DNA from: a virus
IMG/VR virus record: IMGVR_UViG_3300042922_000258
Location: 1 to 60,974 of that record
DNA length: 60,974 nt
Strand: one strand, 5' to 3'
Part shown: piece by piece, positions 1-60,974 of the stretch
How positions within the stretch are numbered: position 1 is the stretch's first letter
How the letters are laid out: each line of letters opens with the position of its first letter
Program-made: the position numbers and the translations under genes
The notes under the pieces: model-generated
The model's input: the letters and a program-made list of their open reading frames with translations, nothing else
Databases searched by the model: none
What the model was told of the DNA's origin: nothing

Positions 1-126
1 AATAGGCGGTGAGAACCCCATGATAAATACATCAAATGAATATAAACAAGTCATCCTGGGTGACAATAGAAAGTTTTACGGCGGCGCAACAATTACTTTG
101 CTTGACGGCACGATTTTGACTTTGGA
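1..126. repeat. Terminal direct repeat, left copy
   Basis: These 126 bases are identical to 60838-60963. Such an exact end overlap is what an assembler leaves when it closes a circle, so the replicon is circular with a unit length of about 60,837 bp. The breakpoint falls in the first codons of a tail gene and has no biological meaning. A true terminal redundancy of a packaged genome would normally be longer or would sit near the terminase genes. Confidence 0.93.
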
Positions 127-2245
127 TAACACCAAGATAACATCTATAAAAATTGATGATGCAACTTCGCAAAGCGGACAGTTTTCCATTGGCTCCGCAA
201 TCATAAATAGGTTAACTCTCGCCATCAATAATATGGATGACGAATATTCGGATTATGATTTTACCGATGCAGTTATCCGCCCTACAATTGGACTTCAGTT
301 GTCTTCTACTATTGAAACATTGCAAAAAGGAGTTTTCACAGCGGACGACCCAAAGGTTATCGGCTCCAGGATAAATATATCAGCTAGGGACAATATGAGT
401 AAATTTGATAAACCTTTCAAAGATGTTGTTCAAGCGTTTCCGTGTACGGCTCAAATATTACTGTCAAGCGTGTGCTTGCATTGTGGGGTTGTATTGGCGA
501 CTAATACATTCTTGAATAGTGGATTTGTTATTTCAGAAAGACCCTTGGATGATGCAATTAATTGTCGAGAGATTATCTCTTGGATAGCTCAACTCAGTGG
601 AAATTTTGCAAGATGCAATACTTCTGGCGCACTAGAATTAAAATGGTATGACTTTGAAGTGTTTGAATTGCCCAGTGCTGACGGCGGAAGGTTCGACTCA
701 GCTACGCCTTATGCAAGTGGCGATTCAGTGGATGGCGGAAATTTCACAAACTACAATTTGGGCGATACCCTTGACGGCGGTTCTTTTGTTGATACTAAAC
801 GATACCATCATATATTCCGAACATTCGGAAGTTCCACAATCTCAACTGATGATGTTGTAATCACAGGAATATCGGTCACGGAAAGCGCAGAAACCCCAAC
901 AACGGCTTTATTTGGTTCAAATGGTTATGCTATCGCCTTAGAAGGAAACAAGCTTATTCAGACACCTACGCAAGCGCAAGCCATAGCTAATTCAGTCGGC
1001 GCAAAGATAGTTGGAATGAGATTTCGACCATTGAGCATTTCAGCTTTAAGTGACCCATCAAGAGAAGCCGGGGATGTTGCTTATGTATCTGATAGAAAAG
1101 GAAATTCTTATCAGATTATCCTATCTAATGTAAATTTCGGAACACGTCAACACGACAGGATTTCTTCCGATGCAGAGCCGCCGTCAAGGAATTCAGCCAC
1201 TAGGTATTCGGCTGATAGTAAGGTTGTCATTGAGGGTAGAAAATATACGCAAGATAAAATCACAGCGTACGACTTAATGGTTCAACAACTCAATAATCTT
1301 GTAGCTCATTCGTTCGGGGTTTATAAGACCGACGTTGTTCTTCCAGATGGTTCAACTGTTTATTATATGCATGACAAGCCTACGCTTGCGGAGTCAATGA
1401 AAATCTGGAAACAGACCGCCGATGCTTTTGCGGTCAGCACCGATGGTGGAGTTACCTATACTGCCGGATTTGATGTAAATGGTAACGCAGTATTCAATGT
1501 GTTGTCGGCAATCGGGATAAATGCTGATTGGATTAGGCTTGGAAAACTGCTGTCAAATGATGGTGCGGTTTTAATTGATATGGATTATGGTGTTGCGAAC
1601 TCGGATAATTTTAGCTTCATTGATAATATCCAAGATGGATTTCCTTTGACTATGCCTTTCAATATAGATGATAGTGTTTCAAAAATCAACAAAGTACTTT
1701 TGAAATATACGCAACAAAAATTCCGAACATATTCGACCACTGCGGAAAGCGGAGGCGACTCCACATCAACAAGTACCAGTGGTGGCGGTGTCACCGTGTC
1801 AAGTTTAAGTGGAGGTGGAGGTCTTTATACCTCTACCGATATAGACGAAGGAAGTGCCTTCACAAAGTCTACATGGGATGCAAATGGTTTGGATGGTCAG
1901 CATACACATCAATTTTCTGTAAGTATTGAAGAATTACAGCACAGCCATTTAATTAATTTAAATAGTCATACACATAACGTTGTAATTCAGGACCATAGTC
2001 ACGATGTTGACATCCCTAGCCATATACACAATTTAGACTTCGGCATCATGGAGACTCCAATCACCGAAAACGAAATTCAAGTCTATGTTGATGAAACTCT
2101 TCGTTCGACAGTAACTTCCTTGCAGGGAATTATTGACTTGACGGCATGGGTTGCAACAACTGGATGGCATACAATCGAATTGAGAAGCACCGCATTAAAA
2201 CGAATATCAGCACAAATTAATATAAAGTCATACATAAGAAATTAG
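20..2245 (+). CDS. Tail-associated / minor structural protein with His-rich C-terminal segment
   Basis: This 741-residue protein lies just downstream, across the circle junction, of the tape measure and distal tail genes, where Gram-positive siphophages encode the tail-tip (Tal or receptor-binding) protein. The N-terminal 350 residues look like a phage minor structural/baseplate protein. Around residues 590-600 there is a Ser/Thr/Gly-rich linker, followed at about 630-680 by five H-x-H motifs (HTH, HSH, HTH, HSH, HIH) spaced about 10 residues apart. HxH repeats in other tail fibres bind metal ions along a trimer axis; that role here is inference. A GGCGGTGAG ribosome site precedes the ATG. 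Confidence 0.8.
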   Translation: MINTSNEYKQVILGDNRKFYGGATITLLDGTILTLDNTKITSIKIDDATSQSGQFSIGSAIINRLTLAINNMDDEYSDYDFTDAVIRPTIGLQLSSTIETLQKGVFTADDPKVIGSRINISARDNMSKFDKPFKDVVQAFPCTAQILLSSVCLHCGVVLATNTFLNSGFVISERPLDDAINCREIISWIAQLSGNFARCNTSGALELKWYDFEVFELPSADGGRFDSATPYASGDSVDGGNFTNYNLGDTLDGGSFVDTKRYHHIFRTFGSSTISTDDVVITGISVTESAETPTTALFGSNGYAIALEGNKLIQTPTQAQAIANSVGAKIVGMRFRPLSISALSDPSREAGDVAYVSDRKGNSYQIILSNVNFGTRQHDRISSDAEPPSRNSATRYSADSKVVIEGRKYTQDKITAYDLMVQQLNNLVAHSFGVYKTDVVLPDGSTVYYMHDKPTLAESMKIWKQTADAFAVSTDGGVTYTAGFDVNGNAVFNVLSAIGINADWIRLGKLLSNDGAVLIDMDYGVANSDNFSFIDNIQDGFPLTMPFNIDDSVSKINKVLLKYTQQKFRTYSTTAESGGDSTSTSTSGGGVTVSSLSGGGGLYTSTDIDEGSAFTKSTWDANGLDGQHTHQFSVSIEELQHSHLINLNSHTHNVVIQDHSHDVDIPSHIHNLDFGIMETPITENEIQVYVDETLRSTVTSLQGIIDLTAWVATTGWHTIELRSTALKRISAQINIKSYIRN

Positions 2246-2256
2246 GAGGTGGCAAC

Positions 2257-3969
2257 ATGGCAATTAGAGTAAGACGTGGAAATAAAATAGATTTCGACCC
2301 GAATAAATTACTTTCAGGCGAACCCTCGGCACCGCTTGACAGCAAAGAACTTTTTATTGCATTTGGACCTGGCGATGTAAAAAAAATAGCCACCTACGAG
2401 GACATGGTCACTAATATTGAAAACGCCACCACTGAAATCATAGCTGATTTTACTTCCGGTGCCAATGCATCCGCGAACGTTATCGATGGTGTTCTTGATG
2501 GCATTAATCATTTAATTGATGATGTATCCAGTAAATACTACAAAATGGGGTCTGCAAATGGTGAACTATATCTTGAAGAAATTGCTCCTGACCCAACACC
2601 TCCAGTCTCTGAAACTATTTTAGATGATGTTGGAGGATTGCGAGGTAGAATTGACGGTATTGATCTACAACTTGACATTGTTGAGAACAAAAGCGCAATT
2701 GACGTGTATAGCTATGGCGATGAAACAACAATAGACTGGAAAAATGCTATTGCTTTGGCTGCGACAGCAGCGGCAAACAATGGGGTTAATGCCATAAAAT
2801 TTAGAAAAGGAATTTTTCGTACATCGGAAGATTTACCCGAAGATGTGCATGTTTTTGGCGCTGGTATGGGTGAAACATATATCGATTTCGATATAACAAG
2901 TGGTAACGCTATTAGACTAAAAAGATATAATGTACGGCCAATCAAGATTTATGATTTGACGCTTCGAAATTTAAATCCTACTAATGACGTTGGCGGAATT
3001 TATGTATCCAATGACGATATATACTGGGGTACTGGAGCGGATGTGCGAAATGTTGAGTTAATCAATTTTAAAACTTTTGCAATAAAATTGAGAGGTGCTT
3101 ATAACGCAATTTTCGATCATGTAACAACATACAACGATCCTATAAACGGTTTATATATAAATACAATATTAGATATTGGTGGTATAGATACTAGTAGCTT
3201 TTCAAATCAAATAATGTTCAATCAGTGTGTTTTTCATCGTGGTCACATAGCTTATAAAAATAATAGGGGCAGTGGAATTACGTTTAACATTTGTACATTT
3301 GAAGATTTAGATTTGTTAGGAAATATAGAAAGTATTGATGTATCTCCTTGGACTTTCTTTATAGGGTGCCATTTAGAAAAAGTTAGAAAAGTATTTGTTA
3401 ATGCAAAAATGGATGAAGTAACTCTTTTGCCAATTCTGCCTTTGACTAATCACGCTTCGATGGGATTTATCAAAATGCAAGATTGTTTACCTATTGCCTT
3501 TGTTCCTGAATATGCTTTTGATAGTACGGTTGAACCAATAAATTATAAATATTTTACATATGATAAAGGTCTTTCTTTTGATGTATCTGGTACATTCACA
3601 CCAGAATGTTCTGCTACTCTTGTATCGGGAACGTTTTCTTATACTTTTCGCGTTGGCAACTATAGACGGTTAGGTGACAGAATAGATTTTGATATAAAAA
3701 TTGTTGTTGGTACAATGACTGGGGCAGAGGGTAGATTACAAATTACGGGCTTGCCGTTTGTTTCGAATGGAGAATATTTTGTATCAGTAACATCAAGTGG
3801 GTTAACATGGAATGGCACTATGCCTATTGGAATTGTTCAACACGATACGAATACTGTTAATATTTACGGTTCTTCTTCAAATGAAATATTTAACAGCGCA
3901 GATGCTTCAACATTTGGTGCAGGAGATATTATTTATGTTTATGGAAACTATAAAACTTATTCAAATTAA
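2257..3969 (+). CDS. Tail fibre/spike protein with probable right-handed beta-helix body
   Basis: A 570-residue tail fibre-like protein starting 11 bases after the tail-associated gene with an AGGAGGTGG site. The N-terminal part (about 1-150) is a fibre adaptor with a predicted helical stretch. From about residue 160 it reads like a pectate-lyase-3 type beta helix: a GDETTIDWKNAIALA segment, short hydrophobic rungs and Asn/Gly-rich turns. The last 110 residues look like a separate C-terminal receptor-binding or trimerisation domain. It probably contacts host surface glycans. Enzyme activity cannot be claimed from sequence alone. Confidence 0.7.
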   Translation: MAIRVRRGNKIDFDPNKLLSGEPSAPLDSKELFIAFGPGDVKKIATYEDMVTNIENATTEIIADFTSGANASANVIDGVLDGINHLIDDVSSKYYKMGSANGELYLEEIAPDPTPPVSETILDDVGGLRGRIDGIDLQLDIVENKSAIDVYSYGDETTIDWKNAIALAATAAANNGVNAIKFRKGIFRTSEDLPEDVHVFGAGMGETYIDFDITSGNAIRLKRYNVRPIKIYDLTLRNLNPTNDVGGIYVSNDDIYWGTGADVRNVELINFKTFAIKLRGAYNAIFDHVTTYNDPINGLYINTILDIGGIDTSSFSNQIMFNQCVFHRGHIAYKNNRGSGITFNICTFEDLDLLGNIESIDVSPWTFFIGCHLEKVRKVFVNAKMDEVTLLPILPLTNHASMGFIKMQDCLPIAFVPEYAFDSTVEPINYKYFTYDKGLSFDVSGTFTPECSATLVSGTFSYTFRVGNYRRLGDRIDFDIKIVVGTMTGAEGRLQITGLPFVSNGEYFVSVTSSGLTWNGTMPIGIVQHDTNTVNIYGSSSNEIFNSADASTFGAGDIIYVYGNYKTYSN

Positions 3970-3978
3970 CACCAATTA

Positions 3979-4007
3979 TTGACAGTATTATACATATATG
4001 TTAAAGT
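3979..4007 (+). promoter_or_regulatory. Candidate sigma-70-type promoter of the acyltransferase moron
   Basis: TTGACA at 3979-3984 is followed after 17 bases by TAAAGT at 4002-4007 (4 of 6 match to TATAAT). It lies in the gap after the tail fibre gene and directly before an acyltransferase gene, so that gene could be expressed in the lysogen independently of the late operon. Confidence 0.45.
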
Positions 4008-4027
4008 ATTCTATGGAGGTGGTACAA

Positions 4028-4714
4028 TTGTCTTTAATTTCAAAAGGTAAAAGTTTTATAGGTAAACATCCTTTTATTACTGGAGTTGTAGCAACGATTT
4101 TTAATAGAACTATTGGATTAAATAAGATTAGAATACACAAAGGTAATTCAATAATTGGCTTAAACCATAGCTTTTTTATTAAAACGAAGTTAAAAATTGT
4201 TGGCACAGGGAATACCATAAGTATTAACAAACTGGGTTATTTGAGAAATTGCTCATTTTATATTCGTGGCAATAACAATAGGATAGCAATCGGGGAGAAA
4301 ATATGTATTATTTCAGGTGATATTTACATCGAAGATAATAACAATGAAATAATTATCGGTGACTCTACTGCTATTTGTGGCTATACACACATTGCTGCTA
4401 CTGAAGGTAAAAAAGTCGTCATTGGTAGTGATTGTTTATTTTCATCCGACGTGACTATACGTACAGGTGACAGTCATTCAATAGTTGATAACGAAGGTAA
4501 AAGAATAAATCAAGCGAAAGATGTACTTATTGGTGATCGTGTTTGGATAGGAAATAAGGCTATAATATTAAAGGGTTCAGTTGTTCAATCTAATTGTATT
4601 ATAGGTTCTGGGTCCGTGGTCACTAAGGCTTTTGAAAAAAGCAACATTACCATAGCAGGGAACCCAGCTAGAGTTATTAAAGAAAATATAAACTGGCTCG
4701 TTAAGAGAATATAA
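4028..4714 (+). CDS. Hexapeptide-repeat (left-handed beta helix) acyltransferase, putative lysogenic conversion gene
   Basis: A 228-residue protein of the WbbJ/CatB-like trimeric acyltransferase class. Repeated [IV]-G-x-x-x-x hexads run from about residue 60 to 200, with the family-typical segment IGDRVWIGNKAIILKGS and the terminal NPARVIKENI. The start is set at TTG 4028 because GGAGGT at 4015-4020 sits 7 bases upstream; the in-frame ATG at 3998 has no ribosome site. Such enzymes O-acetylate sugars or other small acceptors. Between tail fibre genes in a temperate phage, the likely role is altering host surface polysaccharide to block superinfection (inference). It has its own candidate promoter. 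Confidence 0.85.
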   Translation: MSLISKGKSFIGKHPFITGVVATIFNRTIGLNKIRIHKGNSIIGLNHSFFIKTKLKIVGTGNTISINKLGYLRNCSFYIRGNNNRIAIGEKICIISGDIYIEDNNNEIIIGDSTAICGYTHIAATEGKKVVIGSDCLFSSDVTIRTGDSHSIVDNEGKRINQAKDVLIGDRVWIGNKAIILKGSVVQSNCIIGSGSVVTKAFEKSNITIAGNPARVIKENINWLVKRI

Positions 4715-4752
4715 GAATCACAACGTTATTCATTGCGGAGGCGATTTAAAAC

Positions 4753-4923
4753 ATGTCAAAATCCGAATACAAGGAAGAACAAATCAAATTTTTAAATAAA
4801 CAATTATTGGAAGTATGTATTAAGATTGGAAATTCAAAGTACGCTAAAGAATATAAGATGCTCAAGCAATTACAGGCGCAATATAAAAAGCTAATTGAAT
4901 ACTATTCAAGTGAAGATTTATAA
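4753..4923 (+). CDS. Small Lys/Glu-rich helical protein, unknown function
   Basis: A 56-residue product starting MSKSEYKEEQIKF, preceded by GGAGGCGAT nine bases before ATG. It is entirely helical/coiled-coil in character, with no Cys and no membrane segment. It ends just before a strong terminator, so it is the last gene of the acyltransferase transcript. No family recognised. Confidence 0.6.
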   Translation: MSKSEYKEEQIKFLNKQLLEVCIKIGNSKYAKEYKMLKQLQAQYKKLIEYYSSEDL

Positions 4924-4935
4924 TATCGATACATG

Positions 4936-4972
4936 GTGAGCCAAGGACTTCAATCCTATGGCTCACTTTTTT
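4936..4972 (+). terminator. Rho-independent terminator
   Basis: An 8-bp stem, GTGAGCCA (4936-4943) with TGGCTCAC (4959-4966), is followed by six T. It ends the tail fibre/acyltransferase transcript. Confidence 0.85.
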
Positions 4973-4980
4973 AATAAAGA

Positions 4981-5014
4981 AACCCCTCAAAACCGTAAAG
5001 GCTAATGAGGGGTT
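4981..5014 (-). terminator. Terminator for the minus-strand moron
   Basis: A 9-bp stem, AACCCCTCA (4981-4989) with TGAGGGGTT (5006-5014), is followed on the minus strand by TTCTTTATT. It lies 25 bases after the stop of the minus-strand gene, between converging genes. Confidence 0.7.
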
Positions 5015-5038
5015 ATTTGTTTGTGTAATACGAATTAT

Positions 5039-5377
5039 TTATCTATTGTTTTTTGCAAATGAATATCCGGTATTGCCATCATTCGTGATTAATTCGAAGT
5101 TGAAGCAATCCAAATCATTTGAAGTCATCAACTCATTTAGTTTATCACTTTTAAGAAATCCGATAGCCAATTTATTGATTTCAGCAAAATCAGCATCATC
5201 ACATGTAATATTAATTTCAATTGCGTTATCGTGAATTTCATAACCACTAATATAATCAAACTCTGTTTCTTGAATAGATAATTCATTTATGAAATCATTT
5301 ATTGCTTGAACGTTCGCTACTTCTTGACGTTCGCCAAACATTGTAAACACCATTATCAACATAAATATACTTTTCAT
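5039..5377 (-). CDS. Secreted small protein (moron), unknown function
   Basis: A 112-residue protein on the strand opposite to the surrounding tail genes. It begins MKSIFMLIMVFTMFG, a short signal-peptide-like hydrophobic stretch, followed by an acidic soluble domain with two Cys (near ITCDDADF and DLDCFNF). The start at 5377 is favoured over 5389 because GGAGG lies four bases upstream on the minus strand. It has its own promoter and terminator, which is the classic moron layout. Possible roles are superinfection exclusion or host surface modification, but nothing in the sequence decides between them. Confidence 0.75.
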   Translation of the reverse strand: MKSIFMLIMVFTMFGERQEVANVQAINDFINELSIQETEFDYISGYEIHDNAIEINITCDDADFAEINKLAIGFLKSDKLNELMTSNDLDCFNFELITNDGNTGYSFAKNNR

Positions 5378-5414
5378 AAGAACCTCCAATTGGAAACTAT
5401 TGCTAATAATTTGA

Positions 5415-5443
5415 ATTATAATTCCAATAACATATTTTGTAAA
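5415..5443 (-). promoter_or_regulatory. Minus-strand promoter of the secreted moron
   Basis: On the minus strand, TTTACA (5443-5438) is followed after 17 bases by a perfect TATAAT (5420-5415). It reads into the secreted-protein gene. Confidence 0.75.
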
Positions 5444-5528
5444 TAGTATTTACGAAATAATATAGTTTATTCTGAAAATTACAATTATGTGTGACTTTTT
5501 TACAGTAAAACAGAAAGAAGGTGAAGCC

Positions 5529-6029
5529 ATGCAATTAGAATTTATAATAAGCGGTCAAACATTAGAAAGAAAGCCGTCAGACAAACAAATTCCCGTCTCG
5601 AATTCACGCGGATACCTCAAAGCGCATTTTGCATTGACAGCAGAATTTAAAGGGTTGGTGTCTGCTTATTTTAAGATATATAAAAATGGGATTCCTTCTG
5701 GCGTCCCTGTGCCGCTTGATGATAATTTTATTTGCCAAATACCGGACGGAGTAATCACAGAAGATATGCTTTATGTATCGTTGTCATGTACAGACGGAAC
5801 ATTATTTATACCGACCAATGACGTGCTTGTTAATTTAAGCAAAAGCGGAATTCCAACTGCTCTTCTTCCCGAGCCAGACAACACCATAAATGAATATGAT
5901 AGTTTTCAGACAATGTACCAAGAAGTCAAAACGGAAGCAGATAAAATTAATCTAACCGATGATGTGACAAGCCTTAATTACAAAATTGGAATATCCAACG
6001 GTACAATATTCTTAGAAGAGGTGAATTAG
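5529..6029 (+). CDS. Baseplate/fibre-associated protein, BppU N-terminal-like
   Basis: A 166-residue protein beginning MQLEFIISGQTLERKPSD; GAAGGTGA lies before this ATG, so it is preferred to an upstream ATG at 5487. The beta-rich first 120 residues resemble the N-terminal attachment domain of phage baseplate upper proteins. The C-terminus ends ISNGTIFLEEVN, echoing SANGELYLEEI in the tail fibre at 2257-3969, which suggests a shared adaptor end. The stop codon abuts the next start. Confidence 0.55.
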   Translation: MQLEFIISGQTLERKPSDKQIPVSNSRGYLKAHFALTAEFKGLVSAYFKIYKNGIPSGVPVPLDDNFICQIPDGVITEDMLYVSLSCTDGTLFIPTNDVLVNLSKSGIPTALLPEPDNTINEYDSFQTMYQEVKTEADKINLTDDVTSLNYKIGISNGTIFLEEVN

Positions 6030-7691
6030 ATGGCAGCAGGAGATAAAATATCAATAGCAACAAAAGCGTCGGTTGACGCATTGAGAACCGTTGTGCAAGA
6101 TGCGGTTGACGGAAGTATCCAAGCGGTTTTGGATAGCGAATTAGTAGCAACTGATATCGCCAATAAACTGATTGCGAAGGAACAAGAGTATGCTCCTAGG
6201 TTGACAGGTGTTGAGTCGGGATTGGCTTCAATTGCGACTGAAGTTGATACTATTGTAACGGGATTAGACAACTACTATGTGAAGTGCCTCAACACTGACA
6301 CAGGAGCCTTATTGGTTGTTGCAAGCGGAGCAATTGCAGGACAAATTAATCTATCGGCTGTATCTCCGAGAATGTCAACATATACACCTGTAGTCGGCGA
6401 TTATGTAACTAAGGCAAGCAATATATTGAATGCAGAATTGATACTTGCCAGAAATTCAGCAATAAAATCTAAAGTGTTTGGTTCTGTAGATGCGAGGCTA
6501 GAGGAAGCTGAAGCCGAAATATTGGTAAATACAACAAATATAACTAACAAGGTTGACCTCGCCATAGTCGATACCAAAACAGGCGTATCTATTCAATCTG
6601 CGGTATCCGATGATCTAATTGGAGGCGTAGAGCTTACCAAAATAGAAGGCGCAACATTAATTGCTAAACCTAATGAGAGTGCAGATATTAGTCCGGATAA
6701 TGTGGCTGTGATTACATTTTCGAGTAATTTTGATTTAGTGGCTTGCGCGAAGAATATATTAAGCGGCATGAGATCCGGTACCTATAATCCAACTACTGGG
6801 GCATACGAAAGCAATGCATCGTTAATATGTTCACAAAATATGATGCCAATTGGAAATTATGTAGCAGTAACAGTTTCAGTATCGAAAGTAGGCGCAGGTA
6901 CCAATAATATGATAGTGGCATGCTATGGCTCTAATAAAAATTATTTAGGACGAGTTATAAGCACAACTGGATGGTATGCGTTAAAGAAGCACACGTTTAA
7001 TCTGCTGCAAGGTACTGTATATATTAACCTATATGTCACAATTGATACAGTACCATTATCAGCATTAGTTCAAGTTGAATTAGGGTTTACAGCTACAATC
7101 TACGAACAATACAAATCTAATAAGATTAGCATACCATATGAACTTGCTAAACTTCCCAGTGGATTAGCCGACACAATCGAATTGGGTGTGGATGGTAAAT
7201 GGAAAAAGATACAGAGAATAGGCAAGCGGATATTAAATAGTTCGGAGGCGTGGGGAAATCAAGTGTCTGTTTTAACAAATACGTCTTTGTTTGAATGCGC
7301 TGCTAGCTTTGGTGTAAAAGCATCAGGAAGTAACAATGTCGATTTAGTATGTGATAAATTTTTACCTTTGTCTAGTTACGCAATTGACACGCAATCAATA
7401 TATACAAATCCAAGCGGTCTTTTTAGAATAAGAATAAATAAATCTTTGGCCGCTGACCCTACAGCATTTAAATCATGGCTTGCGACTAATCCAGTAACGG
7501 TGTATTACGAACTTGCAACGCCCATTGAAACCATCATATCGGATCAAACCATTGCATCGTATAAAGGAGTAACAAACATATACACCACGGCCAATCCACC
7601 CGTAACGGTGACGTCAAGGTTTAAATCCAGGCTGAGAAATGTTTATGAATTATTAGCTGCCGCAATAATTAGAATGGGAGGTACTATTTAA
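6030..7691 (+). CDS. Tail fibre protein
   Basis: A 553-residue protein starting directly after the previous stop. Residues 1-190 are helical and Ala/Asp-rich with a TNITNKVDLA-type segment, typical of fibre shafts. The rest is beta-rich with Gly/Ser/Asn turns and resembles carbohydrate-binding fibre tips. Its stop overlaps the next start by one base, so the two are translationally coupled. Probable host-binding role. Confidence 0.65.
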   Translation: MAAGDKISIATKASVDALRTVVQDAVDGSIQAVLDSELVATDIANKLIAKEQEYAPRLTGVESGLASIATEVDTIVTGLDNYYVKCLNTDTGALLVVASGAIAGQINLSAVSPRMSTYTPVVGDYVTKASNILNAELILARNSAIKSKVFGSVDARLEEAEAEILVNTTNITNKVDLAIVDTKTGVSIQSAVSDDLIGGVELTKIEGATLIAKPNESADISPDNVAVITFSSNFDLVACAKNILSGMRSGTYNPTTGAYESNASLICSQNMMPIGNYVAVTVSVSKVGAGTNNMIVACYGSNKNYLGRVISTTGWYALKKHTFNLLQGTVYINLYVTIDTVPLSALVQVELGFTATIYEQYKSNKISIPYELAKLPSGLADTIELGVDGKWKKIQRIGKRILNSSEAWGNQVSVLTNTSLFECAASFGVKASGSNNVDLVCDKFLPLSSYAIDTQSIYTNPSGLFRIRINKSLAADPTAFKSWLATNPVTVYYELATPIETIISDQTIASYKGVTNIYTTANPPVTVTSRFKSRLRNVYELLAAAIIRMGGTI

Positions 7692-7900
7692 TGTTTGATA
7701 TAAGAGAATTTATTAAAACCAATTTAATTCAAGGAGTTAAGAACGGAAGTTTTACAAGAGAATATGCCAATATTTTAGGCGTAAATTATCTTACCAAGGG
7801 GTTGGTGGCAAATGAAGATTTAGTGGAAATTGATTTAGCAACCGCGCCAGAACCGATTGAAACACTCACGGAAGAAATTCCAGAGGAAGTTATAGTTTAA
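7691..7900 (+). CDS. XkdX-like small phage protein
   Basis: A 69-residue protein beginning MFDIREFIKTNLIQGVKNGSF. The size, the N-terminal helix and the position right after the last fibre gene match the XkdX family of PBSX-like phages, whose role is unknown. It is the last gene before the recombinase. Confidence 0.6.
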   Translation: MFDIREFIKTNLIQGVKNGSFTREYANILGVNYLTKGLVANEDLVEIDLATAPEPIETLTEEIPEEVIV

Positions 7901-7955
7901 TTCGCAATTGGACAATAAAGCGACAAAAATAATGTAAATAATTTGAATAAAACAC

Positions 7956-7983
7956 TTGTAATCTTGTCTCATAATGGTATAAT
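7956..7983 (+). promoter_or_regulatory. Candidate promoter reading into the recombinase gene
   Basis: TTGTAA (7956-7961), a 16-base spacer and a perfect TATAAT (7978-7983). The -10 box lies inside the left arm of the large inverted repeat at 7966-8056. Confidence 0.6.
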
Positions 7984-8056
7984 ATGGCTACAACCATAAA
8001 AAGAAGAGGTAGGCTCTTCCCTGCGAAAGTTGTAGCCTACCTCACCATTATGACAC
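7966..8056. repeat. Nested ~29-bp inverted repeat before the tyrosine recombinase
   Basis: Left arm: GTCTCATAATGGT (7966-7978), then 7 bases, then GGCTACAAC (7986-7994). The right arm, read in reverse complement from 8056, is GTGTCATAATGGT, 6 bases, GGCTACAAC (8037-8029). The arms thus share a 12/13 block and a 9/9 block. A further perfect 10-bp stem, GAGGTAGGCT (8006-8015) with AGCCTACCTC (8034-8043), competes with the inner block. Two half-sites around a 6-7 base spacer, in inverted copies, is the geometry of tyrosine-recombinase sites. An invertible switch, a folded attachment site and an operator are all possible. Confidence 0.7.
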
Positions 8057-8072
8057 TAGGTGCCATGGGGAC

Positions 8073-8101
8073 ATTATACACCCTCTGTGCATTTAGTGCA
8101 A
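8073..8101 (-). promoter_or_regulatory. Convergent minus-strand promoter
   Basis: On the minus strand, TTGCAC (8101-8096), a 17-base spacer and a perfect TATAAT (8078-8073). It fires leftward through the inverted repeat, head-on to the promoter at 7956-7983, and would make an RNA antisense to the recombinase leader. Confidence 0.6.
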
Positions 8102-8120
8102 GAAGGAGAGTGTATTTTTT

Positions 8121-9137
8121 ATGCCCAATTTGAGCCAAGAGATCGCAATTAACATCATCAACGAGGTAATAAAGATAGTACCGTATTTCGATGTTGATAT
8201 TCAACAGCAAGTCAAACTGAGAGATAAAATTGAAGAGCAATTAAATGATTATGAAGTTACAAGCAAATGTACAGCACTTGCAAGATGTGATATTTTGGAT
8301 AAGGCTTTTATCTATCTTGCATGTAAAAAGCTTGAAGGAATGAAAGAAACAACTCGGTACAATTATACTTTATTACTTAAGAGATTGGACGGGCATTTCA
8401 ATAAACCAATATCCACCATTACCACAATGGATTTGCGAATGTTTCTAGCAAGTGAATACAAAGATAATCAACCGAATAGTTTAAATAGCAAAATAAGCTT
8501 ATTGAAGGCTTTCTTTATTTGGCTACAAGACGAAGGGTATATAGTACAAAATCCCACCAAGAACTTACAACAAGCTAAGGAACCATACCGCAGACGAGGT
8601 CATGTAACACCAATTGATGTCGAAAAGATGCGTGAAGAATGCAAGAGTGTTCGAGATAAGGCATTATTTGAAATCTTACTGTCAACCGGATGCCGCGTAT
8701 CTGAGATTACTAATGCAACACTAGACAAGATAGATTGGCAGAATAACAGCATTGAAGTTATTGGCAAGGGTGATAAGGAACGAATGGTTTATTTCAGCAC
8801 CAGAGCGCGCTTGTTTCTGATTAATTACATATCGGATCGCGAAAAGTCCGGCATACTTAGCAACAGCTTATTTGCAGCAAGCAAGAAGCCGTATTTAAAG
8901 CTAGGGCGCAGAAGTATTGAGCGTATTATAGGCGATATAGCCGAGAGAGCCGGAATTTCATATAGCGTTTTTCCGCATTTAATGAGGCATACGTTTGCAA
9001 CAACCGGTGTCAATCAAGATGTTCCAGTACATATCTTGCAAAAATTAATGGGACATTCAAGTCCTGGAGTTACCGAGAAATATTATGATTTAAACGATAA
9101 TAACATAAAGCAAGAATATAGGAAAATAGCACTTTAA
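8121..9137 (+). CDS. Tyrosine recombinase, XerC/XerD-like
   Basis: A 338-residue site-specific recombinase with a SAM-like core-binding domain at about 80-160 and a catalytic domain at about 180-335. The catalytic set is complete: Arg in TGCRVSE, Lys in GKGDKER, HLMRH, GHSSPGVTEKYY with the nucleophilic Tyr. It is closer to XerC/D than the phage integrase at 32368-33588, is not linked to the attP, and sits between tail fibre and lysis genes. A role in DNA inversion, dimer resolution of the circular form or a second integration route fits this position. AAGGAGAG precedes the ATG. Confidence 0.9.
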   Translation: MPNLSQEIAINIINEVIKIVPYFDVDIQQQVKLRDKIEEQLNDYEVTSKCTALARCDILDKAFIYLACKKLEGMKETTRYNYTLLLKRLDGHFNKPISTITTMDLRMFLASEYKDNQPNSLNSKISLLKAFFIWLQDEGYIVQNPTKNLQQAKEPYRRRGHVTPIDVEKMREECKSVRDKALFEILLSTGCRVSEITNATLDKIDWQNNSIEVIGKGDKERMVYFSTRARLFLINYISDREKSGILSNSLFAASKKPYLKLGRRSIERIIGDIAERAGISYSVFPHLMRHTFATTGVNQDVPVHILQKLMGHSSPGVTEKYYDLNDNNIKQEYRKIAL

Positions 9138-9144
9138 AATTATG

Positions 9145-9176
9145 GAGTCGGGAGTTAAAACCTCTCGGCTCTTTTT
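9145..9176 (+). terminator. Terminator after the recombinase
   Basis: An imperfect 10-bp stem, GAGTCGGGAG (9145-9154) with CTCTCGGCTC (9162-9171), is followed by TTTTT. Confidence 0.7.
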
Positions 9177-9289
9177 ATATATTTAAATACTACCAAGATA
9201 TTCATTGACAGCAATCTCTTACACCTGGTCGACTTGCTTAATAACAAAACTGCAGTAATATAAAAAATACCGAAAGAAGGAACTCATAC

Positions 9290-9598
9290 ATGGCTGAATT
9301 TGTTGCAAGATATGGATTAGAAGTTTTACTTACTGGAGTTACAACTGTGCTGTCTGGAGCATGCGTATATATTTACCGTCAATTTAAGGCGATCAAGTTA
9401 GGTATGCAAGCCTCACTAAGAGACAGCATCATTACAAAATATGATAAATACATGGACAGGAAATGGATACCTATCTATGCAATGGACAATGTTGAAGCCA
9501 TGTATAAGCAGTACCATGCATTAGGTGGAAACGGAACAATAACAGATTTATACAAGGAACTATTGGAATTGCCACATAGAAAAGAGGATATCAAATGA
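9290..9598 (+). CDS. Holin-like / lysis-associated membrane protein
   Basis: A 102-residue protein with one N-terminal membrane segment (about 10-32) followed by a soluble part with MDRKWIPIYAMDNVEAMYKQYHALGGNGTI, a pattern common in small proteins next to endolysins in Clostridia phages. It is first of three lysis genes; its stop overlaps the next start (ATGA). Confidence 0.6.
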   Translation: MAEFVARYGLEVLLTGVTTVLSGACVYIYRQFKAIKLGMQASLRDSIITKYDKYMDRKWIPIYAMDNVEAMYKQYHALGGNGTITDLYKELLELPHRKEDIK

Positions 9599-9774
9599 AA
9601 GAAAAATTAGCGAAGTTGATTAATGTTAAGAGCCTAGTAACACTCATATTGACGGCGGTTTTTAGTTTTCTAGCTGTCAAAGGAGAAATTTCCGGTCAAG
9701 AGTTTATCGGGATATTTACAATGATAATTGCTTTTTATTTTGGTACTCAATCTGTTAAAAAAGAAGGTGAATAA
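9595..9774 (+). CDS. Small phage holin
   Basis: A 59-residue protein starting MKEKLAKLINVKSLVTL. It has two membrane segments (about 12-28 and 36-50) joined by a short GEISGQEF turn and a charged C-terminus, matching the small holin family found directly upstream of endolysins in Firmicutes phages. It would form the membrane lesion that releases the endolysin. The start overlaps the preceding stop, and the endolysin follows after two bases. Confidence 0.8.
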   Translation: MKEKLAKLINVKSLVTLILTAVFSFLAVKGEISGQEFIGIFTMIIAFYFGTQSVKKEGE

Positions 9775-9776
9775 TT

Positions 9777-10463
9777 ATGGCTAGAGACATGACAAAGCTG
9801 CATCCAAAGGTTCAAGACCTTGCTGTCAAGCTAGTTGCTGAATGTGAGAAAATCGGATTACATATCAAAATTACTGATTGTGTTCGTTCCAAGGAAGAGC
9901 AAAACGGAATTAACGCAAGCCGTACGAATTGTAAGTTCCCATCATCTTATCATAATTGGGGATTGGCTTTTGATTTCTGCCGATACGAAGACGTTGATAA
10001 AGATGGAAAGATTTCCGATGATGCTTATAACGATAAGGGAGATTTCTTCCGTAAAGTTGGGCAAGTTGGAAAATCCATTGGGTTAGGTTGGGGTGGAGAT
10101 TTTAAGAGTCTTTACGATGGTCCGCATATGGAATATAAGGGATTGGGAACTCGCTCTCAAATTGAAGCAAAATATAGAACACCTGAAAACTTCTTTAGGT
10201 CATTCGCAATGGCTAAGCCAACAAAGACTATCACAAAGGATTCTCCCGAAGAGGAAATCAGATGGCTTCAACACAATCTCAACCAAGCCATGCAAGACTA
10301 TTCTGACTACAATCCAATTAAAGAGGATGGAAAATATGGCGGTCAATCTAAAAAGGCTGTACGGTCATTCTGGACGCTTCAGGGATGGAATAGGCTTGGA
10401 TTAGATAAAGGTGATAGGTGCGGAATGAAAACCATTAATCGCCTTGACAGCATCACTAAATAA
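9777..10463 (+). CDS. Endolysin, M15-family peptidase with C-terminal peptidoglycan-binding-like domain
   Basis: A 228-residue zinc peptidase of the VanY/CwlK M15 type. The zinc-site motifs are visible: SSYHNWGLAFDF (His and Asp ligands, about residues 59-70) and GPHMEY (third His, about 118-123). Residues 155-225 look like a PG-binding helical domain (EEIRWLQHNLN...DGKYGGQSKKAVRSF). It should cut an L-Ala-D-Glu or D-Ala peptide bond at lysis. The 3' end overlaps a TTGACAGC octamer, and the gene is followed by a strong terminator. Confidence 0.9.
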   Translation: MARDMTKLHPKVQDLAVKLVAECEKIGLHIKITDCVRSKEEQNGINASRTNCKFPSSYHNWGLAFDFCRYEDVDKDGKISDDAYNDKGDFFRKVGQVGKSIGLGWGGDFKSLYDGPHMEYKGLGTRSQIEAKYRTPENFFRSFAMAKPTKTITKDSPEEEIRWLQHNLNQAMQDYSDYNPIKEDGKYGGQSKKAVRSFWTLQGWNRLGLDKGDRCGMKTINRLDSITK

Positions 10464-10467
10464 ATCT

Positions 10468-10506
10468 TGCCCCTAGACTATTCAAAATGGTCTAGGGGCA
10501 CTTATT
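10468..10506. terminator. Bidirectional terminator between late and early operons
   Basis: A 14-bp stem, TGCCCCTAGACTAT (10468-10481) with ATGGTCTAGGGGCA (10487-10500), with one mismatch and T/A-rich flanks on both sides. It ends the late plus-strand and early minus-strand transcripts. Confidence 0.85.
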
Positions 10507-10514
10507 ATTCTGTT

Positions 10515-11027
10515 TCAATTTATCTTTTTTAATGCATCTTCGGCTGCTTCTCTAGTGAGGAATACTGACTTGCCGAAATCCTTAACCGAAACTGCAACCC
10601 AATCACCAAGATGCAATATTAATAAACTATTGTAATTAATAGACATTCCTTGAATACGCATTTCGTGAATTTCCATACAGTTTAAATCAAGGTAATATAC
10701 CGTATCTCCAACCTTACACGGAAGCTTAATCAATAATCCTTGTTCCTCTGCAATCTTCATTTCCCCTAACTCGGCGGTAGCTTTGATTGCTTCAGCTTTC
10801 CAATAATCACGGTCTGTGTCTAATTCTTCAATCCGCAATCCCATTTTAATAATTGAATTTGATTGTGTTCGTGTTATATTATTTAAATTTATAACCGCTT
10901 CTGGTGTTAATCCGGTATTCTCATATTCTGCCAATTTGCTAAACACCGAATATTTATCATATCCATCTTTGACGGCTTGTACTGACATGCCCCATATTCC
11001 GTTATGAAATTCTGTTAATCTATTCAT
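10515..11027 (-). CDS. Phage protein with LAEYEnTGLTPE motif, unknown function
   Basis: A 170-residue protein; start MNRLTEFHNGIWG at 11027 is chosen for the GGAG nine bases upstream. It contains LAEYENTGLTPEAVINL, a motif found in many Firmicutes phage proteins of unknown role, then a coiled coil (about 65-100) and a C-terminal half that looks like a small beta domain (KVGDTVYYL...). Last gene of the early operon. Confidence 0.7.
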   Translation of the reverse strand: MNRLTEFHNGIWGMSVQAVKDGYDKYSVFSKLAEYENTGLTPEAVINLNNITRTQSNSIIKMGLRIEELDTDRDYWKAEAIKATAELGEMKIAEEQGLLIKLPCKVGDTVYYLDLNCMEIHEMRIQGMSINYNSLLILHLGDWVAVSVKDFGKSVFLTREAAEDALKKIN

Positions 11028-11056
11028 GACTTTATCTCCATTCATGGCAAATTAAA

Positions 11057-11305
11057 TTAATATCTATCGCATATTTCTAATCCTCTATAAATCTGTTCTG
11101 TGATTGACTTTCTAATATCTTCTGCGTTCACAAATTCATTTCCTAGCCTAATATTGATTTCCGCTTTCGCTGAAGACATTATATTTCTCATAGTGCTAGG
11201 AATGATATAGGCACACGCTTCTATGCGTTTATCATTACATGTATCTTTCTTGCCGCATTTACTACATTTATCACTCAGTTGTGACATTGAATCGTGTTCG
11301 CTCAT
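11057..11305 (-). CDS. Small Cys-rich protein sharing a zinc module with a late gene
   Basis: An 82-residue protein. Residues 14-34 carry C-x2-C-x4-C-x6-C in the form CSKCGKKDTCNDKRIEACAYI. Nearly the same block (CQNCKQKDTCNNKRMEACAYI) occurs in the late protein at 54239-54535 on the other strand. The remainder is helical. Probable zinc binding; function unknown. AAAGGA precedes the ATG. Confidence 0.7.
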   Translation of the reverse strand: MSEHDSMSQLSDKCSKCGKKDTCNDKRIEACAYIIPSTMRNIMSSAKAEINIRLGNEFVNAEDIRKSITEQIYRGLEICDRY

Positions 11306-11337
11306 ATTTTCCTTTCCGCTGTTATCAGATAATCAAA

Positions 11338-11610
11338 TTAAATCTCGAATACTGTAATTGGTGCATAGCCTTTCTTCTGCTCTTTACTATATACAAACAT
11401 GCATTGACTTGTACCACACCATGGAACTGTTTTAACCCATCTATGGATTGTTCGCTTTTCTATCTCCTCAATGCTTTCTACTGGTTCCCAATCATGCGAT
11501 ACAGCATCTGCAAATTCGCGTTTATCATGATGCCCATACGAAAAATATCCTAATGTACTGCATCCTTCGATTTCTCCTATGGTACATGTTTTAAGTTTAT
11601 ACTGTTTCAT
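11338..11610 (-). CDS. Hypothetical early phage protein
   Basis: A 90-residue protein beginning MKQYKLKTCTIGEIE with a GGAGG site. It has Cys and Trp residues in VKTVPWCGTSQCMFV but no recognised domain. First gene upstream of the plus-strand insertion of 11701-11904. Confidence 0.6.
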   Translation of the reverse strand: MKQYKLKTCTIGEIEGCSTLGYFSYGHHDKREFADAVSHDWEPVESIEEIEKRTIHRWVKTVPWCGTSQCMFVYSKEQKKGYAPITVFEI

Positions 11611-11653
11611 AATTTCCTCCTTATCAGCTATACCGGACTTACCGGATTAATTG

Positions 11654-11682
11654 TTTACAGTTATAATTACATTCGCTATAAT
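11654..11682 (+). promoter_or_regulatory. Promoter of the small plus-strand gene
   Basis: TTTACA (11654-11659), a 17-base spacer and a perfect TATAAT (11677-11682), followed by GAGGTGA at 11689-11695 and ATG at 11701. Confidence 0.8.
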
Positions 11683-11700
11683 CTCCATGAGGTGATTCCC

Positions 11701-11904
11701 ATGCAAATAAACGTAATAGCTACCTTTAATACTGTTGGTGATGCAAAGCCTGTCTATGTATCATTTGACGATGTAAAATCTAAAATAACAAGGATTGTCA
11801 ATGTTGAGAAAGACAAAGGCTTAATTCGGTATTGGTGCTATTTCGATACTGATGATAAGCTTATATTGCTGTGTTTTGACGGGGCGAAGTGGTGGATTGA
11901 ATAG
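11701..11904 (+). CDS. Small plus-strand protein inside the minus-strand early operon
   Basis: A 67-residue protein MQINVIATFNTVGDAKP with a perfect promoter and a GAGGTGA site. It is a compact beta-rich sequence ending LLCFDGAKWWIE. The promoter and orientation show it is expressed apart from the early operon, perhaps from the quiescent genome. Its 3' end overlaps the minus-strand gene at 11861-12097 by 44 bases. No family recognised. Confidence 0.7.
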   Translation: MQINVIATFNTVGDAKPVYVSFDDVKSKITRIVNVEKDKGLIRYWCYFDTDDKLILLCFDGAKWWIE

Positions 11905-12097
11905 GTCTGCCGCATTCTGGACAAAATCTCATATTGTTCTCTTCCGGTGTATCTGCGTTCAAAGTCCATAAGGCTCCGCACTTGCTGCATTCGTATGTAT
12001 TGCTATCTTCATCATATAGAGTGTATTCACATGGTTCTTTCTGCTCGGATAGGATAATCTCTTTTATTCTCTCTGCCATCTGAATTTTTCCCATCAA
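11861..12097 (-). CDS. Zinc-ribbon protein
   Basis: Up to 78 residues, with C-x2-C (ECSKCGALW) and a second C-x2-C (FCPECGRPI) typical of small phage zinc ribbons. No clear ribosome site lies before any of the candidate starts, perhaps because the upstream region was replaced by the adjacent transposable element. It is antisense to the end of the plus-strand gene. Confidence 0.55.
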   Translation of the reverse strand: MMGKIQMAERIKEIILSEQKEPCEYTLYDEDSNTYECSKCGALWTLNADTPEENNMRFCPECGRPIQSTTSPRQNTAI

Positions 12098-12197
12098 GGT
12101 ACCATAAACCTCTTCGGTAAACGTTCCAGAGATTAATATTTTGGGTATACGGATTTACCTGTGGTTTTTTCATTCATTTTAACCTCTCTTTCATTGT

Positions 12198-12226
12198 TTT
12201 ACATACGGATTTAGGTGTGGTATAAT
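12198..12226 (+). promoter_or_regulatory. Promoter of the transposase
   Basis: TTTACA (12198-12203), a 17-base spacer and TATAAT (12221-12226). If the element begins at the inverted repeat (12207), the -35 box lies in flanking phage DNA and the -10 inside the element, forming a hybrid promoter. Confidence 0.65.
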
Positions 12227-12253
12227 CATCCTTAAAGAAAGGAGTGATTTACC

Positions 12254-13696
12254 ATAAATTACGATATTGGAATATCAGAAATTGTCTGTACCGAACGTTA
12301 TGAGGATACTGACGGTTTAAGTATTCTTTATGATGCAGAGATTGCTAAACGGCCAAATCAATGTACAAATCCTAAGTGTATGCATCATATCAAACCTCAC
12401 GTTCACGGCTCTAAAACCAATCTCATTAAGGATATTAAATCCGAAGGTAAAATTGTTTTGATTAATCTTAAAATCAACCGTTATCGCTGTCCTGATTGTA
12501 AATATGTCTTTCCAGATGAATTTACTTTCTACGAGAAGAATGAACACATCTCTAAGAGACTTAAACAGGAGTTTGTAAAACGCTGTATTAACGGTGAAAC
12601 ATTCCGTTACATAGCCAACGACTACAGTGTTGATGGTAAGACAGTTGCTAAAGCATTTAATGATTATGCCGATACCCACAGGGATAAAGCCGTATTAACT
12701 TACACCCCTGCAATACTGGGTATTGACGAAGCCCATATCGATGACCATTATCGCCTTGTTCTAACCGATATCTTTAATCATAAGTTGTTAGATATTAAGA
12801 AAGATAATAAAAAGGCTACCGTTAAGGATTACTTGCGAACGTTGGACAAGAACGTCTGCCAGTGTGTTACTATGGACTTAGCAAAAGGTTATGCCTATTG
12901 TGTCAAAGAGGTTCTTCCTGATGCTGTAATCGTTGTTGATAAGTTTCATGTCATTCAAGAGATTAACCGTTGTGTTGATAATGTTCGTAAGGATTTACAA
13001 AACCATTATCGAGGTCAAGGCTATGATATAAGAGTTTTTAAGCAATCCAGAACCCTGTTTATGACCAATTGGGAGGATTTATCACCAAGGGCTACCGATA
13101 AGCTTAATGAATGGTTTAATGAGTTCCCAGAGCTATATGAAGCCTATATGGTTAAAGAAACTTTTCGTGATATCTATGCTAATGCTAAAGACTATATTGA
13201 AGCTTCTAAGATGTTTAATGATTGGCTTTATGCTGTACCTGACTGGGAACGCTTTAGAGCCATGAAAAACACCTTTGCCGACCGTAAGGAGCATATTATC
13301 AACTACTGGAAGTATCAATGGACTAATGCCTATACTGAATCGGTAAACAATTCTATCAAGAAGATTGAAAAAGCTGGACGAGGTTACAAATTTGATGTCC
13401 TACGTGACCGTTGTATACTTTCAATCAATAACCCTGCTCCTGATAAATTCAACCACAAGAATGCTATCTATATATCAAAGAACAAGGGCAGAAGCGTATC
13501 GCAAATGCTTGGATATAAGAGGAAAAAGTCGTTATACGATATTGCTTTAAAACTCAATGTTGACCATCTTAGACCTATTACTTTGTATACTGAAAACACA
13601 AAGGATATTGACAACTTGGTTACTCTTACACCTGAACAGAATCGAATGATTGACTATCTACAAATTCTTGGTCGTAGCATGAGAAGTTCTGATTAG
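12254..13696 (+). CDS. ISL3-family transposase with apparent AUA start
   Basis: A 480-residue ISL3 transposase: N-terminal zinc finger (CTNPKCMHH ... RYRCPDCKYVFPDE), helix-turn-helix at about 100-130, and a DDE domain with ILGIDEAH, VTMDLAKGYA, VVDKFHVIQ and TNAYTESVNN. The frame opens right after a TGA at 12245-12247 and the only plausible initiator near the GGAGTG site is ATA at 12254. The first ATG (12380) would cut the zinc finger in half. Either AUA is used or the start has mutated. A terminator-like hairpin overlaps the stop. Confidence 0.88.
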   Translation: MNYDIGISEIVCTERYEDTDGLSILYDAEIAKRPNQCTNPKCMHHIKPHVHGSKTNLIKDIKSEGKIVLINLKINRYRCPDCKYVFPDEFTFYEKNEHISKRLKQEFVKRCINGETFRYIANDYSVDGKTVAKAFNDYADTHRDKAVLTYTPAILGIDEAHIDDHYRLVLTDIFNHKLLDIKKDNKKATVKDYLRTLDKNVCQCVTMDLAKGYAYCVKEVLPDAVIVVDKFHVIQEINRCVDNVRKDLQNHYRGQGYDIRVFKQSRTLFMTNWEDLSPRATDKLNEWFNEFPELYEAYMVKETFRDIYANAKDYIEASKMFNDWLYAVPDWERFRAMKNTFADRKEHIINYWKYQWTNAYTESVNNSIKKIEKAGRGYKFDVLRDRCILSINNPAPDKFNHKNAIYISKNKGRSVSQMLGYKRKKSLYDIALKLNVDHLRPITLYTENTKDIDNLVTLTPEQNRMIDYLQILGRSMRSSD

Positions 13697-13715
13697 CCCC
13701 TATTTGGGGCTTTTC
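13696..13715 (+). terminator. Terminator of the transposase
   Basis: GCCCC (13696-13700), loop TATTT, GGGGC (13706-13710) and TTTT. The stem overlaps the last codons of the converging PAPS-like gene. Confidence 0.7.
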
Positions 13716-14692
13716 TTATGTACCAGTTTATCTTTCATTATGTAAAACTTTTTATACTGTCTTGTGTATTCATAACTTTTGCCAAAAATATTATTTATAG
13801 CTACAAGAAGTTTTGGTTCATATTGTTGAACCACATTTAATTCAAACTCAAACTCCCTATTAAAAGGACAACCAACACATCCAGTTCTCACAAGCCCATA
13901 TTCCGAATAACATTTACTATGTACAATATTATAATGATTATCGTAATCGCATTTATCTTCATTCTTATACCAAAAAAGAGGTCTGTAATTATCATATGTG
14001 TCACCATTTTCATCAAAACAACTCTTTATTTTATTAGCACGAAGTCCACCTTCTGCCTTTCTCACACCCAGAATATTTAAATCATATTCATTGTCTTTTA
14101 ATAATTTGTGTGCAACATCCTTTTTTGCATATTTACAACATACATTTGATATTGTAAATGTCGGTGGATTTTCTACCATAAATTCTTTAAGCCACTTATT
14201 ATTTCTGATATTGAATTGGTCGGATTTATTTGAGTTACACCACCATTCCAAATATGATTTACAGTTGTCATATTCTTTTAATAATTGTTCTAATGGTTTA
14301 TCTTCAAATTTAAAACCATGTCGCTGTAATCCACTAACCATAATGCTTACCTTTTTACTTAAAAATGGAATGCCATATTCTCTACAACTTGTAGGAATTG
14401 CCTTTATAGCTTTACAGCGTTTTATTTCAATTCCATACTTATTTTCAAGATATATTAAATGTTCTTTGGTGGCTTGATATTCGATTCCAGTATCAAACCA
14501 AACATATTCAATTTTATGTTCTTTGTCACATTTAACACAAATATCAAGCATAACATCACTATCAGAACCACCACTGATTGAACATAATATTTTTTTATAC
14601 TTAGGATTATTTATCTTTGAATATGCTCTTACTAAATTATCACCGATTATTTGATTCTTCGGACAATCTTCTAATATTTCATATAATTCCAT
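13700..14692 (-). CDS. PAPS-reductase/PP-loop family protein (IS cargo)
   Basis: A 330-residue protein with the PP-loop SISGGSDSDVMLD (about residues 37-49), a following VWFDTGIEY and C-terminal Cys pairs (NVCCKYAKK and GCVGCPF) typical of phage PAPS-reductase-like proteins. It lies between the transposase and the right inverted repeat and has no obvious ribosome site before its ATG. It is only distantly like the second copy at 18372-19310. The family binds ATP or PAPS and can act in sulfur transfer; its role in phages is unsettled. Confidence 0.8.
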   Translation of the reverse strand: MELYEILEDCPKNQIIGDNLVRAYSKINNPKYKKILCSISGGSDSDVMLDICVKCDKEHKIEYVWFDTGIEYQATKEHLIYLENKYGIEIKRCKAIKAIPTSCREYGIPFLSKKVSIMVSGLQRHGFKFEDKPLEQLLKEYDNCKSYLEWWCNSNKSDQFNIRNNKWLKEFMVENPPTFTISNVCCKYAKKDVAHKLLKDNEYDLNILGVRKAEGGLRANKIKSCFDENGDTYDNYRPLFWYKNEDKCDYDNHYNIVHSKCYSEYGLVRTGCVGCPFNREFEFELNVVQQYEPKLLVAINNIFGKSYEYTRQYKKFYIMKDKLVHKKSPK

Positions 14693-14784
14693 TATCTACT
14701 TGGAGTAAACACGTGTTTCGCTGGTCGACCAAACCCCTTACTCCTTTCTTTAAATACCACAATTTTTATCTATTTCTTATCATT

Positions 14785-14877
14785 TTACTGATTTATGCCA
14801 TTACCACACCTAATTCCTCGTACCCATATTTTTTTGATGCATAATATCTCCGCATCTATCTTCTCAATTAAACTCAT
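14785..14877 (-). pseudogene. Truncated start of a small early gene
   Basis: ATG at 14877 overlaps the stop of the upstream gene (ATGA coupling) and reads MSLIEKIDAEILCIKKIWVR, then enters the inverted repeat of the mobile element and stops after 30 codons. The coupled start and phage-like N-terminus show this was a real gene now cut by the insertion. Confidence 0.55.
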
Positions 14878-15113
14878 TCAGATACCTCCAATAATTCCGC
14901 TTGTTTATTCCACGCAATACTTGCTTCTCGCAACGTAGTTTTTGATACTCTAAGATTTTTTAATACTTTTAGCTTTACCCTTGGCAATTCATATTCTTTT
15001 CTACATTCCTTGCATCTTATAAAGCAATCACAATCATGCTCATAACGGAAAGGATTTGCCATCAATTTTATATCTCCGCCGCATGAAGGACATTTCTTTA
15101 ATTCAAATTGCAT
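14874..15113 (-). CDS. Lar-like zinc-binding protein
   Basis: A 79-residue protein with CPSCGG at the N-terminus, DCDCFIRCKECRKEY in the middle and the AxxxAIxxWN pattern (REASIAWNKQ) at the C-terminus, the signature of Lar restriction-alleviation-like proteins. Lar of Rac prophage modulates EcoK restriction; many phage members have unknown roles. Confidence 0.75.
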   Translation of the reverse strand: MQFELKKCPSCGGDIKLMANPFRYEHDCDCFIRCKECRKEYELPRVKLKVLKNLRVSKTTLREASIAWNKQAELLEVSE

Positions 15114-15339
15114 CTGTATTCTCCTTAATCTTATAATCCATTACCTTGCGTACAAGGTCGGCTTCATCCTCGATATTTTCTGGAGTGCCACAAATTTCTG
15201 ATATCGGACATTTATAGCACGTTGGCCTGCTCTCACATATTGCCTTTGCCTTGCGTAAAAACTCAATTGCTCCTGTAATTCTTTCACGCTCCAATCTATT
15301 GCTTGACCACACACCCAACAATGTGTTGTTTTCCACCAT
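15103..15339 (-). CDS. Small Cys-rich protein, start uncertain
   Basis: Up to 78 residues, with ERITGAIEFLRKAKAICES followed by CYKCPISEICG, a C-x2-C-x5-C pattern widespread in phage small proteins. The 5' part overlaps the neighbouring gene (15141-15605) in another frame. The ATG at 15339 lacks a ribosome site and TTG at 15294 would give a more usual 63-residue product. Confidence 0.55.
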   Translation of the reverse strand: MVENNTLLGVWSSNRLERERITGAIEFLRKAKAICESRPTCYKCPISEICGTPENIEDEADLVRKVMDYKIKENTDAI

Positions 15340-15605
15340 GCATAAGCAACTATATTATTTTTGCATGATGGGCATTCTCCTACGTGCTGATTTGCGTGAT
15401 GCTTAGTATCTATTTGATTTGAGACATTTAATGCTTTCTTTGGTATCTGCTTTTCAAGTGCGGATATTGCTAATTCTTGATACATTATCCACTCCTTAAT
15501 ATGTTCCTCTTCACCTTCTGGCAATGGCAAATCCAATTCCTCTTTTGAAAGGCCGAGATTGATTTTAAATTCCTTTATAGCTTTTTCAATTCCTTGCTTA
15601 TTCAT
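15141..15605 (-). CDS. Zinc-ribbon protein with probably abnormal C-terminal extension
   Basis: A 154-residue frame. The first 105 residues end in ECPSCKNN...CWVCGQAIDW, the same ending as the protein at 19844-20107, which stops within five residues of that motif. Here the frame runs on for about 50 residues across the next gene in another frame. This suggests loss of the original stop or an indel in the T5 run near 15268. It shares ALEKQIPKK with its paralogue. Confidence 0.55.
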   Translation of the reverse strand: MNKQGIEKAIKEFKINLGLSKEELDLPLPEGEEEHIKEWIMYQELAISALEKQIPKKALNVSNQIDTKHHANQHVGECPSCKNNIVAYAWWKTTHCWVCGQAIDWSVKELQEQLSFYARQRQYVRAGQRAINVRYQKFVALQKISRMKPTLYAR

Positions 15606-15882
15606 CCTTGGCAGCTCCTTTCATTACAATTTCTAATGCTTTAGCAATCGCATATTCCTTGGTTAAATTACCCTTGCTATTTAGAAATTCAAATTCTAGT
15701 TGCTCCACAACCTTATCCACATCATAGGCGGTAGGAACTTGCACTATAAAATTTATAAAGCTATTAATAGAAGCTTCTATGGTGGCATCTACTAATGTTC
15801 CGTGTTGTCTATTAATAATTGCTTGTGCTTGCAAGTCTCTTAACCAATCCATAACTACTTTTCTGCTAATTAAATCACTCAT
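15598..15882 (-). CDS. Phage protein beginning MSDLISRKVVMDWL, unknown function
   Basis: A 94-residue helical protein. The start is at 15882, where GGGAGGGAG precedes the ATG. The MSDLISR opening is shared by many Firmicutes phage early proteins without known function. Its 3' end overlaps the next start by 8 bases. Confidence 0.7.
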   Translation of the reverse strand: MSDLISRKVVMDWLRDLQAQAIINRQHGTLVDATIEASINSFINFIVQVPTAYDVDKVVEQLEFEFLNSKGNLTKEYAIAKALEIVMKGAAKDE

Positions 15883-15883
15883 A

Positions 15884-16039
15884 CTAAATTCTCCCTCCCT
15901 CAATCGACAACTGCTTATCCCTAACCGTATGTACGATGCCATCCTTAATCATAATAGGTCTAATTGTAAAATTGCCTTGGTTATGTTTCCGCAGAAGTAT
16001 TCTTGGGTCTGCGTAGATTGTTACTCTTGGATTGCTCAT
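15884..16039 (-). CDS. Small protein, unknown function
   Basis: A 51-residue product beginning MSNPRVTIYADPRIL with AAAGGGGAAC upstream on the minus strand. It is rich in Arg/Ile with no Cys and ends one base before the next start codon. Beta-rich sequence, no family recognised. Confidence 0.65.
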   Translation of the reverse strand: MSNPRVTIYADPRILLRKHNQGNFTIRPIMIKDGIVHTVRDKQLSIEGGRI

Positions 16040-16073
16040 GTGGGTTCCCCTTTCTTGGAGTTTGATTATCCTC

Positions 16074-17462
16074 CTATGCGAATTTTAATTGTGGTGAGGC
16101 GTTATCTATTGTTACATTCGGCATTCGATCGCCTATCTTAAGATAAGGACATGCTGTCAAGGCAAGCGCTTCCGCCATTATTGGTACAACGCTGTTTCCT
16201 ATCCCTTCGACCTGTTTACTTTTCGGATATGGCTTTCCATTGTCTTGCTTAAAATCAATTATGTAATCCTTTGGGAAGCCTTGTCCTAGCTTTAATTCCT
16301 CCGGCTTAAGCATCCTAAACCAAATATCAACGATCTGATAAGTTACCCCATCGATAACCACGAGCACTAATCCAAACCGGTCCTTTGTAACTATGGTGCC
16401 TATTGGTTCGTTAATACTCTGACCAATACCTTGTCCGTAATATTTGATTAAGAATGCAGATACAAGAGCAAAGTGTCCAGGTGAAGTAGTAATTGTATGT
16501 ATTGGATCAGCTATACTTTGTCCGGTTCCTGTTTTATAAAATTTTGAAAGAAAGCAAGTTATTAAACCATATCTATTTGATGTATCAATTGTCTGTATTG
16601 GATCATTAAGGCTTTGCCCTCTTACTTCTCCTTTTACTGTCTCTGAATGGTACTGGATAAGAAACGGTGTTGCTAATTTGTATGGAATAATAAAACGATT
16701 AGGATCTTCAATAACAAATTTCTTTATACCGGCTGCTATGCGTTTCAGCGTCTTATCTTTTAATGGTGTCTTACGAGTAAATATTGAGCTACCTAAATCT
16801 GTAAAGTCCATATCTTGACTAATTGGTTCCCATGGAAGAAGTCCATTTACACCACATTTTGAATGAGTCTGCTCAGGCCATTTTATCGGTCTGCCATCAC
16901 TTCTGAATTGTCCGTACCATCGTTCTCTGGTTGTATGCGCTCCATAATCAGCGGCAATCAATACCCGATATTCGAACTGATACCCTAATGCTTTCATAAG
17001 CTGAATGAATTTCTGATAGTATTCTCCTTCTCGTTCCTTGATTGGCTTATTGTTTTCATCCAAAGGACCCCACTTCATAAGCTCTTTGACGTTCTCCATC
17101 ATGAGTACTTCTGGTATATTGCCTGTATATTTTTTAATCTGTTTGCATAATCTCCATACACCCATAGGAAGTATACGTAAACCTCTTTCAATCGGTTTAT
17201 TACCTTTTGCCCTGGAATGAGAAGTGCAATCCGGTGAAGCCCACATGAACGGGAGTCTTTGACCCCATTTCAAATATTTTTTAAGATTAACCCTCATAAT
17301 ATCTTCGGTGAAATGATTTGTATCTGGATGATTTTTTAAATGTGCCGCAATAGCATCTGGATCGTGATTAATTGCAATATCAACTTGTCTGCCGAATGCC
17401 ATTTCTATTCCTACGCTTGCTCCACCTCTTCCGGCAAAGCAATCAATTATTAAGTCTTTCAT
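16074..17462 (-). CDS. DNA (cytosine-5) methyltransferase
   Basis: A 462-residue enzyme. Motif I is DCFAGRGGASVGIEMA, motif IV is ASPDCTSHSRAKG with the catalytic Cys in a PDC rather than the usual PC context, motif VI is MMENVKEL, motif VIII is TTRERWYG, and IGNSV near the end is motif X. The PDCTxxS variant is common in phage-borne enzymes. Start 17462 has AAAGGTGAG upstream. It probably methylates phage DNA against host restriction. Its target is not evident and there is no cognate endonuclease nearby. Confidence 0.9.
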   Translation of the reverse strand: MKDLIIDCFAGRGGASVGIEMAFGRQVDIAINHDPDAIAAHLKNHPDTNHFTEDIMRVNLKKYLKWGQRLPFMWASPDCTSHSRAKGNKPIERGLRILPMGVWRLCKQIKKYTGNIPEVLMMENVKELMKWGPLDENNKPIKEREGEYYQKFIQLMKALGYQFEYRVLIAADYGAHTTRERWYGQFRSDGRPIKWPEQTHSKCGVNGLLPWEPISQDMDFTDLGSSIFTRKTPLKDKTLKRIAAGIKKFVIEDPNRFIIPYKLATPFLIQYHSETVKGEVRGQSLNDPIQTIDTSNRYGLITCFLSKFYKTGTGQSIADPIHTITTSPGHFALVSAFLIKYYGQGIGQSINEPIGTIVTKDRFGLVLVVIDGVTYQIVDIWFRMLKPEELKLGQGFPKDYIIDFKQDNGKPYPKSKQVEGIGNSVVPIMAEALALTACPYLKIGDRMPNVTIDNASPQLKFA

Positions 17463-17839
17463 TGTCTCACCTTTTCCCTCTTTACGCACCAATCAGGAGA
17501 AGTCTTACAACTCTTATTGACTATCCTCTTGGTAATCAGACAAACATTAACTTCAGTTTCATTCGTGTTGAGAACTCTCAAACAATTTTCACAGCCTTGA
17601 CAGCAAGGAGCTTCATACTCCAAATTTGTTCCCCCTTGCGTAACTGTTGACTGCAATCCCCTTGACCGCATGAAAGTATATAAAGCGCTTTCAGCAACTG
17701 CATCATTAAAATGATATTCGATCAACTCCGCAATCTCTCGAACCGAACATCCACGAACAACATACTTGCCAATTTCCTCGATATATGGATCAAATTTACT
17801 CATTTTTAATCGTCTCTTTGGTTTATACGGCGACTTCAT
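17459..17839 (-). CDS. HTH protein with Cys-rich C-terminus
   Basis: A 126-residue protein with an N-terminal helix-turn-helix-like segment (GKYVVRGCSVREIAELI, then a recognition-type helix) and a C-terminal Cys cluster (CCQGCENCLRV, CLITKR, CKTSPDWC) that may bind zinc. Probably DNA-binding. The start has GAGGGATAA upstream and overlaps the previous gene. Confidence 0.6.
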   Translation of the reverse strand: MKSPYKPKRRLKMSKFDPYIEEIGKYVVRGCSVREIAELIEYHFNDAVAESALYTFMRSRGLQSTVTQGGTNLEYEAPCCQGCENCLRVLNTNETEVNVCLITKRIVNKSCKTSPDWCVKREKVRQ

Positions 17840-18131
17840 GATTATCCCTCGCTTTCGGATTTAATCTTAGGCAAATATCATCCCATTCCGTTTTAAATTC
17901 TTCGCTTATCGCAAACGCTTCAACTTCCGGTTCAATAATCTTGCCGTCAAGCAATCGTCTGCTGATTATGTATCGCTTATTTAACACATATCCGCTCTGT
18001 GCATATTGGACAACTTTATCTTTGGGGATTTTCAATAATTCATATGCAACGCATAATTTAACATCTGTAAGTACATATTGCTCGATTGTCCTATCGTAAA
18101 CCGAATAACAATATTTTGTATTAACACCCAT
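17823..18131 (-). CDS. Hypothetical early phage protein
   Basis: A 102-residue protein beginning MGVNTKYCYSVYDRT (GGAGAATCGC upstream favours this start over 18164). It has a SAQSGYVLNKRYIISRR-like segment suggestive of a small DNA-binding fold, but no family is recognised. Confidence 0.6.
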   Translation of the reverse strand: MGVNTKYCYSVYDRTIEQYVLTDVKLCVAYELLKIPKDKVVQYAQSGYVLNKRYIISRRLLDGKIIEPEVEAFAISEEFKTEWDDICLRLNPKARDNHEVAV

Positions 18132-18354
18132 TGCGATTCTCCTTTTCTTTATGGTTGGCTTCAATAATCATCACCAATTCAACTAAAATTTTTATGCATA
18201 ACTCAAACGGATGCTGACTTTCGATTGCGTGTGCATCGTCGAGAACGAGTTGCCAATTATCAATCTCCTTGACAGCAATCCATTTGGTATAAAATTTATA
18301 TGTGTCGCTGAATATTAATCTGACTTGTTCTTGTGTTGGATTAGAAACCCTCAT
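18121..18354 (-). CDS. Hypothetical early phage protein
   Basis: A 77-residue protein MRVSNPTQEQVRLIF, mostly helical, with GAGGTGAAT before the start. It overlaps the following gene by 11 bases. No domain recognised. Confidence 0.6.
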   Translation of the reverse strand: MRVSNPTQEQVRLIFSDTYKFYTKWIAVKEIDNWQLVLDDAHAIESQHPFELCIKILVELVMIIEANHKEKENRNGC

Positions 18355-18371
18355 TCCTAATTCACCTCTTC

Positions 18372-19310
18372 CTAATACTTAACATTAATGTAATCTAAAA
18401 CTTCTCCCAACCCCAACTTGTTAATACAGTAATCATATTGTTTCGGGTGGGTTTCCTTCATCATTTGAAATCGGTTAGGCTCTTTTTCGAGGTGAACCCC
18501 AAACATACAGAACATACAACCTGTCCTTTTACATTTTGATGTGGTTAAATGACTCATACAGCCGTCTAGGCAAGTTTGTCCTTGCAATTGGTCACCTTCG
18601 ATTATTTCTCCGTAACATGAAGCTATTTGAAGGTTGTTTTGCATGATGTAGTGTAGTATGTCTTGTTCTGTCCAGAATGATAGTGGGTTTGATACTGGAT
18701 TTTTATTACAAAATGCGTTGCATCCTTGTTTTAACCATGTCGCTTCTCTTTGTTGACTTTCGTCTGTCATTGTTCCAATGATTGCTTTTTTACCGGATAT
18801 CTTTCCATATTCCTTTACTGGCTTTTTTTTCATAACATTGCAACACTGGTCTGATATTTTAAATGGTGAGTCTATTATTGATTTCCATTTTCCCATATTA
18901 TAAAACCCTTCTTCTCTTCCGTTAAAACAGCCCCAGGCCCAACAACTTTTACCATGTAATTTAACATCGTGTATTTGTCTGCTTGCCATTTTGCTAATCA
19001 CTGGATATCCATATTTCTCAATCACTTGCTTAAAATTCATCTTTGGTCTAAGCCATGCGACATTATCAAATGTCTTTACGAAATCCCTTATCTCTGGATA
19101 TTCCAACCCTGTATCAACAAATACCGCTTCAACATCCGGATACATCTGCCGTACAATATGTAATAGCACCGTGCTGTCTTTGCCTCCAGAGAAGGAAACA
19201 TATACTTGACCGTTCCAATGTTCATACCATTCTTTGATCCGCTCTTGTGTCTTACGTATTTTAACTTCCAAAGGCAAGGCTTGGAGTTGTTGTAACTGCC
19301 ACTTTTCCAT
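18372..19310 (-). CDS. PAPS-reductase-like PP-loop protein
   Basis: A 312-residue protein with PP-loop VSFSGGKDSTVLLH (about 38-51), VFVDTGLEYPE, DQCCNVMKKKP, IGTMTDESQQRE and a C-terminal Cys cluster (CLDGCMSH, CKRTGCMFCMFG). This is the common Firmicutes-phage form of the PAPS-reductase/3'-phosphoadenylylsulfate family, which also includes the DndC enzymes of DNA phosphorothioation. No dndA, B, D or E genes accompany it, so DNA sulfur modification is only a possibility. Confidence 0.85.
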   Translation of the reverse strand: MEKWQLQQLQALPLEVKIRKTQERIKEWYEHWNGQVYVSFSGGKDSTVLLHIVRQMYPDVEAVFVDTGLEYPEIRDFVKTFDNVAWLRPKMNFKQVIEKYGYPVISKMASRQIHDVKLHGKSCWAWGCFNGREEGFYNMGKWKSIIDSPFKISDQCCNVMKKKPVKEYGKISGKKAIIGTMTDESQQREATWLKQGCNAFCNKNPVSNPLSFWTEQDILHYIMQNNLQIASCYGEIIEGDQLQGQTCLDGCMSHLTTSKCKRTGCMFCMFGVHLEKEPNRFQMMKETHPKQYDYCINKLGLGEVLDYINVKY

Positions 19311-19316
19311 AATTTT

Positions 19317-19847
19317 TCACTTCCTTAGTCGTTCAAATAATATTTCCCATCTTCCAATCATCCTCGGCAATTCATTCTGGGCATATATCCAAATCTCCGA
19401 ATACGGTTCTGCTGTCAAGCAAATACCCTCATATCCCTTTATCAGCGTCCCTAGAAGCCTTAATTCGGCTTTAATTTGTAGTTGCCTACCAAACAACTCT
19501 TGTCGTAAAAATTCGGCTTGCTGAGCCTTCTGGAGTGCTTCTGGTGATACTTCTCCGTTTTCCGATATGGGCACATGAAATCTATTTGAAAGGATGATTG
19601 CAGCTTCCTTTTGCGTAACACCCTCGAACAACTCAATAAACTTTGTAACATCACCGCCTTGACCGCATCCCCTACAATAGAAGCCTTTGAAGCCATCAAA
19701 AATTTGCATTGAGGCGTTCTTATCGTTATGAAAGGGGCAGAGCGTGAAATACGAACCGCCCCTTTTGATAATTTTGAAATTGTAATATTCAGCTACTTGG
19801 CGCATGGTGATTGAGTTTCGGAGGAGGTAGAAATCGGATTTAGTCAT
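19317..19847 (-). CDS. CHC2 zinc-finger primase-like protein
   Basis: A 176-residue protein with a DnaG-type CHC2 zinc finger: CPFHNDKNASMQIF...FYCRGCGQGGDVTKFIE (about 37-70). There is no TOPRIM domain, so it is a stand-alone template-binding subunit or a remnant that works with the host primase or the helicase at 41261-42610. Its start overlaps the next stop. Confidence 0.8.
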   Translation of the reverse strand: MTKSDFYLLRNSITMRQVAEYYNFKIIKRGGSYFTLCPFHNDKNASMQIFDGFKGFYCRGCGQGGDVTKFIELFEGVTQKEAAIILSNRFHVPISENGEVSPEALQKAQQAEFLRQELFGRQLQIKAELRLLGTLIKGYEGICLTAEPYSEIWIYAQNELPRMIGRWEILFERLRK

Positions 19848-20107
19848 GGGGTATCAGTCCAATCAATGGCTTGACCGCATTTCGGGCAATAATAAAATCG
19901 GTCAGAATGATATGTATGCACATATTCGCAACCATTTGGACAATGGAAATAGTTGTTGCCTATATGGTTTGGCTTCTTTGGTATCTGCTTTTCAAGTGAT
20001 GAAATTATTATATCTTCTTCGCCTTTAATTGTTTTTAGGTGGCAACTATAAGACTTTTCATATTCGATATCATTGATAATTTCTTTTAATTTTTCAACGT
20101 TATTCAT
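19844..20107 (-). CDS. Small zinc-ribbon protein
   Basis: An 87-residue protein ending CPNGCEY...YYCPKCGQAIDWTDTP. The start at 20107 follows GGGAGG. It shares SLEKQIPKK and the CGQAIDW ending with 15141-15605. Family frequent in phage early operons, role unknown. Confidence 0.65.
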   Translation of the reverse strand: MNNVEKLKEIINDIEYEKSYSCHLKTIKGEEDIIISSLEKQIPKKPNHIGNNYFHCPNGCEYVHTYHSDRFYYCPKCGQAIDWTDTP

Positions 20108-20270
20108 CCACTGCCTCCCATTCAATCATCCCAAAAATATACTCACCACAAGTCATATCCTCCGGCTTTTCACACCACGGCTTATAATCACACATCGTAC
20201 AATGTTCTTTCGTGATTAAATTACGTTTGAGGAAAATCTGCTGCGCTTCAGTGCATTTGATCTCAATCAG
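20100..20270 (-). CDS. Small Cys-rich protein with apparent CTG start
   Basis: A 56-residue product that would begin MIEIKCTEAQQIFL if CTG at 20270 initiates. GGAGGCGG lies eight bases upstream and the CTG is one base after the previous stop. The paralogue at 23875-24045 starts MIIVCTEQEKERLV from a normal ATG, which supports this N-terminus. Cys residues (CTMCDYKPWC...MTC) suggest a metal site. The nearest in-frame ATG would remove 25 residues. Confidence 0.6.
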   Translation of the reverse strand: MIEIKCTEAQQIFLKRNLITKEHCTMCDYKPWCEKPEDMTCGEYIFGMIEWEAVDE

Positions 20271-20271
20271 A

Positions 20272-20505
20272 TTAACCGCCTCCGTTCAATTTATCTTGGA
20301 GATATTTTTTCATTAATTTTACGAAGTCAACATATGTCGCATCTTTGCAAGCTTCGTTCCATTTATCAACAAATTCATTGGGGGCATCATTGTATCCTTG
20401 TTCGTAGTCCATGCCTTGGAGTTTTGTTTTAATGTACATTTCTCGGATGCAGCCAATGATTATCAAAATACAACAAATTGATATTGATAAATCTAATCTG
20501 ACCAT
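20272..20505 (-). CDS. Small membrane-anchored protein
   Basis: A 77-residue protein with one N-terminal membrane segment (LSISICCILIIIGCI, about 5-20) and a soluble helical tail. GGCGGTGAT precedes the ATG. Unknown role. Confidence 0.6.
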   Translation of the reverse strand: MVRLDLSISICCILIIIGCIREMYIKTKLQGMDYEQGYNDAPNEFVDKWNEACKDATYVDFVKLMKKYLQDKLNGGG

Positions 20506-20508
20506 TAC

Positions 20509-21060
20509 TTAATCACCGCCTAACAATTGAATGATTTTCTTGCCCGTTTCTTTCTTGTCGCAAAATTCAAATTGAACCTCGTATTTCTCACTTATCGTTG
20601 ATAGCATTTTAAATAATTGCTCACCGCTTGTCGGTGGAGGTTGGATTTTCGCACCGTGGCTTTTTAATTCCATAACCTCTGTTTGAAAATCACTTTCTTT
20701 TGGTATGCCGTATTGCAATCTGATTTTTTGTTCATATTTGAATTGGCGCGGATTTTTCCATTCCTTAATATCTTCGAGTGACTTAATTTTTCCGCCATGT
20801 TCACAAAGGATAATTAATTTAATTCCCATCGTTTGCGCTCTTGCGAGTTCATCCTTAAACCTTTTATGTTGTTGGCAGAGATTTCCACATAACTCGGTTA
20901 AATTCTGTTTGCGGTCAATACAGAGCCTTGCGTTGTCGAGGGATTGATAATCGCCGCAGAATAATTTCGAGGTAAAGTATTTAATTCCTTGGCTGTCAAA
21001 CTCGGTTAAAATTTTCGTGATTGCCTTGGCTTTTTCTCGGCTATCGATTTGGATTTCCAT
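20509..21060 (-). CDS. ERCC4-type nuclease
   Basis: A 183-residue protein starting MEIQIDSREKAKAI at 21060. ERCC4/XPF-like motifs are visible: IDSREK, GDYQSL, ARLCIDRKQNLTELCGNL and an FKDELARA helix. The catalytic GDxxn(x)ERKxxxD theme appears as GDYQ...IDRKQ. A structure-specific nuclease for recombination-dependent replication, together with RecT and SSB. The C-terminal 60 residues are variable. Confidence 0.8.
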   Translation of the reverse strand: MEIQIDSREKAKAITKILTEFDSQGIKYFTSKLFCGDYQSLDNARLCIDRKQNLTELCGNLCQQHKRFKDELARAQTMGIKLIILCEHGGKIKSLEDIKEWKNPRQFKYEQKIRLQYGIPKESDFQTEVMELKSHGAKIQPPPTSGEQLFKMLSTISEKYEVQFEFCDKKETGKKIIQLLGGD

Positions 21061-21445
21061 TAGTCGCCTTATCCTTTCTTGGCTTATAAATCTTTTCACC
21101 GTAAACATACTCCTCATTTTTTCTTTGTTTATCAATGACTTGCTTCAATCGATCGACAAATGCCTTGTTCTGTCCGATTTCAAAAAACCTTACTATTTCC
21201 TCGTACTCCTTGACGGCATTTTTATTCTTCCTTCGAATGGTACGAAGTCTATGTAATTTTGTGGCTAGTTTATTCCGCTCCGCTTTATTTGCCGCGTCCT
21301 CAATCTCATGAAGTAAATCCTGTTGGAGCTTGTCGTAATCACCGACCGCATTGTAAGCGGTCTGGTAATTGGATTTTGCGGTGTCGATGAAATTGAGGAA
21401 AGTTTCTATGTAGTGGGAGGGTGGTGGGGTTTTGTTAGTTGTCAT
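21041..21445 (-). CDS. Coiled-coil phage protein, unknown function
   Basis: A 134-residue, highly charged, mostly helical protein (LTNK, KLHRLRTIRRKNKNAVKEYEE). Such genes often sit between SSB and nuclease genes in Clostridia phages. Its 3' end overlaps the nuclease start. Confidence 0.65.
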   Translation of the reverse strand: MTTNKTPPPSHYIETFLNFIDTAKSNYQTAYNAVGDYDKLQQDLLHEIEDAANKAERNKLATKLHRLRTIRRKNKNAVKEYEEIVRFFEIGQNKAFVDRLKQVIDKQRKNEEYVYGEKIYKPRKDKATNGNPNR

Positions 21446-21461
21446 AAGTTTTCACCATTCC

Positions 21462-21893
21462 TTAATTGAAAGGGAGCTCCGAATCGTCGATATTCCCCGG
21501 GATTGACATAAATCCATTATTCGCATCCGCAATACTTGGTTCCTGTTTATGTTCAGCTTGTCCACCGCCAGAACCCTTGCTTTCGGCAAATTCTACATTT
21601 TCTATTGCGATGTCAGTGGTATAGATTTTCACGTTGTCCTTGTTCAAATACGAGCCTGTGTTGATGCGCCCCTCGACAATCATCTTCATTCCCTTGGAAA
21701 AATATTTCTCTACAAATTCGGCAGTTTTTCCGAATGCTACACAATTTATAAAATCTGCTTCTTGTTCTCCGGCTTTCTTAATTCTCCGGTCAATGGCTAA
21801 TGTCCATCTTGCTACCGCCATTGGGTTTTCACCTTGTGAATATCTTGTCTCTGCATCTCTGGTCATGCGACCACACCCTATAAATTTATTCAT
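21462..21893 (-). CDS. ssb: Single-stranded DNA-binding protein
   Basis: A 143-residue SSB: OB fold at 1-105 (MNKFIGCGRMTRDAETRYSQ, FINCVAFGKTAEFVEKYFSKG), a Gly/Gln-rich linker and the acidic tip DDSELPFN. The tip recruits host replication and repair proteins. It works with RecT and the helicase. The helicase at 41261-42610 ends in a nearly identical peptide. Confidence 0.95.
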   Translation of the reverse strand: MNKFIGCGRMTRDAETRYSQGENPMAVARWTLAIDRRIKKAGEQEADFINCVAFGKTAEFVEKYFSKGMKMIVEGRINTGSYLNKDNVKIYTTDIAIENVEFAESKGSGGGQAEHKQEPSIADANNGFMSIPGNIDDSELPFN

Positions 21894-22137
21894 TGTTGTT
21901 TCCTCCGTTTTCTTTAATTAGTTTTAGTGCCTTTATAACTTGTCTTTGCAATTTCTTGGCTGTTTGCTCTAACTGACTGTCCGTGAGCATTTCGCCGAAC
22001 ATGAGTTGAAGCCTTGCTTCTCTTAATTTTTCTAAGCGTTCAGCTTTTGCACCAAGCGTATATCCTTGCTGATTAGCCTGTGTTTCTAATGGTTCACACA
22101 ATGCACCATATCCGAATGTTACTGATTTTTCACTCAT
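21886..22137 (-). CDS. Small helical protein, unknown function
   Basis: An 83-residue protein from MSEKSVTFGYGALCE (start 22137, AAAGGA upstream). It is helical and charged and overlaps the ssb start by 8 bases, suggesting coupled expression. Confidence 0.6.
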   Translation of the reverse strand: MSEKSVTFGYGALCEPLETQANQQGYTLGAKAERLEKLREARLQLMFGEMLTDSQLEQTAKKLQRQVIKALKLIKENGGNNNE

Positions 22138-22151
22138 AGCTTTTTCCTTTC

Positions 22152-22898
22152 TCAAAACGGGCAAATATTAAGCGGTATTTCCAATCCCTTATCTGCCACA
22201 TAGACGGCTACATTTTCGCCGACAACTTCCTGTATTTGTTGCTTAAATAATTTTTCATCCGAGTTACCATTTGAAAGATGAAGCAAAACCACGCTGTCAA
22301 GACTAGATGTTTTATTGGCTTTAATAAATTCCTTCGTTGTCCCGATTTCCATATGCGTGCGGAGAGTTCGATCTATTCTGGCTTGGTCAATTACTCCTAA
22401 TCTCAAATACTCATTTACGATTTCCTCGGAGTAATTTGCTTCAACCATGATTGTATTGACCGCAAGCTTCTTGAAATTATTTTTTATGTAGGCAGTATCA
22501 GTAGCAAATAGGAGAGTACCGATATCATCATGTCGTATTAAAAATCCATAACACTCTACATCATGGAAACATTCGAAAGGAGTTATATTAAATCCTCCGA
22601 TTTGATACCAATAACCCAACTTTACGACCACCTGATTATCATATTGCCTTGACAGTGATTTTTGAGTTTCTTCACTTGCGTAAACTGGAATTCCACATTT
22701 TAGATATTCTTCAGCATATCCGAAATGGTCCTTGTGGAGATGAGACCCGACCACTCCGACAATCTTCAGGATATCAAAACTCAAAGCCTCTTTAACTTTT
22801 TTGAATGGAATGCCCGCCTCGAGGACAAGGCATTCCGTATCGTTTTCTAAGAGATAGCAATTACCCTTGCTTCCCGAGGCGAGACATTGCAATTTCAC
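22152..22898 (-). CDS. MBL-fold metallohydrolase (YycJ/WalJ-like)
   Basis: A 248-residue metallo-beta-lactamase-fold protein. The start is GTG 22898, as AGGAGGG lies six bases upstream and the product then begins MKLQCLASGSKGNCYLL as in YycJ relatives. Metal motif SHLHKDH (the HxHxDH pattern), with later ATDTAY and LLHLS. Probably a nuclease or phosphodiesterase in recombination; it sits directly behind recT, as in many Firmicutes phages. Confidence 0.85.
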   Translation of the reverse strand: MKLQCLASGSKGNCYLLENDTECLVLEAGIPFKKVKEALSFDILKIVGVVGSHLHKDHFGYAEEYLKCGIPVYASEETQKSLSRQYDNQVVVKLGYWYQIGGFNITPFECFHDVECYGFLIRHDDIGTLLFATDTAYIKNNFKKLAVNTIMVEANYSEEIVNEYLRLGVIDQARIDRTLRTHMEIGTTKEFIKANKTSSLDSVVLLHLSNGNSDEKLFKQQIQEVVGENVAVYVADKGLEIPLNICPF

Positions 22899-22899
22899 A

Positions 22900-23604
22900 T
22901 TATCCCTCCTGTTCAAATACCGACTTCTCCGGCTCATTCTTCTTCGGTTCGACTACATCCGCCTTGACAGTTTCATTTTTGATCGGTTCAGGCTGTGTAA
23001 ATTCAACCGAATTAGCATGATAAATTTCAGCATTTGCCTGTCCAACTTCACGATATTCAACGTCAATTACTTCTTCGTAGGTCTGAATTCCAAGTGTTAA
23101 CTCTGGACAATTTAGTCTAGCAAAGAACGCGGCGGCTCTGTATCTTATCATTAACTCCGGCATCGTCTTCCACTTGCTGCCATTCTTGTCAACCCATCCC
23201 TCGGCTTTTGCCATGGCATATGTAACCGTCATGCCCTCAACTCTATGACCGTCTTTGGCTTCAGCAAACGCAAGGCAAGATAAATCTCCTTTGGATGCGG
23301 ATCCCTTTAATTCGAATTGAAGTTCCGTTTTGTATTTTCCGGATGCATTAATCACGCCGATCAAATATGCGCTTCGGAAAGCCGGTCTGCCATAAATCAC
23401 ATCGAGGTTCTGCATAATCATAAGCGGTGAAGTATGTAATCTCTCGGCCATTTCAATGGCTATGATTGTATTACATGCATTTCCTTGAAACTCCTTTGGA
23501 ACAATTGTTGAGCGCGCCAGAGTTTCAGCCATCTTTCCGGCTAGTGTAAATTTTTCTTGGGATGAAAAAATACTTGTGTTTTGGGTTGTTGTTAAATCGT
23601 TCAT
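22900..23604 (-). CDS. recT: RecT-family single-strand annealing protein
   Basis: A 234-residue RecT-like protein: QEKFTLAGKMAETLARSTIVPKEFQGN, AIEMAERLHTSPLMIMQNLDVIYGRP and the conserved KTMPELMIRYRAAAFFARLNCPE. It anneals complementary single strands during phage recombination. Partner functions nearby are SSB, the MBL hydrolase and the SbcC-like ATPase. The C-terminal 60 residues are a charged tail. Confidence 0.85.
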   Translation of the reverse strand: MNDLTTTQNTSIFSSQEKFTLAGKMAETLARSTIVPKEFQGNACNTIIAIEMAERLHTSPLMIMQNLDVIYGRPAFRSAYLIGVINASGKYKTELQFELKGSASKGDLSCLAFAEAKDGHRVEGMTVTYAMAKAEGWVDKNGSKWKTMPELMIRYRAAAFFARLNCPELTLGIQTYEEVIDVEYREVGQANAEIYHANSVEFTQPEPIKNETVKADVVEPKKNEPEKSVFEQEG

Positions 23605-23870
23605 TATTTGGTTCCTCCTAATTTGGTGATGATTTCATCGAGTGCCTTATCTAAATCCGAAACATAATCCTTAAAAATAATACTCTTAATTCTTTCCTCT
23701 ACCGGTACTTCTTCTTGTATGCCAGAACTCCAATTCCAGTGACAATGGACGAACCAATCTAATTTGTTTATGTTTCCACATTCCGACTTAGATACATTAG
23801 CATTTCTAATTAGAATAGAACCCTTGCCGTCAAGCAATCGTACTATTTCCTTAATTTTATCTAATGCCAT
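23604..23870 (-). CDS. Hypothetical early phage protein
   Basis: An 88-residue protein MALDKIKEIVRLLDGKG with an AGGAGG site and a CGNINKLDWFVHCHWNW core. Its stop overlaps the recT start by one base. Unknown role. Confidence 0.6.
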   Translation of the reverse strand: MALDKIKEIVRLLDGKGSILIRNANVSKSECGNINKLDWFVHCHWNWSSGIQEEVPVEERIKSIIFKDYVSDLDKALDEIITKLGGTK

Positions 23871-23874
23871 TTTT

Positions 23875-24045
23875 CTATTCCTCCTTTTCTACAATTGCAA
23901 ATATAAGATTTTGTCTAACACAATCCGGACAATGCAATGATGGGTAAGGACAACACACATCTTTTTCTTTCAAGGGACAAATACTACTGTCGACCATTAT
24001 TTGAACCAATCTCTCCTTTTCCTGTTCTGTGCAAACAATTATCAT
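23875..24045 (-). CDS. Small Cys-rich protein, MIxxCTE family
   Basis: A 56-residue product, MIIVCTEQEKERLVQIM then CPLKEKDVCCPYPSLHCPDCVRQN. Six Cys suggest zinc binding. The ATG overlaps the preceding stop (ATGA). It is a paralogue of 20100-20270 in length, opening motif and Cys layout. Confidence 0.7.
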   Translation of the reverse strand: MIIVCTEQEKERLVQIMVDSSICPLKEKDVCCPYPSLHCPDCVRQNLIFAIVEKEE

Positions 24046-24284
24046 TCGAATACCTCATCTTTCTTTAATCTGCTTCTCTTAATCTGTATTGCCAAAGCAG
24101 AACGTTTTAAGATTTCGGACAATTCAACATCGGTTTTATCGGAATTAAGAATTAAATCCATCTCCTGAATTGTCCAATCTCTTGCCGGATATCCTTGTGT
24201 CTTGGAATAATTACGTTTTCTTTGTTGGTTACGGATGACTCTTGCTTTGTCTTTATCTTTGTATGATTTTATCCATGTTGGCAT
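24042..24284 (-). CDS. Small SANT/HTH-like DNA-binding protein
   Basis: An 80-residue basic protein from MPTWIKSYKDKDKARV (start 24284, GGGGAGG upstream). The segment YPARDWTIQEMDLILNSDKTDVELSEILKRS resembles the Myb/SANT-type helix-turn-helix found in phage regulators. Confidence 0.6.
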   Translation of the reverse strand: MPTWIKSYKDKDKARVIRNQQRKRNYSKTQGYPARDWTIQEMDLILNSDKTDVELSEILKRSALAIQIKRSRLKKDEVFE

Positions 24285-24298
24285 ATGCAGTCCTCCCC

Positions 24299-24568
24299 TT
24301 AATCGCAATACGAACGGTTACAATGAGGGCATCCAGTTACTAATTCAGTACTTGCTTTTTCGACCGAAATTCCAGTTATGTATTTGCCGGTTATTTCATG
24401 CGTTTGCCAATCTCTTTGGTCGTGTTCAATCGGCTTGTAAATGTTTTGATGGCATTTCCAACAAACTCCACTACTCGGTGCAAAATGCGGATAACCTTTC
24501 ACTTGACAGTATTCTCCTTGTGCCTTTGCGGCTTGACTTACATCATAAGTTTTGTTAGTACCTTCCAT
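24299..24568 (-). CDS. Zinc-binding phage protein
   Basis: An 89-residue protein with C-x2-C (VCWKCHQNIY) and terminal GCPHCNRSYCD. Similar proteins with CWxCxxxIY are common in Clostridia phage early operons; function unknown. Confidence 0.6.
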   Translation of the reverse strand: MEGTNKTYDVSQAAKAQGEYCQVKGYPHFAPSSGVCWKCHQNIYKPIEHDQRDWQTHEITGKYITGISVEKASTELVTGCPHCNRSYCD

Positions 24569-24786
24569 TATTCCGTTGCCTCCTTCTTAATCTGCCCGAA
24601 AATCTCCTTAACTCTCTCGGGTTGCAGGATATTGCTAATCACTTCAAATCCCACGACAATCCCTTTAACTTTTTCCGTCACCATGACCATTTCGCCAAGT
24701 TGAACATCGAGAGAAGTTTTGTAAACATACGTACCGCCGGTTGGGATGCCGGATTTTAGATATTGGATTTTGATGTATCTATTCAT
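24568..24786 (-). CDS. Hypothetical early phage protein
   Basis: A 72-residue beta-rich protein (MNRYIKIQYLKSGIPTGGTYVYKTS...LGEMVMV). Its layout resembles short PriA N-terminal-like phage proteins, but this is weak. AAGGAGG precedes the start. Confidence 0.55.
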   Translation of the reverse strand: MNRYIKIQYLKSGIPTGGTYVYKTSLDVQLGEMVMVTEKVKGIVVGFEVISNILQPERVKEIFGQIKKEATE

Positions 24787-25423
24787 GCGATGCAGCCTCC
24801 TTATTGAAAAAGTCCAAGTTGGATGTAAACTCTATGGTTCCGCCGTCAATGGAAACAAACTCAGCCACAACCTTATCAATTTCTCTTAACGACGATGACT
24901 CATATTCTCCGGCTTCTTCGTTGTATTTTTCGAACCAATTTTCTACTCCATCATCAACACTGGTATTTTTGAAAATGAAGCATTCGTAATCATCGGATAA
25001 GTTTTCGACGTCATTCGCAATCTCCAGCCATCTTTCTTTGATGTGCTCTTGTTCTAGTGGATAGTTGCCCTCTTTGGTTTGGTCGTACCTTGGATTAGCT
25101 TCTAAAAATTGTTTAATTCCATCCGCTACAACCTTTTTATCCTTGACAAAGAATATTTGCTGATTGCTCATTTCCCAAATAATGCGGTCAAATAGTGTGT
25201 TGCAATTATTGATTTTATTGTTTAGATTTTTATGTAATTCGCCACCGTCAAAACTACCAATCAAACTCTTTTTAAACCCATACGGCGTTTGAATTTCAAA
25301 ATGAAGATATTTATCTAGTAAAACATCCCATGCGATAGGCGAGAATAACCATGAGTTTCCGTATTCCTTTAATTCCTCGCCTACATAATTCTTATCCATA
25401 ACCCACAAACTACTACGACTCAT
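24779..25423 (-). CDS. Hypothetical phage protein
   Basis: A 214-residue acidic protein beginning MSRSSLWVMDKNYVGEEL. Homologous-looking proteins occur next to SbcC-like ATPases in Firmicutes phages, but no catalytic motif is visible. It is transcribed directly after the ATPase gene with a two-base gap. Confidence 0.65.
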   Translation of the reverse strand: MSRSSLWVMDKNYVGEELKEYGNSWLFSPIAWDVLLDKYLHFEIQTPYGFKKSLIGSFDGGELHKNLNNKINNCNTLFDRIIWEMSNQQIFFVKDKKVVADGIKQFLEANPRYDQTKEGNYPLEQEHIKERWLEIANDVENLSDDYECFIFKNTSVDDGVENWFEKYNEEAGEYESSSLREIDKVVAEFVSIDGGTIEFTSNLDFFNKEAASHE

Positions 25424-25425
25424 TT

Positions 25426-27384
25426 TTACCCCTCCACTCTAATTTCCGCATCGTCGGAAACTGACAATAGTATCATTTGACAATCCATATTCGGAATATT
25501 AAAATCATTAAACCGCTCCTTGTTGTCCACGAATATAGGAGCCTTAACGCTAAAAATTTCTTGCAAGGTTGAAATTATATCCATTCCTGCCATAAGTTGT
25601 TCGGTAGATGAAGTGGTGTTTTCTCCGTATGGACTTCCATGAACCATAGGGATACATACGTTTTCAACTCCATCATTTTTCTGAACTCTGAATAATAACC
25701 ACTTGACAAGCTTGAATTTAGAATTGATGTTTTCGGATAGTAGGTTCATACGAGCCTTCTCGAACTTCTCCAAGATGAAATCTAATCTTTCACACTCAGC
25801 AGCCTTACCGGTTGCAACCCTTAATTCCTCTCGGAGTTCCTCGACTCTATCTTTTGCTTCTTCAATGTGTATCTTGGATGACAACACGCCTTTGACTATT
25901 TCCATTTGGCTTTGAATTTCGGCTTTCTGGGCGGTTAAATTTGCTTTAAGTGTATTTGTATCGATTAGGCTTTCTTCGGTCTCTTTTAAGGCAAATTCGA
26001 GAGCAGTAATGCTAGCCTTGTATCCTAAATAGATTGCGTTCCCAGACAAATCGATCTCGGGTGGGGTAGTGGATAGCTCTGCTTTGACAGCAGCTTCTTC
26101 TTCGGTTAATTTCAAAACCTCTGCGGTCAAGGTTGATAACTGGCTTTCGAGTTCTGCAAGCTTCAGCCTATTCGATGCTAAATCCTCGGAAATCTTCTTA
26201 CCATCCAAATTGATCTGGTGGAGTTTGGCTTTCTTATCCTCTTCAAATTTCACCAATAACTCAGCTTTTTTGTCTACATCGAACTCATTACCACATACCG
26301 GACAGAGGTTTTGCACCTCGTCAAACTCCTTGGCTTTCTCTTCGTAATATCTCTTTTTCGTGACTTCATAGGAAATTTCCCAAGCGGAGATTTTTTCTTT
26401 GAGTAATTCAATTTCTTTGGTGATAGTGTTTTTCTGGTTCGCCTGTTTAAGTAGGCTATAGCTGATACCGTCAAGCTTTGATACAACTTCTCGTTTTTTC
26501 GTTGACAGCAAGTCTTTTGCGGTTCTCTCGGTTTCGTCAATCTTAGTTTTGTAATCGGCTATTTCAGATTTCAGCTTCCCGACTTCCTCATAGGATTTCG
26601 ATGTATCGGATAGCTTTGTCTCAATAGTGGTTGATAATTCCCTCAGTGCTGCTAATGCTAGTTCCTGAGCTGAAAAATCAATCTCAATAATTGACTTCGA
26701 TACTTCATCAATACGAACCGGAATGGTTTCCTGTTGTTGCTTGTAACCTTGCAATGCCTTCTTATTGATCGCTTTGATTTCCTCGATGGATTTACCTTCC
26801 GTTTCCATCTTTGACCGTAATTCGGAAAAACTGCCGTCAAGGGAAAAAACATCTGCATCCGTGATCTGCGCGACTTTCTCAACTAGGAATTTTCTCTGGT
26901 CGTCTTGCTTCTTTGATACGAAAGCATGAGGATTTGTTATCATTTTGAATACTTCATCGTCGATAATCTCGGCAACTTTCTTCTTGTGGTCGGCTTCTTT
27001 GGTCGGAACTTCATTCCAGTAATATTCGTTGGTGTCGCCTTCATAGGTTTCAATCTCGGCACCTCTCTTGCGAACCCAATTTTGTTTCTGAACTTTGCGG
27101 ATTGTGATTTCTCTGCCGTCAACCGAAAGGGTGATTTCTCCAACTACATCAACATGGTCAATTGGAACTCCGTCTTTGTCATATCTACGAGGACAAAATT
27201 GTTTACCCTCGGAATTGCCAGTGGAAGATTTGCCGAACAACACCCAATTGAAACAGTCAACTATACTTGATTTACCTCTATAATTTTGTGCGAACACTCT
27301 TGTTAATTGAGTAAAGCTTAATGTGATGATCTGAAAAATCTTGAAATTCTCCATATGTATTGACTTTAGAATTATTTCTCTCAT
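25426..27384 (-). CDS. SbcC/Rad50-like ATPase
   Basis: A 652-residue ABC-type ATPase: N-terminal FKIFQIITLSF and P-loop AQNYRGKSSI (first Gly of Walker A replaced by Ala), long coiled coils interrupted at about residue 360 by the zinc-hook motif LCPVCGNEF, then a C-terminal signature-like region and Walker B IFVDNKERF. The coiled coils are much shorter than in cellular SbcC. No SbcD-type nuclease lies nearby; the calcineurin-like protein at 44920-46206 or the MBL protein may be partners (inference). Confidence 0.85.
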   Translation of the reverse strand: MREIILKSIHMENFKIFQIITLSFTQLTRVFAQNYRGKSSIVDCFNWVLFGKSSTGNSEGKQFCPRRYDKDGVPIDHVDVVGEITLSVDGREITIRKVQKQNWVRKRGAEIETYEGDTNEYYWNEVPTKEADHKKKVAEIIDDEVFKMITNPHAFVSKKQDDQRKFLVEKVAQITDADVFSLDGSFSELRSKMETEGKSIEEIKAINKKALQGYKQQQETIPVRIDEVSKSIIEIDFSAQELALAALRELSTTIETKLSDTSKSYEEVGKLKSEIADYKTKIDETERTAKDLLSTKKREVVSKLDGISYSLLKQANQKNTITKEIELLKEKISAWEISYEVTKKRYYEEKAKEFDEVQNLCPVCGNEFDVDKKAELLVKFEEDKKAKLHQINLDGKKISEDLASNRLKLAELESQLSTLTAEVLKLTEEEAAVKAELSTTPPEIDLSGNAIYLGYKASITALEFALKETEESLIDTNTLKANLTAQKAEIQSQMEIVKGVLSSKIHIEEAKDRVEELREELRVATGKAAECERLDFILEKFEKARMNLLSENINSKFKLVKWLLFRVQKNDGVENVCIPMVHGSPYGENTTSSTEQLMAGMDIISTLQEIFSVKAPIFVDNKERFNDFNIPNMDCQMILLSVSDDAEIRVEG

Positions 27385-27408
27385 TCTTTATTGCCCTCCT
27401 TATTTGAT

Positions 27409-27440
27409 ATCATGGGAGCCTATCGCTAAACTCCCATGAT
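27409..27440. repeat. Intergenic inverted repeat
   Basis: A perfect 10-bp stem, ATCATGGGAG (27409-27418) with CTCCCATGAT (27431-27440), sits between the 852-residue gene and the ATPase gene. It lacks a U-run in either direction, so it is more likely an RNA processing/attenuation hairpin or protein site than a full terminator. Confidence 0.5.
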
Positions 27441-27450
27441 TGAATTGGTG

Positions 27451-30009
27451 TTACTGGATTTTTTTGATGCCTTTTTCGCCTATGCAAAACGCTTTACCAT
27501 TTGACAGCACCACATAATAGTCTCCGCCAAAATCATGTTTACCTTGTCCTACTACGATGCCAGTGTCGCCGTTCTTGGGGCTATATCCCTTCACGAATTT
27601 GGATGTGAAGTCTTTTGCATTGGTTTCAATAAACGTACGGTAATAACTACATGTTTTGCCACTGTCAACAACCCTGACGGTATCGCCAACCTCGATCGTT
27701 TCGGGTGTTGGCTCGGATTTAATCTCTGGATTGATTTCTGGTTGATAATTTTCAAGGACTACATATTCGTTTAAGTTGGCATATTTACGGATTTTGTTTT
27801 TGTAATATGCACATCCATCAAAATATGTATAATCTGACTTAACGACTTGAAGAATGTCACCGTTTTTGTATTCGTTTTCTCCGCTGCCATTATTCGCTAC
27901 AATCTCGATATACTCACCGATTTCAGCCTTACGAGAAACTCTCTTAACCTCTGGCTTGGCTTCTTCGATGATGATGTATTCTTGGTGACGGTCATAAAAC
28001 CAATTTTTATGATCACCCTGTACGGCATCACTAGCTACCGATGTTACTGTTTGAACATCTCCATTATTAACCACTGGACCATGTCCACTATTAACCTTAA
28101 CCACCTTAATTTTGTCGCCAACCTTTGCTTTTTGGAAAGGCTGCTTGACAATAGGCTCTTCCTTGACAGTGGGTTCTTCGGGTATGTAGTTTTCAAGGAC
28201 GACATATTCAGTGCCGGTTAGTTTAGTTTGGTTTTTTAATCCATAATGATTACCTTTTGCTTTAATGATTATGTAATAGTTACTTACATCAACTACGCAA
28301 GCGATATCTCCGTTTTTATAGCCATGACCAGTAGCGTGAATAACCTTAATCCATTCCCCAACCCTTGCCGGACGTTTGACTTCCTTGACAGTGGGCTTGT
28401 CCTCTGGGATGTAACCTTCGAGAACGACATACTCGCTTTCCTCTAAATAGCAGCCGATTTCATCTTTGTAATGAGGATGTTTCCATGTAGTGGGGATAAT
28501 TTGCAGTATGTCACCGTTTTTGTAATTATCCTTGGTGTTATGGGCATTAACAACCCTTACCCACTCCCCGGCCTTTGCATGGCGTTTAGCTTCCTTGACA
28601 ACAGGTTTTATAGTTGTTTCTGTAGGTTCAACAACTTTGCCCTCGAAACATTCATTTGACCAAGAATGATATGTATGCGTTCCGCCTTTATATCTCATTG
28701 CGCCAACTTTCTCGGCGTACCAAGCATCAACGATTTCAATGATTGTTCCGGCTTGCGATTTCATTTCGTTTAAAATAGTCAAATCTTTAAAATCTGATAT
28801 TTTGTTTAAATTCTCACGAACCTTTACTTTATCGCCGATTGCGTATGAAGATTGCTTGATGATGACGGGTGATGGGATTTCTTTGACGGTGGATTTTGAT
28901 GGGGTGTAGTCGATTTTGTTTTTTTTATCAGCAGTACCGTACATCAATCCACCATTAGAGTCGCAACTATACGATGTTTTAAATTTGTAGGCTTCCCATC
29001 TGGTTTCTTTTTGCTCTGTAATTGGTCTTTGACCAGTACACCATTTAATTCCATGCTCATCACATTCCTTCAAAAACTCCCTAGCCTTTTCCACGGTATC
29101 GCAATGCACTGCGAATTTGCCGGATTTGAAGGATTGCCAATCGAACATGTCTGTATGTTCTGCGTATGCCTCAATTTCATCTTCACCTACATACCAACAT
29201 TCACTTCCGTTGTATTTTTTGCCATTAATAGTGATGGCTTTCCATTTTGGACAGTGACCCGATTCAATAAGTTTGATAATTTCACCTATTGGAAAACAAT
29301 GTCCGGATTTTTTCGCAACAACTTTAACCTTATCCCCAACCTTAAAATCCTTTGCTGTCAATGAAACATCCTTCACAGCTTCTGCAACTTTCTTTACCGC
29401 TTTCACAACCGGAGCCGCATCAATTGTCACGGTGATGTTTTTCACATCCTCACCCATCAATCTCTTGACAGCCAGTTTCTTGCCGATCTCAAAATCAAAT
29501 ATGTCTGAAGGATTGCAAGTTGCTTTTGCGGATTTAACGAACTTCCCATTCTCGGTCAATGTTGCAATTACTTCTCTACCTTTTGCGGTAATGGTAATTA
29601 GTTGAGACTGTGGTTCAAATAATTTCAGACTATCTGCAAAATGCCAATAACATTTTTCTGTGTTGCGATGAATTCCATGAATACCATTGCCGTCATGCAG
29701 TCCCGGTATGTGACTATCGTATTCAACTAAAGTATCGCATCCGCTATTTCCAGAATAAATCACAGTGCCTTTTCCAAATTTCTTATTTAAAATTTTGTCT
29801 CCGACATTAAATTTCAAATCTTTTTCCTCCTTAACTTCTTCAACCTTCGCCCAGTTATTAGTTTTCTGAAAGTCCTCAACACTTTCATATCTGCAACTTT
29901 CAAATCTATCCAGCATCGTTACCCCATTGACAAATTCGTAAACCTTACCCTTTGTTAAAAGTCCATCTTCACTTTCCAATGCTCTCATTTTGAAATTTCT
30001 CTTAATCAT
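27451..30009 (-). CDS. Large protein of tandem SH3/KOW-like repeats, unknown function
   Basis: An 852-residue protein with no enzyme motif. About eight copies of a 50-60-residue unit built on [EK]-x-G-[DE]-x-[IV]-[RK]-V-V ... Y-x-N-G-D-I-x-x-V occur at roughly 68-145, 223-276, 388-459, 478-532, 548-604, 627-683, 695-753 and 772-852, separated by Pro/Glu/Val linkers and often ending EYVVLENYIPE. Four repeats are close copies (VGEWIKV, AGEWVRV, IGEYIEI, VGDKIKV). This looks like a string of small beta barrels, which often bind protein, RNA or ligands. It is the largest early gene. Possible roles are a scaffold or sponge. Confidence 0.7.
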   Translation of the reverse strand: MIKRNFKMRALESEDGLLTKGKVYEFVNGVTMLDRFESCRYESVEDFQKTNNWAKVEEVKEEKDLKFNVGDKILNKKFGKGTVIYSGNSGCDTLVEYDSHIPGLHDGNGIHGIHRNTEKCYWHFADSLKLFEPQSQLITITAKGREVIATLTENGKFVKSAKATCNPSDIFDFEIGKKLAVKRLMGEDVKNITVTIDAAPVVKAVKKVAEAVKDVSLTAKDFKVGDKVKVVAKKSGHCFPIGEIIKLIESGHCPKWKAITINGKKYNGSECWYVGEDEIEAYAEHTDMFDWQSFKSGKFAVHCDTVEKAREFLKECDEHGIKWCTGQRPITEQKETRWEAYKFKTSYSCDSNGGLMYGTADKKNKIDYTPSKSTVKEIPSPVIIKQSSYAIGDKVKVRENLNKISDFKDLTILNEMKSQAGTIIEIVDAWYAEKVGAMRYKGGTHTYHSWSNECFEGKVVEPTETTIKPVVKEAKRHAKAGEWVRVVNAHNTKDNYKNGDILQIIPTTWKHPHYKDEIGCYLEESEYVVLEGYIPEDKPTVKEVKRPARVGEWIKVIHATGHGYKNGDIACVVDVSNYYIIIKAKGNHYGLKNQTKLTGTEYVVLENYIPEEPTVKEEPIVKQPFQKAKVGDKIKVVKVNSGHGPVVNNGDVQTVTSVASDAVQGDHKNWFYDRHQEYIIIEEAKPEVKRVSRKAEIGEYIEIVANNGSGENEYKNGDILQVVKSDYTYFDGCAYYKNKIRKYANLNEYVVLENYQPEINPEIKSEPTPETIEVGDTVRVVDSGKTCSYYRTFIETNAKDFTSKFVKGYSPKNGDTGIVVGQGKHDFGGDYYVVLSNGKAFCIGEKGIKKIQ

Positions 30010-30011
30010 AA

Positions 30012-30233
30012 TTACTTCCTCCCTCTATTCTTTAAAAAGTTGATAAGTTTCTGAAATGGCTTGTCCTTCTTTGGAATGTTTACCTTGGCTTGCTGATTGT
30101 TAAGTCGCTTGGACTTAAATTTCCATTTGCCTTGGCGTATTCTGAGTTCTTTCCATAGGTAACGGAACAGCTCAACGCCTCCGTGTTGCTTGTATGCTTT
30201 ATGCCTTAAAATTGATCTCTGCAATTTTCTCAT
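30012..30233 (-). CDS. Small basic protein, unknown function
   Basis: A 73-residue, very basic protein (RKLQRSILRHKAYKQHGG...KWKFKSKRLNNQQ). It may bind nucleic acid. GGGG-type ribosome site. It precedes the tandem-repeat gene by two bases. Confidence 0.6.
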   Translation of the reverse strand: MRKLQRSILRHKAYKQHGGVELFRYLWKELRIRQGKWKFKSKRLNNQQAKVNIPKKDKPFQKLINFLKNRGRK

Positions 30234-30302
30234 TGATTTGCATTCCCCTTTCTGATATGATTAAAATAGAATATTTACCTTTGCCCCTTTTGGTTTGCCG
30301 AC

Positions 30303-30533
30303 CTATTGGGGTTTTCTTTTGTATAAACCTTGCCATTCGCTTACATTTTCTTCGTGGTCAACCAGAACCTTGTGAGCCATCATGCAAATTAGCGTGAGTA
30401 ATGCGAATAAAATTTCAAGCATTAGGACTATTATCCATTCCTTGACAGCATCACCATAAAGAAACGGCGTGAAGAACAAACAAGTGAAAAATATTATTCC
30501 GAACATAATGCAGATTGCTTTTAAAATTTTCAT
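30303..30533 (-). CDS. Two-helix membrane protein
   Basis: A 76-residue protein with two membrane segments (about 4-24 and 33-54) and a charged tail. Unknown role; it could be a superinfection or lysis-modulating protein. Its start overlaps the stop of 30530-30757. Confidence 0.6.
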   Translation of the reverse strand: MKILKAICIMFGIIFFTCLFFTPFLYGDAVKEWIIVLMLEILFALLTLICMMAHKVLVDHEENVSEWQGLYKRKPQ

Positions 30534-30757
30534 TCGACTTCCTCCGTCCTTTGGATTATCATCTCTGAGACTGAGGCACCATTGACTGAAGAAAAACTAT
30601 AAACAAAACCGCTGTCAATGCAAAACGCTGAGTAATATTCGTCGCTGTCTACTGCAATGTTGAGCATTCCAATTTCATTTTCCTCGGCAATTTTCTGGAT
30701 TGCTTCAAGGTGGGGTTTTAATTGTTCGGTGATCGCGGTCCATTGTGATTTATCCAT
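30530..30757 (-). CDS. Hypothetical early phage protein
   Basis: A 75-residue protein MDKSQWTAITEQLKPHLEA with an AGGGAGG site: one helix followed by a beta-rich half. No family recognised. Confidence 0.55.
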   Translation of the reverse strand: MDKSQWTAITEQLKPHLEAIQKIAEENEIGMLNIAVDSDEYYSAFCIDSGFVYSFSSVNGASVSEMIIQRTEEVE

Positions 30758-30769
30758 ATCAACACCTCC

Positions 30770-30997
30770 CTATCTTGCATATTGCGGATGTTTTGACTTC
30801 CAGTTCTTGCGGTTCTTTAAATCCTTAAATCTGTTTTCACTATGTCCGTAATAAAGACTTTGACAATCGAGCCAAAATTTCTTCGGCGAAAATTTATTGA
30901 TTGTTTCGCTCCATTGCTTCAATTCTTCCAGTGTTAATACCTTTTGGCTTTTAACCGCCTTACTAAATCTAATTTCGTTTCTACTTGCCTTTTTCAT
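30770..30997 (-). CDS. Small basic protein, unknown function
   Basis: A 75-residue Lys/Arg-rich protein (MKKASRNEIRFSKAVKSQK). GGAGG precedes the start, which overlaps the transglycosylase stop (ATGA). Possible nucleic-acid binding only. Confidence 0.55.
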   Translation of the reverse strand: MKKASRNEIRFSKAVKSQKVLTLEELKQWSETINKFSPKKFWLDCQSLYYGHSENRFKDLKNRKNWKSKHPQYAR

Positions 30998-31539
30998 TTC
31001 TTTTCCTCCTTTAATTTATTAAACTTTTTCATTACTTCTCTGCTGTAACTACTTGAATAAACACCTCCGTTCCATAACTCCCTAGTTCGTGTCTCTCCCA
31101 TGTTGTAGCTCATAAGTACCCTATGTAAATCCAAGTACTTTGCTGTCAAAAGTGAAATGATGTAGGTTCCGGCTTGAATATTCTGCTTGGCATCGTAAAA
31201 ATCCGTGATACCCAATTCGCCCTCTAACCACTCATAATTACATGAATTAATTTGCATCAATCCTTTATCATGCGTGCCGTTATCGTTAGTGTTATAAGCT
31301 TGAACATCTCCATTGCTTTCACCGTCGACGATTGCTTTGATTAAGTCACTGTCGACCCCATAGACAGCCGAATAATAATTTATGTATGTTTCTATTGGAG
31401 ATAACTCCTTGACGGCTGTAATTGAACTGTAGACTTCTAGGCTGATATTTATTCCGGCAACCGGTTCCTCGTAGGCTTGTACGGTTTTTGGTGGCAAGAA
31501 TAGCAATACAAGTGGTATCATTAGTAAGAATTTTTTCAT
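30994..31539 (-). CDS. Secreted lytic transglycosylase (SLT-like)
   Basis: A 181-residue protein with signal peptide MKKFLLMIPLVLLFL and an SLT/lysozyme-like domain: DSDLIKAIVDGESNGD (catalytic Glu), KGLMQINSCNYEWL, AGTYIISLLTAKY and MSYNMGETR. It is encoded early, far from the lysis genes, so it may serve a membrane complex. VirB1-type transglycosylases open the wall for conjugation machines, and a T4SS-like cassette lies at 36917-40041. A host-wall remodelling or superinfection role is also possible. Confidence 0.8.
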   Translation of the reverse strand: MKKFLLMIPLVLLFLPPKTVQAYEEPVAGINISLEVYSSITAVKELSPIETYINYYSAVYGVDSDLIKAIVDGESNGDVQAYNTNDNGTHDKGLMQINSCNYEWLEGELGITDFYDAKQNIQAGTYIISLLTAKYLDLHRVLMSYNMGETRTRELWNGGVYSSSYSREVMKKFNKLKEEKK

Positions 31540-31574
31540 ATCATCCTCCTTAGAAGTTGCTTTTCAAACAACTT

Positions 31575-31820
31575 TTATCCCAAAAAAATTTGATCCAATG
31601 TAATCGGAGCATCACCGTTTTTCTTCGCCCTCTTGTTCAGCTCTTGATAGATTATCATTTGTTCATCAAAATCAAAAGGCGTAATTCTATTAACCTTATG
31701 ATTATATGATGATAAGCAAACACCTAGTAATTTAGCCATATTGCCTTGTGTTAATCCATATTTCTTTCTTAGTTTTTCAAGTTCAAAAAACTTTTCTTTT
31801 TTTATTTGAGCAGCACGCAT
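31575..31820 (-). CDS. Cro/antirepressor-type HTH protein
   Basis: An 81-residue protein from MRAAQIKKEKFFELEKL (start 31820, AAAGGAG upstream). The segment LRKKYGLTQGNMAKLLGVCLSSYNHKVN is an XRE helix-turn-helix. It is the first gene of the minus early operon, divergent from the repressor at 32030-32329, so the Cro position of the switch. Confidence 0.8.
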   Translation of the reverse strand: MRAAQIKKEKFFELEKLRKKYGLTQGNMAKLLGVCLSSYNHKVNRITPFDFDEQMIIYQELNKRAKKNGDAPITLDQIFLG

Positions 31821-31882
31821 ATATCTTCTCCTTTCTGTATATATTGTTACAAGATGTTGCTTCAAGCGCAACCTGTAACCAT

Positions 31883-31911
31883 ATATTACATCTTTGCTTA
31901 ATTATTGTCAA
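31883..31911 (-). promoter_or_regulatory. Early leftward promoter with operator-like repeats
   Basis: Minus strand: TTGACA (31911-31906), a 17-base spacer, TAATAT (31888-31883). GTTGC-type repeats flank it: GTTGC/GCGCAAC around 31856-31872 and GTTGCGT at 31921-31927 and 31953-31959, likely operators for the XRE pair. This drives the whole early operon. Confidence 0.7.
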
Positions 31912-31921
31912 TACTTTTTTG

Positions 31922-31950
31922 TTGCGTTTTTTTAATTATTTCTATATAAT
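31922..31950 (+). promoter_or_regulatory. Repressor-side promoter
   Basis: TTGCGT (31922-31927), a 17-base spacer and a perfect TATAAT (31945-31950) reading into the repressor gene. The -35 box is part of a GTTGCGT repeat, so autoregulation is likely. Confidence 0.7.
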
Positions 31951-32029
31951 AAGTTGCGTGGGATTAATATTAACAAATAAACCCATATTTCAAAAGATAA
32001 AATAAAAATTAGTCAAAAGGAGATGTATC

Positions 32030-32329
32030 ATGGAAAATATTAATAAAAGACTTATTCAATTAAGGGAGGAACGCGGATTAAACGGAGTTGAAATGGCAAA
32101 AAAATTAGGTGTAAACAAATCAACTATCGCTAGATATGAATCGGGAGAAATCAAACCAAATTTAGATATGATGATTGTGATTACACAAATGTTTGGGGTT
32201 AGCCTTGATTGGCTTGCCGGATATGATACAACGACCTCCGCTTCGTATGAACCAGTTATAAGAGAATGTATCAAAGCAAACATTTCCCCCGAAAGATTAA
32301 TGCAAGCTGTTAAACTTTTAAAAGGATAA
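32030..32329 (+). CDS. CI-like XRE repressor
   Basis: A 99-residue protein with N-terminal XRE HTH (LREERGLNGVEMAKKLGVNKSTIARYESGEIKPN) and a short C-terminal part without a peptidase domain. It is divergent from the early operon and followed by the integrase, the usual place for the lysogeny repressor. Two other XRE repressor loci exist in this genome. Confidence 0.85.
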   Translation: MENINKRLIQLREERGLNGVEMAKKLGVNKSTIARYESGEIKPNLDMMIVITQMFGVSLDWLAGYDTTTSASYEPVIRECIKANISPERLMQAVKLLKG

Positions 32330-32367
32330 AACATTAAACCGGCTTAACTACTGAAAGGATGATATAC

Positions 32368-33588
32368 TTGAAATACGAATATCTAGACTATAAATATACG
32401 ACTTATTATAATGAGACCCTTAATTTGTGGGTTTCTGCAATCAACATGGGCAAGGATACTTTTGGAAAAAGAAAACGCAAAGTACTATACGGAGACACCG
32501 AAAAGGATGTTATTAAAAAAGCAAATTCAATTATAATTGACATGAATAATGGAGATTATATGGAACCAAACAAGGATTCCCTTATATGCTTCTTAAAGGA
32601 ATACCACAGAATTAGAGCCGGATGCGATATGTGGAAACCAAACTATAAAATGCCGGAAGACGCTAAATGGGAAGAAAACACAGCTTTGCTGAACAAAATG
32701 TATATTGACGTTCACTTCGAACCTTATTTTAAGGAAATAAAACTTACCGATATTAAACCGGTCACACTGGACAAGTTTTATAATTATAAACTATCAACAC
32801 CGGGTGAATATGAAGTTATGATAAAAGGCAAAAAGGTAAAAAAGGAACGTCCTCCGCTTAGCATGAATACCGTTATTAAGTTGGATAAGTTTCTCAAATC
32901 ATCCTTTTACTATGCTATAAAAAATGGGATGTTGAAAAATAACCCAACGACTGGAGTTGTCGTTCTTGGCAAGAAGAAAAAATATAAGCCAACCGTATTC
33001 AATAAGGAACAGTTTTTAAAACTACTTCAATCGGTTGAGGGCACGGATGATGAAATCCCTATTATTTTAGGTGGAGGATGCGGCCTTAGACGAGGGGAAA
33101 TATTCGGGCTTAAATGGGAAAATGTTGATTTTGATTCCGGTACGATTACAATTGAAAACACAATGATAAGATTTAAGAGCACGAAAGATAAAGATGGTGC
33201 TAAGAATGAACAAAGCGCAAGAACTATAATTATTCCAAAATATGTTTTGGACACATTAAATAATTATAAAATTAAAATAAGCCCAAATGATGCTGACAAG
33301 ATTATAACAAGGTGGAAACCTGGAAGCTACTCAGAACGGTACGGCATATTATTAGACCGCTTCGATTTACCTCATACAAGATTGCATGACCTACGTCACT
33401 ACAATGCAGTTATTATGATGAATAAGGGCATTCCGGATAAGGCCGCAGCAGAATTTTTAGGCCATAAAGATACGCAGATGCTACACGATGTATACCAGCA
33501 TGTCCAAGAAGAAATGAAACAGAAAACAGCTGATACCATTAATGAAATGTTTAAAAAGAAAAATAGCCATGAACCCCGGGAAGAGTAG
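32368..33588 (+). CDS. int: Phage integrase (tyrosine recombinase)
   Basis: A 406-residue Tn916-type integrase. Catalytic residues: GCGLRRGEIFGLKW (Arg), HDLRHYNAV (HxxR), GHKDTQMLHDVYQHV (His and the Tyr). The start is TTG 32368: AAAGGA lies eight bases upstream, whereas the ATG at 32359 would be too close. attP lies 60 bases downstream. It integrates the genome into a tRNA-Leu-like gene. Confidence 0.92.
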   Translation: MKYEYLDYKYTTYYNETLNLWVSAINMGKDTFGKRKRKVLYGDTEKDVIKKANSIIIDMNNGDYMEPNKDSLICFLKEYHRIRAGCDMWKPNYKMPEDAKWEENTALLNKMYIDVHFEPYFKEIKLTDIKPVTLDKFYNYKLSTPGEYEVMIKGKKVKKERPPLSMNTVIKLDKFLKSSFYYAIKNGMLKNNPTTGVVVLGKKKKYKPTVFNKEQFLKLLQSVEGTDDEIPIILGGGCGLRRGEIFGLKWENVDFDSGTITIENTMIRFKSTKDKDGAKNEQSARTIIIPKYVLDTLNNYKIKISPNDADKIITRWKPGSYSERYGILLDRFDLPHTRLHDLRHYNAVIMMNKGIPDKAAAEFLGHKDTQMLHDVYQHVQEEMKQKTADTINEMFKKKNSHEPREE

Positions 33589-33649
33589 ATGGCTATAAAT
33601 TTGGCTATATAACAATTTTGATATATTTCCAAAATCGCTGAAACCCTTA

Positions 33650-33706
33650 TGCAGTCGAGGGGACTTGAACCCCTACCCAGAAACCCGGACTAGATCCTTA
33701 GTCTAG
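33650..33706 (-). other. attP core: 3' half of a tRNA-Leu-like gene
   Basis: Read on the minus strand, from 33706 to 33650, this is an anticodon stem-loop (stem CTAGA/TCTAG, loop CTAAGGA, anticodon AAG), a variable region, a perfect T-arm (AGGGG-TTCAAGT-CCCCT) and the acceptor 3' strand CGACTGC plus A. No D-arm or 5' acceptor is present, so it is not a whole tRNA. It lies directly behind the integrase, as expected for an attP that restores the 3' end of the target tRNA. Being intact, it shows that the assembled molecule is the circular, unintegrated form. Confidence 0.85.
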
Positions 33707-33847
33707 CCGGGTACATAATCTAGAAGCCTTTAAAATGGCTACTTCCGTTGATTTTATTGACTTTTAAGCAGTTGCGCAAAATCATTTTAATGATGCTCCC
33801 TACGCAATTTATCAGTGTATATAAAACCATTTGGCTATAATTTTTGG

Positions 33848-34036
33848 CTATAATTTTTGTATAGCCATCATATCTTTAAAACATTGTTTATAACACAATA
33901 CTTCCGCCATCGATTGCAACTTGTCTTGAGAAACTTCACCTGATTGTTCCAATCTCATATACTCTTCATTGTCTTCTAATGCTCTTTCACATCTCGCAAT
34001 AATAAAATCTTCAAAGTCCTTCTCCAAATAATACAT
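33848..34036 (-). CDS. Small acidic helical protein
   Basis: Up to 62 residues (MYYLEKDFEDFIIARCERAL). AAGGGG touches the ATG; a TTG at 34027 would have better spacing. Helical, with two Cys near the end. Similar short proteins accompany integrases in Clostridia elements. No function known. Confidence 0.5.
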   Translation of the reverse strand: MYYLEKDFEDFIIARCERALEDNEEYMRLEQSGEVSQDKLQSMAEVLCYKQCFKDMMAIQKL

Positions 34037-34372
34037 CCCCTTCGTAATTTTTAGTAACCAGCGCGCAACTATGTTATGTTATTTATCAACACAAGATAAA
34101 TAACTTATAAGGATAAATATGTAAACCCCCACGGCAAGGCAGAGGATAAGCAAAAGCAACATATAAATGTACTGGGGCGTTCAAGTATATTATTGCTTGC
34201 ATCCAAATGTAAAACCGATTTATCTGTATTATATCAGAACACTAGTTCGATTGCAATTAATATTTATGTAATATTTATTCTTTATGGGAATATTTTATTC
34301 CTCGTGGGTATATTTGTCAACTAATATTGAATTGGGAAAATTTATGTGATAATATGCACATGAGGTGAAATT
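34037..34372. other. Intergenic region with inverted repeat, operator and promoter
   Basis: 336 bases without a credible gene. It holds a perfect 10-bp inverted repeat, GTTATTTATC (34078-34087) / GATAAATAAC (34095-34104), the quasi-palindrome GGAATATTTTATTCC (34287-34301) and a promoter TTGAAT-17-TAATAT (34327-34355) for the XRE gene that follows. Nothing recognised in 34105-34286. Confidence 0.6.
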
Positions 34373-34657
34373 ATGGGATATGATTTAGTCGGTCTTGGAA
34401 GCAGAATATATGGCGCGCGGAAAAATAAAAAAATGACTCAAGACGAAATATGTGAAATCATTAATGTTACCCAACCAACATATTCAAAAATTGAAAATGG
34501 AAAATACAATGTTACGGTTTCGTTAATATACCAAATATCCGTTGTCCTAGAAGTATCGTTCGTTTGGCTAATCGATGGAAGCATCATAAGTGAACAATCA
34601 GACATGGAAGTCCTTAAATTAGAGAAAAATAAAACATATATCATAAGTATTCAGTGA
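34373..34657 (+). CDS. XRE-family regulator
   Basis: A 94-residue protein with HTH at about 10-60 (RKNKKMTQDEICEIINVTQPTYSKIENGKYN). Quasi-palindromes of the same type flank the gene: GGAATATTTTATTCC (34287-34301) and GGAATAAAATATTCT (34682-34696). It probably controls itself and the lipoprotein gene that follows. Confidence 0.8.
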   Translation: MGYDLVGLGSRIYGARKNKKMTQDEICEIINVTQPTYSKIENGKYNVTVSLIYQISVVLEVSFVWLIDGSIISEQSDMEVLKLEKNKTYIISIQ

Positions 34658-34681
34658 TTGCGTTAGAAATTTCGGGGTAGC

Positions 34682-34696
34682 GGAATAAAATATTCT
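34682..34696. promoter_or_regulatory. Operator-like quasi-palindrome before the lipoprotein gene
   Basis: GGAATAAAATATTCT is nearly the same as the palindrome upstream of the XRE gene at 34287-34301, and GGGGAATAATA follows at 34700. Likely binding sites of the XRE regulator. Confidence 0.5.
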
Positions 34697-34732
34697 ACAG
34701 GGGAATAATACGCATGTGAATGGGTGGTGCTT

Positions 34733-35266
34733 ATGAAAAAAATAATTATATTTCTATTGGCTATAGCTTTTCTATCGGGATGTTCCAAGAGCGTGCTGTC
34801 AAGCGATTTTGACTCACTACAGACAGAATATAATATATTACAGTCAAGGTACGACGAATTGGAAAAAGAATTTTCAGATTTTAAAATTAAGCACGATGAA
34901 GCCTCTGCTAACTTGCCGCAAACTACCGAGGAAGATAAACCCGATGAACTCTTTGCAGACTTAATTATGCAAGGGATTCGGCTTAATTACGCATTTGACG
35001 GCACGATGCTTTACGATGGAGTAGCTCAAATAAATGTTATGAGTGAAAAATCACCAGATGAAGAATTTAAATATCTAAACGAACTACTAAAAGAAAACTC
35101 GATCAATCTAGCTTCAATTATGAAAACATATAAAATTGGAATATTATACTTTAAAGTTGTCACGGATAAAGGGTATCCAATGTTTGAATATACTTATACA
35201 TTTGGAGTAGATGAAAGCGAGGTTAAGGTGTCTGTTGCGACTGACTATATAGATATTATAAACTAA
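34733..35266 (+). CDS. Secreted lipoprotein, candidate superinfection-exclusion factor
   Basis: A 177-residue protein with signal peptide and lipobox LSGC (Cys at about residue 18), a coiled coil at about 27-60, and a C-terminal beta-rich domain. The start is at 34733 because GGTGGTG lies upstream. It is expressed with an XRE regulator from the non-late region, so probably in the lysogen. Phage lipoproteins of this kind (for example Ltp of TP-J34) block DNA injection, but no homology is claimed. It is followed by a terminator. Confidence 0.75.
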   Translation: MKKIIIFLLAIAFLSGCSKSVLSSDFDSLQTEYNILQSRYDELEKEFSDFKIKHDEASANLPQTTEEDKPDELFADLIMQGIRLNYAFDGTMLYDGVAQINVMSEKSPDEEFKYLNELLKENSINLASIMKTYKIGILYFKVVTDKGYPMFEYTYTFGVDESEVKVSVATDYIDIIN

Positions 35267-35282
35267 ACACTTACTATCCATT

Positions 35283-35313
35283 ATCACTCGGTTAATATCC
35301 GGGTGATTTTTTA
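35283..35313 (+). terminator. Terminator
   Basis: ATCACTCGG (35283-35291) with CCGGGTGAT (35299-35307), one G-T pair, followed by TTTTTTAT. Confidence 0.8.
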
Positions 35314-35340
35314 TGCGCAAAACAACCCGTCCCTACACAT

Positions 35341-35435
35341 TTCTATTAAATTCTATAAATATTTAATAAAATCATGCAACTTCTATCAACCATTAACATA
35401 GAATATATCAAAAGCAATGTTAATCACATATAGAA
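35341..35435. other. Candidate centromere (parC-like) repeats
   Basis: Direct TTCTAT repeats begin at 35341, 35351 and 35381 (spacing 10 and 30), with inverted ATAGAA at 35398 and 35430, directly before the ParM-like gene. Helically phased short repeats upstream of parM are the usual centromere/operator of type II partition systems. Confidence 0.5.
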
Positions 35436-35451
35436 ATTAATAGGAGGGAAT

Positions 35452-36336
35452 ATGGTATTAGGGTGTGATATAGGAAACCAATTTATAAAAGATAGCCAGC
35501 ATAAGATTTTTAAATCGTGTTTTACTTATCAAGACACATCACTATCAGATATAAATAAAATTACAATCGATGGATTGGACCACTTCTTTGGAGTTGGAAA
35601 TCCTACTGTCGATATAGATAAAATAGACGCGCCAATAAACAAAATAGGTATACTATCAAGCATTGCAATGTGTGGCTCGAATGAATATTACATAGTGGTT
35701 GGACTGCCGATTACTCAATACAAGGCAAAGAAGGAACGACTCCGCAATATGGTAATGTCGTACAATGGATGCGATATAATTTACAATGGGAGGAAAATTA
35801 ATTATCACATTAGGGACGTTGGGGTTTGTCCGCAGGGAATTGGAGCACTATACACTATCAATTCTTCCAGCGATAGAATACTTTTCGATATAGGAAGCTA
35901 CACAATAAATGTGGCATTAATTGAATATTCAAATGGAAATCCCAAGATAATTAAATCCGACACCTGGTATAGCGGCGTGCTCAATTTATATCAGAGAGTA
36001 ATTGAAGAGATTAATCGAAAATTTGACTTAACATTAAAACCAAGTTACGCAGAAAAAGTCTTATCAACTGGTGAACTTTCCATTGACGGCAGCCCTTGCG
36101 ATTTGAAGTTTTTGAAACCAATTATTTCAGATTATCTGGATCCGGTGTTTACTCAATTCAAGCTTAAGTACGATGAATACAAAACGGTCCCAACTACTTT
36201 AATCGGTGGAGGGGCGGAATTATTACACGGAGCCTTCGAACGGACCGTAAAGAACTGTGAGATCATAGAAGACTCACAATTCGCAAACGCCTTGGGGTAC
36301 CATCGTTATGGTATAGATAAATTTATATGCAGATAA
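35452..36336 (+). CDS. parM: ParM-like actin ATPase
   Basis: A 294-residue actin-fold protein: phosphate-1 motif VLGCDIGNQFIKD (residues 2-14), phosphate-2 motif ILFDIGSYTINVALIEY (about 143-159) and adenosine motif TTLIGGGAELLHGAFE (about 247-262). It would form filaments that push sister plasmids apart. Together with the small gene that follows and the upstream repeats it forms a type II partition locus, which implies stable extrachromosomal maintenance of the prophage. Confidence 0.85.
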   Translation: MVLGCDIGNQFIKDSQHKIFKSCFTYQDTSLSDINKITIDGLDHFFGVGNPTVDIDKIDAPINKIGILSSIAMCGSNEYYIVVGLPITQYKAKKERLRNMVMSYNGCDIIYNGRKINYHIRDVGVCPQGIGALYTINSSSDRILFDIGSYTINVALIEYSNGNPKIIKSDTWYSGVLNLYQRVIEEINRKFDLTLKPSYAEKVLSTGELSIDGSPCDLKFLKPIISDYLDPVFTQFKLKYDEYKTVPTTLIGGGAELLHGAFERTVKNCEIIEDSQFANALGYHRYGIDKFICR

Positions 36337-36347
36337 GGAGGTGGATT

Positions 36348-36557
36348 ATGGGGGATATTATTCCGGCTTATTTTTCCAAAGACGAAAAAGAACTACAAGA
36401 AAAAATTATTGCTTCAGCTAAGCGAAAGCACACTTCGAAAAGTAGTTGGATGAAAGATGCGGCGGCCGAGAAAATCGAAAGAGAAGAAAATCAAAATACT
36501 GCTGTCAAGCAAAAACCACAGAGTAGTAAATTTAATAATCTACTTGACGATTTATAA
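36348..36557 (+). CDS. parR: ParR-like centromere-binding partner
   Basis: A 69-residue, Lys/Glu-rich protein (MGDIIPAYFSKDEKELQEKI) with AAGGAGG before ATG 36348. A strand-plus-helix start resembles ribbon-helix-helix proteins, and the C-terminal tail (SSKFNNLLDDL) could be the filament-binding peptide. Assigned mainly by size and position after parM; sequence identity to known ParR is not apparent. Confidence 0.6.
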   Translation: MGDIIPAYFSKDEKELQEKIIASAKRKHTSKSSWMKDAAAEKIEREENQNTAVKQKPQSSKFNNLLDDL

Positions 36558-36561
36558 AAAT

Positions 36562-36600
36562 AACCCCATGCGACACTTTGGACGGTCGACGCACAGGGTT
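36562..36600. terminator. Hairpin behind parMR, probably bidirectional
   Basis: AACCCCATGCG (36562-36572) with CGCACAGGGTT (36590-36600), 9 of 11 paired. The T-rich tract is on the minus-strand side (ATTTTTATAAA), so it may mainly stop leftward transcription from 36850. Confidence 0.55.
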
Positions 36601-36916
36601 AAGATTGGCCAATACGAAATCAGCTATATCTATTATAGCATAATCTACTATCATTTCAATAAAAATCATACCCTTATTTCAGGGTGCACCTATCCCATCG
36701 AGATAAACAAAGGATTTGTTTATCCTTATGCAACGATTTTCAAAAAAATGCATGTCTCATGTAGCATTTACGAAAAATATTTTAATACCCCATAAAAACA
36801 CCGATAAGTCTAACTAAAGAAAGTATCAATACGATTCCGGCGTATGGCATTATTAATCACCTCGTTTCTGAGAAAAATATGTATTTTTGATTTATTATTT
36901 TAAGGAGGAATAACTT
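36601..36916. other. Intergenic region with hairpins and a small hydrophobic-peptide frame
   Basis: Besides the minus-strand peptide frame at 36782-36850, it holds a perfect 10-bp inverted repeat with a 3-base loop, GATAAACAAA (36702-36711) / TTTGTTTATC (36715-36724), and ACCCT/AGGGT at about 36670-36685. The hairpins resemble plasmid origin or regulatory RNA structures; no oriT signature is recognised. Confidence 0.5.
36782..36850 (-). CDS. 22-residue hydrophobic peptide, toxin-like
   Basis: MPYAGIVLILSLVRLIGVFMGY, with GAGGTGATTAATA directly before the ATG. The very short, single membrane-spanning character and its place beside a partition locus recall type I toxin peptides. No antisense RNA is identified. 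Confidence 0.4.
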   Translation of the reverse strand: MPYAGIVLILSLVRLIGVFMGY

Positions 36917-37144
36917 ATGGATTTTGGAGGAATGGATAAATTATTTGAGTATTTTTTTAACACAGTTGTTCACATTGGTAAGTATGTTATCGCTGTAAAA
37001 ATGGCTAGTAACCTAATGAAAGATTATGAGGCTGGAAATTTTAGAGATATGATTCAGGATTTTATCGGCGGCGGTTTCGCATTTGGAGCGTTAACCTTTA
37101 TTCTCGAATTTCTTGATAAAGTTTCTATTACTATGAACAAATAA
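36917..37144 (+). CDS. Small membrane protein, VirB2/TcpD-like
   Basis: A 75-residue protein with two hydrophobic segments (VVHIGKYVIAVKMAS, about 15-32; FIGGGFAFGALTFILEFL, about 47-66). AAGGAGG precedes the start. Glycine-rich two-helix small proteins of this sort begin T4SS clusters in Gram-positive plasmids, where they may form the pore or pilin. The assignment rests on this and on the ATPase downstream. Confidence 0.6.
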   Translation: MDFGGMDKLFEYFFNTVVHIGKYVIAVKMASNLMKDYEAGNFRDMIQDFIGGGFAFGALTFILEFLDKVSITMNK

Positions 37145-37157
37145 AGGAGGCGTTCGC

Positions 37158-37343
37158 ATGGTAGTTGAGTTTTTAGTAGGTTGGGCCGTTATTACGGCGA
37201 TACTAAAGGTTTATGTTACGAAAAAGGATATCGAATTGAAAATAAATATTGATATTGTGATATTAATACTAGCTCTTATTCTCTCCGGATTTCTGACACT
37301 TATGCAAGCGGGAGCAATAGTTCTCTACAATTTAGCATTTTAA
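37158..37343 (+). CDS. Small two-helix membrane protein
   Basis: A 61-residue protein with membrane segments at about 3-20 and 29-58, and a short basic loop (YVTKKDIELK) between them. AAAGGAGG precedes the start. Second gene of the membrane/ATPase cassette. Confidence 0.6.
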   Translation: MVVEFLVGWAVITAILKVYVTKKDIELKINIDIVILILALILSGFLTLMQAGAIVLYNLAF

Positions 37344-37357
37344 GGAGGAGGTTGTAA

Positions 37358-37726
37358 TTGTATTTATCAAAAGTTTTATTTGGTGTTAACAGTGTCACAA
37401 GTGGAGATCCCAGTAATCCATCAAGGGGAATATTGGAAAATGCTTATAACAATTTTACGGAAGATTTTAAAACAGCAATTATGGAAAGTTGGCATGCTAT
37501 CGGTAAAAGCATTCATGATGGTTTAGTAACATTCGGAGAATCAGTTTTGAAAGGTTTAGTTTTTTTACTAGAGCCGCTCGTTAACTTTGGTTGCAAGTCA
37601 GTGATATTATATTGCATAATTATATATTACTGTACGGATGGTCAAGACAAAACAACTATAAAGCTCGGTCTCAAAGCATTATTAATTTTTATAATCTTTG
37701 AATATCTCAGGGGTACAATTTTATGA
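37358..37726 (+). CDS. Membrane protein of the ATPase cassette
   Basis: A 122-residue protein starting at TTG 37358 (GGAGGAGG six bases upstream). An amphipathic N-terminal half is followed by membrane segments at about 60-95 and 105-120. Its stop overlaps the ATPase start, so both are translated together. Possible channel or ATPase anchor. Confidence 0.6.
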   Translation: MYLSKVLFGVNSVTSGDPSNPSRGILENAYNNFTEDFKTAIMESWHAIGKSIHDGLVTFGESVLKGLVFLLEPLVNFGCKSVILYCIIIYYCTDGQDKTTIKLGLKALLIFIIFEYLRGTIL

Positions 37727-40041
37727 AAAGTATGAAGATGAATGAACTAGTTGAATTTTTAAATCCAAAATACGTCTACATTCAACTGATACCAACATTC
37801 TCAGTACGAAACTACAAAAGCGATGATTTTATATCTATGATCGCGCGACTTTATGTAAAGATTGATGACCGGATAGATGCAATTAATAAAAAATTAATTA
37901 TTGAAGGTGACGCTAAGTTGGGTTATTACATACATATGGAGAAAAATCAGGACCCGGAATTATCGGGGGTCAATTTTTACTTTGTAATTCCGGAGAAACA
38001 CTTTAAAATGTTTGAGGATAAAATTTATGAAACCTGGTCAAATAAGATCGACTTTAAACAAGTTGATACAATTCCGGATTTTGATATTAATTGTTCTATC
38101 TATACACTTGATTATAAAAGGAACGACGCGTTTAGTTTGACTTGCGATAAACGAGATAATGAATTATTGGTTCGACAGTTAAATACATTACACATCATGG
38201 AGACCGGCGATAAGGTTGGGGTATTTTATAATTTTATGCCGATGAACCAAAAGTTTTGGAAATCGAACTGGGATAATAATATCAAGGATTTAAAGGAAGG
38301 GATTACAAATCTCCGCTGCACCACCAAAACCGGTGCTTTTATAATGGCGATAATTAATTGGTCGATGAAATTGTCCGACTCAATCATTGCCGCACTCGTG
38401 GGGGCAAAAAAGGAGGCGTTAACAAAGCGCCTCCCGGTAAAGGATTTAGAAATTAGTCGTTGGACTCTCAAAAAACGTGATGAATATATTGCTAAGTGTC
38501 AAATACTTTGCTTTAGTCAAAGTCCGGACCACTCTAGGGAGCGCGCAAACGGACTCACGCTATGTCACAGCTTCGAGTGTCTAAGTGAAAACAATACGTT
38601 AGATTTTAAAAAATTAAATCCAAAACACAATAAAAAAATTAATTTACACGATAGTAAAATCAAATATACGCCTTCCTTTTGTATTCAACCAGGAGAAGGT
38701 CAGAGTTTTATTGGTTTGCCTGGCAGGGAGCCACTTGAACGATTCCCTATCATCCGGAGGATTGAGTCTTTGCAATGCGACACACCGGTGGAGCTGCGAA
38801 CTGGCGTGATCGCGATAGGTTATAACAAATATTACAACGGGGAAATCATCAAAACATATTTACCGTCCTCCGCCAGGGAACGTTGTTGGCTCCTTTTAAT
38901 TTTAGGACCTACGAGAGCCGGTAAAACAAATCTTATTGGAAACATATCAAAAGACGCAACAGAAGGTGGTGAGTGCACTATACTTTTTGACATATGTGGT
39001 CATTGTGAATTATCGGATGCCGTGACAGAGATTGTCGGAAAAAAGAAAGTTCTGAATATTGATTGTTCTGACATAGATAATTTACAGGGTATGGGATACA
39101 ATGAGGTTCCAATTAATCTTGATAATTCATTCTATCAATATGAAAGTGCTAAAATTAAAGCTTCTCAGCTCAAAAATTTGATGAATTCAGTAAATGACGA
39201 CGACCGAGATCTTAAGGCAAAGATGAATAAACTAATAAACGCCGCATCACTCATCGTGTTCATCAATAACGGAAGCATTAACGAAGTTTTCCGAGTTCTA
39301 TTAAGTTATAACATCAGAGAAAAATATATTCGGTTGATACCGACAGAACAAAAAGAAAATCTCGCAGATAGCATAAGTGTATTAAGGGAACTTAATGAAA
39401 AATACTCACAAGGGAAACCAACGGGTGAGTCAAAAATGACACCGGCGGTCAGTGGTATTATGGACCGTCTTGATAGCTTAAAAACAAATACATACATGGA
39501 GTTTATGCTAAAAAAGGATTGTACAAATAATATTTGCTTGACTGATGAAATTCAGAAAAATCAGGTTATCTGTTTGAGAATTCCGGAAAAATTATTCTCA
39601 ACTCCGCCAGAAAAAGACGCCTTCTGCGTTTACTGGATGACAAAAATATGGCTCGCGGTAAAGATTAGAGATGATAACCTGCCAAGGGAAAAACACGTTA
39701 AAGTTAATCTAGTTGTCGATGAACTATCTCAGGTCCCACACACAGAAGCATTTTTAAAGAGCATACTTTCTCAAATGGCGAAATTTACTTGTAAAACCAT
39801 AGTGTCTGCACATTACTTAAATCAGTTAAAAATTATACGTCAGGAGGTTCGGAGCGCGAACGCGTCCTATATGATGTTAGCTGGTTGTGACAGGGAAAAT
39901 TATGATGATCTTAAGCATGAGTTTGATCCGTACACGGTCGATGATTTATTGCATCTAAAAGAGTTTACCAGTTTAAATCTGATTAAAACTGGAAACGGAT
40001 TTGTAAAATTTATTACACAACTGCCACCTAAAATATTATAA
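37723..40041 (+). CDS. HerA/VirB4-type P-loop ATPase (conjugation- or DNA-translocase-like)
   Basis: A 772-residue protein. The N-terminal 390 residues have no recognised catalytic motif; the C-terminal half is a hexameric-type ATPase: Walker A GPTRAGKT (about 395-402), ILFDICGH, an insertion, and Walker B VNLVVDELSQ (about 660-670) followed by a sensor-like IVSAHYLNQL. No transmembrane segment is evident; three co-transcribed membrane proteins could supply it. The layout matches a minimal type IV secretion ATPase, but no relaxase or VirB6/VirB8 homologue is seen. DNA transfer or injection control are both possible. Confidence 0.8.
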   Translation: MKSMKMNELVEFLNPKYVYIQLIPTFSVRNYKSDDFISMIARLYVKIDDRIDAINKKLIIEGDAKLGYYIHMEKNQDPELSGVNFYFVIPEKHFKMFEDKIYETWSNKIDFKQVDTIPDFDINCSIYTLDYKRNDAFSLTCDKRDNELLVRQLNTLHIMETGDKVGVFYNFMPMNQKFWKSNWDNNIKDLKEGITNLRCTTKTGAFIMAIINWSMKLSDSIIAALVGAKKEALTKRLPVKDLEISRWTLKKRDEYIAKCQILCFSQSPDHSRERANGLTLCHSFECLSENNTLDFKKLNPKHNKKINLHDSKIKYTPSFCIQPGEGQSFIGLPGREPLERFPIIRRIESLQCDTPVELRTGVIAIGYNKYYNGEIIKTYLPSSARERCWLLLILGPTRAGKTNLIGNISKDATEGGECTILFDICGHCELSDAVTEIVGKKKVLNIDCSDIDNLQGMGYNEVPINLDNSFYQYESAKIKASQLKNLMNSVNDDDRDLKAKMNKLINAASLIVFINNGSINEVFRVLLSYNIREKYIRLIPTEQKENLADSISVLRELNEKYSQGKPTGESKMTPAVSGIMDRLDSLKTNTYMEFMLKKDCTNNICLTDEIQKNQVICLRIPEKLFSTPPEKDAFCVYWMTKIWLAVKIRDDNLPREKHVKVNLVVDELSQVPHTEAFLKSILSQMAKFTCKTIVSAHYLNQLKIIRQEVRSANASYMMLAGCDRENYDDLKHEFDPYTVDDLLHLKEFTSLNLIKTGNGFVKFITQLPPKIL

Positions 40042-40121
40042 TGAGTAGTATCTTAAATATAATCAACTATGAAGACGGCAGAGCAAAATTTGTTACGAAG
40101 TTACCAAAACCAATACAATAA
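40041..40121 (+). pseudogene. Leftover second C-terminus of the ATPase
   Basis: A 26-codon frame coupled to the ATPase stop (TAATG). Its product, ILNIINYEDGRAKFVTKLPKPIQ, aligns with the ATPase C-terminus LNLIKTGNGFVKFITQLPPKIL. This looks like the tail of a diverged allele left by recombination at the 3' end of the gene. Confidence 0.6.
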
Positions 40122-40146
40122 TAATAAAACATTGCTGTCAAACAAG

Positions 40147-40169
40147 AGCATCCGAGAGGGTGCTTTTTG
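40147..40169 (+). terminator. Terminator of the ATPase cassette
   Basis: AGCATCC (40147-40153) with GGGTGCT (40158-40164), then TTTTTG. Confidence 0.75.
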
Positions 40170-40233
40170 TGTATATTCTATTGCTATCGCTGCAATAAAA
40201 ATGCCGGATCACTCCGACAAATTTATACTATAC

Positions 40234-40833
40234 TTATTTATTTATTTGCCGTTCCTCGGCATTAACAATATACTCAGGCATATTTAAAATTAGGTTCGCG
40301 GTAAAATTCAATTTATCCGTTAACTCTTGTCGTAATAACATTTCTTTAATTTGATTATCGGTCAGGGTTGCATCGCGCTTCTTGTAAAATTCAATTATAT
40401 CGGCTTTGTTATTATTCCAGTAGAGTTTTATTCCGTTAAGGGATTCTAATATGTCTTTATATTGATATAGTAGATTTGAAAAGTGATCTCGCAAAGCGAT
40501 GGTTTCGTTCTCCGTGTAGAATACGTCCTCCGTCCAGGTTAAAACACTTTTAAATCCAACACTGCATAGGTTAGTCAATCTAGTATATTCTGGATTGGAT
40601 GTGACCACACGCGCCTTGTCTTCTATTAAATCCGATTTATCAATTCCAAAATATTCTGCTAAAATTTCAATTTTATCAATCCTCGGATATACATTGCCGT
40701 TTACCCAATCAGCGAATGTTGAATAGCTAAATCCTAAGTCTTTACAGATGTCATTTCTCGATTTCTTATTGATATCCATATACGTTTTAAGATTACTCGA
40801 CATAATTTTCTTATTCATAATCCCATCATTCAT
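40234..40833 (-). CDS. XRE repressor of the replication-side switch
   Basis: A 199-residue protein: N-terminal HTH (INKKSRNDICKDLGFSYSTFADWVNGNVYPR), C-terminal helical regulatory domain of about 120 residues without a protease motif. GGCGGTG precedes the start. It is divergent from the small HTH gene at 41004 with three operator-like palindromes between them, forming a second repressor/cro pair next to the helicase and origin; it may control copy number or replication. Confidence 0.8.
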   Translation of the reverse strand: MNDGIMNKKIMSSNLKTYMDINKKSRNDICKDLGFSYSTFADWVNGNVYPRIDKIEILAEYFGIDKSDLIEDKARVVTSNPEYTRLTNLCSVGFKSVLTWTEDVFYTENETIALRDHFSNLLYQYKDILESLNGIKLYWNNNKADIIEFYKKRDATLTDNQIKEMLLRQELTDKLNFTANLILNMPEYIVNAEERQINK

Positions 40834-40866
40834 AATAACACCGCCTTAATTTTATAGGGATATTAT

Positions 40867-40963
40867 ACGATTAATCCGTAAATTTTACAAGTAGAATTTG
40901 AATAATAGCGAATTAATCGTGAATATTTATTATTTGTTGCATTGACTACTACGATTTAATCGT
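40867..40963. promoter_or_regulatory. Three operators of consensus ACGATTWAATCGT
   Basis: ACGATTAATCCGT (40867-40879), CGAATTAATCGT (40909-40920) and ACGATTTAATCGT (40951-40963) are near-palindromes of one type in the divergent intergenic region. The third lies between the boxes of the rightward promoter. Confidence 0.75.
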
Positions 40964-40971
40964 GATACAAT
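40942..40971 (+). promoter_or_regulatory. Rightward promoter of the cro-like/helicase genes
   Basis: TTGACT (40942-40947), an 18-base spacer and TACAAT (40966-40971). The spacer contains an operator palindrome, so repressor binding would block it. Confidence 0.65.
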
Positions 40972-41003
40972 GTATTCAGACACTAAAAATGAAAGGAGAA
41001 AAT

Positions 41004-41210
41004 ATGTTAAAAGGAACGTTAAGATCATTGAGAAGATACCGAGATATCACTCAAACAGAAGCTGCTGAAACCCTTGGAATATCTGTGGATGCGTTATCAA
41101 ATTACGAACGCGGTAAATTCTACCCAACCGCGCCAATTATTGACCGCATGCTTAAATTATATGATGTAAAATTCGAAGATATTAATTTTTTATATAAAAA
41201 TAACGACTAA
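41004..41210 (+). CDS. Small Cro-like XRE protein
   Basis: A 68-residue protein from MLKGTLRSLRRYRDIT (ATG 41004, AAAGGAG upstream) with HTH ITQTEAAETLGISVDALSNYERGKFYP. Divergent partner of the 199-residue repressor and first gene of the replication transcript. Confidence 0.85.
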   Translation: MLKGTLRSLRRYRDITQTEAAETLGISVDALSNYERGKFYPTAPIIDRMLKLYDVKFEDINFLYKNND

Positions 41211-41260
41211 ACCGTTATTTTGGTTTAATAATATATCATACACCAGAAAGGCGGTGAAAA

Positions 41261-42610
41261 ATAACGGAAAATATAACAAATAAAAAAACAGTTGAACCAT
41301 CTTCTTTTTTACCTGAAGGATTAAAACCAAATGAAGTTAAGGCACTGTTACATTATACAGAAGAAGGTAAGATTGTTCAGAGCATAGAAAATGCAAACTT
41401 AATCCTTTTAAATGACTATAGGTTGTCTGGTAAATTACGATATAATACTCTTTCATATTCAACATGGACATATGGCGATTTGCCATGGGAAAAAATCAAA
41501 AACCATAGAGAGTGGAACAACACGGACGATTCCAATTTGCTTTGTTTTATGGAAAGTCACTACGGAATTAAGAACCCTGAAAAGGTGATGCATTCATTAA
41601 CCATTGTAACTAATCAAAATAAATTTAATCCGATCACTGATTTTTTGAATAGCTTAAAATGGGATGGGCAAAAACATATTGAAAATTTATTACCGGATTA
41701 TCTTGGAGTTGAAAAAAACGAGTATTCTATAGAGTGCATGAAAATGTTTATGATGGGTGCCATATCAAGGGCGTTTAATCCAGGTACTAAATTTGACTTC
41801 ATGCCAGTATTTGTTGGTCAACAAGGAATCGGTAAAAGTACATTTTACAGCCTTTTAGCGTGTGAGGATGATTGGTATCATGATAACTTTAAAACAATTG
41901 AGGGCGACAAAGCCACTGAGCAACTCCGTGGAAAATGGATTATAGAATTTGCCGAATTACTTGCTGTCAAGCGCGCTCAGGATGTTGAGTCGATTAAAGC
42001 TTTTATCACATCCACAAACGATATATATCGCCCACCGTATGGTCGCAGAACCGAGACAAGGCCTAGACAATGTGTTTTTGTTGGAAGTACTAATAATACG
42101 CATTTTTTAACCGACACAACCGGAAACAGGCGGTACCTTCCAATCACGGTTCAGCCGTCTCGCGTGAAAAAGTCTTTATTTGTTTTGGATGCACGAGAAG
42201 ATTTTAGACAAGCATGGGCCGAGGCAATGGAAATTTATAGAAGTGGTAATTTTCAACTTATATTTCCCAATCATCTTAAAGATGCTGTGACTGATGCGCA
42301 ATCAAGTTATCTTGAAGAGGATAGCCGGGTGGGAATTATTCAAGAATATCTTGATAAGCTTAAGGATGACGATGTTTGTGTGACCCAAATTTATAAGAAG
42401 GCATTGGGAAATGAATACGGCAATCCGAACCGTAAAGAATCGAATGAGATTCATGATATTATGCAATTCTCAATTTGTGGTTGGGAAAAAACGGACAAGA
42501 AGAAACGATTCGATACATATGGTCCACAGATTTGTTATCACAGGATTGAAAAAAACGAAGATGTATTTATTAATGTGGATACCAGTGATTCAGATCTTCC
42601 CTTCAATTAA
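41261..42610 (+). CDS. VirE/D5-type replicative helicase with apparent AUA start and SSB-like tail
   Basis: A 449-residue superfamily 3-like helicase. The N-terminus LILLNDYRLSGKLRYNTLSYSTWTYGDLPW is typical of VirE-type phage proteins; Walker A VGQQGIGKST (about 185-194), Walker B IIEFAELL, sensor region CVFVGSTNNTHFLTD and arginine-finger-like GNRRYLPI. The frame opens after TGA 41255-41257; ATA 41261, three bases after GGCGGTGA, is the only plausible start, since TTG 41423 would remove conserved N-terminal sequence. The C-terminus ends SDSDLPFN, like the SSB tip DDSELPFN. The iteron cluster begins four bases after the stop. Confidence 0.88.
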   Translation: MTENITNKKTVEPSSFLPEGLKPNEVKALLHYTEEGKIVQSIENANLILLNDYRLSGKLRYNTLSYSTWTYGDLPWEKIKNHREWNNTDDSNLLCFMESHYGIKNPEKVMHSLTIVTNQNKFNPITDFLNSLKWDGQKHIENLLPDYLGVEKNEYSIECMKMFMMGAISRAFNPGTKFDFMPVFVGQQGIGKSTFYSLLACEDDWYHDNFKTIEGDKATEQLRGKWIIEFAELLAVKRAQDVESIKAFITSTNDIYRPPYGRRTETRPRQCVFVGSTNNTHFLTDTTGNRRYLPITVQPSRVKKSLFVLDAREDFRQAWAEAMEIYRSGNFQLIFPNHLKDAVTDAQSSYLEEDSRVGIIQEYLDKLKDDDVCVTQIYKKALGNEYGNPNRKESNEIHDIMQFSICGWEKTDKKKRFDTYGPQICYHRIEKNEDVFINVDTSDSDLPFN

Positions 42611-42613
42611 ATT

Positions 42614-42866
42614 CTAGGAACAGGCTAGGAACACTTCTAGGAACAGGCTAGGAACAGCCTATTTACTATATATTCTCTACTTTGTTCCTAGTGTTCCTAG
42701 AAATATTATATAAAGTTCTAAAACAGCAAAATGGGCAAAAAAAGAACTTTATAGGAGTTTTGATATTTCTAGGAACATTTTAAATTTTAAAACGCTACAA
42801 CCCCTTATTTTATCGTCAAAAATCGTGTTCCTAGAATTTGTTCCTAGACTTGAAATATTAGGAACA
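42614..42866. repeat. Iteron cluster, putative replication origin
   Basis: Nine copies of CTAGGAACA: direct at 42614, 42625, 42637, 42648 and 42769; inverted (TGTTCCTAG) ending 42691, 42700, 42834 and 42847; plus one variant TTAGGAACA at 42858. The first four are spaced 11-12 bases, about one helical turn. A perfect 11-bp inverted repeat (TATAAAGTTCT at 42709 / AGAACTTTATA at 42743) and AT-rich DNA lie inside. It is directly behind the helicase gene. Best read as an origin bound by an initiator. Confidence 0.75.
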
Positions 42867-43041
42867 TTGGGCGAAATTGGGATTATGGTGATAATTGATA
42901 CCATTTTATAAAAGTCATCGAGAATACATGAAAATTAACACACGCATTGACAGCATGGATTTACAAATTGAGATAGCTTATATATAGTTTCAACGCTGTA
43001 TTTTGACCATATAGACGCTTTAATAAAACGGAGGTAATAAG
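42867..43041. other. AT-rich DNA between the iterons and the packaging operon
   Basis: No gene. It carries one TTGACAGC octamer (42957-42964) in intergenic DNA. Nothing else recognised. Confidence 0.4.
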
Positions 43042-43623
43042 ATGTCAAACGAAACAGACATGATGCAATACGAACAACCAGAAGACACACAAAAGCCAAA
43101 ACGCAAGAGCAATGGAAGGAATTCCCCTGTGATCGGCAGCAACGGAGTAGATATTAAAAAAGGTGACGCCTCAAAATATGCAAACGTATTAATGGAATTA
43201 TCATCATGGGATGCAGTAGATCGCTCAGATGTGGAAGAATTAGAAATTCGCTTTCATGAGTACTTAAGATATTGCGCTGAGAACGACTTAAAGATAGGCA
43301 ATCAGATGGCCTATCTAGCATTAGGATTAAGCAAAGATAACGTTTATGACATGGAACATGGGCGTTCGTTCGGCTCCTCTCATTCCGACTTCATAAAAAA
43401 AGTGAAGCAAATTTGCGCCGGAAATCGTGAGCTTTTGATGCAAGATGGCAAGGTACACCCGATAACCGGAATCTTCTGGCAAAAGAATTATGATGGTATG
43501 AAAGACGTACAAGAGTTCGAGATTAAGTCCAACAATCAACTCTCTCCCACCTTCACACCCGACGAGATCGCTAAACAGATACCGGATAACATCCCGGTGG
43601 ATGTGGATTATTCCGAGGAATAA
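43042..43623 (+). CDS. Putative terminase small subunit-like DNA-packaging protein
   Basis: A 193-residue protein: disordered N-terminus with KPKRKSNGRN, then helical core YLRYCAENDLKIGNQMAYLALGLSKDNVYDMEHGRS (HTH-like) and LLMQDGKVHPITGIFWQKNYDGMKD. This pattern is frequent in Firmicutes phage proteins annotated as small terminase or DNA-packaging proteins. It lies 3.5 kb before terL. GGAGGTAA precedes the ATG. Confidence 0.6.
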   Translation: MSNETDMMQYEQPEDTQKPKRKSNGRNSPVIGSNGVDIKKGDASKYANVLMELSSWDAVDRSDVEELEIRFHEYLRYCAENDLKIGNQMAYLALGLSKDNVYDMEHGRSFGSSHSDFIKKVKQICAGNRELLMQDGKVHPITGIFWQKNYDGMKDVQEFEIKSNNQLSPTFTPDEIAKQIPDNIPVDVDYSEE

Positions 43624-44106
43624 ATATACATAATCGTTGTATATTCAATGCATAATATGTATAATGTTTATACATTAGGCTTTTCAACTATTCGCAGTAT
43701 GTGTGACGCATATGTGTGATACGGTGGAAAGCCTTATTTTATGCGTGTTGTAGGGATTATAGTATCAATTAGTACTCTTCGGAAACCTAGACTTTCGCGA
43801 AGAGTTTGCACGTTAATGTATTGAAGCGTTATTTATATTCATTAAGTTGTTTGAGTTTATTAATTGATGGGGGTGGGGGTCTGTGAGAAATAACCCCAGG
43901 TGGGGTACCTCAACTCCCCGAGTAAATTTTTTATAAAAAAGACTCTCCTCCTGGTATCCCAAAAAATTATAAAAATCTAAAAAGGCTTCCTCCCTTCTCC
44001 TGTTTTCTACTTTCAAATTTTAAATTAAAAAACCACACTTTCCTCTTCTACTCCATCCCCCAAACTAGATACACTCAAAAATAAACTTCTCATAACTCCT
44101 TATCCC
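43624..44106. other. Intergenic region with structured-RNA-like repeats
   Basis: No convincing gene. It contains the long stem AGGCTTTTC (43677-43685) / GGAAAGCCT (43726-43734) with an inner GTAT...ATAC hairpin and a T-rich tail, probably the terminator of the packaging gene, and ACTCTTCG (43774-43781) / CGAAGAGT (43798-43805). The rest is AT-rich, with T/C-rich runs at 43930-44060. A minus-strand frame at 43813-44016 has no ribosome site and is not accepted. Confidence 0.5.
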
Positions 44107-44226
44107 ATGTGTTCTTTTAATGTTCTTATGGTATGTTGTATATATGGATATGAATTTTATGAAATAGATACAAGATGTAGTGGCGGTGAACAAGGTATTT
44201 GTTTGACAGCAGTATTTGAATTTTAA
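44107..44226 (+). CDS. Possible small protein, weak
   Basis: A 39-residue frame, MCSFNVLMVCCIYGYEFYEIDTRC..., ends at the ribosome site of the next gene. No ribosome site of its own. Four Cys and a TTGACAGC octamer within the frame. Kept only as a possibility. Confidence 0.2.
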   Translation: MCSFNVLMVCCIYGYEFYEIDTRCSGGEQGICLTAVFEF

Positions 44227-44237
44227 GGAGGATTAAT

Positions 44238-44519
44238 ATGCAAGGGCTTTTAATGGTAATTGGATTTTTAACTATATTTGCAATAATCGTTTTACTAATA
44301 ATTGCAATAGTTGAAATTATCAAAGACAGAGCGAGAAACTTATATAGAAAGCAAGTTCAAAAACACCGTTTCGATAAATCACCCACCGCAAAATGCTACT
44401 GCAAGGACTGCAAATATTGGGTGCCCCATAATGGAGATTGTTGTAAATTTACCGGGTGGAAAACTGCTGATAATTGGTTTTGTTGGGATGCGGAACCTAC
44501 TGCAAGGCTTAGAAATTAG
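44238..44519 (+). CDS. Membrane-anchored Cys-rich protein
   Basis: A 93-residue protein: one N-terminal membrane segment (about 4-28), then a basic stretch and a metal-binding-like module CYCKDCKYWVPHNGDCC...WFCWDAEP. The C-x2-C-x2-C and terminal CWDAEP block are frequent in Clostridia phage proteins. AAGGAGG upstream. Confidence 0.65.
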   Translation: MQGLLMVIGFLTIFAIIVLLIIAIVEIIKDRARNLYRKQVQKHRFDKSPTAKCYCKDCKYWVPHNGDCCKFTGWKTADNWFCWDAEPTARLRN

Positions 44520-44919
44520 TTGAATTATCATATGACTAAGAACGGGGTAAGCCGATAAACTGTTAAAAACTTGGTGTATTCAAATATACCGTTGCGTATC
44601 TGGTCCACCGATGTTTTGTTAAATCAACTCGGGATAATTTAAGGAGGGTTCGATTCCTTCCATACACATTTACCGTCAATGGAATTCCAAAATGTCGGCT
44701 ACTGCAATAACGACAAATTAAGAATGAAATTAAATAGCGGTTTTACTGAATTGGTGAATTGGTTTCATGTACGAGGGGTTGCATGAATTTTGCAGAATAT
44801 CATATGATTTTGGTACAGCGTGAAGCAAGGTTCGATTCCTTGCATTCGGTATTCGTAGTTTAAAAACACAGACAGATAAATTATAAATTATATTCACCCT
44901 CTCGCGAAAGGAGTATTTA
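44520..44919. other. Gene-free region with two tRNA-like T-arms
   Basis: Two T-arm-like hairpins share GGTTCGATTCCTT: GAGGG-TTCGATT-CCTTC (44644-44660) followed by CATACACA, and CAAGG-TTCGATT-CCTTG (44826-44842) followed by CATTCGGT. About 70-100 bases upstream are GTGTATT and CTGAATT, each able to pair at 6 of 7 positions with those tails. D-arms and anticodon arms do not fold convincingly, so they look like decayed tRNAs or tRNA 3' ends picked up by recombination. Confidence 0.4.
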
Positions 44920-46206
44920 ATGGATTGGAAAGATAAAGTAATTGAAATGAAATCCGGCGGTTCCACCTGGTCCGAAGTTGCCGAAGCGATAAAATTAGAT
45001 TTTCCGGAATTAACACATAACCAACGACACGAAAAAGCTAGAAATTACTATAGATTTACAAAGGATGCAAAACAGAAATCAGAGGAGAACTCTTCTACTG
45101 GTAAACCGCAAAACGAACCGTCAACCAAAATAGTTGAATATAAATCCGATGGATCGGTAACTTTTGAGGGTATTATCCGGTTAATGGATGGTGAACCGAT
45201 TACGCCTGAGATTATTATGAGAGCGCACAACCTTGACGTAGAAAAGTGGGACGTAGTTACATATAAAACAAACTTCTGGCAATCACAGAAAAAAGGCGGA
45301 ACCACTCTTCTTCTTTACCAAAGTAAGATTACCGTCAAGCCGAAGGCCAAAACCGAAATCACATTTGATGATATTGACCGATACTTTGAAACCAAAGATT
45401 ATTCAAAAGACAAGCTTCCGATTGAGTGTTTGGGTTACGACCCAGACGGAGAAATATTAGACGTGAAAATTTCTGATTTACATGTCGGGTTAATGTCGTG
45501 GAGGGAAGAAACGGGCGAAGATTATGATTTAAAAATCGTGAAACAACGCTTTTTCATGTGTATAAACGATATAGTAAATCGCTGTCAAGGAAGAAAAATT
45601 AAAAAGGTAATATTCACAACACTCGGAGATATTTTACATGTTGACAACAACGACAATACGACGACTCGCGGAACCACTCAACAAGTTGACGGCAGAATGG
45701 CAAAACTTACGGAGTGTGCGGAAGATATGCTTATTGATGGCATATCAATCCTTGGGAAAATAGCACCTGTTGAATATATTTACACCGAAGGAAATCACGA
45801 CCGTGTATGTGGTTATATGCTCGCCAGAAGTGTATCAAATGCTTTTCGCAATGATAGTAATGTTGTTTGTGATATTAAGCCTAATCCCGTTAAATACAGA
45901 CGCTTTGGAGTAACCCTCGTATTGTATCATCATGGCGATGCTCCCAAAAAGAATGTAGCTGAAATGCCAATGAATTTTGCAAGAAAAGAAATATCGCTTG
46001 CTAAGTTTGTTGAAATAAATCTGGGTCACTTTCACGACCAAGAAGTTAAAACAATTAATGGAGCAAGGGTTAGATATTTTCCAACAATATGCAGTTCATC
46101 TTCATGGGAACATCAACAATTATATGGTTCATCAATGAGAGCAATGGTTTGCGATATTAGAAACGAAAATACCGGATTGAGAGAAACTTGGTATACGGCA
46201 ATTTAG
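44920..46206 (+). CDS. Calcineurin-like metallophosphoesterase with N-terminal HTH
   Basis: A 428-residue protein. Residues 1-60 form an HTH-like domain (KSGGSTWSEVAEAIKLDFPELT). The C-terminal domain has the metallophosphoesterase series ISDLHVGL, TTLGDILHVDNND, YTEGNHDR, LYHHGD and NLGHFHD. In phages such proteins lie near terminase genes and may be nucleases or phosphatases. It could serve as the SbcD-like partner of the ATPase at 25426-27384. GAAAGGAG upstream. Confidence 0.8.
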   Translation: MDWKDKVIEMKSGGSTWSEVAEAIKLDFPELTHNQRHEKARNYYRFTKDAKQKSEENSSTGKPQNEPSTKIVEYKSDGSVTFEGIIRLMDGEPITPEIIMRAHNLDVEKWDVVTYKTNFWQSQKKGGTTLLLYQSKITVKPKAKTEITFDDIDRYFETKDYSKDKLPIECLGYDPDGEILDVKISDLHVGLMSWREETGEDYDLKIVKQRFFMCINDIVNRCQGRKIKKVIFTTLGDILHVDNNDNTTTRGTTQQVDGRMAKLTECAEDMLIDGISILGKIAPVEYIYTEGNHDRVCGYMLARSVSNAFRNDSNVVCDIKPNPVKYRRFGVTLVLYHHGDAPKKNVAEMPMNFARKEISLAKFVEINLGHFHDQEVKTINGARVRYFPTICSSSSWEHQQLYGSSMRAMVCDIRNENTGLRETWYTAI

Positions 46207-46220
46207 AAAGGAGAATATTT

Positions 46221-46694
46221 ATGGCAATTTTAGATAGCGGTGCAAGAAGAGATTTTGGAACTGGCGCAGTTCGTGACGTAGCAGAGGGTAAGGGTCGTTG
46301 CGATCTAATGCCATTAGATGTTGTCGGAACGCTCATTGAAAGTCCAATTATTGAAAGTATAGATGAATATGTGCGAAAAGGAAAGATTGGTAGCTTATTG
46401 GATGCGATACTGCTTTTCATTGCATGTGAGTTCCCGGACCGGTTTACTGCAATGATTGAACTATCAAAGCATTACGAGGATGGTTGTAAAAAATATGGCG
46501 ACAGAAACTGGGAAAAAGGAATCCCGCTTCACTGTTACATTGACAGCGCAACAAGACATTTATTGAAATACTATCGCGGAGATAAAGATGAAAACCATCA
46601 TCTTGCCTTCATTTGGAATTTGAGTTGTGCAATATGGACTCATAACCATAAGCCTGAATTGATTGACTTGCCATTTAAAGACACTGGCAATTAA
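46221..46694 (+). CDS. dATP/dGTP diphosphohydrolase-like nucleotide hydrolase
   Basis: A 157-residue protein starting MAILDSGARRDFGTGAVRDV at ATG 46221 (AAAGGAG upstream). Conserved features of the phage dNTP pyrophosphohydrolase-like family: GKGRCDLMPLDVV, HYEDGCKKYGDRNWEKGIPLHCYIDSATRHLLKY and DENHHLAFIWN. It would shape the nucleotide pool during replication. Modified-base synthesis genes are absent, so no base substitution is inferred. Confidence 0.75.
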   Translation: MAILDSGARRDFGTGAVRDVAEGKGRCDLMPLDVVGTLIESPIIESIDEYVRKGKIGSLLDAILLFIACEFPDRFTAMIELSKHYEDGCKKYGDRNWEKGIPLHCYIDSATRHLLKYYRGDKDENHHLAFIWNLSCAIWTHNHKPELIDLPFKDTGN

Positions 46695-46743
46695 TGTTCA
46701 TTCGGAGATTATTTTGAACCAATACCAACAAAGGCGGTGCCAC

Positions 46744-47094
46744 ATGAATGATTATAAAATATATGCTGTGGATTTTGATGGTACTTTGGCAGAAAATAAA
46801 TGGCCAGAAATAGGCGAACCAATCCAAGAGGTAATTGATTTTTGTATTCATAAGCGAGAAGAAGGACACAAACTAATCCTTTGGACTTGTAGAACCGGAG
46901 AACAGATAGAAGAAGCTGTCAAATGGTGCAATGAACGAGGACTTTTCTTCCATGCGGTCAATGAAAACCTGCCGGACGAAATTGCAAAATATAATAATGA
47001 CCCGAGAAAAATCGGAGCTGATTATTTCATTGACGATAAAAATTTAAACCCAAATGAAATAGTAGCAGGTTTTTCGCTTGACAGCAATCACTAA
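46744..47094 (+). CDS. HAD-like hydrolase
   Basis: A 116-residue HAD-family protein: YAVDFDGTLAENKWPE (nucleophile Asp, motif I), LILWTCRTGEQIEEAVKWC and ADYFIDDKNL (motif IV). Such small phage HAD proteins are thought to be nucleotide or polynucleotide phosphatases. ATG 46744 has AAGGCGGTG upstream. An octamer TTGACAGC overlaps the 3' end. Confidence 0.8.
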   Translation: MNDYKIYAVDFDGTLAENKWPEIGEPIQEVIDFCIHKREEGHKLILWTCRTGEQIEEAVKWCNERGLFFHAVNENLPDEIAKYNNDPRKIGADYFIDDKNLNPNEIVAGFSLDSNH

Positions 47095-47115
47095 ATATTC
47101 ATACGCCACAGAAGA

Positions 47116-48786
47116 ATGCGAGTTGAATTTATGTTATCAGATTTAGACCAAATTAAAAAGAATATAGCCAGATTAAAACTATCCAACCTAAACGACTTCA
47201 AAAATCTAAATGCGCTTTTTGAAACGTGCTTAGCAAGATACGAAACAAGTAATGATATCAAAAAGTCATTGCAGCTTTGCAAATTAATCAAGGCCAAGGC
47301 TTCTGAATTAGCGACAACCGATATTAGATTTTTTGAATTATATAATAAGTGTCTATTATTTGAAGCACCACACGTATTTGATTCGTATTTGCTCTATATG
47401 GAGAAGAATAGACCGGTTGAAAAGAAATTTTATCTTCCCAGAAGAAAAACTCTTCATGTGGTTGTTCAAGATTTACAAGACCTTGAAGATGGAGAAATTG
47501 ATTTTTTAGGCGTATCTCTTCCACCTCGAGTCGGCAAGTCCACTGTATGCATATTCTTTCTTTCTTGGATAGCCGGAAAGCGTCCCGATAGCCACAACGC
47601 TATGTCTGGTCATAGCGGAATACTTGCGGATGGTTTTTATAGTGAGTTTTATAATCTGGTTACTTCGCCAGAATATACATTTAACGAAATATTCCCAGGC
47701 GTAAAATTAGAGTCAAAATCCGCAGAGAAAAAAGAAATAAACCTCAACACTCCAGACAGATTTTCAACGCTTACTTGCCGAGGTATTGATGGCACATGGA
47801 CCGGTTCTGTGGATATATCAAAAGACGGATATCTCTATGTAGATGATTTAGTTCGTGATCGAGTAGAGTCGTTAAGCCCAACAAGACTAGAAGGAAGATT
47901 TCAAGATTATTTAAACGTTCTGGTTGACCGTAAGAACGATGGCTCAAGGGAATTAATGGTAGGCACCCGTTGGAATATAATGGATCCATTGGGTAAAATT
48001 GAAGCCAAGAATAAAAATAATCCTAGATATCGTTTCAGAAAAATCCCGGCTCTTAACGATAAAAACGAATCAAATTTTCAATACGATTTCGGCAAAGGTT
48101 TTTCAACAAAATATTTCCTTAATATCAAAGACCGGCTTGATAAAAATGAATGGGAAGCCAAATATCAGCAAAAACCTTTTGTACGTGAGGGATTATTATT
48201 TCCAGAAGACGCATTACGTACATACAATGGAGTATTGCCAGAGGGCGGATTTGTTCGCGTTGTATCTGTAGCCGACATAGCGTGGGGCGGTGGAGACAGC
48301 CTATCAATGCCAATTGGCTTTGAATATGAAAACGGCGATGTTTACATTGCGGATTGGGTTTTCAATAAAGGCAAAAAAGAGCAGACCATCCCGATTGTAG
48401 CCGGAAAAATTATGGGTAACAAAATACAACAAATAAATTTCGAAGCAAATAACGGTGGGGATATGTATGCGAAGTACATAGATGATTTTCTTAAAAGCAA
48501 AAGTTATAGATGCAGCATTACTTCAACAAAGGCTCCAGGAACCATGGAAAAGATGGCGAAGATAATTCAATATTCTGGCGATATAATCGGACGATTTATA
48601 TTCTTGGATGCAAAGCATAGAAATCAAGAGTATTCAGATGGTATGGACGAGTTGGTGACGTTTGTTCAGATCGGGAAAAACGAACACGACGATTCCCCAG
48701 ATTCGTTGGCGCAGTTGTCGAGATTTATAAATGGCGGTTTTACTGCGCAAGTAACAGCAATAGACCGTAGTAGACTAGGCATATAG
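47116..48786 (+). CDS. terL: Terminase large subunit
   Basis: A 556-residue packaging motor. ATPase Walker A is SLPPRVGKST (about 134-143) and Walker B YLYVDDLV; the RNase H-like nuclease domain has SVADIAWGGGDSLS, FEANNGGDMYAKY and DDSPDSLAQL. The start could also be ATG 47131; both have weak ribosome sites. It is followed by an HTH regulator and the portal gene. Confidence 0.92.
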   Translation: MRVEFMLSDLDQIKKNIARLKLSNLNDFKNLNALFETCLARYETSNDIKKSLQLCKLIKAKASELATTDIRFFELYNKCLLFEAPHVFDSYLLYMEKNRPVEKKFYLPRRKTLHVVVQDLQDLEDGEIDFLGVSLPPRVGKSTVCIFFLSWIAGKRPDSHNAMSGHSGILADGFYSEFYNLVTSPEYTFNEIFPGVKLESKSAEKKEINLNTPDRFSTLTCRGIDGTWTGSVDISKDGYLYVDDLVRDRVESLSPTRLEGRFQDYLNVLVDRKNDGSRELMVGTRWNIMDPLGKIEAKNKNNPRYRFRKIPALNDKNESNFQYDFGKGFSTKYFLNIKDRLDKNEWEAKYQQKPFVREGLLFPEDALRTYNGVLPEGGFVRVVSVADIAWGGGDSLSMPIGFEYENGDVYIADWVFNKGKKEQTIPIVAGKIMGNKIQQINFEANNGGDMYAKYIDDFLKSKSYRCSITSTKAPGTMEKMAKIIQYSGDIIGRFIFLDAKHRNQEYSDGMDELVTFVQIGKNEHDDSPDSLAQLSRFINGGFTAQVTAIDRSRLGI

Positions 48787-48797
48787 GAGGAATGAGA

Positions 48798-49247
48798 ATG
48801 ATAACAAAGGAAACCTTAGCAAATTATACATATCTTGAACAATGCATTGCGACAACCAAAAAGCAGATTGAAAAACTCGAAGAGCATCCTCCTTTAATTG
48901 AATACGATAAAGTTTACGGTTCATCAAATGAGTTTCCGTATACGGTTCGAAGTTTTTCAGTTGCAGGGTACAATGGATCCAATGCGGATAAATGGAAGGC
49001 CAGAAAAAGGGTTTTGAAATTGAAATTAAAAAAACAATTATCTGAACTCGAAGAACTGAAAACTCAAATTGAAGAATTTATGGCTGATATGCCAAAAGAA
49101 AAAGCATTGGAACAACTCATCTTTAAATATATATACGTAAAAAATATGAGCCAGACCGAAGTTGCCATGAAGCTTCACATGGACCAGAGCAATATATCAA
49201 GAAAGATTACTGACTATTTAAGGCAATATAATGAAAGTTGCATATAA
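48798..49247 (+). CDS. Late regulator-like protein with sigma-region-4-type HTH
   Basis: A 149-residue protein. The start ATG 48798 is 7 bases behind AGGAGG; the ATG at 48792 is only one base behind. Coiled-coil N-terminal half, C-terminal HTH: EKALEQLIFKYIYVKNMSQTEVAMKLHMDQSNISRKITDYL. Related to RinA/ArpU-like phage transcription activators by layout. It sits between terL and portal rather than at the head of the operon and is followed by a terminator, so it could gate head/tail expression. Confidence 0.7.
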   Translation: MITKETLANYTYLEQCIATTKKQIEKLEEHPPLIEYDKVYGSSNEFPYTVRSFSVAGYNGSNADKWKARKRVLKLKLKKQLSELEELKTQIEEFMADMPKEKALEQLIFKYIYVKNMSQTEVAMKLHMDQSNISRKITDYLRQYNESCI

Positions 49248-49344
49248 TTCATAACTCATTATGTTACTCTAGTATTAGAGGAAGTGTCGAATGGCATAAC
49301 TCTATCGAATAAGCCACCCTCATTCTTATTCTCCTTTACATATT

Positions 49345-49389
49345 TGACCGCCTACCGTTCCTCCCCCTTTCGGTATGGCGGTCATTTTG
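49345..49389 (+). terminator. Terminator before the portal gene
   Basis: TGACCGCCTACCG (49345-49357) pairs with CGGTATGGCGGTCA (49371-49384) with one bulged base, followed by TTTTG. It would limit read-through from terL into the head genes unless antiterminated. Confidence 0.7.
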
Positions 49390-49410
49390 TTGTGAAAGAT
49401 AGGTGATTAC

Positions 49411-50853
49411 ATGTTATATTCCAAAAATCGAAAGTCTTTTATTGACATATGTCAAGGAAGTTTCGGGAGAAAAATCATATATAGTTCCGCTAAAGAAATT
49501 ACAGAGGCCAATATTGAAATGGAACTCGGCAAAGCACTCTCTATTCATTGGCAAAACCGAGAAGAGATTGATTACCTCGATAGGTATTATCGTGGAGATC
49601 AGCCAATCCTATACAAAGAAAAAAGAGTTAGGCCTGAGATTAACAACAAAATAGTTGAAAATCACGCTCTTGAAATAGTAAGATTTATGGCATCTCAAAA
49701 TTTTGGCGAACCAATTCAATATGTTAGCCGTGAAAAAGACAAGTCTGTTTCTGACATGATAGATAAGCTTAACAAATATATGCTTTATCGCGATAAATCA
49801 TTTCATGATGTACAAATTGGTGAATGGCAAAGCATATGCGGAACCGCTTATCGTTTTACATGGAATGACGCAAACGCAGATACGAAAATGGGCGAACCGC
49901 CCTTTGATTTCGAAATACCGGATCCAAAGTTTTGTTTTGTGGTTTACTCAACCGAAAAAGGCAAACCGAAATTATTTTCCGTTCAGCAAATCAAAGATGA
50001 GGACAATAAAGATAAATATTGCATCTACACTAAAAATAGATACTTTGAAATACAGAATAGTAAAATCATTGATAATCAATCCCATGCACTAGGCTATATC
50101 CCGATAACTGAGTATCCCAATAACTCCAGACGAATCAGCGACCTTGAAATTGTCATCGCGATGTTGGATGCCATTAATAACATGCAGTCAAATCGAATGA
50201 ATGGTATTGAGCAGTTTATACAAGCTTTCATGAAATTTGTAAATTGTGAGATTGATGAAACACAATTCAAGGCAATGGCTGAACTTGGAGCCTTTCTAAT
50301 CAAAGGCGGTCAACCCGGTGTTCAATCCGATGTTGATTTAGTCGCTAAGGAGTTGGATCAGCAACAGTCTCAGATTTCAAAAGATGATTTATATAAGAAT
50401 ATGCTTATTATTGAAGGAATGCCGGACCGTCAGCAGAATACCGGAGGCGATACCGGTCAAGCGGTATATCTTAGAAATGGTTGGGATTTTGCTGAGCAAA
50501 GAGCAAAACTTGACGAGCCCGTAATTGCGAGGTCGGAAAAAGACTTTCTTAAGTTAATTTTACATATTGTAAATACGAAACAATCCAAAACTGGAATTAA
50601 CCTAAAATTAAGTGACATCGACATAAAGATAACTAGAAATAAGACTGACAATATGATTGTAAAAACGCAAGGACTCACGAACCAATTGACGGCAGGTATT
50701 CATCCAAAAATTGCAATTGAAACTTGCGGATTATATCCAGATCCAGAAAAGGTTTATTTACAATCCAAAGACTATCTGGATGCAAAATACTTGACAAAAG
50801 CGGAAATGGATAAACAAGTTGAGCAAGCCGTTCCGCCAAAGGGCGGTGATTAA
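49411..50853 (+). CDS. Portal protein, SPP1 gp6-like
   Basis: A 480-residue portal of the SPP1 type: NREEIDYLDRYYRGDQPILYKEK, NNKIVENHALEIVRFMASQNFGEPIQY, IPITEYPNNSRRISDLEIVIAMLDAINNMQSNRMNGIEQFIQAFM. It forms the dodecameric ring for DNA entry and exit. The palindrome TTGACATATGTCAA lies within its early codons (49442-49455). Confidence 0.9.
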   Translation: MLYSKNRKSFIDICQGSFGRKIIYSSAKEITEANIEMELGKALSIHWQNREEIDYLDRYYRGDQPILYKEKRVRPEINNKIVENHALEIVRFMASQNFGEPIQYVSREKDKSVSDMIDKLNKYMLYRDKSFHDVQIGEWQSICGTAYRFTWNDANADTKMGEPPFDFEIPDPKFCFVVYSTEKGKPKLFSVQQIKDEDNKDKYCIYTKNRYFEIQNSKIIDNQSHALGYIPITEYPNNSRRISDLEIVIAMLDAINNMQSNRMNGIEQFIQAFMKFVNCEIDETQFKAMAELGAFLIKGGQPGVQSDVDLVAKELDQQQSQISKDDLYKNMLIIEGMPDRQQNTGGDTGQAVYLRNGWDFAEQRAKLDEPVIARSEKDFLKLILHIVNTKQSKTGINLKLSDIDIKITRNKTDNMIVKTQGLTNQLTAGIHPKIAIETCGLYPDPEKVYLQSKDYLDAKYLTKAEMDKQVEQAVPPKGGD

Positions 50854-50855
50854 CC

Positions 50856-51050
50856 TTGAATGAGTTTTATGATTTCCACTGTCAGAAGTGCGGGAAATTG
50901 TTGTGTAAGATTAAGGGAGATGCTGAGATTATTTGTCCGTGTTGTGGAGGGATTAATCTCCTCTGCTATCACACAAAAGAAATAAAATATACATCACGGT
51001 TACGAAAAATTAAAGAAAGACAATCGAGCAGCGGAAAATCATTCAATTGA
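50856..51050 (+). CDS. Com-like zinc-ribbon protein
   Basis: A 64-residue protein starting at TTG 50856 (GGCGGTGA six bases upstream). FHCQKCGKLLCKIKGDAEIICPCCGGINLL resembles the Mu Com translational regulator zinc module. In many phages Com-like frames sit near portal or morphogenesis genes. Confidence 0.7.
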   Translation: MNEFYDFHCQKCGKLLCKIKGDAEIICPCCGGINLLCYHTKEIKYTSRLRKIKERQSSSGKSFN

Positions 51051-51154
51051 TTGACCACTGTTTTATTATTTTTAAATTTGCAACTATGCGTGAAATAGTT
51101 AAGCCGATGTTGAGCGACCAACGTTAAAAAGTGAGGGCAAGAAAGGATTTAATT

Positions 51155-51748
51155 ATGAGCAGAACTGAAGCTAAACAGCTTTTAATAACATTTGGAATTG
51201 AAACTCCAACCGAAGAGCAGATAACAAATTATCTTAATTCCGTGAACGGTGAAGTACAAAAAGAAAAAGTTAAAGCAGATACGCAAAAAGCAGAACTCGA
51301 CCGATTGAAAAAAGTCGAAGAGGAACTCGAAGCGGAGAAAAACAAAAACCTTACTGCGGAAGAAAAAGTTCAAAAAGCTTTGGCTGATGCAGAAAAGGCA
51401 AAAGCCGATTATGCAAAAAACTCCAATAAATTATCGGTTGAAAAAATCCTTATTGGTGCCGGACTTGCAGAGGAAGATTACAAAGAATTCATTGACGGCA
51501 TTGTAAGTGACAACGCCGAGTTATCAACAAAGTTAGCAACCAGTCTTGCTGCGACAATGACCAAACAGAAGGACACTGCAATCCAAAAGACAAAAGAAGA
51601 ATTACTCGATAAGACGCCTACTCCCGGCGGTGGAAGGGGAGCCGACGGAAAAGAAAAAACCGAAGCCGAAAAAATCGCAGAGGGAATCGCAAAAGCCACC
51701 GTTGACAATCAAAAAGCAACTAATGACGTTTTAGCAAATTATCTATAG
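51155..51748 (+). CDS. Capsid scaffolding protein
   Basis: A 197-residue, Glu/Lys/Ala-rich coiled-coil protein (MSRTEAKQLLITFGIETPTE...) with the usual phage scaffold layout: N-terminal domain, long coiled coil and a Gly-rich region (TPGGGRGADGKEK) before a C-terminal helix that would touch the capsid. AAAGGATTTA precedes ATG 51155. It lies directly upstream of decoration and capsid genes. Confidence 0.8.
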   Translation: MSRTEAKQLLITFGIETPTEEQITNYLNSVNGEVQKEKVKADTQKAELDRLKKVEEELEAEKNKNLTAEEKVQKALADAEKAKADYAKNSNKLSVEKILIGAGLAEEDYKEFIDGIVSDNAELSTKLATSLAATMTKQKDTAIQKTKEELLDKTPTPGGGRGADGKEKTEAEKIAEGIAKATVDNQKATNDVLANYL

Positions 51749-51761
51749 GAGGTAAGCAATT

Positions 51762-52100
51762 ATGAATTTTAGTTCAAAAGTAGTTACAACTCAAAAAGAA
51801 ATTTTCAAGAGAAAAACAGAAGGTGATTGGACGAAAGAAATCACGCTAGATTTTACTGCGGTTGTCGCCAATGCTGATGGTCAGTATATCGTTAAGGCCG
51901 GCTCACCAATCAACGCAGTTGGAGTTGTCGACAATGCAACAGCACCGGTCGGAATTTTACTTTCTGACGTTTATAAAGATAGACCAGTTGGCACTATCGT
52001 TACTCACGGAATTGTAAATCTTGCGAATTGCAATAGTAACAGCGGTTTAACGATTGCGGCTGCAGTCAAAACAGCATTACCGCTGATCTCATTTGAATAA
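51762..52100 (+). CDS. Head decoration/stabilisation protein
   Basis: A 112-residue beta-rich protein (GQYIVKAGSPINAVGVVDNATAPVGILLSDVYKDRPVGTIVTHGIVN). The A-G-[ST]-[PV]-[IL] and VGILL-DV features are typical of phage head decoration proteins located before the capsid gene. Confidence 0.7.
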   Translation: MNFSSKVVTTQKEIFKRKTEGDWTKEITLDFTAVVANADGQYIVKAGSPINAVGVVDNATAPVGILLSDVYKDRPVGTIVTHGIVNLANCNSNSGLTIAAAVKTALPLISFE

Positions 52101-52128
52101 CCAATAAACTAAACGGAGGTAGTAAATT

Positions 52129-53199
52129 ATGAATATAAGAGAAATTTTTAGCGCGAGAGCAATCGCTATCAATAGAACCACTGTAGCAAGTAATAAGATC
52201 AAGTATCTTGGTTCTGGCTTTTTCACACCGAAAAAGAAACAGGGATTAGATTTAAAATGGATCAAGACGTCTAAAGGTCTTCCGGTCTCCTTGGCTCCTT
52301 CCAATTTTGATGCGAAGTCAACCATTCGTTCAAGAGAAGGTTTTACAATCGACAATACGGAAATGGCTTTCTTCCGTGAGTCTATGCTTGTAAAAGAACA
52401 AGACGAAATCGATATTGCAAGAGTACAGGAAGCGTCCGACCCTTATGCAACAGACGTGTTAAATCACATCTACGATGATGCAAACACCCTTGTTGACGCA
52501 GCCAATGTTGTTCCCGAAAGAATGATTATGCAGTTGTTAACTCCGGCGGACGGAAGCCCTAAGATTTCCATCCAAGCAAACGGCGTTACATATGCTTACA
52601 ATTATGACCCATTGGGAACCTACGTAGCAAACAACTACTTAGCATTATCCGCATCTACTGATAAGTGGAGCGATACTGTTGCTTCCGATCCTATGGATGA
52701 TGTCAGAACTGCACAGGATTCGGTTGAGTCCAAGACAGGCACAAGACCTGACATCATGATTGTTTCTCGTCAGACCATGAGTTATCTGGTTGCAAATGCG
52801 AAAGTTCGTTCTGCTCTCTTAGCACAGAATACAACCGCAGTATTGTTCGTTACAGATGAACTTGTAAAGAACATCTTTAAAACCCTATTAGGTGTAAGCA
52901 TTGTTGTTTATTCCAAACAGTACAAGAATGAAGCCGGGACAACGACTAAATTCTTCGCTGATGGTTTCGCAACATTAGTTCCAAGTGGCGCACCCTTAGG
53001 TAATACATGGTATGGCACTACTCCCGAGGAAAGAACTCTTATGGGTTCTGGTGAAGCCGATGTTGCAATTGTTGACACTGGTGTTGCCGTAACAGTAACG
53101 ACCACTACCGACCCCGTAAACACTAAGACAACCGTTTCTGAAATCGTTCTTCCGTCCTTTGAGAGAATGGATGAAACCTTTGTTATCAAGTGCTACTAG
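52129..53199 (+). CDS. Major capsid protein (HK97 fold, lambda E-like)
   Basis: A 356-residue capsid protein of the phage capsid-E type: N-terminal MNIREIFSARAIA, QDEIDIARVQEASDPYATDVLNHIYDD, a central IMVSRQTMSYLVANAKVRSAL domain and GTTPEERTLMGSGEADVAIVDTGVAV near the C-terminus. No clear protease site or protease gene. Strong GGAGGTAG ribosome site. Confidence 0.9.
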   Translation: MNIREIFSARAIAINRTTVASNKIKYLGSGFFTPKKKQGLDLKWIKTSKGLPVSLAPSNFDAKSTIRSREGFTIDNTEMAFFRESMLVKEQDEIDIARVQEASDPYATDVLNHIYDDANTLVDAANVVPERMIMQLLTPADGSPKISIQANGVTYAYNYDPLGTYVANNYLALSASTDKWSDTVASDPMDDVRTAQDSVESKTGTRPDIMIVSRQTMSYLVANAKVRSALLAQNTTAVLFVTDELVKNIFKTLLGVSIVVYSKQYKNEAGTTTKFFADGFATLVPSGAPLGNTWYGTTPEERTLMGSGEADVAIVDTGVAVTVTTTTDPVNTKTTVSEIVLPSFERMDETFVIKCY

Positions 53200-53209
53200 G
53201 AGATAAATT

Positions 53210-53377
53210 ATGAAGTACAACTACATGACTAAACATAACGGAGTTTACTATCCATCCGGCACTGATGTGCCGGAGGATGTTTATTGTGAGATAAAAGATG
53301 TCAGTAAGCCTATTAATGTTGGCACGGCAGAACCTGTTAAATCGGCTCCAAAATCAACCTCAACCAAACGAAAGTAG
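53210..53377 (+). CDS. Small head protein, unknown function
   Basis: A 55-residue product MKYNYMTKHNGVYYPSGTDVPEDVY with a basic Ser/Thr/Lys tail. AGGAGATAAATT precedes the ATG. Position between capsid and connector, found in many SPP1-like phages as a small structural or accessory protein. Confidence 0.7.
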   Translation: MKYNYMTKHNGVYYPSGTDVPEDVYCEIKDVSKPINVGTAEPVKSAPKSTSTKRK

Positions 53378-53388
53378 GTGTTTAAGGG

Positions 53389-53712
53389 ATGGCAACGAAC
53401 TTGGAAAATCTAAAAACTTATTTAAGTATATCAGATGCGAGCGAGGACGGGTTGTTATCCCTTTTACTTAATTCTGCTGATAAAAAAATACTTAACAAAA
53501 GATATCCATTTGGATATACCGATGAAGAGGCTGTCATCGCCCTAGAGAAGTACTCAGATATCGAATTAGATATTGCAGTATACCTTTATAATCGTAAAGG
53601 TTCTGAGGGGCAAACAGGGCACTCAGAGATTGGCATTGGTCGGTCGTATGAGTCAGCCGGAATTCCTGATAGTTACGTTCGGGATATTGTTCCGATATGT
53701 AAAGTGTTTTAG
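53389..53712 (+). CDS. Head-tail connector protein (gp6/gp15-like)
   Basis: A 107-residue helical protein (LENLKTYLSISDASEDGLLSLLLNSADKKILNKRYPFG...ELDIAVYLYNRKGSEGQTGHSEIGIGRSYESAGIP) with the layout of HK97 gp6-type adaptors binding under the portal. Confidence 0.8.
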   Translation: MATNLENLKTYLSISDASEDGLLSLLLNSADKKILNKRYPFGYTDEEAVIALEKYSDIELDIAVYLYNRKGSEGQTGHSEIGIGRSYESAGIPDSYVRDIVPICKVF

Positions 53713-53847
53713 CTGATTATCAAGAGGTAAAACAGTTTCTTTAATCGTGCAAGCGGTTAATGTAATTCAGTCTATCTACCATGTGTAGAATAGAAATCTG
53801 GTTTTCGCATAGCGATTGCCGGTTTTGTTATTAAAGGCGGTGATATC
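53713..53847. other. Short gene-free gap in the connector operon
   Basis: 135 bases with no frame that has a ribosome site. Nothing recognised apart from the GGCGGTG site of the next gene. Confidence 0.4.
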
Positions 53848-54222
53848 ATGCGTTCGTTAGATATTAATAAACAAACAATTTATTATGCTCTCTATGGTGC
53901 CAAGGTTCCAATCCTAGACGATGAAGGGTGGGAAACCGGAGAATTTACCATTGGGTATGGAAATCCCGTTAAATTCAAAATTAGAGTGTCCCCGTGTAGA
54001 GGTGAAGCGACCGACCAAGTCTTTGGGAGGTCTCTTGATTATGATAGGACGCTGTCAACCTCGGATAAGAAGTTTCCAATTGACGAATATTCAATGTTAT
54101 TCATTGACCGCAGTCCTGTTCTTAAAACTGATGGAACCACCGACACAAAACCAGATTATAAGGTTGTGGGAGTTTCTAAGGATTTGAATGAATGGATGTT
54201 TGCGATTAAGAAGGTGAGTTAA
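53848..54222 (+). CDS. Head-closure-like protein
   Basis: A 124-residue beta-rich protein (MRSLDINKQTIYYALYGAKVP...GNPVKFKIRVSPCRGEATDQVFGRSLDYDRTLST) matching in size, fold type and position the stopper/head-closure proteins of SPP1-like phages. Confidence 0.65.
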   Translation: MRSLDINKQTIYYALYGAKVPILDDEGWETGEFTIGYGNPVKFKIRVSPCRGEATDQVFGRSLDYDRTLSTSDKKFPIDEYSMLFIDRSPVLKTDGTTDTKPDYKVVGVSKDLNEWMFAIKKVS

Positions 54223-54238
54223 GATGGGCGGTGATTAA

Positions 54239-54535
54239 ATGGGATTATCAAGATTATCTGAAAAATGTCAAAATTGTAAACAGAAAGATACATGTAATAA
54301 TAAACGCATGGAGGCATGTGCCTATATTGATAATCAATATGCTACGGGCGGTTTAGTGTCTGGCGCACAATTGATGGCGTGTGGCAATGCAGAACCTTGT
54401 TTAATCGGTAGTTTTAGTAATAGCGGATTATCCATGTTACTAAATACCGAACCCATGTTAGATGCACTTGCAAAAGCCGTCAGAAAATCACTTGAATGCG
54501 CTTTTAATCGTTCCGGGGTGAATATTAATGTCTAA
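54239..54535 (+). CDS. Cys-rich protein within the connector operon
   Basis: A 98-residue protein whose residues 9-30 (CQNCKQKDTCNNKRMEACAYI) nearly repeat the early protein at 11057-11305. The rest is helical with more Cys (MACGNAEPC, SLECAF). Zinc binding is likely. It overlaps the next start. An odd gene for a connector module. Confidence 0.65.
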   Translation: MGLSRLSEKCQNCKQKDTCNNKRMEACAYIDNQYATGGLVSGAQLMACGNAEPCLIGSFSNSGLSMLLNTEPMLDALAKAVRKSLECAFNRSGVNINV

Positions 54536-55031
54536 AAAAATCACTTTTGGCTTATCTGTTCAAGAAGTAAACAAGGCAATTTCCGAACTCCGAAAATATC
54601 AATCAGATATCGATTATAAATGTAGACTACTCGCTCAGCGATTAGCCGAGGAAGGTGTATTTATTGCTCGCCTGAAAATCGCTGAATACGATGCAATCTA
54701 CACCACGGAATTACTCCAAAGCATAAAATCCGAATACGGTGGAGTTATTCAGCATGGTGGTAAATGGATTGTTTATACAGGGTGTGACTATGCGCCTTAT
54801 ATCGAGTTTGGAACTGGTTTAATTGGAAGTCAATCACCTCACCCAGATACTTCGTTGGTTAATTGGAAATATGACGTTAACGAACATGGAGAAAAAGGTT
54901 GGATGTATTTCAATGATACCGATGGTCAGTGGCATTGGACGCAAGGAATGCAATCTAGGCCGTTTATGTATGAAACAGGCAAGGAATTGCGGTTGATTGT
55001 CAAGAAGATTGCGAAGGAGATATTTGGATGA
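54528..55031 (+). CDS. HK97 gp10-like head-tail protein
   Basis: A 167-residue protein with LSVQEVNKAISELRKYQSDIDYKCRLLAQRLAEEGVFIA, VYTGCDYAPYIEFGTGLIG and GMQSRPFMYETGKELR, the features of the gp10 tail-completion family. The stop overlaps the next start (ATGA). Confidence 0.8.
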   Translation: MSKKITFGLSVQEVNKAISELRKYQSDIDYKCRLLAQRLAEEGVFIARLKIAEYDAIYTTELLQSIKSEYGGVIQHGGKWIVYTGCDYAPYIEFGTGLIGSQSPHPDTSLVNWKYDVNEHGEKGWMYFNDTDGQWHWTQGMQSRPFMYETGKELRLIVKKIAKEIFG

Positions 55032-55195
55032 TGGATGAAAAAATAGTAAAAATTAAAGAATGGTTGTTGGACCAAGAAAAGATGGGTAATTTTAAAAGCA
55101 TCGAAACTAATGATTATATGCTTGGTTTGTATAATGGCGTAGAGTTGTCTCTTGCCGTTTTGGAAGATAGACAACCAAAATTCAAGCATAAGTAG
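55028..55195 (+). CDS. Small helical protein in the tail module
   Basis: A 55-residue product MMDEKIVKIKEWLLDQEKMGNFK, ATG overlapping the previous stop. Charged and helical; unknown role, possibly a tail assembly accessory. Confidence 0.65.
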   Translation: MMDEKIVKIKEWLLDQEKMGNFKSIETNDYMLGLYNGVELSLAVLEDRQPKFKHK

Positions 55196-55208
55196 GCGGT
55201 GAATAATC

Positions 55209-55595
55209 ATGATTGATAAATCAAATATGTTCTATACGCTAGTAAAAAACGCAATCGGCACAACGTTCCTAAAAGATGCAAGCCAAACTTATCAATCGAC
55301 CCCTCCCGCTTTTCCGTCTATGTTTTTTAATCAAATCGACAACTCTTCCACTGCTGACGATCTCGACAACACTGAGAATGCCGTCAATACAACAATTGAA
55401 ATTACAATCTATACCAATGACACCGCCAAACTAACAACCGCTAAGAAAATTCATGCACTTGCCGATATACAAATGCGGTCAATGGGATTTAGACGAACAT
55501 TCGGGCCCCAACAAATCACCAATATAACAGATACATCTATCTGCCGAGTAATCGCAAGATACACAAGGATTATAGGCAGTGGAGATAATTTTTAA
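55209..55595 (+). CDS. Tail terminator/completion-like protein
   Basis: A 128-residue protein (FYTLVKNAIGTTFLKDASQTYQST...TTIEITIYTNDTAKLTTAKKIHALADIQMRSMGFRRTFGPQQIT), matching the minor tail/terminator proteins found before the major tail gene in siphophages. Confidence 0.7.
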   Translation: MIDKSNMFYTLVKNAIGTTFLKDASQTYQSTPPAFPSMFFNQIDNSSTADDLDNTENAVNTTIEITIYTNDTAKLTTAKKIHALADIQMRSMGFRRTFGPQQITNITDTSICRVIARYTRIIGSGDNF

Positions 55596-55608
55596 TACGG
55601 ATGCAAAC

Positions 55609-55634
55609 GAATGCCTTGACAGCATTCTTTTTTA
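55609..55634 (+). terminator. Terminator with an octamer as loop
   Basis: GAATGC (55609-55614) pairs with GCATTC (55622-55627) followed by six or seven T. The loop CTTGACA carries most of a TTGACAGC copy (55616-55623). Confidence 0.75.
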
Positions 55635-55649
55635 TTTCAACCACTAACC

Positions 55650-55676
55650 AAGCACTCATAGTAGTGCTTATTTTTA
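55650..55676 (+). terminator. Second tandem terminator before the major tail gene
   Basis: AAGCACT (55650-55656) with AGTGCTT (55663-55669), then ATTTTTA. Together with the hairpin at 55609 it separates the connector genes from the major tail gene. Confidence 0.65.
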
Positions 55677-55699
55677 TGCAATTTGAAAGGAGCAACATT

Positions 55700-56119
55700 A
55701 TGCAAGCAATTTCAAGCTATAACGCGAAACTTATGCACGATACAGGAGTTCCAGCAACCCCAACATGGGTACAGCTACTTCCAGTTAAAACTACCCCTCA
55801 AATCGGTGGCGCACGTGAAGTTCTTCCGACCACAACGCTTGATGATGATATGGATACTGGCATTAATGGTATTCAAGCATCGGAACCCATGAACTTTGTA
55901 GCTAATTACGACGACACAAAATATGACGAATTAAAGTTGCTTGAAAACAAAACCGAGAAGTATGCGGTTTGGTTCGGCAATGATGGACTTGGCACCGCCG
56001 GAAAGTATAAATTCGATGGTCAGCTTTCTGTATTTATCAATGAAACCGCAGTTAATGGTGTTGTAGAAATGACAGTTAACATTGTTCCGTCGACACCCGT
56101 TGTAAAAGACGTAGCTTAA
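55700..56119 (+). CDS. Major tail protein
   Basis: A 139-residue tube protein starting MQAISSYNAKLMHDTG at ATG 55700 (AAAGGAGC upstream; an upstream start at 55601 would run through two terminators). Beta-rich with YDELKLLENKTEKYAVWFGNDG and a C-terminal EMTVNIVPSTPVVKD. Directly followed by the tail chaperone genes, as in other siphophages. Confidence 0.85.
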   Translation: MQAISSYNAKLMHDTGVPATPTWVQLLPVKTTPQIGGAREVLPTTTLDDDMDTGINGIQASEPMNFVANYDDTKYDELKLLENKTEKYAVWFGNDGLGTAGKYKFDGQLSVFINETAVNGVVEMTVNIVPSTPVVKDVA

Positions 56120-56139
56120 TTTAGAGGAGGAAAACAAGA

Positions 56140-56493
56140 ATGAGTGTAGTTAAAATTAACAATAAACCATACGATGTTCCCGAATTAACATTTGCACATT
56201 CCAAAATATTAGAGCAATGTGGTGTTCCGCTAAGACGATTAATCGACCCTGATTTAATGTTTACGATTGTTAGTGCTTTTGTAACCGTAGTAACCGGTGC
56301 TGAGCCGGCAATGGCTGATTATCTCATGGAACAACATATTCTTGGCGGTGGAAAGATTGAGGATATATACGGCGCTTACGTAACCGCTATAACTGAAAGC
56401 CATTTTTTCAAGAAACTCCTGGAGAGCCAGGAGGAGAAGAGGAAGGCAAAGACAACGGTCAAAGCAATCAAGGAAGCGACTCCGACCGAATAG
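56140..56493 (+). CDS. Tail assembly chaperone, G-like product
   Basis: A 117-residue helical protein (KILEQCGVPLRRLIDPDLMF...MADYLMEQHILGGGKIEDIYGAYVTAITESHFFKKLL) at the position of lambda gpG. GAGGAGG precedes the ATG. A slippery heptamer at 56403-56409 allows the longer GT form. Confidence 0.85.
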   Translation: MSVVKINNKPYDVPELTFAHSKILEQCGVPLRRLIDPDLMFTIVSAFVTVVTGAEPAMADYLMEQHILGGGKIEDIYGAYVTAITESHFFKKLLESQEEKRKAKTTVKAIKEATPTE

Positions 56494-56858
56494 AACCACC
56501 AAATACATTCACGGATGCCATAGACCGAATATGGCTTCCGGCTGCATTTAGGTACGGAATACCTCTTAGGGAATTTCTGAATAGTTACAATCCGAAGTAT
56601 ATGGAGATTAAACAAAAAGAATATCTTAAAAGTATTGAAGCTGATTACGAAAAAATCAATTATACCGCATGGACAAATGGGCAATATATAATTTCCGCTA
56701 TTCAAAAGGCCTTAGACCCCAAAAAAGCAAAATACCCCGACAAGCCATTTGGTAAAGAAGATGAAAATACAGTTCAACAAAATCCAGAAATTCAAGCTAG
56801 AAAATTCGAGGATTGGGCAAATGTTTTTAATAAGAAATTTCAACAAACAACAGGATAG
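56140..56858 (+). CDS. Tail assembly chaperone GT, -1 frameshift product
   Basis: T TTT TTC at 56403-56409 is in the correct zero-frame phase (CAT TTT TTC). A -1 shift there leads from ESHFF into QETPGEPGGEEEGKDNGQ and on through EPPNTFTDAIDRIW, joining the frame that ends at 56858. The fusion is about 239 residues. G and GT guide tape-measure folding and tail length in siphophages. The second frame lacks its own ribosome site and is open well upstream of its first ATG (56601). Confidence 0.85.
56403..56409 (+). other. Programmed -1 ribosomal frameshift site
   Basis: Heptamer TTTTTTC in X XXY YYZ phase inside the chaperone gene, in the usual G/GT position before the tape measure gene. Confidence 0.85.
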
Positions 56859-56916
56859 GCACTCTGCATAAGGGTGTCTATTTTTTTGATTATTCGGCAA
56901 AAGGTAGGTGTGAGTT

Positions 56917-59900
56917 ATGGCAGATAATACGATGGATAGGCTCGAAATTGAAGTCCAAGCACAAGCATCAAAAGCAAACGCCGAATTAGAGAAATTAGTT
57001 GGCAAGCTCGAAAGAGTATCAGGGTCTTTATCAAAAATTAATGCGTCCGGATTGCAAGGGTTAGCTAATGGCGTCCAGAAATTATCCATATCAATGCAAG
57101 GTATGAGCAATGTCAAAACCGCAGACTTTTCAAGGCTCGCTAAGAATATTGAAAAACTCGGAAGCATCGACCAAGCCAAAATCAACGGAACAGCCTCGGC
57201 ACTCAGAACAATATCCTCTGTATTGACAGCAAGCACTGGATTTACAAGCGGCGCAACACAAATAACTGAGTTGGCCAACAGTATTTCAAGGCTAGGTTAT
57301 AAATCTGCTTCTACGGCTATCACCAATATCCCATTGATGGCGAATGCTCTTCGTGGACTCATGCAAACCCTCGCGACTTCTCCAAACGTATCAAAGAACT
57401 TAATTGATATGACAAATGCCTTGGCTAATTTATCAAATCAAGGTTCAAAGGTGCGAAGCGCAACCAATAGCATTAATGGGTCACTAAAAAAATATTCTTC
57501 ATCCGCCAAGCAAGCCTCTGCCAACACAAGAAACTTTTCATTATCTCTTGCCGGGTTGTACGCAAAGTTATGGTTAGTAAGGCGCGCGATAGGTTTATTG
57601 TCGGGCTCGATTAAAAAGTCTATGGACTTTGGCGAAACAATCAACTTATTTCAGACGTCTTTCAAGAAAATCGGCGTAGATACAGCTACCGACCTTGGAA
57701 TGGAAATGGGTTCGGCGGCCTCAGAAGAATTTGCAAAGGGATTTATAGATAGAGCCAAAGCCTTTAATGAGAAGATTACCGATGCTCTTAGCCTTGATCC
57801 GGAAATGATGATGAAATATCAAGCGGTGTTTGCTCAAATGTCAAATTCGATGGGATTGACAGCGGAATCCGCCATGAATGTTTCGGAGTCACTTACTTTA
57901 CTTGGAAACGACATTGCATCATTGTGGAATATTGACACGGCGGATGCAATGACTAAGCTGCAAAGCGGTCTAGCCGGACAAATACGACCATTGCGTGAAT
58001 TAGGTGTTGATATCTCCAAGACTTCACTTGAAATGTATGCTTTAAAATACGGAATAAAAGATTCCGTTGAGAACATGAGTCAGGCAGCCAAGGTTCAATT
58101 AAGATGGTTGGCTATCATGGAACAGACCGAGGTTGCGTTCGGGGACATGGCAAAAACAATCGACTCTCCGGCAAACCAATTAAGGATCCTTTCTCAACAA
58201 TGGACTAATCTAACTCGTTCAATCGGTAATGTATTTCTACCTATCGTTACAACTGTTCTTCCATACATAAACGCCTTGGTTATTGCGCTCCGCAGAATGG
58301 TGGATACTCTCGCCACTGCGATGGGTTTTGAACTCCCTGATTATACCGACACAAATATTTACACCGATGTTACTGGTGATATTGAGGGTATTGGTGATGG
58401 TGCAGATGAAACCAAGGACTCCGTTGACAGCTTAAAGAAATCTCTTATGAGTTTTGACAGTCTAAATATTCTATCTAAGGGAAAAACCAAAGGCATCGGC
58501 CTTGATGTCGGGTCTGGATATGGAGAATTAGACGATGCTATCAATGAGAAAACCGCTTCCTATATGGCAAAGTTCAATGAAGAGTTGGAAAAAATGAGCA
58601 ATAAAGCGGATACTCTCGCTGACGGCATTGAGAGATTTTTTAGCTTAGTTGGAGATAAAGTTCGCCCAACAACTGAAGCATTCAAAACGCTATGGAATGA
58701 AGGCTTGTCAAAGCTAGGCGGTTTTGTTGGTGATAACCTAGTTAGCTTTTACAAGAACTTCCTATCTCCGGTCGGCACATGGACGCTGGGAGTAGGATTA
58801 CCGAGCCTATTTGAAACAGCCAACAACCTTTTGAACGATATAGATTGGAAAACACTTAATCAATCATTTACAAATTTATATAAAGCACTTTCGCCTTTTG
58901 CGATTTCAATTGGGACTGGACTAATTAATTTTGTAGATGGGTTGGTTGATATTTTAACCCCAGCGGTAAAACTTACCGTTGATGGTTTTTCTAAGGCGCT
59001 GAACGGACTTGCGACAATTATCTCATTGATACCGGAAAGCACGGCCATTGCAATTGGTGGTGCCATCGGAGGAATCGCTACAGCATTCTTGATTTTTGCA
59101 GGAGCTGATTTAGTAGCTGGAATCATCCTAAAGATTAGCGGTGCTATAAAAACCATGTTAGCAACTCTTACGGCACATCCACTGCTATTATTAGCCGGAG
59201 GTTTAGCGGCTATCGCCGGAGCAGCCATTGCATTAGAAAAAGCCAGATTTGATGCTTCAAGTGTTGGTAAATACGTTGACAAAGTTGACTCACTTGTTGA
59301 GGCTTCCAAGGACTTAAACGACGAAATCGCAACATTGCTTAAAAACCAGAAAGAACGGACTACCGGAATTGAAAATGAGTACGGTGCGATTAAAATTCTA
59401 GCTGATAAATATTTTGATTTGGCAGACCAGACAAGCCTAACCAACGACGAACAACTCCTAATGAAGGCGTACGCCGATGAATTAATCGGTGCCGTTCCAG
59501 AATTATCAAGTTTAATCGACGAGCAAACAGGCGCATATAAGGGAACCAAGGATGAAATCGAAGCCTTAATCACAAAAACAAAAGAATACTATTTAGTTCA
59601 AGCGGCGCAAGAAAGCTTAATAGAAATTGCAAAAGCTCAGTATAAAGCAGAAAAGGATTTAAAAGACCTCGAAGAGGAGCGCAAGACTGCGGTTGAATTA
59701 CTTGCGGACAAACAAGCAGAATACAACGACACTATTGGCGTCGGAAACACTAATCTTCATACTGCAAGCGAAGAGCAAAAAGAAGCGGCTAAAAAATCCA
59801 ACGAATTAAGGACTGAAATATCCGCTCTTGAAGGTACAGTTGATAGCCTTGATACTCAAATAAATACAACAACCGGTTCTCAACAAGATTTAAATAATGA

Positions 59901-60456
59901 ATGGGATTATGCCACCGATTATATTACTACGTATTCAGATACGGCAAAAAAAGAAATGCCAAAAGTAGTAACGGCGGTAAATGACGCTTATTCCGAAATT
60001 GATAAAGCGGTTAAGGATTGGAAGCTTCCTGATTTAGTGGCAGCGGTCAAGGTAGACACGAGCGCGCTAACTGAGTTTATGAAGTCACAAACCGGAAGTA
60101 ATATTATCGATTACTCGATGAATAAGTACAAACCCAAGAAATATGCAACTGGCGGTTTTCCTAACACCGGAGAAGCATTTATTGCTCGTGAAAATGGCAT
60201 CCCCGAAATGGTTGGCAAGTGGGGTAATCGCACGGCGGTTGCTAATAATGACCAAATAAGAGGCGGTATTGCTGATGCTGTCAAAGGAGCTTTAATTGAG
60301 GTTTTGGTTCCGGTCATAGGTCAAATAGGCGGCTCAAGAAATAATCCAACCATCGAAGTTCCGCTTTACCTAGACGGCGAAGAATTGGCTAGAGGTATTT
60401 ACAATGGGCAACAGAGTTACGAGGGAAGAATGAACCCTGTCAAAGTAGGAGGTTGA
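56917..60456 (+). CDS. Tape measure protein
   Basis: A 1179-residue protein with N-terminal coiled coil, a long helical body, hydrophobic segments at about 700-790 (for example AIAIGGAIGGIATAFLIFAGADLVAGIILKI), and a C-terminal ATGGFPNTGEAFIARENGIPEMVGKWG block shared by many Firmicutes tape measures. The length predicts a siphovirus tail of roughly 170-180 nm if the usual 1.5 Angstrom per residue rule holds. Confidence 0.92.
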   Translation: MADNTMDRLEIEVQAQASKANAELEKLVGKLERVSGSLSKINASGLQGLANGVQKLSISMQGMSNVKTADFSRLAKNIEKLGSIDQAKINGTASALRTISSVLTASTGFTSGATQITELANSISRLGYKSASTAITNIPLMANALRGLMQTLATSPNVSKNLIDMTNALANLSNQGSKVRSATNSINGSLKKYSSSAKQASANTRNFSLSLAGLYAKLWLVRRAIGLLSGSIKKSMDFGETINLFQTSFKKIGVDTATDLGMEMGSAASEEFAKGFIDRAKAFNEKITDALSLDPEMMMKYQAVFAQMSNSMGLTAESAMNVSESLTLLGNDIASLWNIDTADAMTKLQSGLAGQIRPLRELGVDISKTSLEMYALKYGIKDSVENMSQAAKVQLRWLAIMEQTEVAFGDMAKTIDSPANQLRILSQQWTNLTRSIGNVFLPIVTTVLPYINALVIALRRMVDTLATAMGFELPDYTDTNIYTDVTGDIEGIGDGADETKDSVDSLKKSLMSFDSLNILSKGKTKGIGLDVGSGYGELDDAINEKTASYMAKFNEELEKMSNKADTLADGIERFFSLVGDKVRPTTEAFKTLWNEGLSKLGGFVGDNLVSFYKNFLSPVGTWTLGVGLPSLFETANNLLNDIDWKTLNQSFTNLYKALSPFAISIGTGLINFVDGLVDILTPAVKLTVDGFSKALNGLATIISLIPESTAIAIGGAIGGIATAFLIFAGADLVAGIILKISGAIKTMLATLTAHPLLLLAGGLAAIAGAAIALEKARFDASSVGKYVDKVDSLVEASKDLNDEIATLLKNQKERTTGIENEYGAIKILADKYFDLADQTSLTNDEQLLMKAYADELIGAVPELSSLIDEQTGAYKGTKDEIEALITKTKEYYLVQAAQESLIEIAKAQYKAEKDLKDLEEERKTAVELLADKQAEYNDTIGVGNTNLHTASEEQKEAAKKSNELRTEISALEGTVDSLDTQINTTTGSQQDLNNEWDYATDYITTYSDTAKKEMPKVVTAVNDAYSEIDKAVKDWKLPDLVAAVKVDTSALTEFMKSQTGSNIIDYSMNKYKPKKYATGGFPNTGEAFIARENGIPEMVGKWGNRTAVANNDQIRGGIADAVKGALIEVLVPVIGQIGGSRNNPTIEVPLYLDGEELARGIYNGQQSYEGRMNPVKVGG

Positions 60457-60460
60457 TGTT

Positions 60461-60823
60461 ATGATATACGAAATTAATGGAACCCCATTAAAGACACCAG
60501 CCTCCTGTACATGGGGGTACAATTTTATATCAGGTGAGAATAGCGGTAGAGACACGCTTGATAGCTTAATGCACATAGAGGAACTCGGAACTAAGCGGAA
60601 ACTGAGCGGTGTAGTTTGGAATAACATCACCAACACCGAAGCAACCGAAATCCTTCAGCTTGTTACATCCAAACGAATGATGTTGCTAAAATATGATGAT
60701 TTGTTAAGTGGTAACATTGAAACTCGAACTTTTTATATAAGCGATCCGTCCGCACAAGTATATCGATGGAGTGTTGGCATGAAGATTATTGCGGTGCTTG
60801 GGTTTGATTTCATAGAACAATAA
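60461..60823 (+). CDS. Distal tail-like protein
   Basis: A 120-residue protein (MIYEINGTPLKTPASCTWGYNFI...) right after the tape measure, where Dit-type proteins lie. Short relatives of this kind are common in Clostridia/Streptococcus phages. The next gene, across the circle junction, is the tail-associated protein beginning at position 20 (60857 in the repeat copy). Confidence 0.7.
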   Translation: MIYEINGTPLKTPASCTWGYNFISGENSGRDTLDSLMHIEELGTKRKLSGVVWNNITNTEATEILQLVTSKRMMLLKYDDLLSGNIETRTFYISDPSAQVYRWSVGMKIIAVLGFDFIEQ

Positions 60824-60837
60824 GCAATCGAGATAAG

Positions 60838-60963
60838 AATAGGCGGTGAGAACCCCATGATAAATACATCAAATGAATATAAACAAGTCATCCTGGGTGA
60901 CAATAGAAAGTTTTACGGCGGCGCAACAATTACTTTGCTTGACGGCACGATTTTGACTTTGGA
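60838..60963. repeat. Terminal direct repeat, right copy
   Basis: Identical to bases 1-126. It includes the ribosome site and the first 36 codons of the tail-associated protein, which is complete only in the copy starting at 20. Confidence 0.93.
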
Positions 60964-60974
60964 CCAAAGTCAAA
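60952..60974. other. Fold-back artefact at the contig end
   Basis: TTTGACTTTGG (60952-60962), one A, then its reverse complement CCAAAGTCAAA (60964-60974). The left copy of the terminal repeat continues differently after base 126, so these 11 bases are an assembly or polymerase snap-back artefact. Confidence 0.8.

What the first reader, a model, noticed from the sequence alone, without database searches (positions are those of the whole stretch)
7956..8101. A 29-bp inverted repeat with convergent promoters ahead of a second tyrosine recombinase
Both arms contain GTsTCATAATGGT and GGCTACAAC separated by 7 or 6 bases, the layout of two recombinase half-sites and a spacer. A third stem competes with the inner blocks. 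A perfect-type promoter enters from each side, and one -10 box is inside an arm. The adjacent recombinase lies between tail fibre and lysis genes. It could be an invertible on/off switch, a folded single-strand attachment site, or a self-regulating operator with antisense RNA.
Basis: partly seen in the sequence, partly recalled or inferred. Interest (0 to 1): 0.65.

Follow-up and report, generated by a model that had tools for sequence, protein, structure and literature searches.

The report
Antisense-RNA attenuator ahead of phage recombinase
The repeat marks a conserved regulatory RNA leader in which a small antisense RNA, made from the opposite strand, probably shuts off a phage recombinase gene in the way some bacterial plasmids limit their own copy number; such control has not, as far as I could find, been described for a phage recombinase.

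Summary
The inverted repeat is real and beats chance, but its arms (GTsTCATAATGGT / GGCTACAAC) are not conserved in the nearest relative, so a recombination site or invertible switch is not supported. What is conserved is a 140-bp leader of the recombinase. A sense promoter (-10 at 7978-7983) faces an antisense promoter (-10 at 8073-8078). The predicted antisense RNA (about 8066 to 7996) ends in a covarying terminator hairpin plus U-tract. On the sense RNA, a covarying pre-emptor stem competes with a terminator-like hairpin that holds the ribosome-binding site and ends at the start codon. Eight distinct leaders (the window's and seven others, recombinases 31-76% identical to this one) share the layout: antisense TATAAT 36-43 bp before the start codon; 13 of 18 pairs with two-sided changes, 0/500 shuffles. 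Some leaders have a U-tract terminator (as in plasmid pT181), others only sequester the RBS (as in pSK41). Rfam has no passing match (best: ctRNA_pT181, 20 bits against 56). A covariance model also finds weaker, covarying copies between small RHH-like and DUF6809-type genes in Clostridia. Best reading: a countertranscript attenuator controlling a XerA/XerD-like phage recombinase. All RNA steps are inferred from sequence; the recombinase's substrate is unknown.

The parts
7956..7983 (+). Sense promoter of the recombinase unit: -35-like TTGTAA 7956-7961, extended -10 TGGTATAAT (TATAAT 7978-7983); start expected near 7990
   Evidence: TGGTATAATATGG identical in L002; plus-strand TATAAT at -138 to -153 from ATG in 6 of the 8 leaders
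7996..8066 (-). Predicted antisense RNA (about 70 nt), start near 8066, end at the U-tract 8005-7996
   Evidence: model R1 84 bits, E 2e-14; the window is in the training set
8006..8043 (-). Antisense terminator hairpin: GAGGTAGGC (8043-8035) / GCCTACCTC (8014-8006), then TTCTTTTTAT; loop with CUUUCGCAGGG
   Evidence: terminator-like site; G-C to A-T compensatory change in L002; helix 2: 9 of 10 pairs with two-sided changes
8073..8101 (-). Antisense promoter: TTGCAC (8101-8096), 17 bp, TATAAT (8078-8073)
   Evidence: present in 8/8 leaders at the same distance from ATG; 0.2-0.8% of shuffles per leader
8054..8098 (+). Pre-emptor (antiterminator) stem: CACTAGGTGC 8054-8063 / GCATTTAGTG 8089-8098
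   Evidence: (free fold); helix 1 (3 of 5 pairs with two-sided changes); the 5' arm lies in the antisense-covered stretch
8076..8120 (+). Sense terminator-like hairpin ATACACCCTC 8076-8085 / GAGAGTGTAT 8106-8115 (one mismatch), U-tract 8115-8120, containing the RBS AAGAAGGAG 8100-8108
   Evidence: sequence; forms when the antisense-covered part is masked; equivalent hairpins in L002 and L039
8121..9137 (+). Tyrosine recombinase of 338 aa, XerA/XerC/XerD-like (PF00589)
9144..9180 (+). Intrinsic terminator after the recombinase; the gene looks like an independent unit
7966..8056 (.).
   Evidence: real; absent in L002

Best explanation
The region is a countertranscript-driven attenuator controlling a phage tyrosine recombinase. 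A sense promoter (7956-7983) makes the recombinase mRNA with a leader of about 130 nt. An antisense promoter inside the leader (8101-8073) makes an RNA of about 70 nt with two hairpins, ending at its own terminator near 7996. Left alone, the leader forms the pre-emptor stem (8054-8063 with 8089-8098), which blocks the terminator-like hairpin (8076-8115), so the mRNA is completed and its RBS is free. When antisense RNA is abundant, it pairs with the leader through the loops and covers the pre-emptor; the terminator-like hairpin then forms, and transcription stops, or the RBS is hidden, at the start codon. Since antisense RNA rises with the number of DNA copies, the likely effect is to keep the recombinase low and to shut it off when the phage genome multiplies. 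Shown here: conservation, covariation, fixed spacing. Inferred: transcription, antisense binding, termination, copy-number logic.
For: Between window and L002 the leader is 81% identical, more than the recombinase DNA (72%; third positions 48%) and far more than the DNA upstream of the promoter (46%). Eight distinct leaders (the window's and seven others, recombinases 31-76% identical to P0001) all have an antisense TATAAT 36-43 bp before the start codon with a -35-like box at 17-18 bp, against 0.2-0.8% in shuffles of each leader; seven relatives checked the same way lack it. Antisense-strand alignment: 18 pairs, 13 with changes on both sides, 91% of cells paired, 0/500 shuffles, slid controls 44-54%. 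Helix 1 pairs the -35 region, which the antisense RNA does not contain, with the pre-emptor, so it reports the sense RNA. Helix 2 is followed by a T-rich tail on the antisense strand in most leaders. Masking the antisense-covered stretch makes the terminator hairpin form in the window and lowers predicted RBS accessibility in 6 of 8 leaders, one of them only marginally. The published pT181 mechanism (87-nt RNAI, pre-emptor, RBS-containing terminator just before repC) and pSK41 (~83-nt RNAI, two stem-loops, RBS sequestration) match element by element (PMC5703833).
Against: No transcript data. The window's sense terminator has a mismatch and a short U-tract. In L002 and L039 the minimum-energy fold already has the terminator without antisense RNA, and masking raises rather than lowers their RBS accessibility, so a kinetic model is needed. 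In the window the pre-emptor excludes the terminator by topology (crossing pairs), not by sharing its 5' arm as in L039. The five leaders of one clade have no U-tract, so their control would be translational. Rfam ctRNA_pT181 is hit only below threshold (20.4 and 18.5 bits, cutoff 56) and not in L039. The eight leaders are few, some closely related, and the tree does not settle one origin.
Confidence: 0.78

Rival explanations
1. Recombination site or invertible switch: the arms are binding sites of the adjacent recombinase, and the segment between them inverts or serves as an attachment site.
For: The arms are real and not chance and lie next to a recombinase; related recombinases sit in type I RM hsdS-like loci (L036-L038), and a tyrosine invertase in Bifidobacterium phages (Rin) shuffles tail genes (PMC6109161).
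Against: The arms are absent in L002 although the rest of the leader is kept; the two blocks of one arm do not resemble each other as inverted half-sites (sequence); the conserved hairpin keeps pairing, not sequence; no further copies of the arms were found near the tail genes.
Confidence: 0.07
2. Ligand- or protein-sensing leader (riboswitch or autogenous control) without a functional antisense RNA; the antisense promoter is incidental.
For: The sense RNA itself has a covarying pre-emptor and an RBS-containing terminator; other relatives (L024, L028) carry structured leaders for which no antisense promoter of this kind was seen (scanned for L028).
Against: The antisense -10 is perfect in 8/8 leaders at a fixed distance; the main hairpin is followed by a T-rich tail on the antisense strand; no invariant sense core typical of an aptamer; no Rfam riboswitch match.
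Confidence: 0.1
3. Transcriptional interference: colliding polymerases from the convergent promoters, rather than an antisense RNA acting on the leader, set recombinase expression.
For: Convergent promoters about 90-100 bp apart in most leaders.
Against: Interference needs neither the covarying antisense terminator hairpin nor the pre-emptor/terminator pair.
Confidence: 0.05

Closest known systems
pT181 RNAI / repC countertranscript attenuator (Rfam RF00242 ctRNA_pT181)
   Same: Antisense RNA of similar size from inside the leader, two hairpins, pre-emptor, terminator with RBS directly before the start codon (PMC5703833); similar antisense loop (AAACUUUGGU in the Rfam consensus; AAACUUUGGUC in L027, CUUUGGUCGG in L039, CAACUUUCGCAGGG in the window).
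   Different: The target is a phage recombinase, not a replication initiator; Rfam score far below cutoff (20.4 against 56 bits).
pSK41 RNAI / rep (translational control)
   Same: Antisense RNA with two stem-loops inducing a hairpin that hides the RBS (PMC5703833); fits the clade of L025, L026, L027, L029, L033, whose RBS hairpins lack a U-tract.
   Different: Target gene; no sequence relation tested.
pIP501 RNAIII / repR
   Same: Antisense attenuation with a poly-T terminator before rep (PMC5703833).
   Different: Leader about 320 nt and a separate Cop protein; the window's leader is about 130 nt.
pMV158 copG - RNAII - repB
   Same: RHH gene, antisense RNA and regulated gene in a row, as in the wider Clostridia family found here.
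   Different: 48-nt RNAII blocks translation directly; the targets here are DUF6809-type genes, not repB.
tvrR attenuator of S. pneumoniae
   Same: A tyrosine recombinase held down by a Rho-independent-terminator-like attenuator; removing the hairpin raised tvrR mRNA more than 40-fold (PMC6265443).
   Different: Lies between tvrAT and tvrR, with TvrT as a further repressor; antisense control there is only a suggestion of the authors.
Rin shufflon of Bifidobacterium phages
   Same: Phage-encoded tyrosine recombinase beside tail genes (PMC6109161).
   Different: Inverts receptor-binding-protein cassettes at 11-bp rix sites; no such array was found here.

Membership tests
pT181-type countertranscript attenuator | Antisense promoter inside the leader, convergent with the sense promoter | tested here: met
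   8/8 leaders, fixed distance; sequence prediction only
pT181-type countertranscript attenuator | Short structured antisense RNA (two stem-loops) ending at its own terminator | tested here: met
   predicted only; tails are weak in L027 and L029
pT181-type countertranscript attenuator | Terminator-like hairpin with the RBS, directly before the start codon | tested here: met
   Window, L002 and L039; not in the L025-L033 clade, which has only RBS hairpins
pT181-type countertranscript attenuator | Pre-emptor covered by the antisense RNA and pairing with the 5' arm of the terminator | tested here: inconclusive
   L039: pairs with the 5' arm itself. Window: pairs inside the terminator loop and excludes it by crossing. 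Covariation supports the stem (helix 1)
pT181-type countertranscript attenuator | Antisense RNA is made, binds the leader and causes termination | not testable with these tools
   Needs experiments
Rfam RF00242 ctRNA_pT181 | Score at or above the gathering threshold of 56 bits | tested here: not met
   20.4 bits (window), 18.5 bits (L027), none in L039
Plasmid replication control system | Regulated gene is a replication initiator | tested here: not met
   The gene is a tyrosine recombinase
Invertible switch / attachment site | Repeat conserved next to close homologues | tested here: not met
   Absent in L002
Xer recombinases (XerA/XerC/XerD) | Passes the NCBIfam equivalog cutoff | tested here: not met
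   Best NF040815 181.6 bits against cutoff 220; XerC 160 against 335; XerD 159 against 330: related, not a member by that test

The most novel reading that the evidence does not exclude
A portable antisense-RNA attenuator module, not in Rfam, is spread over phages and other loci of Clostridia. It has been put in front of site-specific recombinases, and of RHH/DUF6809-type operons, so that expression falls as the element's copy number rises: a copy-number gate on phage recombination.
Probability: 0.4. Interest if true: 0.75.

Novelty: new variant of a known kind. Interest (0 to 1): 0.62.

Why it matters
Countertranscript attenuation was worked out as plasmid copy-number control. Finding its complete anatomy on a phage recombinase, conserved and covarying across distant phages, suggests phages use the same copy-counting logic to limit site-specific recombination. 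It also gives a covariance model for an uncatalogued antisense-RNA family in Clostridia, with a simple reporter assay to test it.

Tried and rejected
DNA pattern scans of the leader in viral contigs found only L002's contig. blastn of the leader region in phages and plasmids gave no useful match. The genome-contig scan used N-terminal peptide patterns and found one weak, unhelpful hit. Rfam gave no passing family in window, L002 or L003 and nothing relevant in the other loci. A 49-aa reading frame at 7984-8133 was considered as a small membrane protein; it has no family match, and in L002 the frame from the matching ATG stops after four codons (sequence); rejected. Repeat searches for a tail-gene shufflon gave no convincing array. 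Comparing close relatives L039, L065 and L066 showed replaced tail-gene and neighbouring segments but no inversion. One fold of the L027 leader used a tail mistyped by me after the first 70 letters; the true sequence was then read and used from then on. Literature searches for antisense or attenuator control of phage recombinases found only tvrR.

Full report
OBSERVATION. The inverted repeat is present as described and exceeds chance: the best gapped inverted repeat in 7901-8120 scores 17 against a maximum of 16 in 200 dinucleotide shuffles, and the fold z-scores are -5.65 (RNA) and -4.36 (DNA). Both -10 boxes are perfect; the -35 boxes are poor, and the region as a whole has no excess of promoter-like sites, so conservation must decide.

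SURROUNDINGS. The window is a virus record. Its first bases recur near its end, so it is probably a complete circular genome of about 60.8 kb. The recombinase (8121-9137) matches PF00589 and is nearest to XerA, XerD and XerC, without reaching any of their NCBIfam cutoffs. It is followed by an intrinsic terminator and stands between tail-fibre and endolysin genes. A second, longer integrase lies at 32359-33588.

COMPARISON. The closest relative, L002 (76% identical protein), lies in the same place, after tail genes. Its leader aligns over its whole length at 81% identity, against 72% for the coding DNA, 48% at third positions and 46% upstream of the promoter. What is kept: the extended -10, GAGGTAGRC/GYCTACCTC with a compensatory change, GACACTAGGTGCC, GGGACATTATACAC and GTGCAAGAAGGAG with the U-run before ATG.

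DISTANT RELATIVES. Recombinases 31-38% identical to P0001 were found in Clostridia genomes and phages. Six distinct further leaders (L025, L026, L027, L029, L033, L039) have, on the antisense strand, TATAAT 36-43 bp before the start codon with a -35-like box 17 or 18 bp away, a small hairpin, then a long hairpin, with a T-rich tail in most. A scan of each leader's dinucleotide shuffles finds such an antisense promoter at this place in 0.2-0.8% of cases; seven relatives examined the same way (L003, L028, L030, L036, L037, L038, L040) lack it. A sense TATAAT stands 138-153 bp before the start codon in six of the eight.

COVARIATION. The antisense-strand alignment A4 gives 18 consensus pairs, 13 with changes on both sides; 91% of cells pair; no shuffle of 500 reaches the observed values for cells paired, pairs with two-sided change or covariation score (28 of 500 reach it for pair types), and sliding the partners drops pairing to 44-54%. 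Helix 1 joins the antisense -35 region to the 5' hairpin region. The -35 region is outside the antisense RNA, so this helix belongs to the sense leader: it is the pre-emptor. Helix 2 is the antisense terminator hairpin.

MECHANISM. On the sense RNA the pre-emptor stem and the hairpin that carries the RBS exclude each other. In the window, L002 and L039 that hairpin is followed by a U-run and the start codon; in the L025-L033 clade it lacks the U-run. With the antisense-covered stretch masked, the window leader switches from pre-emptor to terminator, and predicted RBS accessibility falls in 6 of 8 leaders (in L027 only from 0.48 to 0.46); L002 and L039 are exceptions, folding the terminator in either state. 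Published descriptions of pT181 (87-nt RNAI, pre-emptor, RBS-containing terminator before repC) and pSK41 (~83-nt RNAI, RBS sequestration) fit the two types (PMC5703833). That antisense RNA level tracks copy number is established for those plasmids and is inference here.

WIDER FAMILY. Covariance model R1 recovers all eleven recombinase leaders held (eight of them in the training set, the other three copies of those) and nothing significant in the other loci. In 391 Clostridia genomes it hits 12 at E <= 0.01, and in 58 genomes of one order 8. A sample of 399 genomes of the phylum gave one, already known. Sixteen loci with weaker hits (32-43 bits) were aligned: most lie directly after a small RHH-like gene, and several precede DUF6809 genes (the RHH matches are below Pfam's cutoff). 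Their alignment, which is fitted to the model, has two-sided changes in all 10 terminator-stem pairs and 0/500 shuffles. None is in Rfam. This arrangement recalls pMV158 copG-RNAII-repB (PMC5703833).

WHAT IS NOT KNOWN. Transcription is untested. The recombinase's substrate is unknown: relatives L036-L038 lie in type I RM-like loci, and a tyrosine invertase is known beside phage tail genes (PMC6109161), but no inversion array was found here. The leader occurs on three separated branches of the recombinase tree, so one origin with losses and repeated acquisition are both possible.

Noticed in passing
L045-L058, L060-L062 (Clostridia genomes): Antisense elements of the same architecture lie between a small RHH/CopG-like gene (MGRPTDNPK... 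type) and a small downstream gene, several of them DUF6809; L056 and L057 hold two copies each.
   Followed up: partly
L024 and L028, upstream of the recombinase relatives: A different structured leader: a three-way junction whose loop UCCCUGAG is complementary both to the RBS stretch UCAGGGAGG and to a decoy CUCAGGGG just upstream.
   Followed up: no
L036, L037, L038: Relatives of the recombinase sit next to hsdM/hsdS-like genes of type I restriction systems (judged by eye from the reading frames) and lack the antisense leader.
   Followed up: partly
window 3959 (-), 5407 (+), 7939 (+): The only three copies of TAATTTGAAT in the window all lie at gene boundaries of the tail region, one just upstream of the recombinase promoter; possible recombination sites, but near chance expectation in AT-rich DNA.
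   Followed up: partly
L039 versus L066: Phages with 98% identical recombinases differ by a swapped C-terminal half of a small tail-region protein and an extra gene just upstream of the recombinase leader.
   Followed up: partly
window 1-125 and the last ~140 bases: The ends overlap by about 125 bp, then a short fold-back tail (assembly artefact): the genome is probably circular.
   Followed up: yes
window 35452-36336: ParM/actin-like segregation protein (PF17989; ParM NCBIfam below cutoff), suggesting a plasmid-like prophage state, where copy-number control of a recombinase would make sense.
   Followed up: partly
window 12380-13696: ISL3-family transposase gene inside the phage genome, shortly after the lysis genes.
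   Followed up: no
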